Origin: an uncultured bacterium
GTDB taxonomy: Bacteria > Cyanobacteriota > Vampirovibrionia > Gastranaerophilales > Gastranaerophilaceae
Assembly: GCA_949297715.1 (NCBI GenBank)
Contig: CASFTJ010000006.1
Location: 1 to 64,000 of the forward strand
DNA: 64,000 nucleotides
Reading direction: 5' to 3'
The translations under genes and the position numbers were made by a program. Shown piece after piece: positions 1 through 64,000 of the stretch. Below the pieces are notes generated by a model, which was not told the origin of the DNA, did no database searches, and saw nothing but the letters and a program-made list of their open reading frames with translations. The stretch's first letter is position 1. The number at the start of each line of letters is the position of its first letter.

Positions 1-347
1 GCTGCCTCCCGTAGGAGTATGGGCCGTGTCTCAGTCCCATTGTGGCTGATCATCCTCTCAAACCAGCTACTGATCGTCGCCTTGGTGGTCCATTACACCT
101 CCAACTAGCTAATCAGATGCAGGCTCATCTTTAAGCACCGGAGTTTTCAAGATTGGCATTGCAGCCAACCTCATATGGGGTATTAGCAATCGTTTCCAAC
201 TGTTGTCCCCCGCTTAAAGGCAGATTCCCTACATATTACTCACCCGTCCGCCACTTTCCTCTGACCGAAGCCAGATTCTCGTTCGACTTGCATGTATGAA
301 GCACGCCGCCAGCGTTCGTCCTGAGCCAGGATCAAACTCTCCATTGT
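1..347 (-). rRNA. rrs: 16S ribosomal RNA, 5' part (gene runs off the left edge)
   Basis: Read on the minus strand. Bases 340-321 are the universal 27F site (AGAGTTTGATCCTGGCTCAG), so the mature 5' end lies near 347. Bases 18-1 are the complement of the universal 338-357 site (ACTCCTACGGGAGGCAGC). Only about the first 350 nt of the roughly 1,500 nt gene are present; the rest, and any 23S/5S, lie left of the window. This stretch covers V1-V2 and is useful for a taxonomic search. Confidence 0.97.
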
Positions 348-576
348 CAGAAAGTTTATTCGTTCGTCATATCACTATGACGTTTGACTCATTTCGTTTG
401 CAAACTTTCGTTTGCGCTGTCCTTATCATTTTCTTTGAATTAACAAAGCTATTCGTCTTCAGCTATTCTGTTTTCAATGTGCTGAGCCTTTTTCCTTTTA
501 TTTAATTTTGCAGTCCACAAAATCATCTCTAGGGGTTTCGGCTATTCTCAGCGGCCTCATTTCCGACCGCAATTTT
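348..576 (-). other. 16S rRNA leader with hairpins
   Basis: The 230-base leader between the rRNA promoter and the 16S 5' end is rich in short stems. These include CGTCATA/TATGACG with a 4-base loop (365-382), a CAAAC-GAAA-GTTTG tetraloop stem near 400-413, and CTTTG/CAAAG around 434-449. These probably serve antitermination or RNase III processing, but no canonical boxA could be pinned down. No credible gene lies in 348-984: apparent open frames there are AT-rich or lie on the rRNA leader. Confidence 0.5.
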
Positions 577-605
577 TATCTTACTACTTAAATTTTCTTT
601 GTCAA
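577..605 (-). promoter_or_regulatory. Probable rRNA operon promoter
   Basis: On the minus strand there is a perfect -35 TTGACA (605-600). It is followed after 16-17 bases by TAAGAT/AAGATA as -10. The DNA just upstream (606-640 on the plus strand) is almost pure A/T and could act as an UP element. It points into the 16S gene. Confidence 0.6.
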
Positions 606-910
606 CTACTTTTTTAAAGTTTGTTAAGATTTTTTTTTATCTTTAAGTTTGCTTTAAGTTTTAAGGTTCGCTGTGCACTTGGCACGTCTCTAATTGTAGA
701 TAAAAGAAAATTTAAAATCAACCTTTTTTTCTTTATTTTTTTCATGTTTTTTGTGCCATTTCGGCAAAACCATTGTGTTGCAATAGTTTTAGTGCTTTAC
801 ATTTGTTAATAATTCTTTTTTCTGTATTCTTTTTCTCTTCTTTTTTAGATGCATATTTTTTTATATTGTTCCCTTTTATTTTTTTTCATAAGAATGTATG
901 ACGTATCTTG

Positions 911-940
911 TTGAAAGATATTATATACTGTTCCTATATA
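911..940 (+). promoter_or_regulatory. Candidate promoter of the small exported protein gene
   Basis: TTGAAA (911-916), an 18-base spacer and TATATA (935-940), ending 45 bases before the start codon at 985. Five of six -35 and four of six -10 bases match consensus. Confidence 0.4.
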
Positions 941-984
941 GTTGTAAGATTATTTAAGAATAGGAAGAATAGGAGATAAAAATC

Positions 985-1410
985 ATGATTAAAACATCTA
1001 AAATTCTTGCAATTTCATTATTTTTTACTTTGGCATGCTCTACTGCCGCTTTCGCTGACGGTAATGCTTTCACTCCGCTGAATTTTGACAACACAAATTA
1101 TTACAATTCTAATGTCAGAACAAGCAATGCAACTAATCCAAATACTTCATCTACTCTTTCCGGAAGCGCTGTAACTCAAGAAGTTACCGGAAGCTCTGAC
1201 ATGCAAGATGCAATTCTTAAACTTGACAATGCGCAGGTTGATGTAAGAAGCGATCTTTTGAATTTAAAAGCTAAATATGCCGATATTGACGCACAGTATA
1301 AGGCTATTAAAAATGAACGTAAATCTGTTAATAAACAGTTGAAATCTACTGAAAAAAGAATTAAACAAATTGAAAAAGCTAAAGAAAAAATCAGAAAAAA
1401 TATGATTTAA
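985..1410 (+). CDS. Small exported coiled-coil protein, unknown function
   Basis: A 141-residue protein of no recognised family. Residues 1-24 form a clear Sec signal peptide (MIKTS, a hydrophobic core, then a cut near AFADG). The mature part is Asn/Ser/Thr-rich to about residue 70. A Lys/Glu-rich helix with heptad character fills the rest (roughly 80-141), ending in a very basic tail. It is expected in the periplasm or envelope. The start follows an AGGAGATAAAAATC ribosome binding site. The gene stands alone with its own promoter and terminator, between the rRNA promoter and a convergent lytic transglycosylase gene. Confidence 0.8.
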   Translation: MIKTSKILAISLFFTLACSTAAFADGNAFTPLNFDNTNYYNSNVRTSNATNPNTSSTLSGSAVTQEVTGSSDMQDAILKLDNAQVDVRSDLLNLKAKYADIDAQYKAIKNERKSVNKQLKSTEKRIKQIEKAKEKIRKNMI

Positions 1411-1432
1411 AAAAACTTTAATTTTAACTTTT

Positions 1433-1464
1433 AAAGGATGATCTTACAGGTCATCCTTTTTTAT
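1433..1464 (+). terminator. Intrinsic terminator
   Basis: Stem AAAGGATGA (1433-1441) pairs with TCATCCTTT (1451-1459) around a 9-base loop and runs into TTTTTATT. It closes the small exported protein gene. Confidence 0.8.
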
Positions 1465-1523
1465 TATAATCCTTATATAATCAAAGTTTCAGCCCATGCT
1501 TAAAATGAATAAGGCATGACTTT

Positions 1524-3503
1524 TTATTCATTCACGTTATATATTCTTATATAGTTCCAGTAGGATCTGAAAACTTTTTTAACGTAAGTTTTGGTTTCTT
1601 CATAGGGGATTTGTTCCACAAAGCTGTCTGTATCATCATACATAAGCGACTGTTTCCACCTTGTGACAGAACCTATTCCGCCGTTATAGGAAGCAACAGC
1701 CGAGATATCATGACCTGAAAGCATGCCTTTTATATATGCATAATAATAATTGCCGAGTTTTATGTTGGATTCTGCGTTAAAAAGATCATAGTTGCCGAGA
1801 TGTTTTATTCTGGCGATTTCTTCTGCAGTTGAAGGCATGAGCTGCATCAGCCCCTTTGCTCCTGCAAAGCTTGCGGCTTCCGGATTAAAATAACTTTCCT
1901 CTCTTGCGATTGAAAGCATTAGCGGGGGATTGTTTCCTGTAATATCGGCGTAATCTTCTATCTCTTCATAGTAATGAACTGGATAAACTAATCGCCATCT
2001 TAAATCATATTTATCGGGCTTTACGTCTAATTTATCCATTGCGTTTCTTGCCACAAGCATGGAATGTGGATAATCTTCTTGTTTATATAATATCCAACTC
2101 TTTACAAACCCGTCATTGCCTAAAATTTCATCTATTATCTCATAATCTTCTAACTGTACAAGTTTCTTTATTACAGGATTTTTTAACGGATAAGGATATT
2201 CTACAGGCATGGGTTTTATCCGATTCGTAATAATAGAATGCTGTTGATGATTTAACCTTAAATATGCTCTGTATGCATAATATGTATCAGGATAAGTCGT
2301 AATTACACCCTTGTATAAGCCCATATATGCACTGTAATTTCTTTCTCTTTCAAAAATCTTCCCGAGCCAAAACATTATCATAGGTGCATCTTCTTCACTT
2401 CTGTACCTATCAAGATAATCACGGGCAACTTTTTGCGCTGCATCGTAATCTTTCAATTCATAAGTACCCATGAATATCTCGGATAAAGCTTTTGGGGCAT
2501 ATTTGCTATCAGGGTATTCCGCATAAAAATTCTTGAAACATTTTGTTTTTTCATAGCCTTTTTGATAATCGCATTTTTTCATTTCCGCATAATCATGAGC
2601 TTTGGTTTTTACCATACTGCAAAGTAAATCTGCTAGTTCGTAAGGAGGCATGCCGCTTAATTGAAAATACAAATTCATTGCTTCTATAAGTTTTTCTTCA
2701 GAAACATAATCCTGATATTTGGCAAAACCTTCCTGGAGCATGCTCAAAGCTTCCTGTTTACGGCCTGTCACATTTAATATTTTAGCTTTTAGAACCCAGC
2801 TTTCGTTAATATTTGAGTGTTCTATAAGCTCCTTAACTTTCGGATATTCACCCTTTTGATAAAGAGATTCTGCCATAAGCAAGTAATCATCCGGAGAAAT
2901 TGTCTTATCTATTGAAAGCCAATTTTCAATTACATTTGGCGCAAGTCTTCCGTCCGGAGCCTTTTCTAAATAATGACGAAAATAATTCTCCGCATCCTGC
3001 TTGGCTGATAAAGGAAATATTGCACCCTCTTCTTGCGTATATCGTTTAATCATCAATAGTCCTAAAAAATATTCCGATGCTATTGCATAATCCGTTGTCG
3101 GATAATGCTGCATAATTTGTTCAAAATATTTCCTTGCCAGCTTCGGATTTTCATCCATTATCATTTGTGCTGCCTGATATTTTGCTTTCGGACTTAGAGG
3201 ATTTTTACCGTAATGATTAAAAAGCGCTTTATATTTTCTGATTGCAGATTCATTATCATCAATTGCTTTTGCACACTCCGCCTGTCTGTATAATGCTATC
3301 GGTTTTAAATCCGACATCGCTGATATGCGCGAAAATAAATAATACGAATTTGAATAATCTCCGCTTTTATAATCCGCTAATGCTTCTTTATATATTTCAA
3401 CCGTCCGCAAAGGTGTTTGGTAAAGCTTGCTGAAAAGAATTCCACCCGCAAAAAACAATACCGCAAGAGATACACCCGCAATAATCTTCTCTCTGTTGTT
3501 CAT
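1524..3503 (-). CDS. Slt70-like soluble/anchored lytic transglycosylase
   Basis: Cleaves the glycan strands of peptidoglycan from the periplasmic side. A single N-terminal membrane anchor (about residues 5-25) is followed by about 450 residues of TPR-like helical repeats, as in the Slt70 superhelix. The catalytic SLT domain occupies the last 150 residues. There the motif REESYFNP carries the catalytic Glu (about residue 536), followed by GAKGLMQLMPSTA and ASYNGG. I chose the ATG at 3503 because a -10 box ends at 3513, leaving no room for a leader; an upstream in-frame ATG sits at 3512. It has no Shine-Dalgarno. Convergent with the 985 gene and divergent from manC. Confidence 0.92.
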   Translation of the reverse strand: MNNREKIIAGVSLAVLFFAGGILFSKLYQTPLRTVEIYKEALADYKSGDYSNSYYLFSRISAMSDLKPIALYRQAECAKAIDDNESAIRKYKALFNHYGKNPLSPKAKYQAAQMIMDENPKLARKYFEQIMQHYPTTDYAIASEYFLGLLMIKRYTQEEGAIFPLSAKQDAENYFRHYLEKAPDGRLAPNVIENWLSIDKTISPDDYLLMAESLYQKGEYPKVKELIEHSNINESWVLKAKILNVTGRKQEALSMLQEGFAKYQDYVSEEKLIEAMNLYFQLSGMPPYELADLLCSMVKTKAHDYAEMKKCDYQKGYEKTKCFKNFYAEYPDSKYAPKALSEIFMGTYELKDYDAAQKVARDYLDRYRSEEDAPMIMFWLGKIFERERNYSAYMGLYKGVITTYPDTYYAYRAYLRLNHQQHSIITNRIKPMPVEYPYPLKNPVIKKLVQLEDYEIIDEILGNDGFVKSWILYKQEDYPHSMLVARNAMDKLDVKPDKYDLRWRLVYPVHYYEEIEDYADITGNNPPLMLSIAREESYFNPEAASFAGAKGLMQLMPSTAEEIARIKHLGNYDLFNAESNIKLGNYYYAYIKGMLSGHDISAVASYNGGIGSVTRWKQSLMYDDTDSFVEQIPYEETKTYVKKVFRSYWNYIRIYNVNE

Positions 3504-3512
3504 ATTAATCAT

Positions 3513-3541
3513 ATTTTATTATGTTATCAAAGTTTTTTCAA
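3513..3541 (-). promoter_or_regulatory. Candidate leaderless promoter of the lytic transglycosylase gene
   Basis: TTGAAA (3541-3536), a 17-base spacer, then TAAAAT (3518-3513) on the minus strand. The ATG at 3503 lies where transcription would start plus two or three bases. Confidence 0.5.
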
Positions 3542-3636
3542 AATTAAAAATTTTTCAAAAAAAGTTACATTTTATAAAATTATAATCTTTTTATAATATA
3601 ATATATATGTTAACTGTCTTAGAAAAGAGGAGTGAT

Positions 3637-5025
3637 ATGTTCGGAATTATACTGGCAGGTGGATCCGGAAGCAGGCTTTGGCCTCTATCAAGAGAATTGT
3701 GCCCTAAACAACTTCTTAAACTTACGGGTGAAAAAAGTCTTCTGCAAGTTACTTATCAAAGACTTCAAAATGTTATACCAGATATGAAAATTTTGAGTAT
3801 CACAAACACAAAACATCTTGCTAATGTCAAAATTCAGTTGAAAGATTTTTGTGATTCGCCTCTTATTTTGTCTGAACCGGTTTCTAAAAATACAGCTCCC
3901 GCAGCTGCTGTTTCTGCAAAATTTATCGCTCAAAAAAATAATTCTGATGATATCCTTCTTGTTGTACCGTCAGATCATATTATTCATGACACAGAAAAAT
4001 TTGCTCTGGCAATTAAAGAAGGTGAAAAGCTTGCACAAAAAGGTTACATTGTAACTTTCGGCGTAAAACCTTCCTACAGCGAAACCGGATTTGGTTATAT
4101 TAAAACAGGTGAAAAACTTGATAACGGGTTTAAAGTTGAAAAGTTTGTTGAAAAACCCGATACTGAAACTGCAAAAAAGTATCTTGAAGATAATTCTATA
4201 TTTTGGAACAGCGGAATTTTTATGTTTAAAATTTCTGCGTTTTTCGATGAATTAAAAAAGCATGCTCCTGAAATTTTTGAAGTTATCCCAAAAATCAACT
4301 TTGAAACTTCTGATGAAATTCCGTTTGTCGAATTTGACAGGATGCCAAATATTTCACTCGATTACGCTTTGATGGAAAAATCTCAAAAACTTGCAATGAT
4401 TGAACTTGAAAGTGATTGGAAGGATGTCGGAAGCTGGGATGCTTTGTATGACATCAGCGAAAAAGATGAAGCCGGTAATGTTTTTGTCGGGCATGTTTTG
4501 GATGAAGGCTCTAAAAATTCTTTCGTTTATTCTTCGTCAAAACTTGTCGCAACTATCGGACTTGAAGATGTTGTTTTAGTCGAAACCGAAGATGCGATTC
4601 TGGCATGCCGTAAAGACAAAGCCCAAAATGTAAAACATATTTATGAAACTTTAAAACAACAAAATGACAATACTCATTTCGTGCATAAAACAGTTTACAG
4701 ACCTTGGGGATTTTACACGGTTATTGCGCAGGGAGAAGGATTCTTGTCTAAGATAATCCATGTTAATCCTAAACAAAGACTTTCACTTCAATCGCATAAT
4801 CACAGAAGCGAACATTGGGTTGTACTTTCGGGAACTGCAATGGTCGTTTTGGATTCTAAGGAGCTTATTCTAAACCCAGGGCACAGCGTCGATATCCCGC
4901 TTAAAGCAATTCACTCACTTCAAAATCCTTATGATGAGGCTGTTGAAGTTATTGAAGTTCAAAAAGGCGATTTGCTTATCGAAGAAGATATTATAAGATA
5001 CGAAGATATCTACGGACGAGCTTAA
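3637..5025 (+). CDS. manC: Mannose-1-phosphate guanylyltransferase / mannose-6-phosphate isomerase
   Basis: Makes GDP-mannose from mannose-1-phosphate and GTP for surface polysaccharides; the second domain is a type II phosphomannose isomerase. The N-terminal nucleotidyltransferase domain opens with the pyrophosphorylase signature GIILAGGSGSRLWPLSRE and contains FVEKPD. The cupin domain fills the last 110 residues or so (RPWGFYTVI, then HNHRSEHWVVLSGTA). An open frame extends to an ATG at 3607, but the family starts just before the ILAGG motif and AGAGGAG lies 5 bases before the ATG at 3637, so that start is preferred. Monocistronic, with a terminator right after it. Confidence 0.93.
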   Translation: MFGIILAGGSGSRLWPLSRELCPKQLLKLTGEKSLLQVTYQRLQNVIPDMKILSITNTKHLANVKIQLKDFCDSPLILSEPVSKNTAPAAAVSAKFIAQKNNSDDILLVVPSDHIIHDTEKFALAIKEGEKLAQKGYIVTFGVKPSYSETGFGYIKTGEKLDNGFKVEKFVEKPDTETAKKYLEDNSIFWNSGIFMFKISAFFDELKKHAPEIFEVIPKINFETSDEIPFVEFDRMPNISLDYALMEKSQKLAMIELESDWKDVGSWDALYDISEKDEAGNVFVGHVLDEGSKNSFVYSSSKLVATIGLEDVVLVETEDAILACRKDKAQNVKHIYETLKQQNDNTHFVHKTVYRPWGFYTVIAQGEGFLSKIIHVNPKQRLSLQSHNHRSEHWVVLSGTAMVVLDSKELILNPGHSVDIPLKAIHSLQNPYDEAVEVIEVQKGDLLIEEDIIRYEDIYGRA

Positions 5026-5061
5026 ACTGAAATTTTAAACACAATTTTTTATAATAAAAAA

Positions 5062-5087
5062 CCGGCATGGTATTTGCCGGCTTTTTT
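5062..5087 (+). terminator. Intrinsic terminator of manC
   Basis: CCGGCA (5062-5067) pairs with TGCCGG (5075-5080), followed by C and a run of six T. It lies in the convergent gap between manC and the DUF3137 gene. Confidence 0.75.
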
Positions 5088-5108
5088 GTTTATTTTGCAC
5101 TTTTAATG

Positions 5109-6269
5109 TTACAAACCTATATGCTGATTTAATTTCAATACATTTATAAGCTCTATAATCGATAAAATTTCATCAAAAAGTTCAGTAAAAGTATCGGCAT
5201 CAGAATCTTTACTCAAGTTAGCCATCTGGAATAAATCACGACCTGCATCAATAGCTATTATTATTTTGCCATCCTTAAACGAAGCTCTTATATATTTTGC
5301 TCTGAATGCCATTTTCATATTCAAAAACCGCTCAATAAATCCGGTTGTTAAAACATATCTTGCCTCAACCTGATTATCAGAATAAACTTCATATTTTTGC
5401 ATAAACGAAGGATCTTCCAAAATTACATCTTCAAATTTAGAACGATCAAATTTTATCCCTCTATTGGTCATTGCTCTTTCCAAAACAAAAGTGTGGCCTT
5501 CAAAGTTTTTATTCATGTCAAACTCTACAAATACCCCCCTAAAACCGGATTGAGAAACATATTTAAATATAACAAATAAAGGTATTCCTAATAAATAAAT
5601 CAACAAAAATACAACAACTATTGCACCGTTATTTAAAACATCACTGAGCCAAATTACAAAAAACATCAAAAAAACAAAAACAAAACCAAAAAGTCCACAC
5701 CCGCATCCGAATACAAAAGGCAAAATCATTAAAGTATTTATAATACATTGCAGTGAAGTTTTGCTTGTATCCAATTCAAAAATATCAAATTTTACTCCTC
5801 TATATGAGCCCCAAATTCTATCTCCAAACGCCCCAACCAAAAAAGAGCTTAACAAATTTGAAGATTTATATTTATCCATATTAACGGGCTTGCTAGATTT
5901 TCCGATGTCATCCCATTGCAAATCACCGAAAATTTTTAAAAACTCAGGCATGAACATTTTCTTAAATTCATATTCGCCATTCACATCAATTTGAATCACA
6001 CGATTTTTTTCACCCTTATGGTTTAACATTAAAATCACAGTTCCCAGGCAAAAACTAATAATCGGGAATATAATCAAAGATGTGCCGTTTATTTTAAGCG
6101 AGCCTACTAAAAAAAATAGTGCAAAACCTAATAAAATTAAAATTATAGCAAATACATCCACCCTTTTCTTTTTACGTTGTTTATTTAAATATTCAAGATT
6201 AGGCTTAACCTTTTTAAAATAAAACTCTCTTAACTCATTTCTCATCTGAGCAACATTTTTTTCTTCCAT
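5109..6269 (-). CDS. DUF3137-type membrane protein
   Basis: A 386-residue integral membrane protein resembling the DUF3137 family, whose biochemical role is not known. The N-terminus is charged and coiled (to about residue 40), then come two hydrophobic hairpin segments (about 40-60 and 65-85). A soluble block contains the family-like GSYRGVKFDIFELD. A second membrane pair lies near 185-235, followed by a C-terminal soluble domain with FRGVFVEFDMNKNFEGHT. It starts 7 bases after the stop of the upstream metallopeptidase gene, so the two are surely one transcript. Confidence 0.75.
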   Translation of the reverse strand: MEEKNVAQMRNELREFYFKKVKPNLEYLNKQRKKKRVDVFAIILILLGFALFFLVGSLKINGTSLIIFPIISFCLGTVILMLNHKGEKNRVIQIDVNGEYEFKKMFMPEFLKIFGDLQWDDIGKSSKPVNMDKYKSSNLLSSFLVGAFGDRIWGSYRGVKFDIFELDTSKTSLQCIINTLMILPFVFGCGCGLFGFVFVFLMFFVIWLSDVLNNGAIVVVFLLIYLLGIPLFVIFKYVSQSGFRGVFVEFDMNKNFEGHTFVLERAMTNRGIKFDRSKFEDVILEDPSFMQKYEVYSDNQVEARYVLTTGFIERFLNMKMAFRAKYIRASFKDGKIIIAIDAGRDLFQMANLSKDSDADTFTELFDEILSIIELINVLKLNQHIGL

Positions 6270-6276
6270 ACCAACC

Positions 6277-7071
6277 TTAATATTTAGGAATTACATCTTT
6301 CAGATTACCATAATATCCCGAATCCAGCAACTCAAAAAACTTTTGTGAAGTAAAAGGCGCAATAGCTTCTACCCATTCTCTGTCAAGATAAAGCCCTTCG
6401 ACAAACCGTGCAAAAAGTTCCGTCGGACGTTTGTAATATTTATTCAAACGATTAATGCGAGCTGAAACCCTTGACTGTTTTCTTGTAAAAGATTTCAATC
6501 TTATATATGCCGCAAAAGCTTCCGGCATGTCAGGAAAACTTTCTTCTATTGTGTTTATTGTATAAATTTTCGGAACAAACCCCAAAAATCCACCCATAAC
6601 TTTTACTCTGTCATATTTCAGTAAATATCTTGCGTCCGAACGCTTAATGTATTTGTCAAATTCTTTAAACTTTTTGGAACGCTGAAAATTCGGATAAGAT
6701 TTCTTTATAATTTTATCGTAACCGTTTATTTTTTCTTTAATTCTGTCTTTATGTTCATAAAGCTTCACGCATAAAGAATTTTCATCGACAAAATTTGTGA
6801 CCTTAAAAAGTTCTTCTTCAATCAAGGGGTTTTCCGACTGAAACAAAACCGATAAATTCCCGCCTGTCTTTGGCATATCAGGTTCAAGTTTATGGTGAAT
6901 ATAATGAGCAAATTCATGCATCAATGTCGGAATTACTCGAACTTCGGGAGTATTCTTTGAAATATCAATTCTGTTATTGCAAAAAAATCCCTGATGTCCT
7001 CTTGCTTTTGTTGTTGTATGAACCTCAATTCCTAAAGTTCTCAAATACTTCACAAATGTTTTCTTGTCCAT
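6277..7071 (-). CDS. Putative zinc metallopeptidase (HExxH)
   Basis: A 264-residue protein with an HEFAHYIHH motif at residues 52-60, the zinc-binding and catalytic signature of gluzincin-type peptidases. The context (PTLMHEFAHYIHH) is reminiscent of ImmA/IrrE or SprT-like folds, but I cannot assign a family. No signal peptide is visible; it is basic and probably cytoplasmic. A frame extends to a TTG at 7089. The ATG at 7071 is preferred because TATAAT sits exactly 6 bases before it, which suggests a leaderless message. It is followed by the DUF3137 membrane gene in one operon, so the peptidase may act on or with that protein (inference). Confidence 0.7.
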   Translation of the reverse strand: MDKKTFVKYLRTLGIEVHTTTKARGHQGFFCNNRIDISKNTPEVRVIPTLMHEFAHYIHHKLEPDMPKTGGNLSVLFQSENPLIEEELFKVTNFVDENSLCVKLYEHKDRIKEKINGYDKIIKKSYPNFQRSKKFKEFDKYIKRSDARYLLKYDRVKVMGGFLGFVPKIYTINTIEESFPDMPEAFAAYIRLKSFTRKQSRVSARINRLNKYYKRPTELFARFVEGLYLDREWVEAIAPFTSQKFFELLDSGYYGNLKDVIPKY

Positions 7072-7077
7072 AATCTT

Positions 7078-7105
7078 ATTATACTTCAAGATGTTAGTCT
7101 GAAAA
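7078..7105 (-). promoter_or_regulatory. Candidate leaderless promoter of the metallopeptidase gene
   Basis: Minus strand: TTTTCA (7105-7100), a 16-base spacer, perfect TATAAT (7083-7078), then 6 bases to ATG at 7071. Confidence 0.5.
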
Positions 7106-7131
7106 GTCTTTATACATACTTAACAAAATAT

Positions 7132-7164
7132 AAAAAAGGCGACCGAAAAACTCGATCGCCTTTT
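7132..7164 (-). terminator. Intrinsic terminator of ppdK
   Basis: AAAAGGCGA (7134-7142) pairs with TCGCCTTTT (7156-7164). On the minus strand the stem ends in a T run. It lies 19 bases after the ppdK stop. Confidence 0.85.
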
Positions 7165-7183
7165 AAGTTTTATTTTCTTACCG

Positions 7184-9856
7184 CTACACTGCTGCAAGTT
7201 GTTTTGCTTTTTCTTTAGCTTCAACAACTGCTTGAGCTGCAGCAAGTTTTGCCTGCGGAATTCTGAACGGTGAGCAGGATACATAGTCAAGTCCGATTTT
7301 GTGCGAGAACTTAACTGAATCCGGATCTCCGCCGTGTTCTCCGCAAACACCGCCAACAAGTTTCGGATTAACAGCTTTACCTTTTTCCATTGCAATTTCA
7401 ATAAGCTGTCCGACACCTTTTGTATCAAGAGTTTCAAACGGATTTGACGGAAGGATTTTTTGTTCAACGTAGCGTTTAAGGAATTTGCCCTCAGCATCAT
7501 CACGTGAATATCCGAATGTCATCTGTGTCAAATCGTTTGTACCGAATGAGAAGAATTCAGCATATTCTGCAATCTCATCAGCTGTCAACGCAGCACGAGG
7601 AATTTCAATCATAGTACCGAATTTGTAATCAAGCTTAACGCCTTTTTCAGCCATTACGTCATTTGCAACTCTGATTAAAATATCTCTTGCAACCTTAAGC
7701 TCGTTAACATGCCCGATTAATGGAACCATAATCCAAGGTTTAACATCAATACCTTCTTTTTTAACGTCGCAAGCAGCCTCAAAAATTGCTCTGACTTGCA
7801 TTTCGTTAATTTCAGGATAAGTTAAGCCTAAACGGCAACCTCTCAATCCCATCATCGGGTTAGATTCGGACAGGCCTTCAACGATATGAAGAAGTTCTTC
7901 TTTTTCTTTGTAGTCTTTACCAAGAGCCTTCAATTCAGCAACTTCCGCGATTAAATCTTCCTTATTCGGAAGGAATTCATGAAGCGGCGGATCAAGAAGT
8001 CTTACGGTCATCGGTTTTGCACCGAGAGCCTTAAACATTGCGTAGAAGTCTGAATATTGCATCGGAAGAAGTTTTGCCAAAGCTTCTTTTCTTGCTTCCG
8101 GAGTACCTGCAATAATCATCTTCTGAACCCAAGGCAATCTTTCAGGATCCATAAACATGTGTTCCGTACGGCAAAGACCGACGCCTTCTGCGCCGAATTT
8201 CAAAGCATTTTCGATATCTTTCGGGGTATCAGCATTTGCTTCAACTTTCATCTCTCTGATTTCATCAACCCAAGAGAAGAATTTATTCCAGTTTTCATCA
8301 ATTTTAGCTTCAACCATTTTAACGGCACCTGCCATAACGATACCTTTACCGCCGTCAAGAGAGATAATATCGTCTTTGTGGTAAACAGTTCCGTCACTGC
8401 CAGTCAAAGTTCCGTTATTAAGGTCGATTTTCAAGTCTTCGCAGCCTGAAACGCAAGGTTTACCCATACCTTTAGCAACAACTGCAGCATGAGAAGTTGC
8501 GCCGCCTCTAAGGGTTAAAACACCTTGTGCAACAGCCATACCGTGAATATCATCAGGGCAAGTTTCAACTCTTACGAGAATAACTTTTTCACCAGCTGCA
8601 CCTCTTTGTGCTGCTTCTTCGGTATCGAAAACAATCTTACCGACTGCAGCTCCAGGAGAAGCGTTTACACCATGTGCAATTTTATGTGATTCTTTAATTG
8701 CAGCTTCGTCAAAGCAAGGAAGAAGAATTTGGTTAACTGTATAAGGATCAACAAGCTGAACTGCTCTTTCCTTTGTAATAATTCCTTCTTCTTCCATTTC
8801 AACTGCAATTCTTACGGCAGCTGCGGCTGTTCTTTTGCCGTTACGAGTTTGAAGAATCCATAATTTGCCTTTTTCAATTGTAAATTCCATATCCTGAACG
8901 TCTTTGTAGCCGTTTTCAAGTTTTTTAGCAATATCAACATATTGTTTGTACAAATCAGGCATTTCGTTTGCAAGTTCAGAAATTTCCTTAGGAGTTCTGA
9001 TACCTGCAACAACGTCTTCACCTTGTGCATTTGTTAAGTATTCGCCGTAGAATTTGTTTTCGCCTGTGGCAGGGTTTCTGGTAAATGAAACACCTGTTGC
9101 ACAGTCATCACCCATATTTCCGAATACCATTGTCTGAACGTTTACGGCTGTTCCGTAGTTGTGGTCAATTTTGTTCATATTTCTGTAAGCAACGGCTCTT
9201 GGAATATTCCATGAACGAAATACCGCTTCAATTGCTTCTTCCAATTGAACGTAAGGATCTTGAGGAAATTCTTTTCCGGTTACTTCTTTGATAACATTTT
9301 TATAAATCGGAATTAAAGATCTCCAGCCGTCTGCAGATACTTGTGTATCTTCTTTTACGCCTTCTCTTGCTTTAACTTTTTCAACTTCGGTTTCAAAATA
9401 TTTTTGTCTGTCCATGTCCCAAGCAACAGAACCGAACATTGTTAAGAAACGGCGGTAGCTGTCGTAGCAGAATCTCGGATTGTTAGTCAATCTTATCATT
9501 GCTTCAACAGTATCATCATTCATACCTAAGTTGAGAATCGTTTCCATCATGCCGGGCATTGAAAGTCTTGCGCCTGAACGAACCGAAACCAAAAGCGGAT
9601 TTGTTGTATCGCCGAACTTTTTACCTGTTTGTTCTTCGACATCTTTAAGTGCAGCTTTAACTTCGTCCATTAATCCTGCGGGCATTTTGTTTCCGTGATT
9701 GATGTAATCCATACAGGTTTCTGTAGTGATCGTCAATCCCGGAGGAACAGGCAAACCCAAATTGGTCATTTCAGCAAGGTTTGCGCCTTTTCCGCCCAAA
9801 AGATTGCGCATTGAGGCATTACCTTCTCTGAATAGCCATACGCGTTTTTCGCTCAT
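7184..9856 (-). CDS. ppdK: Pyruvate, phosphate dikinase
   Basis: Interconverts pyruvate + ATP + Pi and PEP + AMP + PPi; in anaerobes it often works glycolytically to save ATP, and it also permits gluconeogenesis. At 890 residues it has the full bacterial length. The N-terminal ATP-grasp domain starts with FREGNASMRNLLGGKGANLAEM. The swivelling phosphohistidine domain has GGATSHAAVVAKGMGKPC (catalytic His). The C-terminal PEP/pyruvate barrel ends with GGVCGEHGGDP (catalytic Cys). The start is well fixed by AAGGAGAACAAACT before ATG. Monocistronic with a strong terminator. No regulatory PPDK kinase/phosphatase gene is seen nearby. Confidence 0.98.
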   Translation of the reverse strand: MSEKRVWLFREGNASMRNLLGGKGANLAEMTNLGLPVPPGLTITTETCMDYINHGNKMPAGLMDEVKAALKDVEEQTGKKFGDTTNPLLVSVRSGARLSMPGMMETILNLGMNDDTVEAMIRLTNNPRFCYDSYRRFLTMFGSVAWDMDRQKYFETEVEKVKAREGVKEDTQVSADGWRSLIPIYKNVIKEVTGKEFPQDPYVQLEEAIEAVFRSWNIPRAVAYRNMNKIDHNYGTAVNVQTMVFGNMGDDCATGVSFTRNPATGENKFYGEYLTNAQGEDVVAGIRTPKEISELANEMPDLYKQYVDIAKKLENGYKDVQDMEFTIEKGKLWILQTRNGKRTAAAAVRIAVEMEEEGIITKERAVQLVDPYTVNQILLPCFDEAAIKESHKIAHGVNASPGAAVGKIVFDTEEAAQRGAAGEKVILVRVETCPDDIHGMAVAQGVLTLRGGATSHAAVVAKGMGKPCVSGCEDLKIDLNNGTLTGSDGTVYHKDDIISLDGGKGIVMAGAVKMVEAKIDENWNKFFSWVDEIREMKVEANADTPKDIENALKFGAEGVGLCRTEHMFMDPERLPWVQKMIIAGTPEARKEALAKLLPMQYSDFYAMFKALGAKPMTVRLLDPPLHEFLPNKEDLIAEVAELKALGKDYKEKEELLHIVEGLSESNPMMGLRGCRLGLTYPEINEMQVRAIFEAACDVKKEGIDVKPWIMVPLIGHVNELKVARDILIRVANDVMAEKGVKLDYKFGTMIEIPRAALTADEIAEYAEFFSFGTNDLTQMTFGYSRDDAEGKFLKRYVEQKILPSNPFETLDTKGVGQLIEIAMEKGKAVNPKLVGGVCGEHGGDPDSVKFSHKIGLDYVSCSPFRIPQAKLAAAQAVVEAKEKAKQLAAV

Positions 9857-10057
9857 AGTTTGTTCTCCTTAAAATTTAATTTAATAAATTGTACAAAACA
9901 CTTTTTCTAATAATATCATGAAAAAATCTTTTACAATACTTTGTATTCATTATTTTCCCATTACTCAACTTGCTTTCCGAACCGAAAATACTCTGGAATG
10001 TAAGCTATATATGATTTTTTTTAATGTAAACCCTTGAAATTCCTCTTTACAATAGCT

Positions 10058-10576
10058 TTACAACCTGTGCAAAAAAGTAATATATTTATCTCCGTATTTT
10101 TTTTGCTTTAAAACTTCATATCCCATAAAATCAACTTCGGTTACGTGTTCAAGTATAACAATATTTTGCGCAATATTTTTCACAGCGTCAAGACTTGCCT
10201 CATAAATACCCGAATAATACGGAGGATCTATATAAATTACGTTAAATTTTTCGTTCAAAGTTTCGGCAATTTTTAGAGAATCGCCTTTAATAAGCTTTGG
10301 CGCAGGCAAAAAATTTTTAAAATTATTTTTTATAACCTGCAATACTTTAGGATGCTTTTCTATAGCCACAACATTTGAAAATCCTCTTGATAAAGCCTCT
10401 AAACCCATAATTCCTGAACCTGAAAACATATCAAGAAAAGATTTTTCATCAAAATCAATCATTGACTGCAATGTATTAAAAACCGCCATCCTGACTTTTG
10501 ATAAAGTCGGGCGGGTTATGTTTTCATCAGGTGCCGTAATCTTACGACCTTTAAAAATTCCTGCGGTTATATTCAT
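10058..10576 (-). CDS. rsmD: 16S rRNA (guanine(966)-N(2))-methyltransferase RsmD
   Basis: Methylates G966 of 16S rRNA during small-subunit assembly, using S-adenosylmethionine. At 172 residues it is slightly short but complete. It begins with NITAGIFKGRKI as typical of the family, has the SAM-binding FLDMFSGSGIMGLEALSRG (about 42-60) and the catalytic DPPY motif (YIDPPYYSG, about 114-122). No Shine-Dalgarno is present; TAAAAT lies 6 bases before ATG. It is followed by ppdK after 201 bases that hold no gene. Confidence 0.93.
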   Translation of the reverse strand: MNITAGIFKGRKITAPDENITRPTLSKVRMAVFNTLQSMIDFDEKSFLDMFSGSGIMGLEALSRGFSNVVAIEKHPKVLQVIKNNFKNFLPAPKLIKGDSLKIAETLNEKFNVIYIDPPYYSGIYEASLDAVKNIAQNIVILEHVTEVDFMGYEVLKQKKYGDKYITFLHRL

Positions 10577-10582
10577 ACGGGT

Positions 10583-10611
10583 ATTTTACAACGAACAAAT
10601 TTTAGTGTATA
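10583..10611 (-). promoter_or_regulatory. Candidate leaderless promoter of rsmD
   Basis: Minus strand: TATACA (10611-10606), a 17-base spacer, TAAAAT (10588-10583) preceded directly by TG, then 6 bases to the ATG at 10576. Confidence 0.45.
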
Positions 10612-10705
10612 ATTACTTGGACATCATTTGTGAATAATTCAGATTTGAAAATTATTCGCTTCTGCACAAAAAAGGTCAGGAGATAATTGAAATTAACGGA
10701 GCTTT

Positions 10706-12016
10706 ATGGACGAAATTAAAACAAACAAAACAGAAGTAATCGTTGTAGGCGGAGGCCCTGCCGGAATTGCAAGTGCAATTACAATAGCAAGAGCAGGACA
10801 CGAAGTTATTCTGATTGAAAGAGGGAATTTTGCAGGAAGCAAAAACGTATTTGGAGGTGCGATTTACGCACAGCCGACACGTGAAATTTTTCCTAACTTT
10901 GAACAAGAAGCCCCGATTGAAAGATTGAATATTGAACATAAATTTGCAATCCTTGGAAAAGAAGATTCAACAACAATTTCATACAGACATAAAGATCTTG
11001 AAAATCCGAGTTATACGGTAATCAGAGGGAAATTTGACCGCTGGATGGCGGATGAGGCAAGAAAAGCAGGGGTTATTATAGCAGAAGAAACCGTTGTTAA
11101 AGAACTTCTGATTAAAAATGAACAAGTAATCGGGGTTAAAACCGAGCTTGAAGAATATTATTCGGATATTGTAATTCTTGCAGACGGAGTAAATTCTCTG
11201 CTTGCAAAACAAATCGGATTTAGAGATAAAATTGAACCGCAAGACGTTGCTTTAAGTGTAAAAGAAGTAATAAAACTTGACAAGGAAAAGATTAACGAAA
11301 GATTTAACCTAACAGATGAAGAAGGTTGTGTATATGAGATTTTCGGAGGCCCGATGGAAGGGATTTTGGGGCTTGGATTTTTATATACCAATAAAGAATC
11401 AATAAGTATAGGACTTGGTGTCGGACTTGATGCTTTATGTCAAAAAAATCTTAAACCTTACGAACTTCTTGATTCGCTAAAACAGCACCCGACGCTCTCC
11501 CCGCTGATTAAGGACGGGGAATTGCTGGAATATTCCGCACACCTTATTCCAGAAGGCGGATATAAAAAAATCCCGACACTTTCAGGCGCGGGCGTAATGA
11601 TTGTCGGAGATGCGGCTATGCTTGTCAACAATATGCACTGGGAAGGAACAAACCTTGCAATGATTAGCGGAAAACTTGCCGGAGAAACGGCAGTTACAGC
11701 ACTCAACAAAGGCGATTTCAGTGAAAAAATGCTCTTAAAATACCCCGAAGCACTTGAAAAATCTTTTATTATGAAAGACCTTCACGCTTACCGCAATCTT
11801 ATGGACGAAGCACACAACAGAAGTGAATCCTTTATGGGATATTATCTTAAAGAAGTTAACGGTTTTTTCAATATGTTTACAACAGTAGACAGTATCCCTA
11901 AACGCCAAAAATTCCGTAAGTTTATTTTTGACTTTATCAAAAAAAGAAATATAATAGAATTATTCAAAGATGCGCTTAGCGCCTTCAAACTTTTCTGGAG
12001 TATTTTGATAAAATGA
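10706..12016 (+). CDS. fixC: FAD-dependent ETF:quinone oxidoreductase-type protein (FixC)
   Basis: A 436-residue flavoprotein of the geranylgeranyl reductase/FixC group, which passes electrons from an electron-transferring flavoprotein toward quinone or ferredoxin. The dinucleotide-binding motif VVGGGPAGIASAITIARAG (about residues 12-30) is followed by an acidic strand end (LIERG). A second FAD contact is GAGVMIVGDAAMLVN (about 290). The start has GGAG five bases upstream. Its stop overlaps the next start by four bases (ATGA), so it is translationally coupled to fixX. The usual partners fixA and fixB are not next to it, so its electron donor is unknown. Confidence 0.88.
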   Translation: MDEIKTNKTEVIVVGGGPAGIASAITIARAGHEVILIERGNFAGSKNVFGGAIYAQPTREIFPNFEQEAPIERLNIEHKFAILGKEDSTTISYRHKDLENPSYTVIRGKFDRWMADEARKAGVIIAEETVVKELLIKNEQVIGVKTELEEYYSDIVILADGVNSLLAKQIGFRDKIEPQDVALSVKEVIKLDKEKINERFNLTDEEGCVYEIFGGPMEGILGLGFLYTNKESISIGLGVGLDALCQKNLKPYELLDSLKQHPTLSPLIKDGELLEYSAHLIPEGGYKKIPTLSGAGVMIVGDAAMLVNNMHWEGTNLAMISGKLAGETAVTALNKGDFSEKMLLKYPEALEKSFIMKDLHAYRNLMDEAHNRSESFMGYYLKEVNGFFNMFTTVDSIPKRQKFRKFIFDFIKKRNIIELFKDALSAFKLFWSILIK

Positions 12017-12288
12017 CCTTAGACGATAAACTATTTACAGTTAAATACCGCCCGGACTGCGAAAGTCACTTGAAACCGGATTTTGAAAAATGCAAAACCT
12101 GCACCTCAAAAACCTGTACGGTAATCTGCCCTGCAAAAGTTTACGAATGGGAAGAAAACGAACAGAAACTTACGGTTAATTTTGAAAACTGCCTTGAATG
12201 CGGCGCTTGCAGGATTGCCTGCGAAAAAAACTGCATCGACTGGGAATATCCGAAAGGCACTAAAGGAGTCACATTCCGCAACGGATAG
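12013..12288 (+). CDS. fixX: FixX-type ferredoxin-like protein
   Basis: A 91-residue iron-sulfur protein that normally forms the electron-transfer partner of FixC. Cysteine groups are CKTCTSKTCTVICP (about 26-39) and CLECGACRIACEKNC (about 60-74), ending in the FixX-like WEYPKGTKGVTFRNG. One 4Fe-4S cluster is typical for FixX; the extra N-terminal cysteines could bind a second. It overlaps fixC by four bases. Confidence 0.88.
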   Translation: MTLDDKLFTVKYRPDCESHLKPDFEKCKTCTSKTCTVICPAKVYEWEENEQKLTVNFENCLECGACRIACEKNCIDWEYPKGTKGVTFRNG

Positions 12289-12340
12289 AAATTTTTAACG
12301 GCAATAAGTAATTTACTTAATAAAAAAGGAGACATGGATT

Positions 12341-12721
12341 ATGAAAGAAGAATACAGCAATCAGCATCGCAGATGGTACGACAAAGACCCTGTTCTTTCT
12401 CAAGCCGTCGAAACACTTGAACATAGCGATGACGAAACCCAAATTAAAATCGCTTTGAATTTAATCAAAATTATTATCGAACACAATATTGAAGACGAAA
12501 AATTTGAAGCGGTTGAAGATATTATAAACGCAGTAGGCTCAGGGCTTGACGACAACAGAAAAGGCCGTTGGTACGATATAGATTCAACACTTAGAACTGC
12601 AATGAACATGCTTCAAAACTGCCCTCCCGCAACTCAACACCTGATCGCTAAAGAAATGGCCAAAATGGTTGTTGATAAAATTAAAACTAACGAAGATGAT
12701 AACGACGATTCTGAAGAATAA
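12341..12721 (+). CDS. Acidic protein with internal duplication, unknown function
   Basis: A 126-residue acidic, helical protein that I do not recognise. It consists of two homologous halves. RWYDKDPVLSQAVETL (from residue 11) and RWYDIDSTLRTAMNML (from residue 76) align without gaps over about 38 residues, sharing RWYD-x-D, L, A, L, Q-x-x-IA and a Lys near the end. The tail is a run of Asp/Glu. No signal peptide. AAGGAG lies 12-17 bases before ATG. It follows fixX by 52 bases and precedes a strong terminator, so it is probably the last gene of the fixCX operon. Confidence 0.75.
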   Translation: MKEEYSNQHRRWYDKDPVLSQAVETLEHSDDETQIKIALNLIKIIIEHNIEDEKFEAVEDIINAVGSGLDDNRKGRWYDIDSTLRTAMNMLQNCPPATQHLIAKEMAKMVVDKIKTNEDDNDDSEE

Positions 12722-12736
12722 TAATTTGTTAAATAA

Positions 12737-12775
12737 AAAAAGGGCGGAACTTTTATAAAAGTTCCGCCCTTTTTG
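12737..12775. terminator. Bidirectional intrinsic terminator
   Basis: A perfect inverted repeat centred at 12755/12756 has arms AAAAGGGCGGAACTTTTA and TAAAAGTTCCGCCCTTTT. T runs in both directions serve the fixCX operon (plus) and the gene at 12794 (minus). Confidence 0.9.
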
Positions 12776-12793
12776 TTTCAATATTTTGTCCAA

Positions 12794-13024
12794 TTAATTT
12801 TTAAAATAATCGCATATAAGAGTTTTTTTGCGTGGAAGCAGTGATTTAATTCTCTTTACAAAAGTATTCTGTTCTAATTTTTCAAGTTCTTTTTTCAGGA
12901 TTGCTTTTTCCAAAACGACTTTGTTGTAAAGCTCCGAGCAAACTGAACTTTTATCTACATGCGCTTTTAATTTCGACAATTGAACTTCTTTTTCTTGAAT
13001 GGTTTTAATTAGTTCTCTTTTCAC
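12794..13024 (-). CDS. Small coiled-coil protein, unknown function
   Basis: A 76-residue, very basic, mostly helical protein with a heptad-like stretch (about 1-55: KTIQEKEVQLSKLK, then KVVLEKAILKKELEKLEQ). No family is recognised. The start is GTG with AGAGG ten bases upstream. It sits 76 bases downstream of the korC-type gene on the same strand. A weak stem overlaps the korC stop, so co-transcription with that operon is possible. Confidence 0.6.
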   Translation of the reverse strand: MKRELIKTIQEKEVQLSKLKAHVDKSSVCSELYNKVVLEKAILKKELEKLEQNTFVKRIKSLLPRKKTLICDYFKN

Positions 13025-13100
13025 TTTTTAAAGACCTCTTGAACTTTACCATATAAGAATAATATCAATCTTGAATTTTTAAATCGACTTTTTAGTTGAT

Positions 13101-13652
13101 TTAAGCTCCTGCAGGCAATAAATCATACTCATAGCCTATTTTTAAAGCCTTTATATTCAACGGCAAAAGATTTTTTCTGTGCGGAGGAAGAACCCTGTCC
13201 AACGCCTCAATAAGATTATCCAATGAAACCATCTTGCTTGCTTTTGCCAAAACACCAAGAGCTAAAATGTTTGCCATTTTAATATTGCCGAGTTCTTCTG
13301 CAAGTTTTGTAATAGGAGAAAACAAATAATCAATATCCGCTCTGCTTTTCAACTCTTTTACAAGCGAAGAATTAGCAATCATCACGCCGCCCTTTTTAAT
13401 CTTTTTCAAAAATCTGTCAAACGAAGCCTGATTAAGTGCCACGATAAAATCCGTATTCAACTTATTAACAGCGCTGACTTCCTCGTCACTTGCAACAACT
13501 TCGCAGTTAACCGTTCCGCCTCTCATTTCAGCGCCGTAACTCGGATACCAAGTAACCTTTTTCCCTGCAAGCATAAAAGCAGTAGCTAATACTTCACCCG
13601 CCAGAAGCACCCCCTGACCGCCAAATCCTGCTATTATAAAATTCTTTTCCAT
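13101..13652 (-). CDS. 2-oxoacid:ferredoxin oxidoreductase, gamma subunit
   Basis: A 183-residue gamma subunit of the four-part ferredoxin oxidoreductases that decarboxylate a 2-oxoacid to acyl-CoA. It opens with the family motif IIAGFGGQGVLLAGEVLA and has WYPSYGAEMRGGTVNC (about 36-51). It is the last of four genes D-A-B-C on the minus strand, 66 bases after the beta subunit. Substrate (2-oxoglutarate or branched-chain 2-oxoacids) cannot be told from sequence alone. Confidence 0.88.
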   Translation of the reverse strand: MEKNFIIAGFGGQGVLLAGEVLATAFMLAGKKVTWYPSYGAEMRGGTVNCEVVASDEEVSAVNKLNTDFIVALNQASFDRFLKKIKKGGVMIANSSLVKELKSRADIDYLFSPITKLAEELGNIKMANILALGVLAKASKMVSLDNLIEALDRVLPPHRKNLLPLNIKALKIGYEYDLLPAGA

Positions 13653-13718
13653 AATTTAGTCCTCATTACAAAACTTTTGTTTTAAAATTCTTGCTATTTT
13701 ACAATTTTTCAACGGTCA

Positions 13719-14501
13719 TTACACAAAACTCGGCCGCATAATATGAGCTTGCTCCCCTGAAGTTACATCCTTATAAACTCCCGAAACATAAGTTTTCATC
13801 ATTTCATTTCTAACTCTTTCGTGAGCCTTAGAAGGTGACATTTTCCAGTTAGTCGGACAGGTCGAAAGGATTTCGACAAACCCGAATCCTAACCCTTGAC
13901 GCTGAACTTCAAAGGCTTTTTTAATTGCCTGCTTAGCTTTTCTTATATTTGCGACGCTATCCAGAGAAACTCTTGCAGAAAATGCCGTTCCGTCACAAAG
14001 AGCCACGTGTTCTGCTATTTTAACCGGATATCCGTAATATTCAAGATTGCGCCCAGTCGGAGAAGTTGTCGTAACCTGCCCCAAAAGTGTTGTCGGCCCC
14101 AACTGCCCGCCTGTCATACCGTAAGTCGTATTGTTAATACAAATTGCACTAACGTTTTCACCTCTTAATGCAGCATGCAAACTTTCAGCCAAACCGATTG
14201 AAGCAAAATCACCATCACCCTGATAAGTGAATACAAATTTATCAGGACGAGCTCTTTTAACACCGGTAGCTTCAGCTAACGCACGCCCGTGAGGAGCTTC
14301 TATTGAATCCACATTCAAAAAATCATACAAAGTAACCGAACATCCGATTGATGCAACAAGAATAGATTTTTCTTTTAATTCCATTTCATCAAGAACTTCC
14401 GCTACAAGCCTTACTGCAACGCCGTGATCACAGCCGGGGCAAAACGAATATTTTACATTTTCTCTTAATGATTCTGGTATTTTAAAAACTTGTGTTGTCA
14501 T
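13719..14501 (-). CDS. 2-oxoacid:ferredoxin oxidoreductase, beta (TPP) subunit
   Basis: A 260-residue subunit that binds thiamine diphosphate and carries out the decarboxylation. It has FCPGCDHGVAVRL (about 21-33), then YQGDGDFASIGLAESLHA (about 93-110), where GDGD is the Mg-TPP motif, and INNTTYGMTGGQ. Its ATG overlaps the alpha-subunit stop by one base (TAATG), which points to translational coupling. Members of this group serve 2-oxoglutarate or 2-oxoisovalerate. Confidence 0.92.
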   Translation of the reverse strand: MTTQVFKIPESLRENVKYSFCPGCDHGVAVRLVAEVLDEMELKEKSILVASIGCSVTLYDFLNVDSIEAPHGRALAEATGVKRARPDKFVFTYQGDGDFASIGLAESLHAALRGENVSAICINNTTYGMTGGQLGPTTLLGQVTTTSPTGRNLEYYGYPVKIAEHVALCDGTAFSARVSLDSVANIRKAKQAIKKAFEVQRQGLGFGFVEILSTCPTNWKMSPSKAHERVRNEMMKTYVSGVYKDVTSGEQAHIMRPSFV

Positions 14502-15568
14502 TATATAAGTTCCTCAATTCTAGTTACAATTTCTTCCGGAGCCGGAGGTGCGCCAACCGGCTTGTTAATAAGTTCAACCGGAATTTTTCCGTTAACAGCA
14601 AGCCTTACATCATTAATCATCTGGCCCATATTAACTTCAACGGAAATCATTTTCTTCGTTTTTGAAGCAAGTTCGCTTAATCTTTTAGACGGGAACGGAA
14701 ACAGGGTAATCGGTCTAAAGAAACCTGCTTTAATCCCTTTTTCTCTGCACAACTTCATTGCAGTTTTAACGTTTCTTGAAGTACTGCCAAAGCTTACCAA
14801 AATAACATCAGCATCTTCCGTTCCAATTTCTTCCCATTCCGTTTCATTTTCTTCAATTGCTTTGTATTTTGCAAAAAGCTTTTCAAGAAATACGCACTGA
14901 TTTTCGGCAAGCGGCGCGTAAGAACGAATAACTCTTCCGTCCCTGCCTTTCGCTCCTGTCAAAGCCCAGGATGAATTGTCAATCTCAGGATAAGGATATT
15001 CCTTAAATTCCACAGGCTCCATCATTTGTCCCAAAAGCCCGTCCGCCAAAAGTACAGTCGGATTTTTGTATTTGTGCGCCAGATAAAATGCTTTGTAAGT
15101 TAAATCCACGCATTCCTGAACAGTTGAAGGCGCTAAAACTATCAAACGATAATCCCCGTTTCCTCCGCCTTTTGTCGCCTGAAAATAGTCACCCTGCGAA
15201 GGATAAATATTACCTAACCCCGGGCCGCCTCTCATAACACTTATTAATACAACCGGAAGCTCATCGGAAGTCGCATAACTTAAAGCCTCCTGCATCAACG
15301 AAACAGCACAGCTTGAAGATGAAGTCATGGCTTTTGCGCCGGTCGAACAGGCACCGATAACCATATTCATAGCAGCAAGTTCGCTCTCTGCAGAAACGTA
15401 TGCTCTGCCTAATTCCTGCATCTTACCGCTCATAAATTCTCCGATTTCACTCTGAGGTGTAATCGGATATCCGAAATAACACTCGCATCCCGCATTTATT
15501 GCAGCCTGTGCTATTGCATAATTACCTTTTGTTAAAATCTTTTTACTTGAAGGAGCTTCCGCTATCAT
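14501..15568 (-). CDS. vorB: 2-oxoacid:ferredoxin oxidoreductase, alpha subunit (VorB/KorA type)
   Basis: A 355-residue alpha subunit closely resembling VorB of 2-ketoisovalerate:ferredoxin oxidoreductases. The N-terminus shows KGNYAIAQAAINAGC and YFGYPITPQSEI. Further on come VSAESELAAMNMVIGAC, TSSSSCAVSLMQE and RGGPGLGNIYPSQGDYFQAT, then a C-terminal regulatory-type domain ending in NKPVGAPPAPEEI. It yields reduced ferredoxin and branched-chain acyl-CoA (or succinyl-CoA if KorA-like). It starts three bases after the ferredoxin subunit gene. Confidence 0.9.
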   Translation of the reverse strand: MIAEAPSSKKILTKGNYAIAQAAINAGCECYFGYPITPQSEIGEFMSGKMQELGRAYVSAESELAAMNMVIGACSTGAKAMTSSSSCAVSLMQEALSYATSDELPVVLISVMRGGPGLGNIYPSQGDYFQATKGGGNGDYRLIVLAPSTVQECVDLTYKAFYLAHKYKNPTVLLADGLLGQMMEPVEFKEYPYPEIDNSSWALTGAKGRDGRVIRSYAPLAENQCVFLEKLFAKYKAIEENETEWEEIGTEDADVILVSFGSTSRNVKTAMKLCREKGIKAGFFRPITLFPFPSKRLSELASKTKKMISVEVNMGQMINDVRLAVNGKIPVELINKPVGAPPAPEEIVTRIEELI

Positions 15569-15571
15569 ATT

Positions 15572-15784
15572 CTATCCTTTATATACTTCAGTTATTGCTA
15601 AATCAGGGCATCTTGTTGCACACATAGCGCAACCTAAACATTCGCCTTTAGGATCATCAAATTCTACAACTCTATTACCGAGGCTGTTTGTTTTATCACT
15701 AATCTTAATTAATTTTTTCGGGCATTCGTTTATACATAAATAGCATGCTTTACATTTGTCACTGTCTATAACTATACGGCTCAT
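15572..15784 (-). CDS. 2-oxoacid:ferredoxin oxidoreductase, delta subunit (2x4Fe-4S)
   Basis: A 70-residue bacterial-type ferredoxin with two complete 4Fe-4S motifs: CKACYLCINECP (about 11-22) and CLGCAMCATRCP (about 49-60). It is the electron-accepting subunit of the four-gene enzyme and the first gene of the D-A-B-C operon. It is divergent from the giant coiled-coil gene, with a 162-base AT-rich gap. Confidence 0.93.
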   Translation of the reverse strand: MSRIVIDSDKCKACYLCINECPKKLIKISDKTNSLGNRVVEFDDPKGECLGCAMCATRCPDLAITEVYKG

Positions 15785-15880
15785 CGCTACCTCTTAAAAA
15801 CATATCTGCTTTTGATTATACCACTTAAAAATAAAAGGAGTATTTTAACTTTACAATTGTAATAATAAACGTTAATATTT

Positions 15881-15910
15881 TTGCTCTCGTCCGTATTATT
15901 CTGCTAAAAT
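15881..15910 (+). promoter_or_regulatory. Candidate promoter of the giant coiled-coil gene
   Basis: TTGCTC (15881-15886), an 18-base spacer and TAAAAT (15905-15910), about 36 bases before ATG. AAGGA (15934-15938) is the ribosome binding site. Confidence 0.35.
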
Positions 15911-15946
15911 ATTACGGTAGGGATATGTAAGTTAAGGAACTCTTAA

Positions 15947-18900
15947 ATGGCACAAACAGAAATTGATGAAATTATAAACGTTATAAAATCAGAAACCGCA
16001 CTTAATAATGAAGCATACAACAACACGCTTTCCGACATAAACAACAAACTTGAAGAAATTGCAAATGACGGAATCACAACGGATCTTATTAAAAGCAGTC
16101 TGAAAGATTTAGAAGTTACTCTTGAAAGCCGCCACAGATTTATGGCGGAAAAATTTTCCGAACTTAAAGAATCTTTCGAAACTCTTAATGAAAACAGTGA
16201 ACTTCTGACTAAAAATGCCGATTTAAAAATAATGTTCAATCTTCTTAACGAACATATTGACCACTTTGCGCAGGAAATAAATGACCAAAGAAACTTGTCG
16301 CTTGATATCGAAGCAAAATTAATTGAATTTAAAAACGACAATTCCAAAAAAGAAGAAATAATCGAAAATATTTCCACTGTAAAAGAAGGCGTTGAAAACA
16401 TAAACAGAGGACTTGAAGCCTCAATTATGGAAATAAATTCAAACCTCAGAGGGATTACCAAAACCCTTATGACAATGGATGTTACCGATCAGAACGATAT
16501 TATTAAGCGCGAACTTGAAAACATTTATCTTGCAACTAACGCAATCCTTTCTTCAATGGAAATTCTGGATCAGAAAAATGACGAAATTGCAAAAAACCAA
16601 ATTTCTAAAGACGATTTAGTAAGTCTTGCAGGAAAAATTGACAACTCATTTGCGCTTGTTTCTGAAAGAATAACTACCCTCGACAAAAGTGACAAAATAA
16701 TTTCTGAAATCGAAAAAAACAGAAATGAACTATTGTCCTTTAATGAAAATGTATCTAAAGGATTATCTGATTATTTAAATTCTGTAAGAGATGTTCTTGC
16801 AAATTGCATTGACGAAATTAAGGCAGCCCATACACAAAATTCGGATGATGAAACATACATTCCGATGGAAAAACTTGAAAATCTTGAAAAATTATCCGAC
16901 GATATCAAAAAAATTGATACAACAATTTCAAGTCAAAGCGAAAATTATCTGACCTTAATAAGTTCAAAAATTAAAGAACTAGGTGAAACTCTTGACGGGT
17001 TTAAGTCTGAGATAACTTCTTCAAACCTTGAGGCAGCAACCGATTTCACCTCAAAATTTCAAGAGCTTACAAACAAAATTTCAGATTTTCCAGAAATATT
17101 TGACGACAAATTTGTAGAACTTCAGCAAAAAGTAGATTCAAGCATGCTTTCTGTTGAAAATTTTGCGCAGGACAGCAACTTAAAACTCGGAAATACTTTA
17201 TCTGAAATTACCGACATCAGGAACGATATTTTAAATATTATCGAAGATATAAATAATCTAAGTGCAAATCAAGATTTATTTACTGCACACATTGACGGTA
17301 AATTTAATGAAAATTTGACTGAATTAAAAGACAATTTGAACCTGTTTGAAGGCGGATTTGAAAAGCTCAGACACGACATTGAACAATCAAACATCGACAG
17401 CAGATCAATTCTCTCCGAAATCGCAGAAAAAACAGCAGCTCAAATTAATACTTTGATGAGCAGTTTCCAAACCGAAAATAAAAGTTCGGAACTTGCAGAT
17501 GAATTCAAATCAGGTATTGAAAACATTACAACAAATTTAACCGACATAAAAAATATTTTCACTGAAATTTCCGCAAAAAATGTAGGGAATATTTTAACTG
17601 CAATAACAGAAACCGAAGGAAATATTAATGCGCTTGAAAATCGTCTTAATGAAACATTTTCAAACAGCATAAACAACAGCCAAAGCATTATTGTATCAGC
17701 AATAGAAGAAAACAAACAGCTTATTGAAGACTTAAACAATCATTTTATGTCACTTTCTGAACAAAATGCAGGGAATATTTTATCAAGCATTGAAAATAAC
17801 TCCGCTAAAATTAACGAAATTAAAGATAATATCTCTGCCAACCTTGGAGGAAATTTTGATAGTATTCAACAGACTGTTTCTGAAATTAAAGATGAAACAA
17901 GATTACAAATCGAAAATTTAGGCGACAAATTTACAACTTTATCGGAACAAAATGCAGGGAATATTTTATCAAGCATTGAAAATAACTCCGCTAAAATTGA
18001 CGAAATTAAAGATAATATCTCTGCCAACCTTGGAGGAAATTTTGATAGTATTCAGCAGACTGTTTCTGAAATTAAAGACGAAACAAGATTACAAATCGAA
18101 AATTTAGGCGACAGATTTACGACTTTATCTGAGCAAAATGCAGGGAATATTTTGTCAGGTATTGAAAACGCTACTTCTAAAATTGACGAAATTAAAGATA
18201 ATATTTCGGCTAATTTTGGAGGAAATTTTGATAGTATTCAACAGACTGTTTCTGAAATTAAAGATGAAACAAGATTACAAATCGAAAATTTAGGCGACAA
18301 ATTTACGACTTTATCTGAGCAAAATGCAGGGAATATTTTATCAGGTATTGAAAACGCGTCCGCTAAAATTGACGAAATTAAAGATAATATTTCGGCTAAT
18401 TTTGGAGGAAATTTTGATAGTATTCAACAGACTGTTTCTGAAATTAAAGATGAAACAAAAAAACAAATAAAAGAATTAGGTGAAAAATTTGCCAATTTGG
18501 CAGAACAAAACTTATCAGGAACAAATTCAACAGCACTAAAAATTGATATGCTGGGTGTTGATTTATCAACTGAAATAGACAATAGTTTTGAAATGGTTAA
18601 AAATCATATACAAAAAACTACGGAGACGCAGACACAACAATCCGCACAACTTGGAACATTATCAGAAAATGTAGCAAAATTAGAATTGGAGTTTTCACAA
18701 AATTCAAATAAATTTAAAAAGGCAGTTGAGGAACAAATAAACAGTCTTGAAAGTTATATTACAACATTAAAAGAAACCGCAATAAAAGCATCTTCTTCAG
18801 AGAATTTTAATGAACTTGCCGAAAAAATGCACATTATTGAAACTGCACTGCATGACGCAAGCGACAACTTTAGCGATAATCTTATGATGCTTCAAAACAA

Positions 18901-21643
18901 GGTTATGGATTATGAAAATTCCGTAAATTATCTTTCGGAAAAAACAACCCAAAAACTTGATACAACAATCGCAGAAATCGCAGCAATTAAAGATGAATTT
19001 ACCAATGCTGCATCAAAAATTTCAAATTCAAATGATGATATTTCAGAAATTACCACATCATTAATTCAAAAATTTCAAGAAATTACAGATAAGAATACAA
19101 ATGAAAATGAACTCCAAAATACTTTGACAACAATGGAAGATAAGCTTGAAAAACTTCAAGAACTTCTTACTCGCAATAATCTTGACAATTTTGATAATTT
19201 TGACAACAAAATTTCAGATCTAAAACAGGAAATCAGCCTTGTTAAAACCGATATTTCGGAAATTTTAACATCAAAAGCTGAAAACATTGCCAATGAATTT
19301 AGTCCTCTTAAAAATGCACTAGACAACTTTATAAATACAGGTTTTGACAACATTCTTGAAAATCTCAAATCTCAAATTGAGCTTTCATACTTAAATTTTT
19401 CTTCTGATGTAAATGAAAGTTTAACAGAAAATCATGACAATTACCTTCAATTAAATGAAGCATATAAAGATTTAATAGAAAAATTCACAAAAGTTGAAGA
19501 AATAATTAACGATTTAAATGAGAATCAGATAGTAGTAATGACTTCCACCATTACCACTGTAGAAAATAATATTGCAAACAATTTAACTAAAACAAATGAA
19601 CTTCTTGAAGATTGGAAAAATGATCTTAAGAATTTAGAAACCAAAACAAATAACGGTTTTAAAACAACAGAAAAGGCTCTTGAAAATTGGAAAGAAGATT
19701 TCAAAAACTTAGAAACCAAAACAGATAACGGTTTTAAAACAACAGAAAAAGCTCTTGAAAATTGGAAAGAAGATTTCAAAAACTTAGAAACCAAAACAGA
19801 TAACGGTTTTAAAACAACAGAAAAGGCTCTTGAAAATTGGAAAGAAGATTTCAAAAACTTAGAAACCAAAACAGATAACGGTTTTAAGACAACAGAAAAA
19901 GCTCTTGATGGAATATTAAAACATCTGGCTTCTCTTGCGCAAAATAATCCTAACATAAATTTAGAAGATTTAAAAGAACAGTTTCTTTCAAAATTAGATT
20001 ATTTTGATTTTGAAGTAACATCAAAATTAAAAATAATAAACGATGAACTTGACAGTGGCAGACAAAATTCAACAGATGCGCTGAACAATTTAAAATCAAT
20101 TCTTGATAACGTTAATACATTAAACGAAAAAGTTGATGTAATAGTATTGTCTGATTCTTCCGAAAGACTTGAAGATTTAATGCAATCGCTTCATGAAAAG
20201 GTTGATATACTTGCAAGCACCGGCGAAAGCGAAAAAGTAGAAGAAATGCTAGGTGCATTGCACGAAAAGATAGATCTTCTTGTAACAGACGGAAGTGACG
20301 AAAAACTTGAACAAATAGAAGATATAATCCAAACACTTCATGACAAAATAGATGTATTTGCAATGACCGATAATGAAGAACGGATTGAAGATCTTGTAAA
20401 ATCACTTCATGATAAAGTTGATATTTTAGCGCTTTCTGAAGATAACGATCTAATAGACGAAATTCACGATATAAAAGAAATGGTTTTTGAACAGCGCAAA
20501 CAGTTTGAAAAATCAGAACTTGGGGAACGCGCCAAAAATATAGACAAGTGTCTTGAAAAATTATTGACAGATTTATCGACAGTAGAAGAACGAATAACAG
20601 GCCTTGATTTAGAAAAGAATGCAAGTGACATAAAAGATTCTGTAATGAACGCAATTATTGCAGTTACAGATCAGATTACATTTGCGGAAGAAACCGAAGA
20701 AATCAAAGGTTTTGTAGAAGAAAGAACCGACGAAATTAACAAAAATCTTCTTGAAGTAAAAAAACAGCTTAATAATATAGCAAGCAGTTCTGAATCCTGG
20801 GATTACACCTACACAATGCAGGATATAGAATCGGATATAGCAAAACTTCGTCTGATTTTGAATGATATCTCAGCATCATCTTCAAAAGAAGACATTAGCG
20901 AAATTTCACAGAATATGCATAAAATTGCAGCTTCGGTAAACTCCCTTCACAGCAGTCTTACAGAAGAACAAATTCTTGATTTGAAAACAAATATTGAAAA
21001 GATTAACGAAGATGTTTTAAGCCTGAGTTCAAGAACAAACAAGCTTCTTCTGACCTCAGACGAATCCTATCGAGCATTAACGGACGGACTTGATGAATTC
21101 AGCAAAATATCAAACCAACTTCAAAAAAGGATTGATATACTTGATAACAGCAGCATAAATGAAATTATAGAGAAAAAACTTGACACAATAACAGATGCCG
21201 TTACGACATCAGCGAATGCTGACGGCGTTATTCGTCAAGTTATGATGTATCTTGGAGAATGGATTGATGATGCAAGTGAAAAGCTTAACAATCTTACCGC
21301 AGACACCTCAAGTATTCCTGTTATAAATTCCGAAATTTGCCTTTTGAAGTCAATGATAGACAATACAGAAATATTGGATTCACTGGAAAGAAAGTTTAAC
21401 GATCAGCAAAACCGTATTGATGAACTAGAACAAAAACTAGATGCAGTATTCAGTGCACTACAACACACAACAAACCAAAGTTCGGAATTAGAGTATTCGA
21501 TAAAAAATATACTTGATGAAAAAATTAATAAGACAGAAGAAAAAATTGACAAAATAGATGAAAAAATGAAAAAACTTGATGATAAATTAACCAAGTTATC
21601 AAAAGGAATAGAAAAGTTGGCATCGTATGTTGACGAAGACTAG
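15947..21643 (+). CDS. Giant repeat-containing coiled-coil protein (1,898 residues)
   Basis: No family recognised. The whole protein is acidic, Lys/Glu/Asn/Ser/Ile-rich and almost entirely predicted helix with heptads, with no signal peptide and no membrane segment. Three repeat zones stand out. Four copies of a 62-residue unit (starting LSEQNAGNIL, residues 603-850) are nearly identical in DNA. Four copies of a 25-residue unit (NWKEDFKNLETKTDNGFKTT, about 1220-1319) follow. About five looser copies of LHEKVDILA-type units lie near 1390-1500. It could be a cytoplasmic scaffold, filament or chromosome/cell-shape protein; MCP-, SMC- or phage-tape-like diagnostic motifs were not seen. Its 3' end overlaps the glcD-type gene by 17 bases. 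Confidence 0.85.
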   Translation: MAQTEIDEIINVIKSETALNNEAYNNTLSDINNKLEEIANDGITTDLIKSSLKDLEVTLESRHRFMAEKFSELKESFETLNENSELLTKNADLKIMFNLLNEHIDHFAQEINDQRNLSLDIEAKLIEFKNDNSKKEEIIENISTVKEGVENINRGLEASIMEINSNLRGITKTLMTMDVTDQNDIIKRELENIYLATNAILSSMEILDQKNDEIAKNQISKDDLVSLAGKIDNSFALVSERITTLDKSDKIISEIEKNRNELLSFNENVSKGLSDYLNSVRDVLANCIDEIKAAHTQNSDDETYIPMEKLENLEKLSDDIKKIDTTISSQSENYLTLISSKIKELGETLDGFKSEITSSNLEAATDFTSKFQELTNKISDFPEIFDDKFVELQQKVDSSMLSVENFAQDSNLKLGNTLSEITDIRNDILNIIEDINNLSANQDLFTAHIDGKFNENLTELKDNLNLFEGGFEKLRHDIEQSNIDSRSILSEIAEKTAAQINTLMSSFQTENKSSELADEFKSGIENITTNLTDIKNIFTEISAKNVGNILTAITETEGNINALENRLNETFSNSINNSQSIIVSAIEENKQLIEDLNNHFMSLSEQNAGNILSSIENNSAKINEIKDNISANLGGNFDSIQQTVSEIKDETRLQIENLGDKFTTLSEQNAGNILSSIENNSAKIDEIKDNISANLGGNFDSIQQTVSEIKDETRLQIENLGDRFTTLSEQNAGNILSGIENATSKIDEIKDNISANFGGNFDSIQQTVSEIKDETRLQIENLGDKFTTLSEQNAGNILSGIENASAKIDEIKDNISANFGGNFDSIQQTVSEIKDETKKQIKELGEKFANLAEQNLSGTNSTALKIDMLGVDLSTEIDNSFEMVKNHIQKTTETQTQQSAQLGTLSENVAKLELEFSQNSNKFKKAVEEQINSLESYITTLKETAIKASSSENFNELAEKMHIIETALHDASDNFSDNLMMLQNKVMDYENSVNYLSEKTTQKLDTTIAEIAAIKDEFTNAASKISNSNDDISEITTSLIQKFQEITDKNTNENELQNTLTTMEDKLEKLQELLTRNNLDNFDNFDNKISDLKQEISLVKTDISEILTSKAENIANEFSPLKNALDNFINTGFDNILENLKSQIELSYLNFSSDVNESLTENHDNYLQLNEAYKDLIEKFTKVEEIINDLNENQIVVMTSTITTVENNIANNLTKTNELLEDWKNDLKNLETKTNNGFKTTEKALENWKEDFKNLETKTDNGFKTTEKALENWKEDFKNLETKTDNGFKTTEKALENWKEDFKNLETKTDNGFKTTEKALDGILKHLASLAQNNPNINLEDLKEQFLSKLDYFDFEVTSKLKIINDELDSGRQNSTDALNNLKSILDNVNTLNEKVDVIVLSDSSERLEDLMQSLHEKVDILASTGESEKVEEMLGALHEKIDLLVTDGSDEKLEQIEDIIQTLHDKIDVFAMTDNEERIEDLVKSLHDKVDILALSEDNDLIDEIHDIKEMVFEQRKQFEKSELGERAKNIDKCLEKLLTDLSTVEERITGLDLEKNASDIKDSVMNAIIAVTDQITFAEETEEIKGFVEERTDEINKNLLEVKKQLNNIASSSESWDYTYTMQDIESDIAKLRLILNDISASSSKEDISEISQNMHKIAASVNSLHSSLTEEQILDLKTNIEKINEDVLSLSSRTNKLLLTSDESYRALTDGLDEFSKISNQLQKRIDILDNSSINEIIEKKLDTITDAVTTSANADGVIRQVMMYLGEWIDDASEKLNNLTADTSSIPVINSEICLLKSMIDNTEILDSLERKFNDQQNRIDELEQKLDAVFSALQHTTNQSSELEYSIKNILDEKINKTEEKIDKIDEKMKKLDDKLTKLSKGIEKLASYVDED
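17753..18496 (+). repeat. Four tandem 186-base repeats inside the giant gene
   Basis: The period of 186 bases is seen from the recurring CAAAATGCAGGGAATATTTT at about 17762, 17948, 18134 and 18320. Copies 1 and 2 differ at only a handful of bases, as do copies 3 and 4, while the two pairs differ more (for example AACCTTGGAGG versus AATTTTGGAGG). This fits stepwise duplication. Frame is preserved (62 codons). Confidence 0.95.
19606..19905 (+). repeat. Four tandem 75-base repeats inside the giant gene
   Basis: TGAAAATTGGAAAGAAGATT recurs at 19681, 19756 and 19831, with a diverged first copy at 19606. Three copies are almost identical in DNA. The unit is 25 codons, so copy-number change would keep the frame. 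Confidence 0.95.
20120..20445 (+). repeat. Diverged coding repeats (LHEKVDILA type)
   Basis: Protein-level repeats of roughly 20-27 residues: LNEKVDVIVL, LHEKVDILAS, LHEKIDLLVT, LHDKIDVFAM, LHDKVDILAL. The linkers are E/D-rich and the DNA has diverged, so this array is older than the two upstream. Confidence 0.75.
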
Positions 21644-23012
21644 ATTAATAAAAGATTTAAAGAATATATTACCCCGCAACAGTGTTTTAACGGAGCTGGA
21701 AGAACGCTACGCATACAGTCAAGATGCAGCAAATACACCCGATATAAAGAACATAGCAGATGCCGTTGTTTTTGCGCAAAATACTGAAGAAGTGCAGCAG
21801 ACCGTAAAACTTGCAGCGAAATATAAAATTCCGATAATTTGCCGAGGTGCCGGCACAAATGTAGTAGGTGCCTGCACAGTAGAGCATGGCGGAATTATCT
21901 TAAACTTTTCAAGAATGAACAAAATCCTTGAAATTAATCGACAAAACATGACCGCCCGAGTTCAACCCGGAGTAATCGTGGGAGAACTGCAAAAACAAGC
22001 GGAAAATTTAGGGCTTTATTACCCGCCTGATCCGTCAAACCTTGCCGTATCAACAATCGGTGGAAGTATCGCACAATCTTCAGGCGGCGCAAGAACTTTC
22101 AAATACGGCTCCACAAAAGATTATATTTTAAATATGAAAGTAGTTATGGCAAACGGTGAAATTCTTCAAACCGGCTCAAATACAATAAAAAATGCAACAG
22201 GTTATAATCTTGGCAGTCTTTTTATCGGAAGCGAAGGAACTTTAGGGATTGTCGTCGAAGCAACTGTAAAACTTATTCCAAAACCTCAAACCCGACAAGT
22301 TATCATGGCATATTTTGATAGAATCAGCGAATCAATTGATGCTGTTGATGCGATTATCGAACAGCAAATTTTCCCGACAACAATAGATTTTATGGACCAA
22401 AACGCAATCCAAACAGTCGAAAAATTTTACCCTTCAGGACTTTTAACAGATAAAGAAGCTGCTTTAATAATAGAAGTTGACGGATTTAAAAATGCCGTTG
22501 AGTATCAAAAAAATGTAATTCTTTCTATTCTAAATACCGCACACGCCTCAGCAATTCAAAGTTCCTCAACAGAAGAAGAATACAACAAAATTTGGCAGGC
22601 AAGACGCTCCTCAATGGGAGCTTGCGCAAAACTAAAACCGAACGTTACAACAGACGACGTAATTGTACCAAGACAAAATCTTGCAAAACTTGTTGTTGGC
22701 ATCCGCAAAATTTGTGAAAAATACAATCTTGAAGTTTGCATGGTAGGGCATGTCGGAGACGGAAGCGTACATCCGCAAATTCCGATTGATTACAACAATA
22801 AAGATGAATACGACAGATTTAAAAAAGCAAAATCCGAAATTTATGATTTAACAGCAAACCTTGGCGGGATTTTGTCAGGCGAACACGGAATCGGCTCTCT
22901 AAAAAGAGATTACATTAACCTGGTCGTAAACCCTTTAGCTTTAGAATATATGCGAACAATCAAGAAAACTTTTGATCCTGATAATATTCTTAATCCGTAC
23001 AAAATTTTTTAG
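21627..23012 (+). CDS. glcD: FAD-linked 2-hydroxyacid oxidase/dehydrogenase (GlcD type)
   Basis: A 461-residue flavoprotein of the GlcD/D-lactate dehydrogenase group, oxidising glycolate, D-lactate or a similar 2-hydroxyacid. The FAD-binding 4 domain has CRGAGTNVVGACTVEHGG (about 73-90) and YYPPDPSNLAVSTIGGSIAQ (about 131-150). The C-terminal FAD-oxidase domain has MVGHVGDGSVHPQIP and the signature LSGEHGIGSLKRDYI. The ATG overlaps the giant coiled-coil gene by 17 bases and has no clear Shine-Dalgarno, so it probably depends on translation from upstream. No glcE or glcF partner is adjacent. Confidence 0.9.
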   Translation: MLTKTRLIKDLKNILPRNSVLTELEERYAYSQDAANTPDIKNIADAVVFAQNTEEVQQTVKLAAKYKIPIICRGAGTNVVGACTVEHGGIILNFSRMNKILEINRQNMTARVQPGVIVGELQKQAENLGLYYPPDPSNLAVSTIGGSIAQSSGGARTFKYGSTKDYILNMKVVMANGEILQTGSNTIKNATGYNLGSLFIGSEGTLGIVVEATVKLIPKPQTRQVIMAYFDRISESIDAVDAIIEQQIFPTTIDFMDQNAIQTVEKFYPSGLLTDKEAALIIEVDGFKNAVEYQKNVILSILNTAHASAIQSSSTEEEYNKIWQARRSSMGACAKLKPNVTTDDVIVPRQNLAKLVVGIRKICEKYNLEVCMVGHVGDGSVHPQIPIDYNNKDEYDRFKKAKSEIYDLTANLGGILSGEHGIGSLKRDYINLVVNPLALEYMRTIKKTFDPDNILNPYKIF

Positions 23013-23041
23013 AACAAAAATAAATCTTTTTGACCAAAAAG

Positions 23042-23302
23042 TTAATTCAAAATTTCTTTCAATTTTCCGCTCTTATACAAAGCCTCAAGATCAGTATAAC
23101 CCCCGACGTAATTACCGTTTATAATTATCTGCGGAACTGTTTGAACTGTTTTGTTATATTTTGAAGATAATTCTTCACACATTTTTTCAAAATCATCATC
23201 AACATTATGTTCCAAATATTCTAACTTTAATGTCTGAAGAAGTTTCTTTGCTTTAATGCAAAACGGGCAGGAAGTCGAAGTATAAATTTCGATATTATTC
23301 AT
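23042..23302 (-). CDS. grxC: Glutaredoxin (GrxC type)
   Basis: An 86-residue thioredoxin-fold redox protein with the active site CPFC (residues 13-16). The conserved TVQTVPQIIINGNYVGGYTD provides the cis-Pro and glutathione contacts. Reduces disulfides or glutathionylated proteins in the cytoplasm. AGGAG precedes the start. It is the third gene of a minus-strand operon, 23 bases after the CheR-like gene. Confidence 0.93.
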   Translation of the reverse strand: MNNIEIYTSTSCPFCIKAKKLLQTLKLEYLEHNVDDDFEKMCEELSSKYNKTVQTVPQIIINGNYVGGYTDLEALYKSGKLKEILN

Positions 23303-23325
23303 ATTTAAGCTCTCCTTTTTTTTGA

Positions 23326-24090
23326 TTAAACCATTTTTTCATAAACATTGTCAATATAAGTTTCTTCAAACCTGTTTTTCAAAAGCAAACTATGAGCCTT
23401 AGAAGCACTTAAATCGTACTTGCCAAGCACAACAATGGAATTTGAACCGCAAGCCTCCGACAACATTTTTGCCAATTTTTCTTGTTCGTTTTCTTTAAGA
23501 TACATCCACATATTTCTGCATAGAAAAACACTGTTTTCTTCATTTTTATTGATTTTGGCAAGCTCATCCAAAACATTTACCCTGCGAAATTCGACAAGAT
23601 TTTTTATATTATCCTTAAATTTAACCCCTTTTTTACCGTTTTTTAGTGTAACATAATCTAAGAATTTTTTATCACTAAACAGAGTATGTAATTTTATAGA
23701 AAAGAAATCAAATAAATAATAAATCCCCGGAAGTAATGGAATTTCGCCGCTTTTTGCGGTATTAACCTGTCGTTGATTTAAGTCAAACCCTTTTATCGGA
23801 AAAAACTTCTTCGCTTTTTCACTTCCCAAATGTTTTATCAAACTCATTATAAGAGTATAACTTTCGGTTCCGTCAGAACATGCCGCATTATAAATATTAA
23901 CTTTATCAGCATTTTTAAATCTTAAATTCAAATATCTTGCAAAATTGTGCCACTGTAAATCTTCCCTGAAAAAATACGTGCAAAACGGACGCCTCTTATT
24001 TAACACTTGATAATTAGAAGTAAAAGACGTATTTTTTTTATAATTATTTTCGTAATTTAAAAACGATTGAGGGCCTAATGTAATATTCAT
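23326..24090 (-). CDS. CheR-like SAM-dependent methyltransferase
   Basis: A 254-residue protein whose core follows the CheR methyltransferase plan. TYFFRED (about 38-44) matches the CheR FFRD/E element. NAACSDGTESYTLIM (about 68-82) is the SAM motif I, with D in place of the usual T/S next to G. FDLNQRQVNTAKSGE is motif II. FLCRNMWMYLKENEQEKL matches the CheR FCRNV-IYF helix. No chemoreceptor or other Che gene is in the window, so a role outside chemotaxis is likely. The N-terminus (MNITLGPQSFLNY) has the I-x-x-P-x-SF pattern seen in other small proteins here. Middle gene of R3H-CheR-grx. Confidence 0.72.
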   Translation of the reverse strand: MNITLGPQSFLNYENNYKKNTSFTSNYQVLNKRRPFCTYFFREDLQWHNFARYLNLRFKNADKVNIYNAACSDGTESYTLIMSLIKHLGSEKAKKFFPIKGFDLNQRQVNTAKSGEIPLLPGIYYLFDFFSIKLHTLFSDKKFLDYVTLKNGKKGVKFKDNIKNLVEFRRVNVLDELAKINKNEENSVFLCRNMWMYLKENEQEKLAKMLSEACGSNSIVVLGKYDLSASKAHSLLLKNRFEETYIDNVYEKMV

Positions 24091-24135
24091 ATCTCCATTA
24101 AACCCTCAAAAAACTGTTTTTTGCTATTTTTTTAC

Positions 24136-25788
24136 TTAAATTATTTTTTTATTATCAAAATCTTTGCCGCCGACAATCCTCAAATGTCTTTGCTCACCTT
24201 CTCCGACGGATTTACTTTCAAGATTATGCTGTTCAACAAGTTCGTGCTGCAACTTTCTTATATGCTGATTTTGCGGAGTTAATTCAACATGCTCAGCTCC
24301 GGCTAAAATCTTATTTATCGCAGCTTTCGCCTCATCCAAAGCCCTCTCTGCATCATCATAATATCCGCATAAAGTTTCAGAAGTTTCGGTTATATCCAAA
24401 GCCTCCTTTAAAACTTTTTGAATTTGCGCCATTGAATTTGTTTTTATATAAAAAATTTGTAAACGATAATCGTTTGCCGTGCTTAAAATTTTTGCTCCGC
24501 CTTTTGCAAAATTTTTGTGCGCAATCACAATATCCGCATCATCCAAATTCCTTGTAATTTCAGCGTTCAGGTCAAGTCGCTCGATAATCTTTTCAACTAT
24601 TGTGCGAGAAACTGCATACAGATATATTTTTTTGAATTTTTTAACATCATTTACATATTTTTGTCTTGAGAAACTAAACTTCAAACTATCCGTCGGATCT
24701 TTTAAAGCTTTATTATCAAGTTTAGAAATTTCCTCCTTAATTTCGGAAATAGGATTAGATTCAGCCTGTTCTTGCTGATTCTGAATTTCACCCTGCGGCG
24801 GCGTTTCGTAGACCTTGTCGACTTTTCTAATCTCAGGACGAATCGGCCAGCCTCTTAAAATATAATCGACAGCCTCTGCAGTATTTTTGTAAACCGCAAG
24901 AGTATTTCTGTCAAGAATTTCAATTACGATATCAAAAGTCGGCTGTTTTTCTCTCTCTAAAACCGTCTTTTGAGAAGCCCTTCTTCTTGCCTCATCATCA
25001 CCTAATGTTACGGATTGAATTCCGCCGACCAAATCAGATAAAGTCGGGTTTTTAATCAAACTTTCAAGCGAATTACCGTGAGCGGTTGCAATCAGCATAA
25101 CACCGCGCTCTGCGATCGTACGGGCGGCCTGCGCTTCAGCTTCCGTTCCGATTTCATCGACTACGATAACTTCCGGTGTGTGATTTTCAACCGCTTCTAT
25201 CATAATATCTTTTTGAAATTCAGGCTGTCTGACCTGCATACGTCTTGCATGACCTATTGCAGGATGAGGAGTATCGCCATCCCCTGCAATTTCGTTTGAA
25301 GTATCAACAACTACAACTCTTTTTCCGAGTTCATCTGCGACAAGCCTTGAAATTTCTCTTAATTTTGTAGTCTTACCAACCCCCGGACGACCAAGGAACA
25401 GGATGCTTTTATTCATCATACAAATATCTTTGATACAAGCAATAGTACCTGTTACGACTCGTCCGATTCTGCAGGTTAAGCCGATTACTTTTCCCTGACG
25501 ATTTCTTATAGCACTTATACGATGCAAAGTTCCCGGGATTCCGGATCTGTTGTCAGATGTAAATTCCTGAATGTGCGAAGTGATATAATTTATATCATCC
25601 TCCGTCACAAAATCTGAACCTAAATATTCAATCTTTCCGCTGGAATGTCTTATCTCAGGCGTTCGACCAATATCCAAAACTATTTCAATAACATCTTCCA
25701 TCTGCTCATAGTTAACCAGCCTCCTTACCTTTTCCGGTAAAACTTCTAACAATCTGTCCAAGTCGTTTTGTAATTGCAGGTTACTCAT
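24136..25788 (-). CDS. R3H-domain AAA ATPase (Ycf45/SpoIIIAA-like)
   Basis: A 550-residue cytoplasmic ATPase related to SpoIIIAA and to the cyanobacterial/plastid Ycf45 protein. The P-loop GRPGVGKTTK lies near residue 133, with the Walker B region VIVVDEIGTEAEAQAA and sensor ATAHGNS further on. A C-terminal R3H-type region (about 505-545, ending LRIVGGKDF) would bind single-stranded nucleic acid. A frame extends to a TTG at 25803, but the ATG at 25788 has GAAAGG eight bases upstream and is preferred. First gene of the minus-strand operon with the CheR-like gene (45 bases) and glutaredoxin. Exact role unknown. Confidence 0.85.
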   Translation of the reverse strand: MSNLQLQNDLDRLLEVLPEKVRRLVNYEQMEDVIEIVLDIGRTPEIRHSSGKIEYLGSDFVTEDDINYITSHIQEFTSDNRSGIPGTLHRISAIRNRQGKVIGLTCRIGRVVTGTIACIKDICMMNKSILFLGRPGVGKTTKLREISRLVADELGKRVVVVDTSNEIAGDGDTPHPAIGHARRMQVRQPEFQKDIMIEAVENHTPEVIVVDEIGTEAEAQAARTIAERGVMLIATAHGNSLESLIKNPTLSDLVGGIQSVTLGDDEARRRASQKTVLEREKQPTFDIVIEILDRNTLAVYKNTAEAVDYILRGWPIRPEIRKVDKVYETPPQGEIQNQQEQAESNPISEIKEEISKLDNKALKDPTDSLKFSFSRQKYVNDVKKFKKIYLYAVSRTIVEKIIERLDLNAEITRNLDDADIVIAHKNFAKGGAKILSTANDYRLQIFYIKTNSMAQIQKVLKEALDITETSETLCGYYDDAERALDEAKAAINKILAGAEHVELTPQNQHIRKLQHELVEQHNLESKSVGEGEQRHLRIVGGKDFDNKKII

Positions 25789-26147
25789 ATATATGCCTTT
25801 CAATAGTGCTGATATACAAAATTGATGTTATTGGCGTTTTTATTTCTGGTTTTGTTTTTTTATTTTTCATCTCTCCTATTTATATTATACCACTTTTTGT
25901 AAAAAAATCTTCAATCTTTAGTATTACACCTGTCGTAATTTTTACAAAATTTTACTTTCTTCTTTAGCCTAAAACCATTATTTTATAAGAGTTTCAGACT
26001 ATAAAATTTTGCAAAAATTTTTAGAAATTTTTATAAAATTTTTTGTAAAAAAATAATATATGTTACAATATATTTTCAAGATATACCAAAATCTTTATAA
26101 AATTTTTTTTTTAAGTTAGAATTAACGTAAAAAGAAAGGATAAAACA
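25789..26147. other. AT-rich divergent intergenic region, no gene
   Basis: The 359 bases between the R3H gene (minus) and the small gene at 26148 (plus) are very AT-rich. They contain several TTTTGTAAAA and AAAATTTTT-like runs and must hold two divergent promoters. I could not single out one with confidence. Confidence 0.4.
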
Positions 26148-26444
26148 ATGAAAATTCAACCAATAGCCCCATCATTCAAAGGTAAAATTTCTATTCCCGC
26201 AAGCGGAAATAACAAAAATGTTGACTATCTTTACAACAAAGTTTCAAAAATTGTAAAAGACAACCAAGTAACGGCAAGTTTTTTGACTGACAGAATTGAA
26301 ATTATGCCTCACACAAGCGCAGCAGCTCCGATTAAGTCAAGTCTTGCGGATTTAGGAATTGAATTTGTTGATGACAGTGCTAAAAAGGAAACTATAATTG
26401 ATAAAGCAAGCAAATTAGTTTCTTCATTAACTCAAAAAAACTAA
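26148..26444 (+). CDS. Small protein with SFKG-type N-terminus, unknown function
   Basis: A 98-residue protein of no known family. The N-terminus MKIQPIAPSFKG resembles those of two other unrelated proteins in the window. The middle and C-terminal parts look like a compact alpha/beta domain (YLYNKVSKIVK, then SSLADLGIEFVDD). No signal peptide by the usual criteria. GAAAGGA lies before the start. Monocistronic, ending in a terminator. Confidence 0.75.
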   Translation: MKIQPIAPSFKGKISIPASGNNKNVDYLYNKVSKIVKDNQVTASFLTDRIEIMPHTSAAAPIKSSLADLGIEFVDDSAKKETIIDKASKLVSSLTQKN

Positions 26445-26464
26445 ACTAAAAAACTTAAAAAAGT

Positions 26465-26497
26465 AGGCTTCTGAAAGTTCAGAAGCTTATTTTTTTA
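26465..26497 (+). terminator. Intrinsic terminator
   Basis: GCTTCTGAA (26467-26475) pairs with TTCAGAAGC (26478-26486) and is followed by TTATTTTTTT. Closes the small gene at 26148. Confidence 0.85.
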
Positions 26498-26502
26498 TAA
26501 AT

Positions 26503-26533
26503 AAAAAGACCGCCTGATTTAGACGGTCTTTTT
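26503..26533 (-). terminator. Intrinsic terminator of fusA
   Basis: AAAAAGACCG (26503-26512) pairs with CGGTCTTTTT (26524-26533). T runs are present on both strands, and it lies 20 bases after the fusA stop. Confidence 0.85.
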
Positions 26534-26553
26534 TGAATTTTGCTTATCAAAAA

Positions 26554-28641
26554 CTAAGCTTTCTGGCCTGATTTTTCGATGATTTCTTTTTCGATATTAG
26601 CCGGAACTTGTTCATAATGATCAAATTCCATAGAGAAAGTTCCGCGGCCCTGAGTATTTGATCTCAAGTCAGTTGCGTAACCGAACATGTTAGCAAGCGG
26701 AACTATTGATCTTACGATAACGTTTCCGGTATTACCAAGAGGTTCCTGACCTTCAACACGTCCTCTTCTTCTTGAGATATCACCGATAATTGTACCTGTG
26801 AATTCTTCAGGAATTTCGATTTCAACTTTCATCATCGGTTCTAATATGCAAGGTTGAGCTTTGCGGCAGCCTTCCTTGATTGCCATAGAACCTGCGATTT
26901 TAAATGCCATTTCAGAAGAGTCGACTTCGTGGTAGCTTCCATCGTAAAGTTCAACTTTAACGTCAATCATCGGGAATCCTGCTAATATTCCGCCTTCAAG
27001 AGCTTCTTCCATACCTTTTCTTGCAGGTTCAATGTATTCTCTAGGAATAGCACCACCGACAATTTTGTTTTCAAATACAAATCCAGCGTTTTCATCAGCC
27101 GGAGAAATTTTAACTTTAACGTGTCCGTACTGACCTTTACCACCTGATTGACGGATGAATTTTGAATCCTGATCAGCAGTTCCGCGAATAGTTTCACGGT
27201 ATGCAACTTGCGGTTTACCGATGTTTGCTTCAACTTTGAATTCTCTCAACATGCGGTCTACAATAATATCAAGGTGAAGTTCGCCCATACCTGAAATAAT
27301 TGTCTGACCTGTTTCTGTATCAGATTTAACTCTGAATGACGGATCTTCTTCAGCAAGTTTTTGAAGAGCGATACCCATTTTATCTTGGTCAGCTTTAGTT
27401 TTCGGTTCAATCGCAACTGAAATAACCGGTTCTGGGAAAGTCATTTTTTCCAAGATAATCGGAGCTTTTTCATCGCACAAAGTATCACCTGTTGTAGTAT
27501 CTTTCAAACCTACAGCTGCACAAATATCGCCTGCATAAACTTCAGTTTCTTCAAGTCTTTGATCAGCATACATACGAACCAATCTTGCAATACGTTCTTT
27601 TTTACCGTTTGTAGCGTTAAGAACATAAGAACCGGAAGTAATTACGCCTGAGTAAACTCTCAAGAAAGTCAAACGACCAACATAAGGATCTGTCATAACT
27701 TTGAATGCCAAAGCTGAGAACGGTTCTGAATCTGAAGAATGTCTTTCTGTTTTAGTTCCGTCTTCCAATTCACCTTCGATAGCTTTTACATCAACCGGAG
27801 ATGGCATATAGTAAACTACGTTGTTCAAAAGAAGCTGAACACCTTTGTTTTTAAAAGCAGTTCCGCAGCATACAGGAACTATTTTGTTTTCACAAACAGC
27901 TTTTCTCAAACCTGCTCTTAATTCATCAACTGTAATTGATTCAGGATCTTCGAAGAATTTTTCCATCAAAGCATCATCTTCTGAAGCTATCGCCTCAACC
28001 ATTGCATCTCTGTATTCCTTAGCTTTTTCTTGCAAATCAGCCGGAATATCTTCTTCTCTGATGTCTGTACCAAGGTCATTTGTATAAATTTCAGCCTTCA
28101 TTGTCATAAGATCAACAAGACCTGTAAATTTATCTTCAGCACCTATCGGAAGCTGAATAGGAACAGCATTTGCACCAAGTCTTGTCTTAATTTGGTCAAC
28201 AACTCTGTAGAAATCTGCACCTGTTCTATCCATTTTGTTTACGAAAACCATTCTCGGAACTTCGTAACGGTTAGCCTGTCTCCAAACAGTTTCAGACTGT
28301 GATTGAACACCGCCTACTGCGCAAAATACTGCAACAACACCATCCAATACACGAAGTGAACGTTCAACTTCAATTGTAAAGTCAACGTGTCCGGGGGTGT
28401 CGATAATGTTAATTTGATGTCCTTTCCATTCTGCTGTTACAGCTGCAGACTGGATTGTAATACCTCTTTCACGTTCCTGTTCCATAAAGTCGGTAACGGC
28501 TGCACCGTCGTGAACTTCACCGATTTTGTGAGTTTTACCGGTATAGAACAAGATACGCTCTGTAGTCGTGGTTTTGCCGGCATCAATGTGTGCGGCAATA
28601 CCAATGTTTCTGATTTTTTCCAATGGAGTTTTTCTTGCCAT
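26554..28641 (-). CDS. fusA: Elongation factor G
   Basis: The translocation GTPase of protein synthesis, 695 residues and full length. The G1 motif [19 protein letters not shown] (about 17-35), effector region [14 protein letters not shown]3 DTPGHVDF and G4 NKMDRTGAD are all intact, and domains II-V follow. GGAAAAACTAAA precedes the start. In many bacteria fusA sits between rpsG and tufA; here it stands alone with its own promoter and terminator. Confidence 0.98.
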
Positions 28642-28702
28642 TTTAGTTTTTCCTTTTTTATATATTGTGTACTTCTGCTATTTTATATTTAGCTTCACTA
28701 AA

Positions 28703-28730
28703 ATTATCTCACAAACATGATTGTTGGCAA
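28703..28730 (-). promoter_or_regulatory. Candidate promoter of fusA
   Basis: Minus strand: TTGCCA (28730-28725), a 16-base spacer, GATAAT (28708-28703). Five of six bases match in each box. About 60 bases of leader precede ATG. Confidence 0.55.
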
Positions 28731-28881
28731 GAATTCTATTAACCTGTCGTAACATTAAATATATTTTTTAATTTCTGTTTATACCAGCCAATTTAATAAT
28801 TATATTTTACAATTGCATTCTTTTGGTATAAGATTTTGTTATAGAGATTAATTTTTAAGATAAAAGAGGGAATAAAAGAAA

Positions 28882-31362
28882 ATGCAGGTATCATTAAACT
28901 GGTTAAATGAATTCGTAGATTTGTCAGATAAAGAAGTTGAACAAATAGCGCACGAACTTACAATGAGCGGATTGGAAGTAGAAGCTGTTGAAGAAGTTAA
29001 GCCGAAATTTACAAATATAAAAACAGTAAAAATCGAAAAAATCGACAATCATCCAAATTCCGACCATCTTCATCTTGTAACCGTAAACACAGGTTCAGGA
29101 TTAAAGACGGTTGTATGCGGAGCACAAAATATTAAAGAAGGTCAAATTGTTCCTTATGCAAGCGTCGGAAGTCAGGTTCTTGACAGAAAAACCGGTGAAA
29201 TGTTTACACTTACACCTGCAGTTATCAGAGGGGTGGAATCTCAAGGAATGCTTTGTTCCGATGATGAACTCGGAGTTTCAGAAAGATGCTACCAAGAAGA
29301 AGACGGAATTCTGATTCTTAACAGAATTTTCCCTGACGTTAAAATAGGTGAAAATGTTGAAGATGTTCTCGGATTTGAAAAGGATTACATCTTAGATGTT
29401 GCACCGACAGCAAACAGGGGCGATCAGATGTCTGTTATCGGTGTTGCAAGAGAATTAAGCGCAATTTTTAACAAACCTCTTAAAATTAATAAAATCGAAT
29501 GCACCAGAGATCTTTCAACCGACAAATTCAAAGTTGAAATAAAAGACGATGATGTTTGCAAATATTATTCAATCGGAGTTTTGAAAGATATAAAAATCAA
29601 GCCTTCACCGGATTGGATGCAAAAAAGATTAATTGCCTCAGGAGTTCGAGCAATAAATAATGTTGTAGATATTACAAACTATGTAATGCTTGAATATGGC
29701 ACTCCGTTTCACGCATTCGACCTTAATAAACTTGAAGGATATCTTTGCGTAAGAAGAGCTGTTGAGGGAGAAAAAATCGTGACACTTGACGGAGTTGAAA
29801 GGACTTTAACCCGTGACAGCGTTTTGATTGCAGATAAAGAAAAAGGGGTATGCTTAGCTGGAGTTTTCGGCGGTGAAAATTCCGAAATTGATGACAACAC
29901 AACCGCCATAGCACTTGAAGCAGCATACTTTACACCTGCAAGCAATAGAAAAAGCTCTCACAGCGTAGGCTACAAAAGTGAAGCCTGCTCAAGATTTGAA
30001 AGAGGAGTGGATATTGAAGCGGTCAGACCTGCTTTAATGCGCGCAATGCAACTGATGGCAGAATTAGCTGACGCTAAGATTGAAGGTGTCGTTGAAACAG
30101 GCAAAAACAAGCTTGAACCGATTGAAATTACTCTAAGATACAGCCAGGTTAAAAGAATTCTCGGGGTAGAAATTGCCGCTGACAGATGCATAAATATCTT
30201 AGAGAATCTCGGATTTGAAAAACTTGGCGGAAACGAGATTGCGGCGAAATTCTTAGTACCGTCATTCCGCGCATACGACGTAACCCGTGAAATTGATTTG
30301 ATTGAAGAAATCGCAAGAATTAACGGTTACGACAAAATTTCACCTTCATTACCCGAGAAAGTTCAGCTTCCAGAAATTTCATTGGAAGAAAAAGTTATCA
30401 AAAAAGTTCATAACATAATGCTTTCCTGCGGCTTGAACGAAATTCAGACAAGCTCTCTTATAGGTAAACCTTTGCTTGATAAATTTATGATTCCGTTTGA
30501 AGAAGAAAAAGCCGTATTTGTAGAAAATCCCGCAAGCGAAGATTATACAATGCTTCGTCAAACACTCGCCGCAAGTGTTTTGAACGTAATGAAATACAAC
30601 TTTGATAACGGACAGAAAAATATCTGGAATTATGAAATCGGAAAAACTTACTACAAAATAAATCCCGCTAATGAAAAACATTCAGGAGTTGAAGAAATTC
30701 AAACACTTGAAGGCATAATTACCGGAAATATTCAGAACTCATTGTGGCAGAATACAGGCGAAGTTGATTTTTATACCGTAAAAGGCATAATTGAAAAACT
30801 TTTTGAAGAACTTGAAATATCAAAACGCATAAAATTAATGCCGCTTGAAAAGACTGAACTTGCAAAAACTCATGCAATTCTTCATCCGTACAAAACAGCG
30901 GTTGGAATGCTTCTGGACAAAACCCCGACACCAATCTGTTATTTTGGACAAATTCACCCGACTTTAAGAGATAAACTGAAATTAAATCAAGAAGCATTTT
31001 TGTTTAAACTAAATCTTGACAAGGTAATATCAATTATCAAAGAAAAAACACCGAGATACAAAAAGCTTCCTCAATTCCCTGAAGTACGCCGCGACCTTGC
31101 TTTTGTAATCAACCAAAACGTAACGTTTGACGAAATTCAAAAGGTTATAAAAGGTTCAATTCAACAAAACATCTTTAAAGGCTCTGAAGTATTTGACGTT
31201 TATCAGGGTGAACATATCCAAGATGGATACAAAAGTGTTGCCTTTAGAATAAAAATGCAAGATGAAAATGCAACTTTAACCGACGAAATTATCGAAAAAC
31301 AAATGAACTCCGTTCGTGATAAACTCAAAAAAACTTATGCAGATATTAGTTTTAGGGAGTAA
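28882..31362 (+). CDS. pheT: Phenylalanine--tRNA ligase beta subunit
   Basis: Charges tRNA-Phe as an alpha2-beta2 enzyme. At 826 residues it carries all beta-subunit parts. These are the EMAPII-type tRNA-binding domain (about 40-150), the B3/B4 editing region (from about 210), the B5 domain (about 410-480), and the C-terminal FDX-ACB anticodon-binding domain starting at KLPQFPEVRRDLAFV. AGAGGG lies upstream of ATG. The alpha subunit gene pheS is not adjacent. Four bases separate it from the next exported protein gene. Confidence 0.97.
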   Translation: MQVSLNWLNEFVDLSDKEVEQIAHELTMSGLEVEAVEEVKPKFTNIKTVKIEKIDNHPNSDHLHLVTVNTGSGLKTVVCGAQNIKEGQIVPYASVGSQVLDRKTGEMFTLTPAVIRGVESQGMLCSDDELGVSERCYQEEDGILILNRIFPDVKIGENVEDVLGFEKDYILDVAPTANRGDQMSVIGVARELSAIFNKPLKINKIECTRDLSTDKFKVEIKDDDVCKYYSIGVLKDIKIKPSPDWMQKRLIASGVRAINNVVDITNYVMLEYGTPFHAFDLNKLEGYLCVRRAVEGEKIVTLDGVERTLTRDSVLIADKEKGVCLAGVFGGENSEIDDNTTAIALEAAYFTPASNRKSSHSVGYKSEACSRFERGVDIEAVRPALMRAMQLMAELADAKIEGVVETGKNKLEPIEITLRYSQVKRILGVEIAADRCINILENLGFEKLGGNEIAAKFLVPSFRAYDVTREIDLIEEIARINGYDKISPSLPEKVQLPEISLEEKVIKKVHNIMLSCGLNEIQTSSLIGKPLLDKFMIPFEEEKAVFVENPASEDYTMLRQTLAASVLNVMKYNFDNGQKNIWNYEIGKTYYKINPANEKHSGVEEIQTLEGIITGNIQNSLWQNTGEVDFYTVKGIIEKLFEELEISKRIKLMPLEKTELAKTHAILHPYKTAVGMLLDKTPTPICYFGQIHPTLRDKLKLNQEAFLFKLNLDKVISIIKEKTPRYKKLPQFPEVRRDLAFVINQNVTFDEIQKVIKGSIQQNIFKGSEVFDVYQGEHIQDGYKSVAFRIKMQDENATLTDEIIEKQMNSVRDKLKKTYADISFRE

Positions 31363-31365
31363 ATT

Positions 31366-32013
31366 ATGATAAAAAAAATTCTGACAGCAATCTGTCTTAC
31401 ATTTTTTCTGTCACTTCAATCATTTAGTAAAGACGTAATCCCGTCATACGGAACGACTTTGCATACAAAAACTTACGGCTTCTATCAGGTCGGCAAAAAA
31501 GTTGTGCTTCACGAAGAGCCTGACGAAAATTCAAGAATTATTCAAGAAATAAACTGGACATCAGATAAATTAACCCCCGAAGAACTTCCTTTTGATGATG
31601 TTTTCAGCGTATTTATAGGCTCAAAAGAACTTGCACTTATGGCAGTCGATGACGAAACCGAAGACTGGGTAAAAGTAATTTATGACAACAAAAATAACAA
31701 AAGCGGCTGGCTAAAAAAAGATGATCCGTATAAATTTATGACGTGGATTTATTTTTACAATGCTTACGGCAAAAAATACGGTTTGAAAATTTTAAAAGAC
31801 GCTCCTGAAGTTACGGAAAAACTTTACTCAAGCCCTGATGAAACTTCACAAGTGGTTGCAAGAATAAATCACCCGCAATATATAAAATTAAATGTCATAA
31901 GAGGGAACTGGGCACTTGTATCGGTTGTCGACTTTGACAAAATCCCCAAAACAGGCTACATGCGCTGGAGAAGCGATGAGGGAATAAAATATCTATTCCC
32001 TGATATTAAATAA
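31366..32013 (+). CDS. Exported protein with SH3-like domain(s)
   Basis: A 215-residue protein with an N-terminal signal peptide (about 1-22, MIKKILTAICLTFFLSLQSFS). It then has two beta-rich stretches resembling bacterial SH3-like folds. One runs from YGFYQVGKKVVLHEEPDENS through GWLKKDDPYKF, the other from YSSPDETSQVVARI through NWALVSV to GYMRWRSDEG. Expected in the periplasm, perhaps touching cell wall. It begins 4 bases after pheT, so it is co-transcribed, but a functional link to tRNA charging is unlikely. Confidence 0.72.
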   Translation: MIKKILTAICLTFFLSLQSFSKDVIPSYGTTLHTKTYGFYQVGKKVVLHEEPDENSRIIQEINWTSDKLTPEELPFDDVFSVFIGSKELALMAVDDETEDWVKVIYDNKNNKSGWLKKDDPYKFMTWIYFYNAYGKKYGLKILKDAPEVTEKLYSSPDETSQVVARINHPQYIKLNVIRGNWALVSVVDFDKIPKTGYMRWRSDEGIKYLFPDIK

Positions 32014-32080
32014 ATTGCCGCCAAAATCCTCAAATTAAAAGTCCGATTTTAAACCAAACTTAACAATTGATAAAAAACCC

Positions 32081-32109
32081 TCGACAATCGGTTATGTTTG
32101 TTGTAGTAT
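32081..32109 (+). promoter_or_regulatory. Candidate promoter of rplI
   Basis: TCGACA (32081-32086), a 17-base spacer, TAGTAT (32104-32109), 43 bases before the rplI start. Confidence 0.5.
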
Positions 32110-32152
32110 TCTCTTACTGGCAGAATATAAATACTTAAAGGAGAATTTTAAA

Positions 32153-32659
32153 ATGCAAGTTATATTGAAAAAAGATGTTCAAAACCTTGGCGAAGCAGGC
32201 GACATCGTTAATGTAAAAGACGGATACGCAAGAAACTTTTTGCTTCCTCAAAATGCCGCAGAACTCGCAACAGACGGTGCTTTGAAAAACAGAGAACAAA
32301 ATTTGGCAAGAATTAAAGCTAAACAAGAAAAACTTCACAAAGAAGCTCTTGAAAAAGCTGAAAAACTTGAAAAATTCGGAACACTTGAACTTTCAGCAAA
32401 AGCAGGTGAGTCAGGCAAATTGTTCGGTACAATTACAACCAAAAAACTTACCGAAGAACTTCTTGCTAAATCAGGAATTGAAGTTGACAGAAAAACTGTT
32501 ACTCTTAATGCTCCGATTAACAAAATCGGCAACTACACAATGCTTATTAAATTAACTTCAAAAGTTAAATGCGAACTTCCTGTTTCAGTAACAGCTTCAG
32601 AAGTTGTTAAAGAATCTGTTGTTGAAGAAATTGAAGCCGCTGAAGCTTCTGAAGAATAA
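32153..32659 (+). CDS. rplI: 50S ribosomal protein L9
   Basis: Binds 23S rRNA near the L1 stalk. The N-terminal domain holds the L9 signature (MQVILKKDVQNLGEAG, then VKDGYARNFLLPQNAAE). A long connecting helix follows, then the C-terminal globular domain. The 168-residue length includes a short acidic tail (VEEIEAAEASEE). AAGGAG precedes ATG. It lacks the usual rpsF-ssb-rpsR neighbours and instead leads into a one-carbon cassette 33 bases downstream. Confidence 0.97.
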   Translation: MQVILKKDVQNLGEAGDIVNVKDGYARNFLLPQNAAELATDGALKNREQNLARIKAKQEKLHKEALEKAEKLEKFGTLELSAKAGESGKLFGTITTKKLTEELLAKSGIEVDRKTVTLNAPINKIGNYTMLIKLTSKVKCELPVSVTASEVVKESVVEEIEAAEASEE

Positions 32660-32692
32660 ACGTTCAATATTGCAGTAAGTGAGGAGAGCATT

Positions 32693-33772
32693 TTGAATAA
32701 AGCCAAAAATTTGACGCTTGAATGTACTGCAATCGGTTCACTTCCGCAATTGAATGTTAATACGGCTATAGAATTGATTAAAAGAGATTTTTCAAAAATT
32801 CCGTTCTGGCCGCAAATGGTAAAAATTAATAAAAATGAGGACATGATTTTCCAATTTACGGACAGTATGCCCTCATTTTTTTACGAGCAAGGTAAGATTT
32901 TTCTAAATACAGAATATGAAAAATTCTTCGAAGATTTGGAAACTTTTTTTAATGATTACGAAGAAATAATTGCCGACACAAATTCTCCTTTACTTGACAA
33001 ATACGGAATAACTCAGGCTTGCGCATTTAACAATTACCTTGAAATAATAAAAGATAAAAAACCTGATTTTGCAAAAGGTCAAATAGTCGGGCCATTTACA
33101 CTTTCATCGGCTCTAAATAAAAATGACGGAACCCCTGCGGTTTATGACGAAACCTTAAGAGAAATAATAACTAAAAATCTTATTTTAAAAGCATTGTGGC
33201 AGATAAAAAAAATTAAAGAAGCGAACCCCACAACAACTCCGATAATATTTACCGATGAACCAACTTTATCGCAGCTTGGCACATCAGCTTATGTCGGAAT
33301 TTCAGAGGAGGAAATTCTTTATATGCTGAAAGAAATTGCGGAAGTTTTAAAATCCAAAGGAGCAATTCCTGCAATACATTGCTGCGGGAAATGCGACTGG
33401 ATTTTACCGCTTAAAGCCGGTTTTAAAATGATTAATCCTGATGCATATTCGTTCGCTCAAAATTTAAGCCTGTTTTCAGAAGAACTTAACAACTTTTTGC
33501 AAAACAAAGGAAAAATTGCATGGGGAATAGTACCGACACTTGATAAAGCATCCCTTGAAAAAACAGATGTCGAAGATCTGGTTAAGAAATTTCAAACCGC
33601 TGTAAAATATTTGACTAAAAAGGGTATTGATGAGAAACTTATTATAGAAAATTCACTAATAACACCCTCTTGCGGAGCCGGAGTTTTGAGTGAAATTCTG
33701 GCAGAAAAAGCAATGGATTTAACAAAATCATTATCAAATAGATTAAAGGAGATTTATAATATTGGCGACTAA
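32693..33772 (+). CDS. MetE-core/MtaA-type (UROD superfamily) methyltransferase
   Basis: A 359-residue protein of the cobalamin-independent methionine synthase C-terminal/UROD superfamily. The start is AIGSLPQLNVNTAIELI followed by PFWPQM, typical of a stand-alone methionine-synthase-like group. HCCGKCDW (about 231-238) offers a His-x-Cys zinc site, and TPSCGAG near residue 325 the third Cys ligand. The Glu ligand of MetE is not evident, so the site looks closer to MtaA/MtbA corrinoid methyltransferases. TTG is used as start, with GGAGAG upstream. It overlaps the CooC-like gene by 11 bases. Its methyl donor cannot be read from sequence. Confidence 0.72.
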   Translation: MNKAKNLTLECTAIGSLPQLNVNTAIELIKRDFSKIPFWPQMVKINKNEDMIFQFTDSMPSFFYEQGKIFLNTEYEKFFEDLETFFNDYEEIIADTNSPLLDKYGITQACAFNNYLEIIKDKKPDFAKGQIVGPFTLSSALNKNDGTPAVYDETLREIITKNLILKALWQIKKIKEANPTTTPIIFTDEPTLSQLGTSAYVGISEEEILYMLKEIAEVLKSKGAIPAIHCCGKCDWILPLKAGFKMINPDAYSFAQNLSLFSEELNNFLQNKGKIAWGIVPTLDKASLEKTDVEDLVKKFQTAVKYLTKKGIDEKLIIENSLITPSCGAGVLSEILAEKAMDLTKSLSNRLKEIYNIGD

Positions 33773-34514
33773 ACTTGCAATAACAGGTAAAAGCGGAAGC
33801 GGAAAAACGACAATAACAAAAGCTTTTTTAAGAATTTTTCAGGAATATTTTCCGGAAAAAAGTATTCTTCTGTTTGATAACGACCTTGCAAGCGAACTCG
33901 GACACAGCTTCGGGCTTGATATCAGAAACACAATTTACGGAATAAGAAGCGGGAAACACGAATATAAAACAGGAATTCCTGAAGGAATGACAAAACAGGA
34001 ATACGTAGAATGGGCTATGGAAGACATTCTTGTACCATTAACTGACAATGTTGATATCATAGTTTCGTGGTTTGTTGGTTCAAAAGATTGCAGATGCCCG
34101 ATTACAGGACAGATTAACGATGCCGTTTTAAAGCTTATTGAAAGATATGATATTGTAATTTTTGACTGCGAATTTGATCTTAAATATTTAAATCAGCTTG
34201 TCGATACCGATATAGATACAACGATTATTGTTGCAAATCCGACTGACGAAAGCGCCCATTTAGCAAAACGAATAGAAGAATTCAGCGCAAAATACGCAGC
34301 AGGCGGCCAGCTTGGTGTTGTGATTAACAAGGTGGAAAATAACGATATCGCATCAATTTCTGCACTTTTAAACAAATACCAGCTTGATGTTTTAGGTGTA
34401 ATCCCGTTTGATGAACATTTGAAAGAAAACTCAATTGCCAGAGAATCTAAAGCAGTAGAAAATGCAATAAAACAGTTTTATTTCCGTCTGAATTTACCGC
34501 AGACAAAGAATTGA
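33762..34514 (+). CDS. CooC-like metal-center maturation ATPase
   Basis: A 250-residue MinD/Mrp-type ATPase. A deviant Walker A (GKSGSGKTT, residues 9-17), DND-type switch I region (LLFDNDLA) and FDCEFD are present. A Cys-x-Cys pair at residues 110/112 (KDCRCP) matches the position of the metal-binding CxC of CooC (112/114 in the Carboxydothermus protein), which inserts nickel into CO dehydrogenase. The start codon is TTG inside the 3' end of the preceding gene, with AAAGGAG upstream. No CODH/ACS gene is in the window, so the client is unknown. Confidence 0.72.
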   Translation: MATKLAITGKSGSGKTTITKAFLRIFQEYFPEKSILLFDNDLASELGHSFGLDIRNTIYGIRSGKHEYKTGIPEGMTKQEYVEWAMEDILVPLTDNVDIIVSWFVGSKDCRCPITGQINDAVLKLIERYDIVIFDCEFDLKYLNQLVDTDIDTTIIVANPTDESAHLAKRIEEFSAKYAAGGQLGVVINKVENNDIASISALLNKYQLDVLGVIPFDEHLKENSIARESKAVENAIKQFYFRLNLPQTKN

Positions 34515-34521
34515 GGGAAAA

Positions 34522-35361
34522 ATGACGACAATACTTGACGGTAAAAGCTTACGCGACAAAATTTTAAAAGAACTAAAAACACGGCTTGAAAAATACGATA
34601 AAAAGCCGACTCTTGTCGTGATTCTTGTCGGCGACAATCCTGCAAGCAAAATTTACGTCAATAATAAAAAAAGAACTGCTGAAAATCTCGGAATTAATTC
34701 TGTAATAATAAATTACCCCGCTGACGTTGAAGAAAATGTTTTGCTTGAAAAAATACAAGAACTTAACGAAGCATCTAATGTTACCGCAATCCTTGTCCAA
34801 TTACCGCTTCCAAAGCATATCAATAAGTTTAAAGTTATAAATGCAATATCACCTAAAAAAGATGTTGACGGTTTTACGCCGGAAAATGCAGGGAAACTGT
34901 TTACCGGAGAAATCCCCTACGTGTACCCTTGCACTCCCAAAGGAATTATCAGGCTTCTTGACGAATATAAAATTCCAATCGAAGAACAACACGCAGTAAT
35001 TGTCGGGAGATCAAATATAGTCGGTAAACCACTTGCACAAATGCTTCTGCAAAGAAATGCCACCGTTACAATCTGCCACAGCCGCACCAAAAATCTCGCT
35101 GATATAACAAAAACAGCAGACATACTTGTTTCTGCTGTAGGGGGAAAAATTATTGGAAAAAACATGATTAAATCTGATTGTGTTGTTATCGACGTTGGAA
35201 TTTTTAAAGATGAAAACGGCAAAACTCGCGGAGATGTCGATTTTGAGGAAGTTAAACCGCTTACATCATATATTTCTCCGGTTCCGGGCGGAGTCGGACC
35301 GATGACGATTGCCATGCTTATGTCCAACACCGTGGAACTCTTTGAGAAAAATCTTTTGTAA
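34522..35361 (+). CDS. folD: Methylene-THF dehydrogenase / methenyl-THF cyclohydrolase
   Basis: A bifunctional enzyme interconverting methylene-, methenyl- and 10-formyl-tetrahydrofolate. The 279 residues carry the catalytic YVNNKKRTAENLGI (Lys in the active site), QLPLPKHI and PKKDVDGF. The C-terminal NADP domain has VIVGRSNIVGKPLAQML and ends with PVPGGVGPMTIAML. GAGGGAAAA lies before ATG, 7 bases after the CooC-like gene. This makes a three-gene one-carbon operon following rplI. Confidence 0.97.
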   Translation: MTTILDGKSLRDKILKELKTRLEKYDKKPTLVVILVGDNPASKIYVNNKKRTAENLGINSVIINYPADVEENVLLEKIQELNEASNVTAILVQLPLPKHINKFKVINAISPKKDVDGFTPENAGKLFTGEIPYVYPCTPKGIIRLLDEYKIPIEEQHAVIVGRSNIVGKPLAQMLLQRNATVTICHSRTKNLADITKTADILVSAVGGKIIGKNMIKSDCVVIDVGIFKDENGKTRGDVDFEEVKPLTSYISPVPGGVGPMTIAMLMSNTVELFEKNLL

Positions 35362-35389
35362 TGTTCGCAATATTTAGAAACTATTATTA

Positions 35390-35728
35390 CTAGCTGCCTA
35401 TCAAGTTCAAACCACAACTTGATTTGATATTGTTTTGAGCCATAGTCTTTAAACTTGAAATTGAGTTATCTAAAAGCGTAACTTGTTCTTCTAAGTTTGC
35501 CTGTCGAACTGTTAAATATTCTTCTTCTTGCTGTAATGCCAAATAATAAGGATCATTATCCAAATCTACTGTAGTACCACCGCTTGTTTCTTGAGCTTCG
35601 CTTTGGTAGGCATCCATTTCTTTCATAACATAGTTGGCTTGGTTCATAATCAAATTCATTTCAAAAGTTACTTGGCTTTTCTGTAACATAAATAAGCTTC
35701 TTTGTGAGTCAAGTGCTAAGAAAGTCAT
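35390..35728 (-). CDS. Small helical protein, unknown function
   Basis: A 112-residue protein beginning TFLALDSQRSLFMLQKSQVTFEM, rich in Gln, Glu and Leu, with two helical stretches and a Gly-Thr-rich turn (TSGGTTVDLDND). It resembles in style the small structural proteins of secretion systems, but no family is recognised. The ATG at 35728 is chosen because AAGGAGAGAAG precedes it; a longer frame to 35767 has no such site. Stands between folD (convergent) and dnaJ. Confidence 0.65.
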   Translation of the reverse strand: MTFLALDSQRSLFMLQKSQVTFEMNLIMNQANYVMKEMDAYQSEAQETSGGTTVDLDNDPYYLALQQEEEYLTVRQANLEEQVTLLDNSISSLKTMAQNNIKSSCGLNLIGS

Positions 35729-35853
35729 ATCTTCTCTCCTTATCGTTTTTAGTTCTCTCTTATACATATAAAGTATTTTGAGTTTTCACGATTTCAACAA
35801 AGAGGATTTTTGTAACATTTATTTACAATCGAATTAAATTTCATATTACAGAA

Positions 35854-35877
35854 AAGGTTGTTTAGAAAAACAACCTT
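35854..35877 (-). terminator. Probable terminator of the dnaJ-type gene
   Basis: AAGGTTGTTT (35854-35863) pairs with AAACAACCTT (35868-35877) around a 4-base loop. On the minus strand the T tract is short (TTTTC). It lies 10 bases after the dnaJ-type stop. Confidence 0.6.
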
Positions 35878-35886
35878 CACAATTTT

Positions 35887-36942
35887 TTATTCACCTAATG
35901 CTTGAATTTGTTTGTATAATTCGATTTGCTTATCAGACAAATTTTTGGAAATAATAATTTTTATTCTGGCATTTAAATTACCGTAACCGCCGCCTTTTTT
36001 GGGCAAACCAAGATCTTTAAGCCGCAACATTTGACCTGAAGAAGTTTTGGGCGGAATTTTTATATTAACATTCCCGTGAAGAGTTTTTATCTCTTTTTTG
36101 GTGCCAAGAACGGCTTCAGACGGGGTTATTTCAATATCCTTAATTAAATCATACCCGTCAACCTGATATTCCCCGTCCGTAATATTTATAATAAGATATA
36201 AATCACCTTTATTGCCGTATTCATCGGATTTTCCTTCGCCTTTAATCCTAATTTTCTGACCTTGTTTAACCTCAGGCGGAAGTTTTACTTTTATGGACTT
36301 TGCTTCATTAATAATCCCAGTACCGCCGCAAACAGAACAATAGCCACCGCCATTACATTGTGTGCAGCGCTTCATATCAGTAAATCTGACATTAATAGGC
36401 TTTTTAGAAAAAATATCATCTACTGTTACATTAAGATTTTTGGTTATGTCCAAATCCTCTGTACTTTGAGGTTTACGGGATGTTCTTGCTCGTCCTGACG
36501 CCTGCTGAGCTGCACTTTCAAAATCAAATCCGCCAAAACCACCTGCGGTTCTTCTTCCGGAAGCACCCCCTCCGCTCATCATATCCCCAAACAAGGAGCT
36601 AAAAAAGTCTGAAAACCCGCCAAGATCTTGACCGTTAAAACTGAAACTTTGATAATTTCCGCCTTGACCGCCGCCAAATCCAAATTGCTCAAACCCCGGA
36701 GGCGGTGTATAACTTTGACCGCCCTGCCAATTTGCGCCTAAACTGTCATATCTTTGACGTTTTGCCTTATCAGATAATACTTCATAAGCTTCATTTATAT
36801 CTTTAAATTTGCCTTCTGCTTCTTTTGTTTTATTAACATCAGGATGATATTTGCGTGCAAGCTTTCTGTATGCTGATTTTATTTCAGCATCCGATGCATC
36901 TCGCTTTACACCTAATATCTCATAATAATCTTTGTATTCCAT
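35887..36942 (-). CDS. dnaJ: DnaJ-family co-chaperone with reduced zinc finger
   Basis: A 351-residue Hsp40 that recruits clients to DnaK. The J domain has the HPD motif at 33-35, followed by a G/F-rich region (about 75-125). Only two Cys-x-x-Cys pairs remain ([17 protein letters not shown]), where canonical DnaJ has four, so only one zinc site is possible. Two beta-sandwich C-terminal domains follow ([15 protein letters not shown], then [19 protein letters not shown]). AGAGGT precedes the start. No dnaK/grpE nearby. It may be either an intermediate DnaJ or a CbpA-like paralogue. Confidence 0.88.
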
Positions 36943-37118
36943 GTCTAAATTACCTCTATTTTAATGATAATACAAAACCTGATAAATCTCTTATTAATTA
37001 ATTATTTTTTAATATTAATAATTGTAAAGCAAACTTTTTTTTATTAGCAATTTTTTAAAATAAAAAATTTTTATATAAAAGTAAGTTATTTTAGGGGAAA
37101 TTTATAGGAGATTTAAAC

Positions 37119-37784
37119 ATGGGTGAATTTGGAAAACTTGGAGTCAGCGCCGGTATTACAACATTTGAAAGAAAAAATTACGGCAAAATTGGTGCTGAAT
37201 ACACTTACCAAGGCGATTTAAACAATAATAACAACGGATACAAATTATCTGCAAATGGGGATTTGCTTATTGGTAAAAATCTGGGCGGCTCTGTTGGAGC
37301 TTATGCAGGATTTGAATTCGGAAAACTTAATTGTACACAATATAATTTAGGCTTAATGGCTAATTACACAAAAACCGGTTATCAAGGCAAAACAACCGCC
37401 GAAGTTACACAGGTGGATTCTGAACATACTCAAATTAAAATTGACTCAGAACTTCCTCATAGTCAATCTTTAAAAACCGGCTTGGAATTAGGATATTCTA
37501 GAAATATTTGCTGTGATGATAACAGAAAACTCAGCTTTTCACTAATGGGCGGGGCTGAATTCTATTCATCAGCTAAAATGCCGGATGTAAAAATTTCTGA
37601 AGATGGAGTTGCCATTGCAAAAAGACCTCAAAAACTTGACGCTATTGGTGGGTTTATGGGAGCAAAAGCAGAATACTCTGAAGTCGTTAACAAAAAAGGA
37701 CAGGAATTATTCTTTACCTGCAAAACTCTTGCTGGAACAAAAGGTGCGCTCGAAGGCGAACTTGGTGTAGGTTTTAGATTTTAA
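37119..37784 (+). CDS. Gly/Asn-rich beta-strand protein, unknown function
   Basis: A 221-residue protein with alternating polar/hydrophobic strands: GKLGVSAGITTFERKNYGKIG, GYKLSANGDLLIGKNLGGSVG, FEFGKLNC and a last strand GELGVGFRF ending in Phe. The pattern and terminal Phe look like an outer-membrane beta barrel, but no signal peptide is visible, so secretion would need another route or the fold is something else. AGGAGATTTAAAC precedes ATG. Isolated between divergent dnaJ and convergent rplR. Confidence 0.7.
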   Translation: MGEFGKLGVSAGITTFERKNYGKIGAEYTYQGDLNNNNNGYKLSANGDLLIGKNLGGSVGAYAGFEFGKLNCTQYNLGLMANYTKTGYQGKTTAEVTQVDSEHTQIKIDSELPHSQSLKTGLELGYSRNICCDDNRKLSFSLMGGAEFYSSAKMPDVKISEDGVAIAKRPQKLDAIGGFMGAKAEYSEVVNKKGQELFFTCKTLAGTKGALEGELGVGFRF

Positions 37785-37833
37785 TTTTTCTATATTTTTT
37801 GCAAAAACACAATATATTTGTACTTACAAATGC

Positions 37834-37872
37834 AAAAAAATAAACAGACGGCTGAAATACAACCGTCTGTTT
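37834..37872 (-). terminator. Terminator at the 3' end of the ribosomal protein operon
   Basis: AAACAGACGG (37842-37851) pairs with CCGTCTGTTT (37863-37872). On the minus strand the stem is followed by ATTTTTTT. It closes rplF-rplR early, before any rpsE, and may also serve the 37119 gene in the other direction. Confidence 0.8.
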
Positions 37873-37900
37873 CCTTGTTATTTTTAAAATAGGTTCAAAA

Positions 37901-38269
37901 TTAAAACATCAAACCTGCTTCTCTTGCGGCTTCTGCCAAAGCTGCAATTCTGCCGTGATAGAGGAATCCGCCGCGATCAAATACAACGCATTCAATACCT
38001 TTAGCTTTTGCTTTTTTAGCAATTTCTGCACCGATAACTTTTGCTGCTTCAATGTTACCGCCATGTTTTAGCTGTTCTTTCATATCTTTGTCATTTGAAG
38101 ATGCTGAAGCTAATGTTACATGATTTTCGTCATCTATCAATTGAGCATAAATATGTTTTGTGCTTCTGTAAACTGCAAGTCTTGGGAATTCTGCTGTTCC
38201 TTCAACTTTTAGTCTGATTGATTTGTGTCTTTTTTGAACTTTCGGTTTTCTTACTTCTTGTTTAATCAT
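37901..38269 (-). CDS. rplR: 50S ribosomal protein L18
   Basis: A 5S rRNA-binding protein of the central protuberance, 122 residues. The basic N-terminus ([13 protein letters not shown]) leads into [17 protein letters not shown]; the C-terminus [19 protein letters not shown] is typical. It starts after CGAAAGGAGAAACAA. A 132-base spacer separates it from rplF. It is the last gene of the cluster, where rpsE would normally follow. Confidence 0.97.
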
Positions 38270-38401
38270 TTGTTTCTCCTTTCGCCCGAACCTTCTTGAA
38301 AAACCGCATCAAGGGTTCATGTTGGCTATTTTGTTCTAATTAATAATTTCGGTTTTAATTTGGAATAGCAACTTGCTAAACCAAGCCTGTTAACCTAATG
38401 G

Positions 38402-38941
38402 TTACTTCTTACCAGCTTTACCGGCTTTACGTCTGATGTATTCGCCTTCATATCTGATACCTTTGCCTTTGTAAACTTCAGGCGGACGTTTTGATCTGAT
38501 GAATGCTGCAACATCACCGACTGTCTGCTTGTTTGAACCTTTAACACTGATTTTTGTGTTTGCTTCAACAGTAATTGTAATTCCTGCCGGAGGTTCAACT
38601 ATTACGGGGTGTGAATAACCTAATGCAAGGTTAAGATTTTTACCTTCCATATTTGCACGATAACCTACACCTTGTATTTCAAGTTTCTTTTCAAAACCTT
38701 CTTTTACTCCGTGTACTGCATTTGCTACAAGAGTTCTTGACAATCCGTAAAGTGCATCTGTTTCTCTTGTCGTGCCTACTTTTGAGAGGATAATGTGATT
38801 ATCTTCTACTTTTACAGCAATTTCAGGACGTACTGTAACTGTTTCTGTGCCTAAAGGCCCTTTTGCTGTAACTGTGTTTCCGTCTATTGTAATCTCTACT
38901 CCTGACGGAATTTCAATCGGTTTTTTACCAATACGTGACAT
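38402..38941 (-). CDS. rplF: 50S ribosomal protein L6
   Basis: Binds 23S rRNA near the sarcin-ricin loop. 179 residues with MSRIGKKPIEIPSGV at the start and the L6 signature around RSKRPPEVYKGKGIRYEGE near the end. AAGGAGAAAATT precedes ATG. Because terminators lie on both sides of the two inserted genes upstream, it must have its own promoter within 38942-39093. Confidence 0.97.
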   Translation of the reverse strand: MSRIGKKPIEIPSGVEITIDGNTVTAKGPLGTETVTVRPEIAVKVEDNHIILSKVGTTRETDALYGLSRTLVANAVHGVKEGFEKKLEIQGVGYRANMEGKNLNLALGYSHPVIVEPPAGITITVEANTKISVKGSNKQTVGDVAAFIRSKRPPEVYKGKGIRYEGEYIRRKAGKAGKK

Positions 38942-39093
38942 AATTTTCTCCTTATGGGTATATCTACTACTTCCGGCAAAATTCTAAAATATTTCGGCTT
39001 TTGATTTTGCCTGCGGGCTTTTCTACCAATTGCACCCGCATATTTTAATTTATCACGGAGAAAAATTTTTGTAAATATCTTATTAATATTCGT

Positions 39094-39131
39094 AAAGCAA
39101 AAATGCCGAATTACATCGGCATTTTTGCTTT
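39094..39131 (-). terminator. Terminator of the inserted hypothetical gene
   Basis: A perfect 16-base stem: AAAGCAAAAATGCCGA (39094-39109) pairs with TCGGCATTTTTGCTTT (39116-39131) with a 6-base loop. It lies 8 bases after the stop of the 39140 gene. Confidence 0.75.
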
Positions 39132-39139
39132 ATTATAGT

Positions 39140-39508
39140 TTATCTATCATGATTATTCATAAATTCTTTAAATCCACTTATAAAATTACTCATCTTTTCT
39201 TCTTGATTTTGCTTATCTTCCTGAAAACCCTTAACAGCTTCATTCATCATATAATCCTGATATGAAAATTCCGGTTTTCCTTTATCCCAAATACACTGAG
39301 AATTACTTGTTTCTTGCCCCGAACTGTTTATGATATTTCTGCCTTTTAGTTCTTTTTCTAAAGCATTAAGTCTTTTTTGATCAGCTTCTGATAACCCAGT
39401 TGATCCTAATGCTTTTTCTTTCAACGCATTATACTCTTTAAGTTTAGCATCTCTTTCGTTTGTTTTTGTATTTTGTGCAAAATTACTTAAATTTAATTTT
39501 AGTACCAT
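39140..39508 (-). CDS. Hypothetical protein inserted in the spc operon
   Basis: A 122-residue hydrophilic, helical protein, Lys/Asn/Glu-rich, with no signal peptide or known domain. The start MVLKLNLSNFAQNTK is followed by a heptad-like helix (KLKEYNALKEKALG, then DQKRLNALEKELKG). A strong GGGAGGATTTT site precedes ATG. It is divergent from the Xre gene; a 10-base palindrome lies in the shared upstream region. Together the two genes interrupt the conserved rpsH-rplF junction. Confidence 0.7.
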   Translation of the reverse strand: MVLKLNLSNFAQNTKTNERDAKLKEYNALKEKALGSTGLSEADQKRLNALEKELKGRNIINSSGQETSNSQCIWDKGKPEFSYQDYMMNEAVKGFQEDKQNQEEKMSNFISGFKEFMNNHDR

Positions 39509-39543
39509 AAAATCCTCCCGTTATTTTTATATATCTTTTATCA

Positions 39544-39553
39544 ATCAGCTGAT
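39544..39553. promoter_or_regulatory. Palindrome between divergent genes, candidate Xre operator
   Basis: A perfect 10-base palindrome, ATCAGCTGAT, in the 207-base region between the hypothetical gene (start 39508) and the Xre gene (start 39716). Its position 36 bases before the hypothetical start suits a repressor site. Confidence 0.35.
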
Positions 39554-39715
39554 ATTATTATAAAAAAAATTATTCCCACAAAATTGCGTAAATTATACAA
39601 TTTATAATTCTAAAAAACTAATATATACTATTTACAATGCATTCAAGCTTTACAAAACTTCATATAAAATACTTTTAAATACATATTTAAAACATATTAG
39701 AATTTAAGGTACCAC

Positions 39716-40045
39716 ATGGGCATCAAGGAAGAATTAGGTGAAAAAATCAAAAGAATGCGAATTAACAGAGGATTAACTCAAGAACAACTCTCCGAAATTA
39801 TTGATATTTCCCAACGAGCATTAAGTGCAATCGAGCGTGGTGAAAATTTTGTGACCTCAGAGACTTTAGATAGAATTATTTCAGCTCTTAACACTACTAG
39901 TGAAGAATTATTTGCTACTAATCATCTTAAAGATTCTAATATTTTAATAGAAGAAATTGAAAATGATATACAAAAAATTAAACAAAATGCTCCACAAAAA
40001 CTGGAAATCTTATATAATATTGTAAAAAGTTTTTTAAAAGAATAA
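39716..40045 (+). CDS. Xre-family helix-turn-helix regulator
   Basis: A 109-residue DNA-binding protein. The N-terminal HTH_3 domain spans about 8-63: LGEKIKRMRINRGLTQEQLSE, then IDISQRALSAIERGENFVTS and a final helix ending SEELF. The C-terminal 40 residues are charged and helical, probably for dimerisation. AAGGT precedes ATG. Carried on the plus strand inside the minus-strand spc operon, with a terminator directly after it. It may control itself and the divergent hypothetical gene (inference). Confidence 0.9.
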   Translation: MGIKEELGEKIKRMRINRGLTQEQLSEIIDISQRALSAIERGENFVTSETLDRIISALNTTSEELFATNHLKDSNILIEEIENDIQKIKQNAPQKLEILYNIVKSFLKE

Positions 40046-40050
40046 AAAAA

Positions 40051-40080
40051 AAAACCACTCTTTGATAAGAGCGGTTTTTT
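40051..40080. terminator. Bidirectional terminator between xre and rpsH
   Basis: Stem AAAACC-A-CTCTT (40051-40062) pairs with AAGAG-C-GGTTTT (40067-40078), with one mismatch. A T run follows on the plus strand and eleven T on the minus strand. It ends the Xre gene and, in the other direction, rpsH, splitting the spc operon. Confidence 0.8.
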
Positions 40081-40097
40081 ATTTTTATATATTTTTA

Positions 40098-40496
40098 TTA
40101 GTAAACATAACAGAGAACTTCTCCGCCAATGTTTTCTTTTCTTGCTTTTCTGTCTGTTAATAAACCTTTGCTTGTTGAAACAATTGCAATTCCCATTCCG
40201 CCTAAAACTTTCGGAAGGTTCTTAGCTTTGCAATAGTTTCTTAAACCTGGTTTTGAAATTCTCTCCAGTTTTGTAATAACCGGTTTTTTGTTCATATCGT
40301 ATTTGAGTGTTATGCTCAAAATCTTGAATTTACCTACTTCTTTTACTTCGTAATCTGTGATAAATCCTTCTTCTTTTAATAATTTTGCTAATTCAACTTT
40401 TAATTTTGATGAAGGTATTTCAACTTTTTCGTGAGATACCATATTCGCATTTCTGATTCTTGTTAGCATATCTGCTATCGGATCTGTCATTGACAT
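40098..40496 (-). CDS. rpsH: 30S ribosomal protein S8
   Basis: A 16S rRNA-binding assembly protein, 132 residues. It begins [16 protein letters not shown] after two residues and ends with [31 protein letters not shown], the S8 signature region. A 195-base spacer lies before it, and a terminator lies after it where rplF normally follows directly. Confidence 0.97.
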
Positions 40497-40651
40497 AATT
40501 TTTCTTCCTTTATACTTTTGCCAGAATACTTCTGACGCTACTTACCAATTTTTGTCCGGTTCGGGTTTTACCGCCTTGACGTGTTTTAGCAGTTTAGCCG
40601 GGATAAAGTCCATTTCGTCCGCTTTTTATTTCCTGCTGACATTTATTTATT

Positions 40652-40676
40652 CAAATACTGCAATTTACAGTATTTG
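40652..40676 (-). promoter_or_regulatory. Hairpin downstream of rpsN
   Basis: CAAATACTG (40652-40660) pairs with CAGTATTTG (40668-40676), a perfect 9-base stem with a 7-base loop. No T run follows on the minus strand, so processing, attenuation or translational control is more likely than termination. Confidence 0.5.
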
Positions 40677-40691
40677 CCAATTAAACTTCGA

Positions 40692-40898
40692 TTACCAGCT
40701 TGCTTTTGTTACACCCGGGAGCAAGCCCTGATGTGCCATTTTTCTTAAACAAATTCTGCAAAGACCGAAATCTCTGTGATATCCGTGCGGTCTGCCGCAT
40801 ATTGAACATCTGTTATGCAGTCTTACTTTCGGGTATTTGCCCTGTGCTGCTAATGCTTCGCGTCTTAGTTCTTTGTTTATCATCGCTTTTTTAGCCAT
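40692..40898 (-). CDS. rpsN: 30S ribosomal protein S14, zinc-binding type
   Basis: 68 residues. It is the short zinc form, with CSIC (31-34) and CRIC (47-50) holding a zinc ion, unlike the longer zinc-free form. The C-terminus [15 protein letters not shown] is diagnostic. AAGGAGAAATTC precedes ATG. It sits at the standard place between rplE and rpsH. Confidence 0.97.
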
Positions 40899-40978
40899 GA
40901 ATTTCTCCTTTTTCTTTGTGTTTTTGTTGTTTATGTTTATTGGGAGCTTTATAGCTCCTAGCGGATTCTTCTTTAATC

Positions 40979-41536
40979 CTATTTGTTCATTCCTTTGAAA
41001 GGCATTCCTAACAAATGAAGTAATTCTCTTGCTTCTTCATCTGTTTTTGCTGTTGTGATAATTGATATATTCATACCTTTTACCAAATCAACTTCTTCGT
41101 ATGTGATTTCAGGGAAAAGAGCTTGTTCTTTTAAGCCTAATGTGTAGTTTCCTCTGCCGTCAAATGATTTCGGGCTTATACCTCTAAAGTCACGAATACG
41201 GGGAAGTACTATACAAATTAATTTCTGTAAGAAATCATACATTCTTTCTCCACGCAATGTTGCCATTGCACCAACGGGCATTCCTTCTCTTAATTTGTAT
41301 GTTGCAATTGATTTTTTAGCTTTTGTTATAACCGCTTTTTGTCCGGCAATTTTTGTCAATTGTGATTCTATTGACTCTGCTATTTTTGAGTTGTGAGATG
41401 CTTCACCAACTCCCATATTCAACACGATTTTGTGAAGTTTCGGAATTTCATGTTCGTTTTTGTAGCCGAACTTCTCTTTCAATGCTGATTTTACTTCTTC
41501 ATTGTATTTTGTTCTTAAGCTTTTTGTTACTGTCAT
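40979..41536 (-). CDS. rplE: 50S ribosomal protein L5
   Basis: Binds 5S rRNA and contacts the P-site tRNA. 185 residues with [42 protein letters not shown] and [21 protein letters not shown]. Between rplX and rpsN in the usual order. Confidence 0.98.
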
Positions 41537-41579
41537 TTTCGTATTTCCTTAATTCTTGGACAACTTAATCTTTTTAAGA

Positions 41580-41933
41580 TTAAACGTCTAATTGTTCACC
41601 ACATTTTTTACAAACACGGACTTTCTTTCCGTCCACTACTTCGTGTTTGATCCTTGTCGGTTTTTCGCAAGCCGGACATACTATCATTACATTTGATGCA
41701 TCCATCGGAGCTTCAAGCTTGATTAATCCGCCCTGTATCCCTGCCATCGGCTGAGGTTTCTGGGCTTTTGTCACCATGTTTGCGCCTTCTACTGTCACTT
41801 TTGAAGCAGAAGGATCAGCTTTTTTTACATTGCCGATTTTTCCTTTATCTTTGCCTGACAAAACGATTACTCTGTCACCGTTTTTTACATGCAAGCCTTT
41901 TTTATTTTTGTCTGTCATTTTGTTTTTCTCCAT
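41580..41933 (-). CDS. rplX: 50S ribosomal protein L24
   Basis: An assembly initiator at the exit side of the large subunit. 117 residues. The KOW motif is DRVIVLSGKDKGKIGNVKKA. Unlike many L24 proteins, a C-terminal zinc-ribbon-like part has CPAC and CKKC pairs (about 88-91 and 108-111). GGAGAAAAACAAA lies near the start. Confidence 0.96.
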   Translation of the reverse strand: MEKNKMTDKNKKGLHVKNGDRVIVLSGKDKGKIGNVKKADPSASKVTVEGANMVTKAQKPQPMAGIQGGLIKLEAPMDASNVMIVCPACEKPTRIKHEVVDGKKVRVCKKCGEQLDV

Positions 41934-42022
41934 TTTTCTTACGTTTCCGATAATATTTGTATCGGGCGTAATTACTTTTATTTTTGGTTATCGACCTTTA
42001 TTTATTAGTATTAGTCTTTTTA

Positions 42023-42391
42023 TTATATAACTTCCGGGGCCAATGAAACTATCTTCATATAACCTTTGTCTCTAAGTTCGCGGGCTACAGGTCCGAATAC
42101 ACGTGTACCTCTTGGGTTACCGTCTTTGTTGATGATTACGGCTGCATTTTCGTCAAATCTAATTACTGAACCGTCTTCGCGCTTAATATCGGCTTTTGTT
42201 CTTACGACTACCGCTCTTACTACTTCACCTGATTTTACGGTTTGGTTCGGAGCTGCTGATTTTACGGAGGCTACAATTTCATCGCCTACTGCCGCAAATT
42301 TCTTGTTAGAACTGCCCATAACACGAATACATAACAATTGTTTTGCACCTGTATTATCTGCTACTTCTAGTCTTGTTTCCTGTTGTATCAT
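42023..42391 (-). CDS. rplN: 50S ribosomal protein L14
   Basis: 122 residues, on the subunit interface. It begins [26 protein letters not shown] and ends with the conserved [24 protein letters not shown]. Standard place between rpsQ and rplX. Confidence 0.98.
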
Positions 42392-42476
42392 CTTTTTTTC
42401 CTTTTTCTTTTATAGTATTTGTCTACTACATTCGGCCTCTCATTACTCCTTGGTAATGCTGCCTCTTTACAAAAAA

Positions 42477-42722
42477 CTATCTGACTTTTTCTACAATCTC
42501 TACTACTGACCAGCGTTTGTCTGATGATTTCGGCTTTGATTCAATAATTCTTACTTTGTCACCTTCGCTGCAGATATTGTTTTCATCATGTGCTTTGTAG
42601 TGCTTGTTTGATTCGATAATTTTTTTGTATTTCGGATGCGGTTCGTAGTCTTGTACTCTTACTACTACCGTTTTGTCCATTTTGTTGCTTACTACAATTC
42701 CTTGTTTTTCTTTCTTAGGCAT
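42477..42722 (-). CDS. rpsQ: 30S ribosomal protein S17
   Basis: 81 residues binding the 5' domain of 16S rRNA. It has the S17 core ([16 protein letters not shown], then [20 protein letters not shown]). Its start overlaps the rpmC stop by 8 bases, indicating coupled translation. Confidence 0.97.
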
Positions 42723-42912
42723 GTGCTACCTCTTTTTCTTTTATTACAGTTTTTGCTTGAGCTATTAGTTTCTTTGTCTTAGAAATCAATGCTGTGTTTT
42801 CTAATTTGTGAGTTGAAAGCTGTAATTTGTAGTTAAACAAATCTTTCTTCCAATCTGTTATTGCACTTTTCAGCTCGTCTACTGTTTTTTCGCGCATTTC
42901 TTCTAATTTCAT
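42715..42912 (-). CDS. rpmC: 50S ribosomal protein L29
   Basis: 65 residues, two-helix hairpin at the peptide exit. It has [18 protein letters not shown] and the central [16 protein letters not shown]. Overlaps rpsQ by 8 bases. Confidence 0.96.
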
Positions 42913-42957
42913 TTTTATTTCCTTTATTTTGTTATTTGTATTTCTTAACCACTCAGT

Positions 42958-43380
42958 TTATTTCGCTTCTGATTGTGATTTTTCTACAAGTTTTACCTTG
43001 ATCGGAAGTTTCTGAGCTGCAAGTTCCAATGCATGTACTGCAACACTTCTGTCAAAGTAATCCAATTCAAAAAGGATTCTGTTCGGTTTTACTACCGCTA
43101 CCCAGTATTCTAGGTTTCCTTTTCCTGATCCCATACGGGTTTCTGCCGGTTTCGCCGTAATCGGCTTATCCGGGAATATCTTAATCCAAACATTACCGCC
43201 ACGTTTGATTTCACGAGTCATTGCACGTCTTGCTGCTTCTATCTGACGGCTGGTTATCCAACCAGGTTCTACAGCTTGAAGTGCGTAACCGCCGAATTCA
43301 AGTTGTGTACCTCTTGTTTCGGTACCTTTCATTCTGCCTTTCATCATTTTGCGGTATTTAGTTTTTTTAGGCTGTAACAT
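42958..43380 (-). CDS. rplP: 50S ribosomal protein L16
   Basis: 140 residues near the A-site tRNA elbow. It starts [19 protein letters not shown] and contains [19 protein letters not shown] and [17 protein letters not shown]. Between rpsC and rpmC, as in most bacteria. Confidence 0.98.
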
Positions 43381-43415
43381 TTATCTGCTCCTATTGTTTT
43401 TTTATATACCTTTTA

Positions 43416-44156
43416 TTATTCGCCTGCAACTTCTGTGTTTGCTGCTCTGTTGCGTCTTGGACGTCTCATTCCTTTTTCTGATCCGCCTTTTTCATTTTTT
43501 GTTTTAATGTTCTGGTCTGCTTTTTCACCCGGCATTAATACGCCTTTGAAAATCCATACCTTAACACCGATTTTACCCATTATGGTATCTGCTTCTGTAA
43601 ATCCATAATCTACGTCTGCTCTTAAGGTTTGAAGAGGTATTCTGCCTTCTTTTGCCCATTCTGAACGTGCAATTTCCGCTCCGCCTAAACGACCTGATAC
43701 CATAACTTTGATACCTTGCGCTCCAGCTCTCATTGTACGCTGCATTGCTTGTTTCATTGCTCTTCTGAATGCTACACGTTTTTCAAGCTGTTGCGCAATT
43801 TGTTCTGCTACTAGCTGGGCATCTACATCAATTCTTGCAACTTCTACTACGTTGATTATTACAGGTTTACCTATGTATTTTGAAACTTCTTGTTTTAATT
43901 CTTCAATACCTTGGCCACCACGTCCTACTACAATACCAGGTTTTGCTGTTACTACTGTTATTGTAATGTTTTGTGCTTTTCTTGCTATTTTTACTTTTGA
44001 TACACCTGCTGTGTATAATTTCTTCTTGATGAATTTTCTGATTTTATCATCTTCTTTTACGAGATAGCGATAATCCTTGAACTTGGCATACCATGTGCTT
44101 GCCCATGTCTGGATGATGCCTACTCTAAATCCGGTTGGATGTGTTTTCTGTCCCAT
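43416..44156 (-). CDS. rpsC: 30S ribosomal protein S3
   Basis: 246 residues at the mRNA entry. It starts [14 protein letters not shown], has a KH domain with [16 protein letters not shown], and a C-terminal domain with [21 protein letters not shown] Lys/Gly/Arg-rich tail of about 30 residues extends beyond the core. Confidence 0.98.
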
Positions 44157-44180
44157 ATTTTATACCTTTTGCTTTTACTA

Positions 44181-44522
44181 CTACTTTTTAACGATGTCAC
44201 TTACTTTTAATGTTAAGTGCGATGTACGTTTTAGTCTGCTGTACATACGGCCTTGAGCTCTGGTTCTTGCTCTTTTGTAGGTTACGCTTTCATCTGCAAA
44301 GATTTCTGATATCTTTAATGATTCTGCGCCTACTCCGTATTTTTCCTGTGCATTTGCTACTGCAGCTTTCAAGTTCTTTTCTACTACTCTTGCTGCAAAA
44401 TAAGGCATAAAACGTAACATATCCTGAGCTTCTTTGACAGATTTCCCGCGAACTTCGTTGATTACTCTGCGAAGTTTTCTTGCTGTCATTTTTATATCGG
44501 TTTGTTTTGCTTTAGCTTCCAT
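44181..44522 (-). CDS. rplV: 50S ribosomal protein L22
   Basis: 113 residues, lining the exit tunnel. The extended hairpin region has the conserved AFADESVTYKRARTRAQGR-like segment; seen here as FADESVTYKRARTRAQG. Between rpsS and rpsC. Confidence 0.97.
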   Translation of the reverse strand: MEAKAKQTDIKMTARKLRRVINEVRGKSVKEAQDMLRFMPYFAARVVEKNLKAAVANAQEKYGVGAESLKISEIFADESVTYKRARTRAQGRMYSRLKRTSHLTLKVSDIVKK

Positions 44523-44589
44523 TTTTTCTTTCCTTTTGTTTTTATCTAACTCGTTTGTCTTAACCTCTTTTATTGAGATTAATTACGTG

Positions 44590-44871
44590 CTATTTCCTTT
44601 TTGCAGTTTTATCAGAGCCTGCATGTCCTCTAAACATTCTTGTAGGTGCAAATTCACCCAACTTGTGTCCAATCATCTGCTCTGTTACATATACCGGAAC
44701 ATGTGTCTTTCCGTTGTGTACAGCTATCGTATGACCAAGCATATCCGGTACTATCATTGATGCTCTTGACCATGTCTTGATTACTTTATGTTCCGAATTT
44801 GCATTCATCTTTTCGATTTTCTTTTGTAGAGCTTCTTCTACGTATGGACCTTTTTTTAATGAACGTGCCAT
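44590..44871 (-). CDS. rpsS: 30S ribosomal protein S19
   Basis: 93 residues in the small-subunit head. [19 protein letters not shown] and the signature [20 protein letters not shown] are intact. AAGGAGAAATTA precedes ATG. A structured 113-base gap lies between it and rplB. Confidence 0.98.
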
Positions 44872-44942
44872 TAATTTCTCCTTTATTGTTTTTATTTGTT
44901 TTATATTTATTTAAGGCTTTTGCTCGTTCGCTTTTGGTTGAG

Positions 44943-44967
44943 AAGACTCCGCAGAATCCGGAGTCTT
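44943..44967 (-). promoter_or_regulatory. Hairpin between rplB and rpsS
   Basis: AAGACTCCG (44943-44951) pairs with CGGAGTCTT (44959-44967), a perfect 9-base stem with a 7-base loop and no T run. It has the same stem and loop size as the hairpin after rpsN. Confidence 0.5.
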
Positions 44968-44984
44968 GCTCCAGCTAACTTACA

Positions 44985-45812
44985 TTATTTCTTTCTTCTT
45001 CTAACTATTAACTTATCAGAAGCTTTACCTTTCTTTCTGGTCTTTTGACCAAGTGCAGGTTTGCCCCAAGGTGTCTTCGGATGTCCGCCGGGACCTGTTT
45101 TTCCTTCACCACCACCGTGTGGGTGATCACATGGGTTCATCGTTACACCGCGTACTGTCGGTCTGATTCCCATATAACGTTTTCTGCCGGCTTTTCCTAA
45201 TGAAACGTTTTTAAATTCTGCGTTTCCTAAGGTGCCTATTGTCGCCATGCATTCTTTTCTTACCATTCTCATTTCTGATGACGGTAATTTTATTGTTACG
45301 TAGTTGCCTTCTTTCGCCATTACCTGCGCCGCGTTTCCTGCTGATCTTACCATTACTCCGCCGCGACCGGGGTTTAATTCAATATTGTGAACTATTGTAC
45401 CTAACGGAATTAATTCCAACGGAAGTGCGTTTCCGTTTTGTACCGGTGCTTCTGGGCCTGATACTATTGTATCGCCTACGTTTAAGCCTTCAGGTGTCAA
45501 AATGTATCTCTTTTCACCGTCTGCATAATATACCAACGAAATTCTTACGTTTCTGTTCGGATCGTATTCTATTGTTTTTACTGTTGCCGGAATTCCGAAT
45601 TTTTCACGTTTGAAATCTATTACACGGTATGTTCTTTTTACACCGCCGCCTTTGTGACGACATGTAATTCTGCCTGTATTATTTCGGCCTGCTGTTTTCT
45701 TTAATGATTTCAATAATGACTTTTCAGGGGTTGAGGATGTTACTTCCTGATAATCACTTTTCGTCATACCTCTTTGACCCGGAGATGTCGGATTGATTTT
45801 TCTGATTGCCAT
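44985..45812 (-). CDS. rplB: 50S ribosomal protein L2
   Basis: 275 residues, needed for peptidyl-transferase centre assembly. It has the N-terminal [30 protein letters not shown], and the C-terminal signature [18 protein letters not shown] with the conserved His. CAAAGGAGAAAATAAA precedes ATG. Confidence 0.98.
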
Positions 45813-45895
45813 TTTATTTTCTCCTTTGGTTGGCTTTTGTTCTTACTTCTATGGACTTGTGCCTAGCGCCCATTTTTCCGTTTTTTAACGGTTTC

Positions 45896-46204
45896 TTATG
45901 CTCCGATTAATTCTTCAATCGGTTCACCTTCGATTGTTACGATGGCTTTTTTAGATGAATCGGTTCTGCCAAATTTGTAGCCCATTCTTTTTGAATGTGA
46001 CGGCATATATACCGTTCTTACTTTTTTAACTTTTCTTCCTGGAAAAGCTAATTCTACTGCTTGTGCAATCTCAATTTTTGTTGCGTCTTTTACCACTTCA
46101 AATGTATATTGACCTAATGTTGTTGCACCTACTGATTTCTCGGTAATTAAAGGCTTTTTAATTACACTGTATAATTTTTCTGTATTTGTTCTGTCTTTAC
46201 TCAT
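45896..46204 (-). CDS. rplW: 50S ribosomal protein L23
   Basis: 102 residues at the exit site, docking trigger factor and SRP. It has VIKKPLITEKSVGA, YTFEVVKDATKIEIAQAVE and the tail-end motif KKVRTVYMPSHSKRMG. Between rplD and rplB. Confidence 0.97.
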   Translation of the reverse strand: MSKDRTNTEKLYSVIKKPLITEKSVGATTLGQYTFEVVKDATKIEIAQAVELAFPGRKVKKVRTVYMPSHSKRMGYKFGRTDSSKKAIVTIEGEPIEELIGA

Positions 46205-46250
46205 TTTTGATTTCCTTTTCTTTCTTGGAGTGATATCTCTTTTTGAATGA

Positions 46251-46877
46251 CTAACTTAATCTTTCAGTGATATCTTTAACAGCTGCCTCGGTCATTACGA
46301 CAAAATCAGCTTCAAGTAAATCTTTTACGTTTATGTTTGTAGGTAATATCATTTTTACGCTCGGTATGTTTCTTGCTGAAAGTTCAAGAAATTTGTTCTC
46401 TGCTGCCTGTGTATCAGCTATTACAAGAACTTTTCCTGCTACATTCAGTGATTTTAGAGCTGATACCATTAATTTTGTTTTCGGCTCTGTTATTGTTGAA
46501 AAATCTTTTACAACTATTAATCTGTCTTGTCTTGCTGATAATGCAGATCTTAGAGCTAATTTTCTTGCTTTTTGAGGCATGTTGAATGCGTAACTTCTCG
46601 GTTTTGGTCCAAAGATTACGCCGCCGCCTGCAAATAACGGTGAACGAAGTGAACCTGCTCTTGCACGACCTGTTCCTTTCTGTTTCCACGGTTTTTTACC
46701 GCCGCCGGAAACTTCCGCTCTTGTTTTTGCACATGCTGAACCTTGACGTGCATTATTTAACTGTCTTCTCAATGCTAAGTGCATTACATGTAAATTCGGT
46801 TCTACTCCAAACACTTCTGCATTCAAAGTAATTTCGCCTAATTTTTCTCCGTTTGTATTTAAAATTTCTTTTGACAT
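46251..46877 (-). CDS. rplD: 50S ribosomal protein L4
   Basis: 208 residues. The loop region is GGKKPWKQKGTGRARAGSLR and GGVIFGPKPRSYAF, followed by the globular alpha/beta domain. In some bacteria L4 represses its own S10 operon; whether it does here cannot be told. Confidence 0.98.
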   Translation of the reverse strand: MSKEILNTNGEKLGEITLNAEVFGVEPNLHVMHLALRRQLNNARQGSACAKTRAEVSGGGKKPWKQKGTGRARAGSLRSPLFAGGGVIFGPKPRSYAFNMPQKARKLALRSALSARQDRLIVVKDFSTITEPKTKLMVSALKSLNVAGKVLVIADTQAAENKFLELSARNIPSVKMILPTNINVKDLLEADFVVMTEAAVKDITERLS

Positions 46878-46970
46878 TTTGTTTTCCTTTTTACTTATCT
46901 ACAGCCTGTTACCCCTTTCGGTTTTTACCGTTTTATATGGCAACTCGGGATTTTTTTAACTTTTCTGTTA

Positions 46971-47606
46971 TTAATTCCATTTTGTTCTGGTCGGTACAAT
47001 TGTTACCAATCGGCCTTCACATCCAGGAACTGAACCTTTGATTAATACAAGATTCTTTTCTGCGTCTACTTTTACTAATTTTAATTTTGTAATAGTAACT
47101 CTTTCATTTCCCATGTTTCCAGCCATTCTTTTGCCCTTGATAACACGTGACGGTGTTGTACCAGCACCGATTGAACCGGGTTCTCTGTGGTTTTTAGAAC
47201 CGTGCCCCATCGGGCCTCTGCCAAAGTTCCAACGTTTTACCGTACCTTGAAATCCTTTTCCGATTGATTTTCCTGTTACGTCAACTTTTTCTACGTTGTC
47301 TAATACAGAAAGTTCAATCTTGTCACCTACTTTGTAGTCTGACGGATTGTCTACTCTGAATTCTTGTAAGTGTCTGTAATTTTCCAGATTATTCTTTTTA
47401 AAATGACCCAACTGAGCTTTTGTTAAGTGTTTTTCTTTCGCTGAAACCGTTCCTACCTGTATTGCATTGTAACCGTCTGTTTCTACTGTCTTAACCTGAG
47501 TTACTACAATATCGTCAACTTTGATTACCGTTACAGGAATTGCCAATCCGTTTTCGTCGAAAATCTGTGTCATTCCTAACTTTTTACCTATTACACCTAG
47601 TGTCAT
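46971..47606 (-). CDS. rplC: 50S ribosomal protein L3
   Basis: 211 residues. It starts with GVIGKKLGMTQIFDENG, contains the signature FQGTVKRWNFGRGPMGHGSK and ends near the peptidyl-transferase centre loop. GAAAGG precedes ATG. A GC-richer, structured 200-base spacer separates it from rpsJ. Confidence 0.98.
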   Translation of the reverse strand: MTLGVIGKKLGMTQIFDENGLAIPVTVIKVDDIVVTQVKTVETDGYNAIQVGTVSAKEKHLTKAQLGHFKKNNLENYRHLQEFRVDNPSDYKVGDKIELSVLDNVEKVDVTGKSIGKGFQGTVKRWNFGRGPMGHGSKNHREPGSIGAGTTPSRVIKGKRMAGNMGNERVTITKLKLVKVDAEKNLVLIKGSVPGCEGRLVTIVPTRTKWN

Positions 47607-47617
47607 ATTTTACCTTT

Positions 47618-47700
47618 CTAGCTCGCCCTACTTGGTGCGGACACTCTCCGCCCCTCTTTCGGGTTTGCATTTTCACTTGCGAGCGCTACTTGCTGCTTTG
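47618..47700 (-). promoter_or_regulatory. Structured leader of rplC
   Basis: Closing stem GCTCGC (47621-47626) pairs with GCGAGC (47679-47684). It encloses GCGGA (47637-47641)/TCCGC (47647-47651) with a 5-base loop. The imperfect direct repeat CTACTTGGTGC/CTACTTGCTGC (47628 and 47686) brackets it. The structure abuts the GAAAGG ribosome binding site, so it could modulate rplC translation. It is noticeably richer in G+C than the flanks. Confidence 0.4.
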
Positions 47701-47808
47701 TACTTTACCAACGGGACTTTCACCCTCCGCGCCTTTTTGGACGGGTAGTAGATCACATTATTTATGCATAATGCTTATTTAATTTTCAAATTCGGCCTTG
47801 ACTGTTTA

Positions 47809-48126
47809 TTAAAGTTTTACTTCAATATCTACACCAGCCGGTAAATCTAATCTACTTAACTCTTCAGTTGTCTGTTGAGTCGGTTCGTATATATCTATTA
47901 TACGTTTGTGTGTTCTTAGTTCAAAATGCTCACGTGATTTTTTGTCTACGTGCGGTGAACGAAGTACGCAATATATACGTCTTTTGGTCGGTAAAGGAAT
48001 CGGGCCTGCAACTTTTGCGTCTGTTCTCTTTGCAGTTTCTACGATTTTGTCTGAAGATACATCAATCAATTTGTGATCGTATGCCTTTAAACAAACTCTG
48101 ATTCTTTGTCTTTTTGTGCTTGCCAT
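47809..48126 (-). CDS. rpsJ: 30S ribosomal protein S10
   Basis: 105 residues and the first gene of the operon; also the NusE antitermination factor. It starts with [17 protein letters not shown] and has the signature [42 protein letters not shown] precedes ATG. The upstream str operon genes are not adjacent, and a promoter lies 145 bases upstream. Confidence 0.98.
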
Positions 48127-48159
48127 TTTTATTCCTTTTCTTTTTTTGTTTTTACACCG

Positions 48160-48188
48160 AGAGGTTTTTACACTTGGCGGAAACCTCT
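48160..48188 (-). promoter_or_regulatory. Hairpin in the S10 operon leader
   Basis: AGAGGTTT (48160-48167) pairs with AAACCTCT (48181-48188) in the rpsJ leader, 34 bases before the start codon. No T run follows. It could be an attenuator or a ribosomal-protein binding site. Confidence 0.35.
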
Positions 48189-48271
48189 GTACCGCCTTTG
48201 CTTTGCCTGAATCGCTATTTGTAAATAATTTCGGGTATCTGTAAAAAATTTACTATTATTCAAGCATATTG

Positions 48272-48300
48272 ATATTAGTATAAACATAAAACCCTGTCAA
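48272..48300 (-). promoter_or_regulatory. Promoter of the S10 ribosomal operon
   Basis: Minus strand: perfect TTGACA (48300-48295), a 17-base spacer, TAATAT (48277-48272), about 145 bases before rpsJ. Confidence 0.65.
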
Positions 48301-48412
48301 CAATGATTTTGTCACTTTGTTTAGATTTGTAAACTTTTTTGCGTTTTCTAATTTTTTCGCTTCTTATAAAACTTTATTATTATAAGTGAAGTGATATAAA
48401 AGGATTTTTAAC

Positions 48413-49609
48413 ATGGGTGATATTAACATTGATACAAATTACAGAGGGCTTACTTATATTCTTGCCGATTATGCAAAATCCGTTAACGGCGGTAATGATG
48501 TCAAAATGACATCTAAACAATGGAAAAAAACTATGGAAATTGTTGCCGAAATCAACCGGAAAAGATCCTCTGAAAATGCAATTTATCAAGGCGGTTCCAA
48601 TCTCTACGGCAACGTGAACGAAAATTTTGTTCTTACCAAAGAAACAATCACTTTTTCTGAAGATGAAATGGCCAAAATTTTGAAAGAAATGGGAGTCACT
48701 CCAAAAGCTAAGAATCCGGAATTATCCAAAATTCCTGAAGATAAACCTATTATGGGCTTATCTGTTGAAAAAATTTCAACTCCTGACTCTACCCAAAATA
48801 ATCAAGCTTACTTACCGGACAGCATAAATCTAAACAATAACGAAAGCTTTCTTCAAGACACCATAAGCAGACTGGCAAATAAATTTAACGACGGTAATTT
48901 TTCTCCGGAGTTCAAACAATTTGTTGAACCGGCCTCTTTGGGGAATTATATGTCTGCACACCTTGAAGAAATGTCAAAAGCCATGACTCCTACTATTGTA
49001 ACTGCTGCTTCTGATACTACAAACCTTAAGCCTCCGTTTGAAATCAAAACACCTAAACCGGGTGATTTAGGAGGAAAAACCCGAACTATTTCACACCAAA
49101 TGCATAATAAAATTATGAAATTAGCTGAAGAACTTCACTGTAAATATGAAGATCTTATTACTGTAATGAATTTTGAAAGCGGAATAAATCCTAAAGAAGG
49201 TGCCGGCAAAAAAAATAAAGCCGTCGGACTTATACAGTTTACAAACAATGCAATTAAAGATTTAAATAAAACTTATTCACTTAATCTTACTAAAGACAAA
49301 ATTACATCTATGAGTGCGGAAGAACAAATTGATATTGTCGGAAAATATCTCAAATTGTGTATTTCTAGAGTTCCCAGATTAAGAAATAAGAAAAAACTTG
49401 ATGCCGCTGACCTTTATAGTGTAATAATCCTCCCAGGACGTGCCGGTAAAGATATTCTCTGCAAAAAAGGCGAAAAAAATTCTGAGGGCAAACCTCTTAA
49501 TTATTACGAATCAAATAAAGGGATTGATGTCGGTAACGACGGAATTATCACTCGTGCCGATGTTCTGGCTAAGCTTGATGACTTTAGAGTTAATGTCGTT
49601 GTAGTTTAA
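48413..49609 (+). CDS. Lysozyme-like (SLT-type) protein with EF-hand tail
   Basis: A 398-residue protein. Residues 1-220 are Asn/Lys/Ser-rich and unrecognised. Residues 232-345 look like a transglycosylase-type lysozyme fold: VMNFESGINP (candidate catalytic Glu255), AVGLIQFTNNA, and PGRAGKDIL. Residues 372-383 form an EF-hand-like calcium loop (DVGNDGIITRAD). No signal peptide is present, so export would need a non-Sec route, or it acts on lysis. AAAAGGA precedes ATG. It is a clear paralogue of the protein at 52046, on the other side of the Min operon. Confidence 0.75.
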   Translation: MGDINIDTNYRGLTYILADYAKSVNGGNDVKMTSKQWKKTMEIVAEINRKRSSENAIYQGGSNLYGNVNENFVLTKETITFSEDEMAKILKEMGVTPKAKNPELSKIPEDKPIMGLSVEKISTPDSTQNNQAYLPDSINLNNNESFLQDTISRLANKFNDGNFSPEFKQFVEPASLGNYMSAHLEEMSKAMTPTIVTAASDTTNLKPPFEIKTPKPGDLGGKTRTISHQMHNKIMKLAEELHCKYEDLITVMNFESGINPKEGAGKKNKAVGLIQFTNNAIKDLNKTYSLNLTKDKITSMSAEEQIDIVGKYLKLCISRVPRLRNKKKLDAADLYSVIILPGRAGKDILCKKGEKNSEGKPLNYYESNKGIDVGNDGIITRADVLAKLDDFRVNVVVV

Positions 49610-49613
49610 TGTT

Positions 49614-49642
49614 TTACAAAAAAAAGCCGCAATTTGCGGCTT
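49614..49642 (-). terminator. Terminator of the Min operon
   Basis: AAGCCGCAA (49624-49632) pairs with TTGCGGCTT (49634-49642). The minus strand continues into eight T (49623-49616). It lies 40 bases after minE. Confidence 0.8.
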
Positions 49643-49681
49643 GGTATTTTCTCTCTCCTATCTCTGAAATAATTCAGAGGA

Positions 49682-50152
49682 TTATTTTGATTTATCTTTT
49701 GAGTTGGTATTAGATTCTTTTGTTTCGGATTCCTCATCCTGAGTATCTTCGGCTGAAGATTCCGTATCTTCCGTACTTTCAGAGTTTTCGGCATCTAAAT
49801 TTTCTTCTTCCGGCTTTTCTTCCGCTTCATCAGAATCTTCAGAATTTTCTGTCTCAATCTCATCTTCATCTTTTGCTCTCAATACAGGAATTGATAACAT
49901 CAATGCCATTTGATTTCCTTCTTGTTCAAAATTAAGCTCTAGAGCATCTTTGTCCATTTCTACGTATTTTGAAAGCAGTTCTATAAGTTCGCCGCGCATT
50001 TTTTCAAGAAGCTCAGGCGTAAGATTGGTTCTGTCCTGCATTAAGACAACCCTTAAACGATTTACGGCTGTATCTTTTGCGTTTTCTTCTTTTTCAGCCT
50101 GTCGGAAAAATCCGAAGACCTTATTAAATAAGTCCTGAAAAATATCCCTCAT
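49682..50152 (-). CDS. minE: MinE with long acidic C-terminal tail
   Basis: The topological specificity factor that drives MinD oscillation. Residues 1-93 match ordinary MinE: the amphipathic N-terminal helix (DLFNKVFGFF), NRLRVVLMQDRTNLTPE and the dimerisation strand QMALMLSIPVLR. About 63 extra residues (94-156) follow, almost only Glu, Asp, Ser, Thr and Asn (for example EETEDSDEAEE-like runs), so the protein is 156 residues instead of about 90. GAAAGGAGAAGTAAA precedes ATG, one base after the minD stop codon. Confidence 0.93.
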   Translation of the reverse strand: MRDIFQDLFNKVFGFFRQAEKEENAKDTAVNRLRVVLMQDRTNLTPELLEKMRGELIELLSKYVEMDKDALELNFEQEGNQMALMLSIPVLRAKDEDEIETENSEDSDEAEEKPEEENLDAENSESTEDTESSAEDTQDEESETKESNTNSKDKSK

Positions 50153-50153
50153 T

Positions 50154-50969
50154 TTACTTCTCCTTTCCTATAAGACCGGAGAAGAATTTCTTAACTTTTG
50201 AAATAACTCCCCTATCTTCTTCAAGGTTCATAAAAGGAACATCTTCGCCCATTATTCTTCTTGCCACATTATTGTATGCCTTGCCTGCCAGAGAACTGTC
50301 ATCGTTTACTATCGGATCTCCCTTGTTTGTAGAGGTAATAATTCCGGTATCTTCAGGAATTATACCGACTAAATCTGCAGACAAAATTTCAACTACATCT
50401 TCAACACTCATCATATCATTTGATTTAATAAGATTTGGACGAACCCTGTTCAGCAAAAGTTTATATGATTGAATTTCTTCTTTTGCTTCCAGAAGTCCGA
50501 TAATTCTATCAGCATCTCTTACTGCTGACATTTCGGGAGTCGTAACAACTATTGCTTCGCTTGCTCCCGCAATTGCATTTTGAAATCCCTGTTCGATACC
50601 TGCAGGACAATCAACCAAAATAAAATCGTAATCTTTTTTAAGTTCTTCACAAATGTCTTTCAACTGTTCCTGAGTAATTGCAGATTTATCTCTGGTCTGG
50701 GCTGCAGCTAAAAGACAAAGATTCGGATTTTTCTTATCTTTTACAAGCGCCTGTTTTAATTTGCAGCGTTCTTCCACTACATCTACAATAGTATATACAA
50801 TCCTGTTTTCCAGCCCTAGCAAAAGGTCAAGGTTTCTTAATCCCAAATCGGTATCAATCAACACGACTTTCTTGCCCGCTCTGGCTAAAGCAGTTCCTAT
50901 ATTTGCACTGGTTGTTGTCTTGCCTACTCCGCCTTTTCCCGAAGTAATTACTATAACTCGACCGCTCAT
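50154..50969 (-). CDS. minD: Septum site-determining ATPase MinD
   Basis: A membrane-binding ATPase that recruits MinC and is stimulated by MinE. The 271 residues include the deviant Walker A GKGGVGKTTTSANIG (about 11-25), LIDTDLGLRNLDLLLG, and the Asp switch DCPAGIE. It ends in an amphipathic membrane-targeting helix (VISKVKKFFSGLIGKEK). AAAAGGAGAAATA precedes ATG. Middle gene of minC-minD-minE. Confidence 0.98.
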   Translation of the reverse strand: MSGRVIVITSGKGGVGKTTTSANIGTALARAGKKVVLIDTDLGLRNLDLLLGLENRIVYTIVDVVEERCKLKQALVKDKKNPNLCLLAAAQTRDKSAITQEQLKDICEELKKDYDFILVDCPAGIEQGFQNAIAGASEAIVVTTPEMSAVRDADRIIGLLEAKEEIQSYKLLLNRVRPNLIKSNDMMSVEDVVEILSADLVGIIPEDTGIITSTNKGDPIVNDDSSLAGKAYNNVARRIMGEDVPFMNLEEDRGVISKVKKFFSGLIGKEK

Positions 50970-51014
50970 TATTTCTCCTTTTGATTATTTTACTTTTAAT
51001 TCTTCTGCAAAAGC

Positions 51015-51890
51015 TTAAGAGGCTTCATGCAATTTATAAATGACAATATGTTTTCGGCTGACTCTTGCTTCTTCAGGGATAAAAGAATCCGTTTTTTGAA
51101 CATAGGGTACATTTACGGTGTCTGGTCTGCGGGCAAAAATTTCGCCTATTCTCAGTTGAATTGCATTAAGTTTTAAGGCACGAATTCTTGAATAATTATT
51201 CCCGTCTGAACCTGCCTGTGCAATTCCGCCCAAAACACCCCATACAGTAATATCACCTTTTGCAATAACTTCGGCGCCGGGGTTCACATCGCCTATTATA
51301 ACTATATTTCCTTCGGACTTTATACTCTGGCCTGAACGTAAAGTCCGCTGTATATACAATGTCGGAAGCTTCTCAGCTTCTTTCATATGTTTCTTAATCT
51401 CCTGAATTGTTTCGTCATCTTCTGATTCAATTTCTTCGGATGTTACTTCTACATCAGATCGAATTTCTTCTTTTATATCTTCTTCTTCAGGGTATCTTTC
51501 TTCAAAATCCCCTTCGCCAAATATTTTATCTAATGCACTTTCTAATTCTCGATTAACTTCAGCTTCCAAAGTACCGTCTTCATTAAACTCAGGGGCTTCT
51601 ACGGTATTTTCAAACTCCATCAAGGCTATACCTAAAGTTTGTGCTGAATTTTTAGTTTCTGCATTGACTGAAGATATAAATGCCAGATTGCTATCCATTG
51701 ATTCTATCAATGCTTTTACACTGATTAGCTGGGATTGGTTAAGATCGACTTCGCCTAACTTAAGGCATACATTTTTGTCTTTTGCCTCGGGCAAATCTAA
51801 AATTCTGCTTAATTCGTAAATTATCTCAGATGTTTTTTTGGCGTTGCTCAAGTCAACGATAAAACCGTTTTCAATATATCCCTTATCCAT
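51015..51890 (-). CDS. minC: Septum site-determining inhibitor MinC
   Basis: Inhibits FtsZ assembly away from midcell. The C-terminal domain is clear: RTLRSGQSIKSEGNIVIIGDVNPGAEVIAKGDITVWG, then GVLGGIAQAGSDG and LRIGEIFARRPD. The N-terminal domain (about 1-105) is joined by an unusually long Glu/Asp-rich linker (roughly 115-195). The frame stays open to 52013, but AAGGA lies 6 bases before the ATG at 51890, so I chose it (291 residues). First gene of the Min operon. Confidence 0.92.
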   Translation of the reverse strand: MDKGYIENGFIVDLSNAKKTSEIIYELSRILDLPEAKDKNVCLKLGEVDLNQSQLISVKALIESMDSNLAFISSVNAETKNSAQTLGIALMEFENTVEAPEFNEDGTLEAEVNRELESALDKIFGEGDFEERYPEEEDIKEEIRSDVEVTSEEIESEDDETIQEIKKHMKEAEKLPTLYIQRTLRSGQSIKSEGNIVIIGDVNPGAEVIAKGDITVWGVLGGIAQAGSDGNNYSRIRALKLNAIQLRIGEIFARRPDTVNVPYVQKTDSFIPEEARVSRKHIVIYKLHEAS

Positions 51891-52045
51891 TCTTATCCTT
51901 CCGCTAATCCGGTCTTCTGCTCTCCGAAATTTTTGAGTTTCGTTCCGCAATAACTGTTCCATTTTAAAACAGCTATCTTCCATGACAATACACGAAACAA
52001 TTTTTCTCTGCAACTTATTCGCTACAAATTTTAATATTTATTAAA

Positions 52046-53068
52046 TTATACAAAAGTATCAAGATTTACACGTTTTTGTGCAAGTCTTACATTCAAGTCT
52101 GATTTTGTAATCGCACCATCACCGTTTACATCAAGCCCTCTGTTGCTATTGTAATATTTTTCTCCGCTTCTTGTTAAAACTTCTCGTTTTGCTCTTGCTG
52201 GAAGAAAAGTTACGGCATAAAGATCGGCTGCAGTTAGTTTTTTACCTTTGGGTAATCTGTTTGCGTTCATTTTGTAATATTTTTCAACTAAATCAAGCTG
52301 TTCAAGCGCACTCATTTTTTCAATTTTTTCTAAAGTTAAATTGAGTCCGTAAACTCTATTTAGTTCAGGTATTGCATCGCTTTTTGTGAACTGGATTAAA
52401 CCTACTGCTGTTTTTTCACCGTTTGGTTTTTTATAGGTTGCTGTGGGATTTAAACTTGATTCCGAATTCATTAATGCAAGCAAATCTTCATAATCACAGT
52501 TAATATTTTTTGCAACCTGTTTAACCTTATTCAAAAATTCTTTATTAAGATAATCTTTACTAAAGGTAGAATAAATCGGTTTTGCAGAAGGATAAACCGA
52601 AGAAATTGAAGATTTTGAGGAGGCAGACGATGCCAATGATGTTGAATATGTTGATGATGTTAAAGAAGTCGAAGAAGCGCTTTTTAAATCATTAAAACTG
52701 TTATTAGCTCTTGCCGTAATTGCCCCAAACAAAGTAGAACAATCAGTTTTGGAATAATCATTGAAACTATATAAATTCCAATTACTGTTAAGACTGTCAA
52801 AATTTGTAGAGAAACTGTTCGGTACGGTTATTGGAGGGAATTGATAATTATTATTATAATTATTGTATGAATTATAGTTATAACAAGAAAAAACAGGAGG
52901 AAATGACGGCATCATCCAGCTTGTGCTGAACAGTGCAGGAAAAATATTAAAACTGCAAAACGGATTGTAGTATGAATACGAAAATACAGGACTGAAAGTT
53001 CCAAAACAACTGCCTATCCCAAGTCCAGTTAAATAACAGTTATTAAATCCAACAATTCCGTACGTCAT
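52046..53068 (-). CDS. Lysozyme-like (SLT-type) protein with EF-hand tail, paralogue
   Basis: A 340-residue protein. The first 100 residues are rich in Tyr, Asn, Phe, Ser and Pro (YNYNSYNNYNNNYQFPP). A Ser/Thr linker follows (about 130-160). The lysozyme-like domain has LMNSESSLNP (Glu203), AVGLIQFTKS and LPARAKREVL, and the protein ends with a canonical EF-hand/dockerin-type loop DVNGDGAITKSD (313-324). The domain and tail match the protein at 48413 residue for residue over long parts. No classical signal peptide. AGGGAAAGTT precedes ATG. Lies upstream of minC. Confidence 0.75.
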   Translation of the reverse strand: MTYGIVGFNNCYLTGLGIGSCFGTFSPVFSYSYYNPFCSFNIFPALFSTSWMMPSFPPVFSCYNYNSYNNYNNNYQFPPITVPNSFSTNFDSLNSNWNLYSFNDYSKTDCSTLFGAITARANNSFNDLKSASSTSLTSSTYSTSLASSASSKSSISSVYPSAKPIYSTFSKDYLNKEFLNKVKQVAKNINCDYEDLLALMNSESSLNPTATYKKPNGEKTAVGLIQFTKSDAIPELNRVYGLNLTLEKIEKMSALEQLDLVEKYYKMNANRLPKGKKLTAADLYAVTFLPARAKREVLTRSGEKYYNSNRGLDVNGDGAITKSDLNVRLAQKRVNLDTFV

Positions 53069-53221
53069 AACTTTCCCTAATTCCCCGTTATATTTATATA
53101 AAGTATTTTTTCCAAAAATAATTTACCTATAAAGACCGGTTTGTAAAAAAATATTAATTTATTTATTAATTTATGTAAAAAAATATTTTTATTGTATAAT
53201 TTTCTTAAGGTAAAAATAATT

Positions 53222-53905
53222 ATGTTTAATGAAACAAAGACGCACGAGATTACAGTAGACGTTGTTATATTAACCATTAAGAACGGTTCATTACAGGTTT
53301 TGCTTGTAAAAAGGCTAAATGAGCCATTTAAAGATAAATGGGCAATCCCCGGTGGTTACGTACGTTTGTCAGAAAACCTTGATCAAGCGGCATTAAGAGT
53401 TTTAAAAGAACGTACAAATGTTGACAACATTTATCTTGAGCAGCTTTACACATTTGGAGATCCGCTCAGACACCCTAATTCGCGTGTCATCACCTGCGCA
53501 TACTTTGCGCTTGTAAGAGCTGAAGATATCCAGATTGTTTCATCACCGGAACTCGGCTGGCATAAGATTTCAGACTTGCCGCCGCTTGCGTTCGACCACA
53601 AAGAAATTATCGAATATTCACTAAAACGCACCAGAGAAAGATTGGAAATTTGTCCGGTTGCATATCAGTTATTGAATGAAAAATTTACCCTTACGGAAAT
53701 GCAAAAAGCTTATGAACTTATTATGTCCAAAAAACTTGACAAACGCAATTTCCGCAAAAAAGCACTTTCAACAGACGGTCTTATTGAATTAGATGAATAC
53801 ACAAAATCTTCATCAAAAAGACCGGCACGCCTTTATACTTTTGAAAATATCAAGCTTAATTCAAAGCGTGCACATTTTATTTCGAATAAAAAGGAGAAAA
53901 AATAA
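53222..53905 (+). CDS. Nudix-type transcriptional regulator (NrtR-like)
   Basis: 227 residues. The N-terminal Nudix domain (about 8-140) is followed by a winged-helix-like C-terminal part (FTLTEMQKAYELIMSKKLDKRNFRKKAL), the layout of NrtR repressors of NAD metabolism. The Nudix box is degenerate: GGYVRLSENLDQAALRVLKE lacks the REXXEE glutamates (R-V-L-K-E-R), so hydrolysis is probably lost and ligand sensing kept. ATG at 53222 is chosen over a TTG at 53192 because AAGG precedes it. First gene of a plus-strand run with secG. Confidence 0.82.
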   Translation: MFNETKTHEITVDVVILTIKNGSLQVLLVKRLNEPFKDKWAIPGGYVRLSENLDQAALRVLKERTNVDNIYLEQLYTFGDPLRHPNSRVITCAYFALVRAEDIQIVSSPELGWHKISDLPPLAFDHKEIIEYSLKRTRERLEICPVAYQLLNEKFTLTEMQKAYELIMSKKLDKRNFRKKALSTDGLIELDEYTKSSSKRPARLYTFENIKLNSKRAHFISNKKEKK

Positions 53906-53908
53906 AAA

Positions 53909-54133
53909 ATGGTTACATTTATCTGGACAGTCCAAATTATATCAGCGTTGTTATTGATAATATTAATATTACTTCACTCACCAAAAGGCGACGGAATTGC
54001 GGGATTTGGCGGAGCATCGCAGATTTTTTCATCACAAAAAAGTGCTGAAAAAGGACTTAATAAAGTTACAGGAATTGTTGCTGCAGTATTTATTATTTGC
54101 ACATTCCTTCTCGGATACGGGATTATAAAATAA
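53909..54133 (+). CDS. secG: Protein translocase subunit SecG
   Basis: 74 residues, two membrane helices (about 3-22 and 51-72) joined by the conserved loop SPKGDGIAGFGGASQIFSSQ. A part of the SecYEG channel. AAAAAGGAGAAAAAAT precedes ATG. Three bases after the regulator gene. Confidence 0.95.
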   Translation: MVTFIWTVQIISALLLIILILLHSPKGDGIAGFGGASQIFSSQKSAEKGLNKVTGIVAAVFIICTFLLGYGIIK

Positions 54134-54162
54134 ATTCTCCCGTAAATTTTTAAGGGCAGATT

Positions 54163-54909
54163 ATGAGTGAAATATTTGCGCGTAACGAATTGTACTGGGG
54201 AAATGAAGCCCAGAAAATTTTGGCATCTAAACACGCTGCAATCTTCGGACTTGGCGGTGTCGGCGGGTATTGTGCGGAAACTCTTGCAAGAGCCGGTGTC
54301 GGGAAATTAACAATCGTCGATTTTGATACCGTATCCAAATCAAATATTAATCGTCAAATTGCAGCACTTCATTCTACAATAAACCTAAAAAAAACAGACG
54401 TAACCGCCAAAAGACTTAAAGATATAAATCCTGATTTAGAATTAATTGTAATTGACGATTTTTATACAAATGAAGACTCAATTCTTGACGGGGTTGATTT
54501 TGCAGCAGATGCAATAGACACACTCAGAGCAAAAATTTCATTACTTGAAAACTGTTATAAAAAAAGAATCCCCGTAATCAGCTCAATGGGTGCGGGAAAC
54601 AGAATTGCACCTGAAAAATTGTACATTTCAGACATTTCCGAAATAGAAAATAAAAATGCACCGTTTATATCAAATTGCATTTATCAGTTAAAAAAGCTTG
54701 GTATTGAAAAAGGGATTACGGTCGTCGCAAGCAGAGAAAAACCTTATTCAAAAGAAAAAATTCAAAACACTGAAACCGTCATTAAAAATTCAGGAGAAAA
54801 ATTGGAATTCAGCAAAATAACTCCTGCGTCAACACCTTTTGTTGCAAGCTGTGCCGGAATTTTTATGGCATCATTTATAGTCAGAAAATTTATTGAAGGA
54901 ATTGAATAA
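54163..54909 (+). CDS. tcdA: tRNA threonylcarbamoyladenosine dehydratase-like (TcdA)
   Basis: A 248-residue ThiF/MoeB/HesA-fold enzyme that cyclises t6A at position 37 of ANN-decoding tRNAs. The nucleotide-binding motif GLGGVGGYCAETLARAG (about 30-46) is followed by IVDFDTVSKSNINRQ and ADAIDTLRAKISL. AAGGGCAGATT precedes ATG. Its stop overlaps the next start by one base. Confidence 0.9.
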   Translation: MSEIFARNELYWGNEAQKILASKHAAIFGLGGVGGYCAETLARAGVGKLTIVDFDTVSKSNINRQIAALHSTINLKKTDVTAKRLKDINPDLELIVIDDFYTNEDSILDGVDFAADAIDTLRAKISLLENCYKKRIPVISSMGAGNRIAPEKLYISDISEIENKNAPFISNCIYQLKKLGIEKGITVVASREKPYSKEKIQNTETVIKNSGEKLEFSKITPASTPFVASCAGIFMASFIVRKFIEGIE

Positions 54910-55613
54910 TGCTTAATATTTTAGTAACAGGAGCCTCAAAAGGTATCGGAAGACAAATTGCAGAAGAATTGAAAACTTGCGGAAATCTCTTTGTAACAGG
55001 TCGAAATAAAGAAGCACTAATTTCTATTGGCGCAAAAGATTACTGTATTTGTGATTTAGCAGACTCTCCAGAAATCCTCGGGGATTTTATTGAACAAAAT
55101 AATATAAATGTTTTAATTAACAACGCAGGAGAATATATCTACGGCGCCATAGATAAAATGAAGCTTGACGAAATTCAAAAAATTCACAAAACAAACTTAA
55201 TTGCACCGGCATATTTAATTTCACGCGCCGTTCCATATATGAAAGCACAAAGGTTCGGCAGGATAATTAATATCGGCTCAATTTCAGGTATTATGGGCGA
55301 AGCAAATGCAAGCCTTTATTCCTCCTCCAAAGCGGGGCTTATGGGACTTACAAAAGCGCTTGCACTTGAGCTTGCAGAATTTAACATTACCGTAAACACG
55401 ATTAATCCGGGCTGGGTTGAAACTAATCTCGGAACTGATTCAATTGAACAATCAGAATTTACTAAAGAAGAAATACTTGACTGTATTCCGCAAAAAAGAT
55501 TTGTCACACCTGAAGAAGTTGCAAAGCTTGTTAAATACCTTATCTCTGACAATGCAAGAGGAATTACGGGACAAGGAATTAATCTATGCGCAGGATTAAG
55601 TGTCGGAATTTAA
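54909..55613 (+). CDS. Short-chain dehydrogenase/reductase (FabG-like)
   Basis: 234 residues of the classical SDR fold: cofactor motif TGASKGIGRQIAEEL (about 7-21), NNAGEY, catalytic Ser in NIGSISGIMGE, and the Tyr-x-x-x-Lys site YSSSKAGLMGLTKAL, then NTINPGWVET. It could be a 3-oxoacyl-ACP reductase or act on another alcohol/ketone. It begins inside the TcdA stop (TAATG), so it is translationally coupled. Confidence 0.88.
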   Translation: MLNILVTGASKGIGRQIAEELKTCGNLFVTGRNKEALISIGAKDYCICDLADSPEILGDFIEQNNINVLINNAGEYIYGAIDKMKLDEIQKIHKTNLIAPAYLISRAVPYMKAQRFGRIINIGSISGIMGEANASLYSSSKAGLMGLTKALALELAEFNITVNTINPGWVETNLGTDSIEQSEFTKEEILDCIPQKRFVTPEEVAKLVKYLISDNARGITGQGINLCAGLSVGI

Positions 55614-55630
55614 TTGGGAATTATAAATTG

Positions 55631-56008
55631 TTATTTATTATTCTCATAAATATCTATTAAACGATGTTCTGATACTTTTTCAAGTTCTTCACAAATACCG
55701 ATTTCATCAATTGCTCTGGTTTTCAAAACAACTTCATTAATTTTTACATGATGAAACTTGTTATAAAGTCTTTCCATGATATTTCTTGGTTTTATATCAG
55801 AAAAACAAAGAGCTAATCGAACTTTCTTAGGATCATTCTTGCTTACAAAAGGCTTCATACTCACTACTGAATCGTATTTTTTTGAAAATGAATCAATTGC
55901 AGGCATTTTCTTTATTGAATTAAACATCTCCTCAGACACATTTAAAGGATTACGTTTTAAAGCACCAAATGATTGTGCTAAATTTGGGGTAATTGTTTGA
56001 ATTTCCAT
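55631..56008 (-). CDS. Small protein with TPNLAQSFG N-terminus, unknown function
   Basis: 125 residues of no recognised family. The start MEIQTITPNLAQSFGALKRNP resembles the I-x-P-(x)n-SF-G opening of the 26148 protein. The rest is a small alpha/beta-like domain (VRLALCFSDIKPRNIMERLYN, then VLKTRAIDEIGICEE). ATG at 56008 is chosen for the AAAGGA site before it; a longer frame reaches 56071. It follows the GT9 gene (stop 56052) and is probably co-transcribed. Confidence 0.72.
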   Translation of the reverse strand: MEIQTITPNLAQSFGALKRNPLNVSEEMFNSIKKMPAIDSFSKKYDSVVSMKPFVSKNDPKKVRLALCFSDIKPRNIMERLYNKFHHVKINEVVLKTRAIDEIGICEELEKVSEHRLIDIYENNK

Positions 56009-56051
56009 TTTATTTTCCTTTCTATTAATGGGGTACAAAAGTATTCTATTA

Positions 56052-57047
56052 CTAAAAAACAGTGTTTGCAATAGTTTCAGCTAAAATTTTTAAACAATCT
56101 AAAGTTTCACAAGTTGTCTGTCGTTTTTCCCATAAACATGGTTTAATAGGGCAAGAATCGTTTGCTTTTATTGCAGTAACAAGATTTGACTTTGGAATTA
56201 ATTTTTTATCATCTGTCGGCCCGAAAATTGCATAAGTCTTGGTTCTCATCGCAACTGCCACATGCAAAGGTGCTGAATCAGAACAAATAAATTTTTCGGC
56301 TTGTCCGATTAATACAGCTAAATCTTTAAGGCTTTTGGTTTTTCCGTAATAATTTTCAAACAATTCATTGTCATTAACATTTTTGAGAATAATTTCAATA
56401 CATTCACTATCATCAGGCCCGCCTGCTAAGATAACTTTTTTACCTTTAGATAAAAGTATATTAATAGTTTCCGCCCAAATTTCAGGCGTAATTGTTTTAA
56501 CTATACCCTTTTGAACGCTTAAACGGCTGACTCCGGGGTGAATAAGTATGGAATTGGGGATTTTTTGCTGAGGCGGGATATCAATTTCCGGAAGTTCCGT
56601 TACATTATCCGTAAGAGCTGAAACTAAGTCATGGTACATCTTGCAGGCATATTGATTTTTATTCAGCGGAATCGCTTTTGTAAGAAGTTTTCGGCTTAAA
56701 TTTCCCGTATCATATCCGTAACGCTCTTTAATTCGGGTTAAAAATAATAAAACACTTATAAACTTATTTCCGCCTGAAGATATGACTATATCAAACTTTC
56801 CGGCTCTTGCCTTAAAGATAAATTTCAAAAGTTCAAGATATTTATTTTCACCTTTGACATCAATTAAAATCAAATCATCAATGATATTCGTCAAATCTTT
56901 AACCGATTTACTCCTCGGCTCAAGCGCAAGAGTAATTTTTGAATTCGGAAATTCTTTTTTTAAAGAAATTAAACTTGGCAGAAAAAATATCTCATCACCA
57001 ATTCCGCCAAAATTTATCGCTAAAATATTTTTAAAATCATTTTTCAT
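56052..57047 (-). CDS. Glycosyltransferase family 9 (heptosyltransferase-like)
   Basis: 331 residues with the two-domain GT-B fold. It has NFGGIGDEIFFLPSLISLK at the start and ILIHPGVSRLSVQKGI in the middle. The donor-site segment is CSDSAPLHVAVAMRTKTYAIFGPTD, the family 9 signature. It would add heptose or a related sugar to the LPS core, implying an outer membrane. No Shine-Dalgarno; TGCTAAAAT lies 9 bases before ATG. Divergent from comM with a shared 63-base promoter region. Confidence 0.88.
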   Translation of the reverse strand: MKNDFKNILAINFGGIGDEIFFLPSLISLKKEFPNSKITLALEPRSKSVKDLTNIIDDLILIDVKGENKYLELLKFIFKARAGKFDIVISSGGNKFISVLLFLTRIKERYGYDTGNLSRKLLTKAIPLNKNQYACKMYHDLVSALTDNVTELPEIDIPPQQKIPNSILIHPGVSRLSVQKGIVKTITPEIWAETINILLSKGKKVILAGGPDDSECIEIILKNVNDNELFENYYGKTKSLKDLAVLIGQAEKFICSDSAPLHVAVAMRTKTYAIFGPTDDKKLIPKSNLVTAIKANDSCPIKPCLWEKRQTTCETLDCLKILAETIANTVF

Positions 57048-57056
57048 AACATTATT

Positions 57057-57065
57057 ATTTTAGCA
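57057..57065 (-). promoter_or_regulatory. Extended -10 box of the GT9 gene
   Basis: Minus strand TGCTAAAAT (57065-57057) fits TGnTAtAAT; ATG follows 9 bases later, giving a leader of only a few bases. Confidence 0.45.
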
Positions 57066-57098
57066 AAAAAATTTTAGAGTTATCAGAAAATTTTTATG

Positions 57099-57104
57099 TA
57101 TAAT
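57099..57104 (+). promoter_or_regulatory. -10 box of comM, apparently leaderless
   Basis: Perfect TATAAT 6 bases before ATG, so transcription should begin at or next to the A of the start codon. No Shine-Dalgarno. A recognisable -35 at normal spacing is not evident. Confidence 0.5.
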
Positions 57105-57110
57105 TAACTT

Positions 57111-58649
57111 ATGGTAAATAAAGTAACAACCTCAACCGTAATAGGGTTGGATGCATACAAAATAACGGTGGAAATTGATGTAATAAACTCACTTCCCGGG
57201 ATTTCAATTGTCGGACTTCCCGATACTGCCGTAAACGAAGCACGTGACAGAGTTCGCTCTGCAATCAAAAACAGCGGTTACACCTTTCCGACCAAAAAAG
57301 TTGTCATAAACCTTGCTCCTGCTGACTTAAAGAAAAACGGAACAAATTTTGACCTTCCGATAGCTGTTGGAATTCTGGTTGAAGAAGAAGTTATTGAAAG
57401 TGAAAAAATAAAAGAATACGCTTTTATCGGAGAGCTATCGCTCGACGGCAAAATCAGAGGAGTAAGCGGTGTTCTTCCAATTATCTTAGGACTTAAAAGT
57501 TCAGGAGTTAAAAATGTAATAGTTCCGTCCGTAAACGCAAATGAAGCTGCACTTGCTGACGGAATAAATATTTATGGAGCAGAAGACCTTACAGATGTTG
57601 TAAACCATTTTATTGAAACTCCATTAAAAATTACAAAAATTGACCTCAATTCATATTTAACAAACTCTGATGAAAATGAATATATTTATGATTTTAAAGA
57701 TGTAAAGGGGCAAAAAAAGGCCAAGAAAGCTTTAGAAATTGCAGCCGCAGGCGGGCATAATCTTCTTATGTCAGGCTCTCCGGGATCAGGGAAAACTCTG
57801 ATGGCAAAATGTTTTCCGTCAATTCTGCCGCCGCTTGAACTCAGTGAAGCACTTGAAATTACCAAAATATACAGTATTTCAGGACTTTTATCTCCAGATG
57901 AACCTTTAATGACAAAACGACCGTTCCGTCCTGTTCACCATACGGCGTCTGCAAACGGGATTATCGGGGGCGGTTCAAACCCAAAACCGGGAGAAATTAC
58001 ACTTGCACACCGAGGGGTATTATTTTTAGATGAAATCGTCGAATTTCCCCGTCAAGTTCTGGAAGTTTTAAGACAGCCGCTTGAAGATGCTAAAGTCGTA
58101 ATCTCTCGTGCTAATCATTCAATTACTTATCCTGCAAAATTTATGCTTCTTGCTGCGATGAATCCATGCCCGTGCGGGTTTCTCGGAGATAAAGAAAAAC
58201 AATGCACCTGCTCGGATTTTCAAATAAACAGATATCTTTCTAAACTCTCGGGCCCGCTTTTAGACAGAATTGATCTTCAAATAGAAGTCCCGAGATTAAC
58301 CTCGGAAGAACTTCTTAAATCAACAGCCTTGGAAGAAACTTCAGCGGATATAAGAAAACGGGTAATTTCTGCAAGAAAAATCCAAACTACAAGATACAAA
58401 AATGATAATATTCTTACAAACTCCGAACTTACCCCAAAACTTATCAAAAAATATTGCAAATTAGATAAAGAATCTGAAGAACTTCTTAAAACCGCAATAG
58501 TTAAATACCAACTCTCAGGAAGACGCTATGACAGAATTTTAAAACTTGCCAGAACAATCGCTGATCTTGATAATTCAGCTGATATCAAACAAACCCATAT
58601 AATGCAGGCTCTTCAATATAGAACTTTTATTAATCCTGCATTAACTTAA
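57111..58649 (+). CDS. comM: YifB/ComM family Mg-chelatase-like AAA+ ATPase
   Basis: 512 residues. The N-terminal Lon-like fold (to about 180) has LPDTAVNEARDRVRSAIKNSG. The AAA+ core has GSPGSGKTLMAKCFPSILPPL (about 220-240), Walker B LFLDEIVEF, AMNPCPCGFLGD and arginine finger region LLDRIDL. The family is a branch-migration helicase aiding natural transformation in some bacteria. The start agrees with the family. It converges on the pilin-like gene with a four-base overlap of ends. Confidence 0.95.
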   Translation: MVNKVTTSTVIGLDAYKITVEIDVINSLPGISIVGLPDTAVNEARDRVRSAIKNSGYTFPTKKVVINLAPADLKKNGTNFDLPIAVGILVEEEVIESEKIKEYAFIGELSLDGKIRGVSGVLPIILGLKSSGVKNVIVPSVNANEAALADGINIYGAEDLTDVVNHFIETPLKITKIDLNSYLTNSDENEYIYDFKDVKGQKKAKKALEIAAAGGHNLLMSGSPGSGKTLMAKCFPSILPPLELSEALEITKIYSISGLLSPDEPLMTKRPFRPVHHTASANGIIGGGSNPKPGEITLAHRGVLFLDEIVEFPRQVLEVLRQPLEDAKVVISRANHSITYPAKFMLLAAMNPCPCGFLGDKEKQCTCSDFQINRYLSKLSGPLLDRIDLQIEVPRLTSEELLKSTALEETSADIRKRVISARKIQTTRYKNDNILTNSELTPKLIKKYCKLDKESEELLKTAIVKYQLSGRRYDRILKLARTIADLDNSADIKQTHIMQALQYRTFINPALT

Positions 58650-59338
58650 AACTTCAAGTTTAAAAAATACTTGTCATCTTTTGCTGCGTAATAGGCACAA
58701 TTAACCCCTAAAAGTTCATCCTTTGAAATACTCTCTGGGTTACAGTAAAATTTATAATTCGTTACGGGATAAAGAGTTCCGGGCTCACCCAATGCAACAA
58801 AATTTTTATCTATTAATTGAAATACAAAAACATCGTAGCCTAATTTGTTAGGCTTATCATTACCGCCATTTATATCTATAAGCACAATAAGAGGATCATC
58901 TTTCATTATCGGCTTATTTACTCTAAAAAGCTTATCGTCAACAACTATATCTATACCATTTTTATATACCAAATCAGAAATTTTAGCTTTACCATTCATT
59001 GTATAATACTCTTTTGTAGGACAAGCTTTATTTTTGTGTTTGTTTTTCTCTCCACATTCAAAACTTTTTAAATTCCTCTTGATAGCTTCTGAAAGATACC
59101 AATAATAAATATCATTACCGTCATCTTCTTCAAAGGGCTGTGTTGTTACATAACGCATTGCTTCATTTAATATAAAAACAGACTTTTTTAACCTTAAAGA
59201 ATAACTTCTTTTTGCAACATGCTTATGAACAATTACAGTCATAACTGCAACGAACAGTATAAATACACCTATGTTGATTAAAAATCGGTATACACTCATT
59301 CCGTCCAATAATATTCTTTTATTTATAAACATCATCAC
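58646..59338 (-). CDS. Pilin-like membrane protein, unknown function
   Basis: 230 residues with one N-terminal membrane helix (about 15-37) followed by a charged helix and a globular part, the plan of type II/IV pseudopilins. The prepilin peptidase site with Glu at +5 is not visible. The C-terminal part has LIDINGG then KPNKLGYDVFVFQL, matching LVDVNGKKGPNKAGYDLFEV of the partial gene at 63782. In-frame starts GTG 59338, ATG 59335 and ATG 59332 cannot be told apart; no strong ribosome site is seen. Confidence 0.7.
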   Translation of the reverse strand: MMMFINKRILLDGMSVYRFLINIGVFILFVAVMTVIVHKHVAKRSYSLRLKKSVFILNEAMRYVTTQPFEEDDGNDIYYWYLSEAIKRNLKSFECGEKNKHKNKACPTKEYYTMNGKAKISDLVYKNGIDIVVDDKLFRVNKPIMKDDPLIVLIDINGGNDKPNKLGYDVFVFQLIDKNFVALGEPGTLYPVTNYKFYCNPESISKDELLGVNCAYYAAKDDKYFLNLKF

Positions 59339-59385
59339 CCAAAACTCTTATTTTAAACCATGCCTTTATTTTAATGATTATAACA

Positions 59386-59916
59386 CTACATATTCGAATT
59401 TACAAGATAAATAATTAAACCTATTATCGCCGAAATTCCTAAATAAACCAACGGATCGTGTTTTTTCTTAATACTCATGACAAAAAGAATTATAAATAAA
59501 CCTAATCCGATTAAGCTGAATTCATTCAAAAACATATTCACGCCGACTGCCGCCAAAAGCCCGCAGCCTGCCGGTTTCAGACAATATATAATTGATTTTA
59601 CATACTCATTATCCTCAAACTGTTTAAGTAATATTGAAACAATTATAACAATAATCAAAGATGGCAAAACAACTGATGCCGTCGCAATCACAGAACCCAA
59701 AACTCCTGAAGTAGTAAACCCTGCAAATGTTGCAACATTCACCCCGACAGGCCCCGGGGTAATTGATGCTACCGCAATCATATCAGTTAACTGTTTTGCT
59801 GTATACCAGTGACGGGTTTCTGCAATATGATACAAAAACGGTATCGTTGCATACCCTCCGCCAAATGAAAATAAGCCTATATGGAAAAATTCAAGAAATA
59901 ATTGAAGATAAATCAT
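59386..59916 (-). CDS. chrA: Chromate transporter, C-terminal half-type subunit
   Basis: 176 residues of a short-chain CHR family protein with about five membrane helices. FHIGLFSFGGGYATIPFLYH (about 11-30) and the family motif ITPGPVGVNVATFAGF (about 51-66) are intact. With its neighbour it makes one transporter from two half-length genes, exporting chromate or, more likely here, another oxyanion. It overlaps the upstream half by four bases. Confidence 0.9.
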   Translation of the reverse strand: MIYLQLFLEFFHIGLFSFGGGYATIPFLYHIAETRHWYTAKQLTDMIAVASITPGPVGVNVATFAGFTTSGVLGSVIATASVVLPSLIIVIIVSILLKQFEDNEYVKSIIYCLKPAGCGLLAAVGVNMFLNEFSLIGLGLFIILFVMSIKKKHDPLVYLGISAIIGLIIYLVNSNM

Positions 59917-60473
59917 TCTTTTACCTCCGTTTTATTTCTGTTTAAAATAAACTGCCTTATAACTCCCGTTAATATCGCTAAAATTATAAGTATTGCAGGA
60001 GAAATTTTTAAACATAAAGAACACAAAAATACTATAAAAAATACCCAAAATGTAAATCTGCCTTTTATACTTTTACTCCATATTTCTTTTATTGCAAGAT
60101 AAATTAAAACAAGAACTCCGATTCCGACTCCCCAAAAAATTCCTTGAATAAATCTTAAATTAATAAGTTCTTCAAGAATTTTAGCTAAAACGACAATAAA
60201 CAAAAACGCAGGCAGCACCATTCCAAAAATTGCCGTAATCGCCCCCATAGTTCGTTTCAATTTATACCCGACAAATATTGAAAGATTTGCAGCTATTAAA
60301 CCCGGAAGACTCTGGCTTAGTGCCATATATTCGCACAATTCATCATTATCAATCCACCCGCGCTTTTCTATAAGCTCTGACTGCATTATCGGTAAAATTA
60401 CATAACCTCCGCCCAACAACAATGTCCCGATCTTAAAAAATACTTTAAAGATTTCGTATAATGATTTTTCCAT
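59913..60473 (-). CDS. chrA: Chromate transporter, N-terminal half-type subunit
   Basis: 186 residues with the same CHR layout: FFKIGTLLLGGGYVILPIMQ, then ALSQSLPGLIAANLSIFVGY. The Gly-Gly-Gly-Tyr and Pro-Gly motifs face the transport path in the family. It starts one base after the atpC stop, so it belongs to the atpD-atpC operon, an unusual place for a CHR transporter. Confidence 0.9.
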   Translation of the reverse strand: MEKSLYEIFKVFFKIGTLLLGGGYVILPIMQSELIEKRGWIDNDELCEYMALSQSLPGLIAANLSIFVGYKLKRTMGAITAIFGMVLPAFLFIVVLAKILEELINLRFIQGIFWGVGIGVLVLIYLAIKEIWSKSIKGRFTFWVFFIVFLCSLCLKISPAILIILAILTGVIRQFILNRNKTEVKE

Positions 60474-60474
60474 A

Positions 60475-60867
60475 CTAATTATTCAATGTTGCTTTCAATC
60501 GCGCCATTGCTCTTGCTACCGCGGCTTCCGCACGCTTAGAATCTATTGATGCATCTTTATCGGCAAGCCGTTCTTTTGCCCTTCTTAATGCCGCCTCAGC
60601 TCTTGCAACATCAATATCATCACCGCATTCTGCTGTCGTTGTTAAAATTATACATTCGTTGTCTTTAAACTGAAGAACCCCGCCCATCGTTGTATAAGAC
60701 TTCGATTCTTCTCCTTTTTTAATTTTTGTAACACCTATATCTAATGCAGCCATCACAGGAATGTGGTTTTTCAAAATCCCAAATTCGCCGTCTGTGCCAC
60801 GTGTATATATTTCATCAACATCTTCGTCAAATACAACTTTTTCGTGAGTAATTATTTTTAAATGCAT
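60475..60867 (-). CDS. atpC: ATP synthase epsilon subunit
   Basis: 130 residues: an N-terminal beta sandwich (LKIITHEKVVFDEDVDEI, GILKNHIPVMAAL) and a C-terminal helical hairpin rich in Ala/Arg (VARAEAALRRAKERL) that can inhibit ATPase activity. It follows atpD by 44 bases. Confidence 0.95.
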   Translation of the reverse strand: MHLKIITHEKVVFDEDVDEIYTRGTDGEFGILKNHIPVMAALDIGVTKIKKGEESKSYTTMGGVLQFKDNECIILTTTAECGDDIDVARAEAALRRAKERLADKDASIDSKRAEAAVARAMARLKATLNN

Positions 60868-60911
60868 AAATTCCTCTTGTTTTAAAGCGCATAATTAATA
60901 CATATATTTAA

Positions 60912-62339
<1,428 letters not shown>

Positions 62340-62342
62340 TCA

Positions 62343-62371
62343 ATTATAAAACAATAAAAAATAAATAGCAA
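62343..62371 (-). promoter_or_regulatory. Promoter of the atpD-atpC-chrA operon
   Basis: Minus strand: TTGCTA (62371-62366), a 17-base spacer, perfect TATAAT (62348-62343), 21 bases before the atpD start. Confidence 0.65.
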
Positions 62372-62457
62372 ATCTAAAACAACTGCTCCGGTGAACTAAA
62401 AATAACTTAAAAAAACTAAACATAAGGTTAATTTTTCTTAAAATAACTAAAAAGCAA

Positions 62458-62486
62458 TTGCCTAATTTGATTTAGCGGAGTAAAAT
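62458..62486 (+). promoter_or_regulatory. Candidate leaderless promoter of the PlsC-like gene
   Basis: TTGCCT (62458-62463), a 17-base spacer, TAAAAT (62481-62486), then 6 bases to ATG at 62493. Confidence 0.5.
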
Positions 62487-62492
62487 TTATTT

Positions 62493-63314
62493 ATGGCATT
62501 AGAGGAACAATTATATTCTGACATCCCTCCGACTAAGCTTCGGAACAAAGAGGAGAAATTTAAACCGGCAAAGACAAGTAAATTCTGGCTTTGGGTAGCG
62601 AGTTTATTCTTTTTTAATATGCTTCAAAACAGATTTTTTGCATTTCGCTATCAGGGAGAAGAAAATTATTTTGACGGCGGACAGGATGTTCCAACAATAC
62701 TTTTTGCACCACACTGCAACTGGTGGGACGGAATTGTTTATTATAATATTACTCACAGAATTTTCCATAAAGAAATCCGGCTTATGGTTGAGGAGCTTAA
62801 CAGATTTCCGCTTTTACGCAGAGGCGGAGCATATTCTGTAAACAAAAAGTCGCCACAATCTGCTATGGAAGCTCTTAAATATTCAATCGAAGTTGTCGGG
62901 GATACAAGAAATTTGCTTTGTATTTTTCCGCAAGGAATTATCAGACCTCCGCATTTCAGACCGTTTGAATTTCAAACAGGACTTGCTTATATTGCGCAAA
63001 ATGCCGTTAAAAGATACGGGAAAGTTAATTTAATCCCTATTGCAATTGATTATTGCTTTTTAAGAGATAACAGACCTGAAGTAATTGTAAAATTTGGCAA
63101 GAGAATTGAGCTAAGAGATTCGAATATTGACAGAAAACAATATACCCACTTACTTGAAAGAGCTTTAACTGAAGTTTGCGACCAGCAGCATAAAGAAATT
63201 TCTCACGGAGAGATTTCGGATTATAAAATCCTGTTTAAACAGCATCTTAAATGGTACAGAAGAATTGAACAAAGACTTAAAAGAATTGATCTTCCGCCTG
63301 TTTCGGGAGTATAA
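62493..63314 (+). CDS. 1-acyl-glycerol-3-phosphate acyltransferase-like protein (PlsC family)
   Basis: 273 residues. The H-x4-D catalytic motif appears as PHCNWWDG (about 73-80), and the FPEGTR-type glycerophosphate site as FPQGIIRPP (about 150-158). One membrane-associated segment lies at 30-50 (FWLWVASLFFFNMLQNRF). It would acylate a lysophospholipid or a related acceptor at the inner membrane. The rest is basic. Likely leaderless, with a bidirectional terminator after it. Confidence 0.88.
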   Translation: MALEEQLYSDIPPTKLRNKEEKFKPAKTSKFWLWVASLFFFNMLQNRFFAFRYQGEENYFDGGQDVPTILFAPHCNWWDGIVYYNITHRIFHKEIRLMVEELNRFPLLRRGGAYSVNKKSPQSAMEALKYSIEVVGDTRNLLCIFPQGIIRPPHFRPFEFQTGLAYIAQNAVKRYGKVNLIPIAIDYCFLRDNRPEVIVKFGKRIELRDSNIDRKQYTHLLERALTEVCDQQHKEISHGEISDYKILFKQHLKWYRRIEQRLKRIDLPPVSGV

Positions 63315-63336
63315 AAAGTTTCAAATTTTAAACATA

Positions 63337-63366
63337 AAAAAAGACGGATTTAATACCGTCTTTTTT
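63337..63366. terminator. Bidirectional terminator
   Basis: AAAAAAGACGG (63337-63347) pairs with CCGTCTTTTTT (63356-63366) around an 8-base loop, between the convergent PlsC-like and 63388 genes. Confidence 0.85.
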
Positions 63367-63387
63367 AATTTTCCTATTTCCTATTAA

Positions 63388-63672
63388 TTATGCAACGACT
63401 CTTGATACAAAATTTGTAATCTCGAAAAATGTATCTTTTACAAACTCTTTCGCTAACGTGCTCACCGGTCTGTTTTCAAGACAATCAAATACATAGTATA
63501 TCGGATCACGTGAATTGTTAAATCTCATTCTTCGATCTTTCTTATCTAAATATGTAAAATCTTCATAAGAAAAACCTTTATTACTTCTGCGTCTTGTTCT
63601 TTTTCTAATCAATGTACCAAACTGTCCGTTTCCGTTGGTATCGTTCTTCGAACCTGATGCTGTTGGAATCAT
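63388..63672 (-). CDS. Small basic protein, unknown function
   Basis: 94 residues: a Gly/Asn/Ser-rich start, then an Arg-rich stretch (TLIRKRTRRRSNKGFSYED), a central YLDKKDRRMRFN, and a hydrophobic amphipathic C-terminus (FFEITNFVSRVVA). Not recognised. GAAAGAGAG lies before ATG. It sits between the terminator and the partial pilin-like gene on the same strand. Confidence 0.65.
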   Translation of the reverse strand: MIPTASGSKNDTNGNGQFGTLIRKRTRRRSNKGFSYEDFTYLDKKDRRMRFNNSRDPIYYVFDCLENRPVSTLAKEFVKDTFFEITNFVSRVVA

Positions 63673-63781
63673 TTGCTTGCTCTCTTTCTTAACTTCTCTT
63701 TATTTATCTCTTACTTATATATAAAGTATATAACACTTAAAAAATTGCTTTTCTTACTCTGTTTTATTAAGAAATGTTAAC

Positions 63782-64000
63782 CTACCATTTATCAATATTT
63801 TTAAAGTCATCAAGTGCACCTTTTACAGGAGGGGGATTTCCTTGATTAAGACAGCCATTACTACGATATCTCAAATTAGTCATTTTACTGTTTCCGGGAT
63901 TGATTAATTTTTCGTCCATTATGACTTCAAACAAATCATATCCTGCTTTATTCGGCCCTTTTTTACCATTAACATCTACCAGCCATAAACTTCTCCAATC
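63782..64000 (-). CDS. Pilin-like protein, C-terminal 72 residues (runs off right edge)
   Basis: An open frame from the window edge to a TAG at 63784-63782, no start in view. It reads DWRSLWLVDVNGKKGPNKAG, then YDLFEVIMDEKLINPGNSKM and ends with DDFKNIDKW. The D-x-N-G-x-x-x-P-N-x-x-G-x-D-x-F motif is the same as in the 58646 protein and fits the C-terminal domain of pseudopilin-like proteins. The N-terminal helix lies outside. Confidence 0.7.
   Translation of the reverse strand, partial: DWRSLWLVDVNGKKGPNKAGYDLFEVIMDEKLINPGNSKMTNLRYRSNGCLNQGNPPPVKGALDDFKNIDKW

Follow-up and report, generated by a model that had tools for sequence, protein, structure and literature searches.

A giant coiled-coil protein of the Gastranaerophilales with a conserved C-terminal module and a length-variable middle: a candidate cytoplasmic scaffold

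Introduction

Gastranaerophilales is a gut order within the non-photosynthetic cyanobacterial class. The window, a stretch of 64,000 nucleotides of DNA from one of its members, carries a gene of 1,898 codons with several tandem arrays inside a single open frame. The locus raises the question of what such a protein is, whether it belongs to a family, and what a coiled coil of this size could do in the cell while its repeats change in number. The features of the region are as follows:

13101..15784, minus strand: 2-oxoacid:ferredoxin oxidoreductase operon (porG, porB, porA and a small ferredoxin), the divergent upstream neighbour, assigned by domain matches and synteny; the small ferredoxin (15572-15784) was identified by eye
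15947..21643, plus strand: giant coiled-coil gene, a single open frame of 1,898 codons; product of 1,898 residues, 214 kDa, pI 4.4
15947..16846, plus strand: N-terminal region, residues 1-300, moderately conserved and helical (alignment A2, 37 orthologs)
17756..18499, plus strand: 62-residue array, four copies, residues 604-851 (Tandem Repeats Finder, 17756-18490, 186 bp x 4.0, 92% matches)
19604..19903, plus strand: 25-residue array, four copies, residues 1220-1319 (Tandem Repeats Finder, 19603-19908, 75 bp x 4.1, 94% matches)
20120..20476, plus strand: older diverged array, 23/26-residue units with an LHDKVD motif, residues 1392-1510 (from the sequence)
20669..21640, plus strand: conserved C-terminal module of about 320 residues, 1575-1898 (alignment A1, profile matches)
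21627..23012, plus strand: glcD-like FAD-linked oxidase (Pfam FAD_binding_4, FAD-oxidase_C), a neighbour kept in most relatives

Elsewhere, the window contains the 5' end of a 16S rRNA gene that runs off its edge (1-347, minus strand), an AT-rich intergenic tandem repeat of 32 bp x 2 (53142-53202), and a gene for a SpoIIIAA-like ATPase with an R3H domain (24136-25803), which is conserved in relatives; the host is not known to sporulate.

The giant gene and its protein

The host genome (G000, 2.02 Mb, 99.6% complete) has the giant gene in one copy. The periodicity of hydrophobic residues in the product peaks at 3.62 residues over the whole chain (z = 21.6 over shuffles), and the coiled-coil call is based on this periodicity. 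The protein is highly acidic, has five prolines in 1,898 residues, and lacks a transmembrane segment (top 19-residue Kyte-Doolittle mean, 0.86). An earlier, sequence-only reading of this DNA had described a coiled-coil protein of this length with no membrane segment, for which a cytoplasmic scaffold or filament would fit; its length and coiled-coil nature are borne out by the frame and the periodicity, and the hydropathy agrees with the lack of a membrane segment and supports a cytoplasmic location. The same properties place the protein among the coiled-coil-rich proteins (cytoplasmic, with 80 or more coiled-coil residues), which, with the intermediate-filament-like proteins of bacteria, represent a functional class and not a single homologous family. 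The dN/dS values against the two nearest orthologs are 0.10 and 0.08, and purifying selection is seen in every region, which indicates that the frame is coding and selectively maintained.

The giant protein has no match above a Pfam or NCBIfam cut-off. It scores 49.3 bits with Apolipoprotein (Pfam cut-off 90), 19.7 bits with EzrA (Pfam cut-off 39.6), and 21.6 bits with the SpiroCoCo coiled-coil family NF047515, for which 125 are required. The C-terminal module, searched alone, likewise stays under the Pfam cut-offs.

Distribution and genomic neighbourhood

A single-sequence search matches 51 of 99 genomes, including the host genome. The profile of alignment A1, which comprises the C-terminal 350 residues of 42 orthologs, matches 272 of 276 genomes of the own family at E <= 1e-3, many of them below 1e-60. 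In families of the order farther from the own one, the profile mostly matches less strongly (E 1e-36 to about 2e-3, for example), and in two incomplete genomes there it does not match; in five of these families (f2, f3, f4, f5 and f7), however, a giant frame is present in which an EWID- or RTNKLLL-like motif can be recognised. Matches outside the order have E 8e-9 or weaker, consist mostly of short or generic coiled-coil frames, and are not credible. This includes the sampled photosynthetic cyanobacteria, where the best match, at E 8e-9, falls in short frames. In one relative, a weak generic coiled-coil match near 123726-123875 of G203:C1 lies in an open frame of 4,654 residues, possibly another giant coiled-coil gene. 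Judged from these sequence comparisons, the giant protein is a member of an order-wide orthologous family and not an orphan; both the family and its strongly conserved C-terminal module had escaped the sequence-only reading.

The start of the glcD-like gene overlaps the stop of the giant gene by 17 bp. The order por operon, giant gene, glcD is kept in nearer relatives, and in genera of the family that lie farther away glcD is usually the only one of these neighbours still beside the giant gene. Two family genomes with no profile match also lack glcD: G011 is missing the por genes too, and G342 has most of porA. It is therefore probable that the locus is absent from these two assemblies, a likelier reading than loss of the gene itself. 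Presence in 272 of 276 genomes, together with the conserved synteny, argues for vertical inheritance and a housekeeping role. The neighbours are metabolic and offer no functional clue. Flagellin lies near the giant gene in two distant genomes (L071, L072). At three other loci (L066, L069, L073) the gene sits after a conserved gene of 460 residues ('GQWLQWMNLGY'), which we take to be perhaps phosphoglucose isomerase, and faces a gene of about 640 residues. Neither the flagellin nor the 460-residue neighbour gives a consistent functional lead in these distant genomes.

Conserved ends and predicted structure

The two ends of the protein are conserved to different degrees. The N-terminal region is 50-98% identical in congeners and about 20% identical to distant orthologs. 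The C-terminal module contains the near-invariant motifs YxYTxxDxExDxAKxR, EDxxSISxRTNKLLLxSDES, YLGEWIDxA, and IEKLxSYVDE. Compared with three congeners (L034, L036, L039), residues 1601-1700 are 82-85% identical, and residues 501-800 about 20-40%.

AlphaFold predicts that the C-terminal module is extended and helical throughout (pLDDT 76, pTM 0.25) and that the 23-residue array forms short helices with a break about once per unit, at low confidence (pLDDT 66); both are monomer models and carry no information on the oligomer state. A PDB structure search with the C-terminal model finds no neighbour (best E 2.5), and the PDB entries matched in profile searches are all generic coiled coils, with MCP signalling helices and designed bundles among them.

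Tandem arrays and the evolution of length

Tandem Repeats Finder confirms the two frame-keeping arrays that the sequence-only reading had reported, four units of 186 bases and four of 75, and each period corresponds to a whole number of codons, 62 and 25 respectively. The older diverged array stands as well, and its unit, L-H-D/E-K-V/I-D, recurs at residues 1392, 1415, 1438, 1464, and 1487. The hydrophobic period of the 62-residue array is 3.65. Array copies within the host genome are 84-97% identical, nearly always above their identity to the corresponding ortholog copy (75-85%). Copies that are more alike within a genome than across genomes point to recent duplication, as had been proposed.

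The number of repeats varies between relatives, as the sequence-only reading had thought possible for strains; the comparison here is across species. Four congeners have 4, 4, 5, and 3 copies of the 62-residue unit, numbers to be read with the caution that the genomes compared are mostly fragmented metagenome assemblies and that the contigs of three relatives (L038, L040, L041) stop inside or just ahead of this array. More distant congeners have degraded copies of the unit. These traces, and the generally greater likeness of copies inside each genome, indicate that the array is old and undergoes renewal again and again. Each of the seven aligned congeners has one copy of the 25-residue unit; the four copies here amount to an insertion of exactly 75 residues.

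Across the family, the 100 complete orthologs range from 748 to 2,867 residues (median 1,934), a 3.8-fold range across the order, and differ up to 1.85-fold inside one genus. Among 105 orthologous genes, 43 contain tandem arrays, 50 in total, with units of 11-89 residues that differ in length and position between genera; every one of the 50 periods is a multiple of three, and a single array begins within the final tenth of the protein. Arrays with a period of at least 30 bp occur at 0.112 per kb in the gene and 0.016 per kb in its flanks (25 versus 7 arrays at 46 loci, seven times denser, p = 3e-7), so that the repeats exceed chance.

That duplication sizes follow the coiled-coil register is unproven. 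Repeat periods fit the register weakly (p = 0.015; 24 of 36 versus 18.6, p = 0.04, with same-event repeats removed). The lengths of indels between close orthologs, tried as sums of 7 and 11, gave 21 of 75 versus 18.7 expected (p = 0.27) and show no clear fit.

Proposed role

A scaffold or tether is in keeping with conserved ends around a coiled-coil middle that changes fast in sequence and varies in length. We give about an even chance to the giant protein being a core, order-specific cytoplasmic scaffold that associates with itself and consists of two conserved docking ends and a length-tolerant rod. The low pTM of the monomer models and the weak or missing fit of repeat periods and indels to the coiled-coil register speak against it. 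In such an arrangement the chain would dimerise or oligomerise into a long rod, about 0.28 micrometre if fully helical, with both ends docking on fixed partners or on other copies. The middle would act as a self-associating connector that tolerates changes in length, and not as a ruler. New units may arise by slippage or by unequal recombination between near-identical neighbours, and would be tolerated because they are whole codons and keep the helical character. The likely job is to organise cell architecture, as a polar, nucleoid, or envelope-proximal scaffold.

Alternative explanations

MreB provides the context for a role in cell shape. In a search of the host genome and 98 relatives, it is missing from all 82 genomes of the order: there is either no hit or one of 62-85 bits that is DnaK-like, mostly in frames of about 600 residues. 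The single hit in the host genome (G000:C4:12771-13808) is DnaK. In contrast, each of the 17 genomes that represent other families of the class has MreB (414-478 bits), and mreB is reported present in Vampirovibrio, which belongs to a different order (PMC4451040). As the order has lost the usual bacterial shape protein, the giant rod protein is a candidate part of the cell skeleton, and a role in cell shape is possible. A more specific explanation is an intermediate-filament-like skeleton that determines shape and does the work of MreB. It is in line with a giant family that is order-wide and not credibly found outside, with a host genome in which bactofilin and DivIVA were not detected, and with the shape of one published member, Ca. 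Gastranaerophilus termiticola, a short rod of 1.0 x 0.5 micrometre (PMC5877343). There are also precedents, since Caulobacter is shaped by a coiled-coil protein (PMC10873595) and H. pylori by coiled-coil proteins and not by MreB (PMC2776988). Nevertheless, a single loss and a single gain on the same branch amount to one coincidence and not a statistical association, and some rods, Corynebacterium among them, do without MreB (PMC2776988). This explanation is unlikely. A stronger form, in which a length-evolving giant coiled coil replaced MreB as the shape organiser and in-frame gain and loss of repeats tunes shape or size between species, would be decidedly doubtful.

The repeats could also be errors of assembly, or the product of neutral slippage that does not matter for function. 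The fragmented metagenome assemblies, some with contigs that stop in or near the array, lend themselves to such an explanation, whereas the non-identical copies, the recurrence of the array in independent species assemblies, and the in-frame periods of all 50 arrays speak against an artefact. We regard the explanation as a whole as quite improbable; neutral drift in length under selection for the frame is in any case compatible with the proposed scaffold.

The sequence-only reading had also offered a length ruler, and conserved ends separated by a long predicted coiled coil would suit a ruler or spacer of fixed length that defines a single distance within the cell. In known coiled-coil rulers or spacers, for example ROCK2 and Giantin, the length is retained as the sequence drifts (PMC5082667). 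The giant family does the opposite, with a length that varies 3.8-fold across the order, and a fixed ruler is thus disfavoured. It is very unlikely and already largely refuted; it could be upheld only if the dimensions of the cell followed the length of the protein from species to species.

Two known families had been named as matches that would overturn the sequence-only reading, and neither holds; constant repeat counts in all relatives, the other refuting condition, are not observed either. An SMC/Rad50-like chromosome protein or DNA-binding nucleoid scaffold is highly improbable: the NCBIfam SMC profile TIGR02168 matches at E 2.9e-18, but its score is 65 bits where 567 are required and it covers only the coiled-coil segment without the ATPase head, the genome has a separate true SMC gene (G000:C5, 627 bits), and the highly acidic pI of 4.4 also speaks against it. 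A prophage tape-measure protein has next to no probability and, on the synteny and universality of the gene, is already refuted, as the weak PHROG tape-measure matches (E 4e-6) are outweighed by 50,697 phage records with no match and by a core gene that is flanked by metabolic genes in most family genomes, with phage genes not adjacent.

Significance

The protein family has no match above the Pfam and NCBIfam cut-offs, is kept in nearly all sampled genomes of a family of gut bacteria with hardly any cultured members, and can be traced across the order. Its homologous rods, which share conserved ends and measure about 750 to 2,900 residues, form a natural series, so that the importance of coiled-coil length is directly testable. 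With MreB absent throughout the order and one described member rod-shaped, it may be asked how these cells hold their shape.

Comparison with known coiled-coil systems

Crescentin and FilP are much shorter than the giant protein. They are intermediate-filament-like coiled-coil rods that self-assemble (PMC10873595, PMC6599971), an ability that the giant protein may share. Golgins such as Giantin, which are eukaryotic tethers, resemble it in having a long coiled coil that links functional ends; the length of Giantin is constant in vertebrates (PMC5082667), and that of the giant family is not.

The cyanobacterial proteins Syc2039, Slr7083, All4981, and Fm7001 are coiled-coil-rich and come from the same phylum, and several of them form filaments. 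They comprise about 280-650 residues (PMC7002697), compared to 1,898 for the giant protein.

Ccrp59 and Ccrp1143 of H. pylori are coiled-coil-rich and cytoplasmic, with strongly variable gene sequences, like the giant protein, and their variation is tied to the diversity of H. pylori shape. An order-wide C-terminal module and tandem growth are not described for them in the available part of the source, and the likeness comes without a demonstrated sequence relation (PMC2776988).

Scy of Streptomyces coelicolor is a polarity scaffold of 1,326 residues with a non-canonical coiled-coil repeat of 51 residues (PMC3718342). Its partner DivIVA was not found in the host genome, and the repeat unit of the giant protein is a different one, young and variable; here too the likeness is without a demonstrated sequence relation. 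Both proteins are large, cytoplasmic, and coiled-coil, with long repeat units (PMC3718342), and the 62-residue array, with its period of 3.65, lies off the plain heptad value of 3.5, as Scy does.
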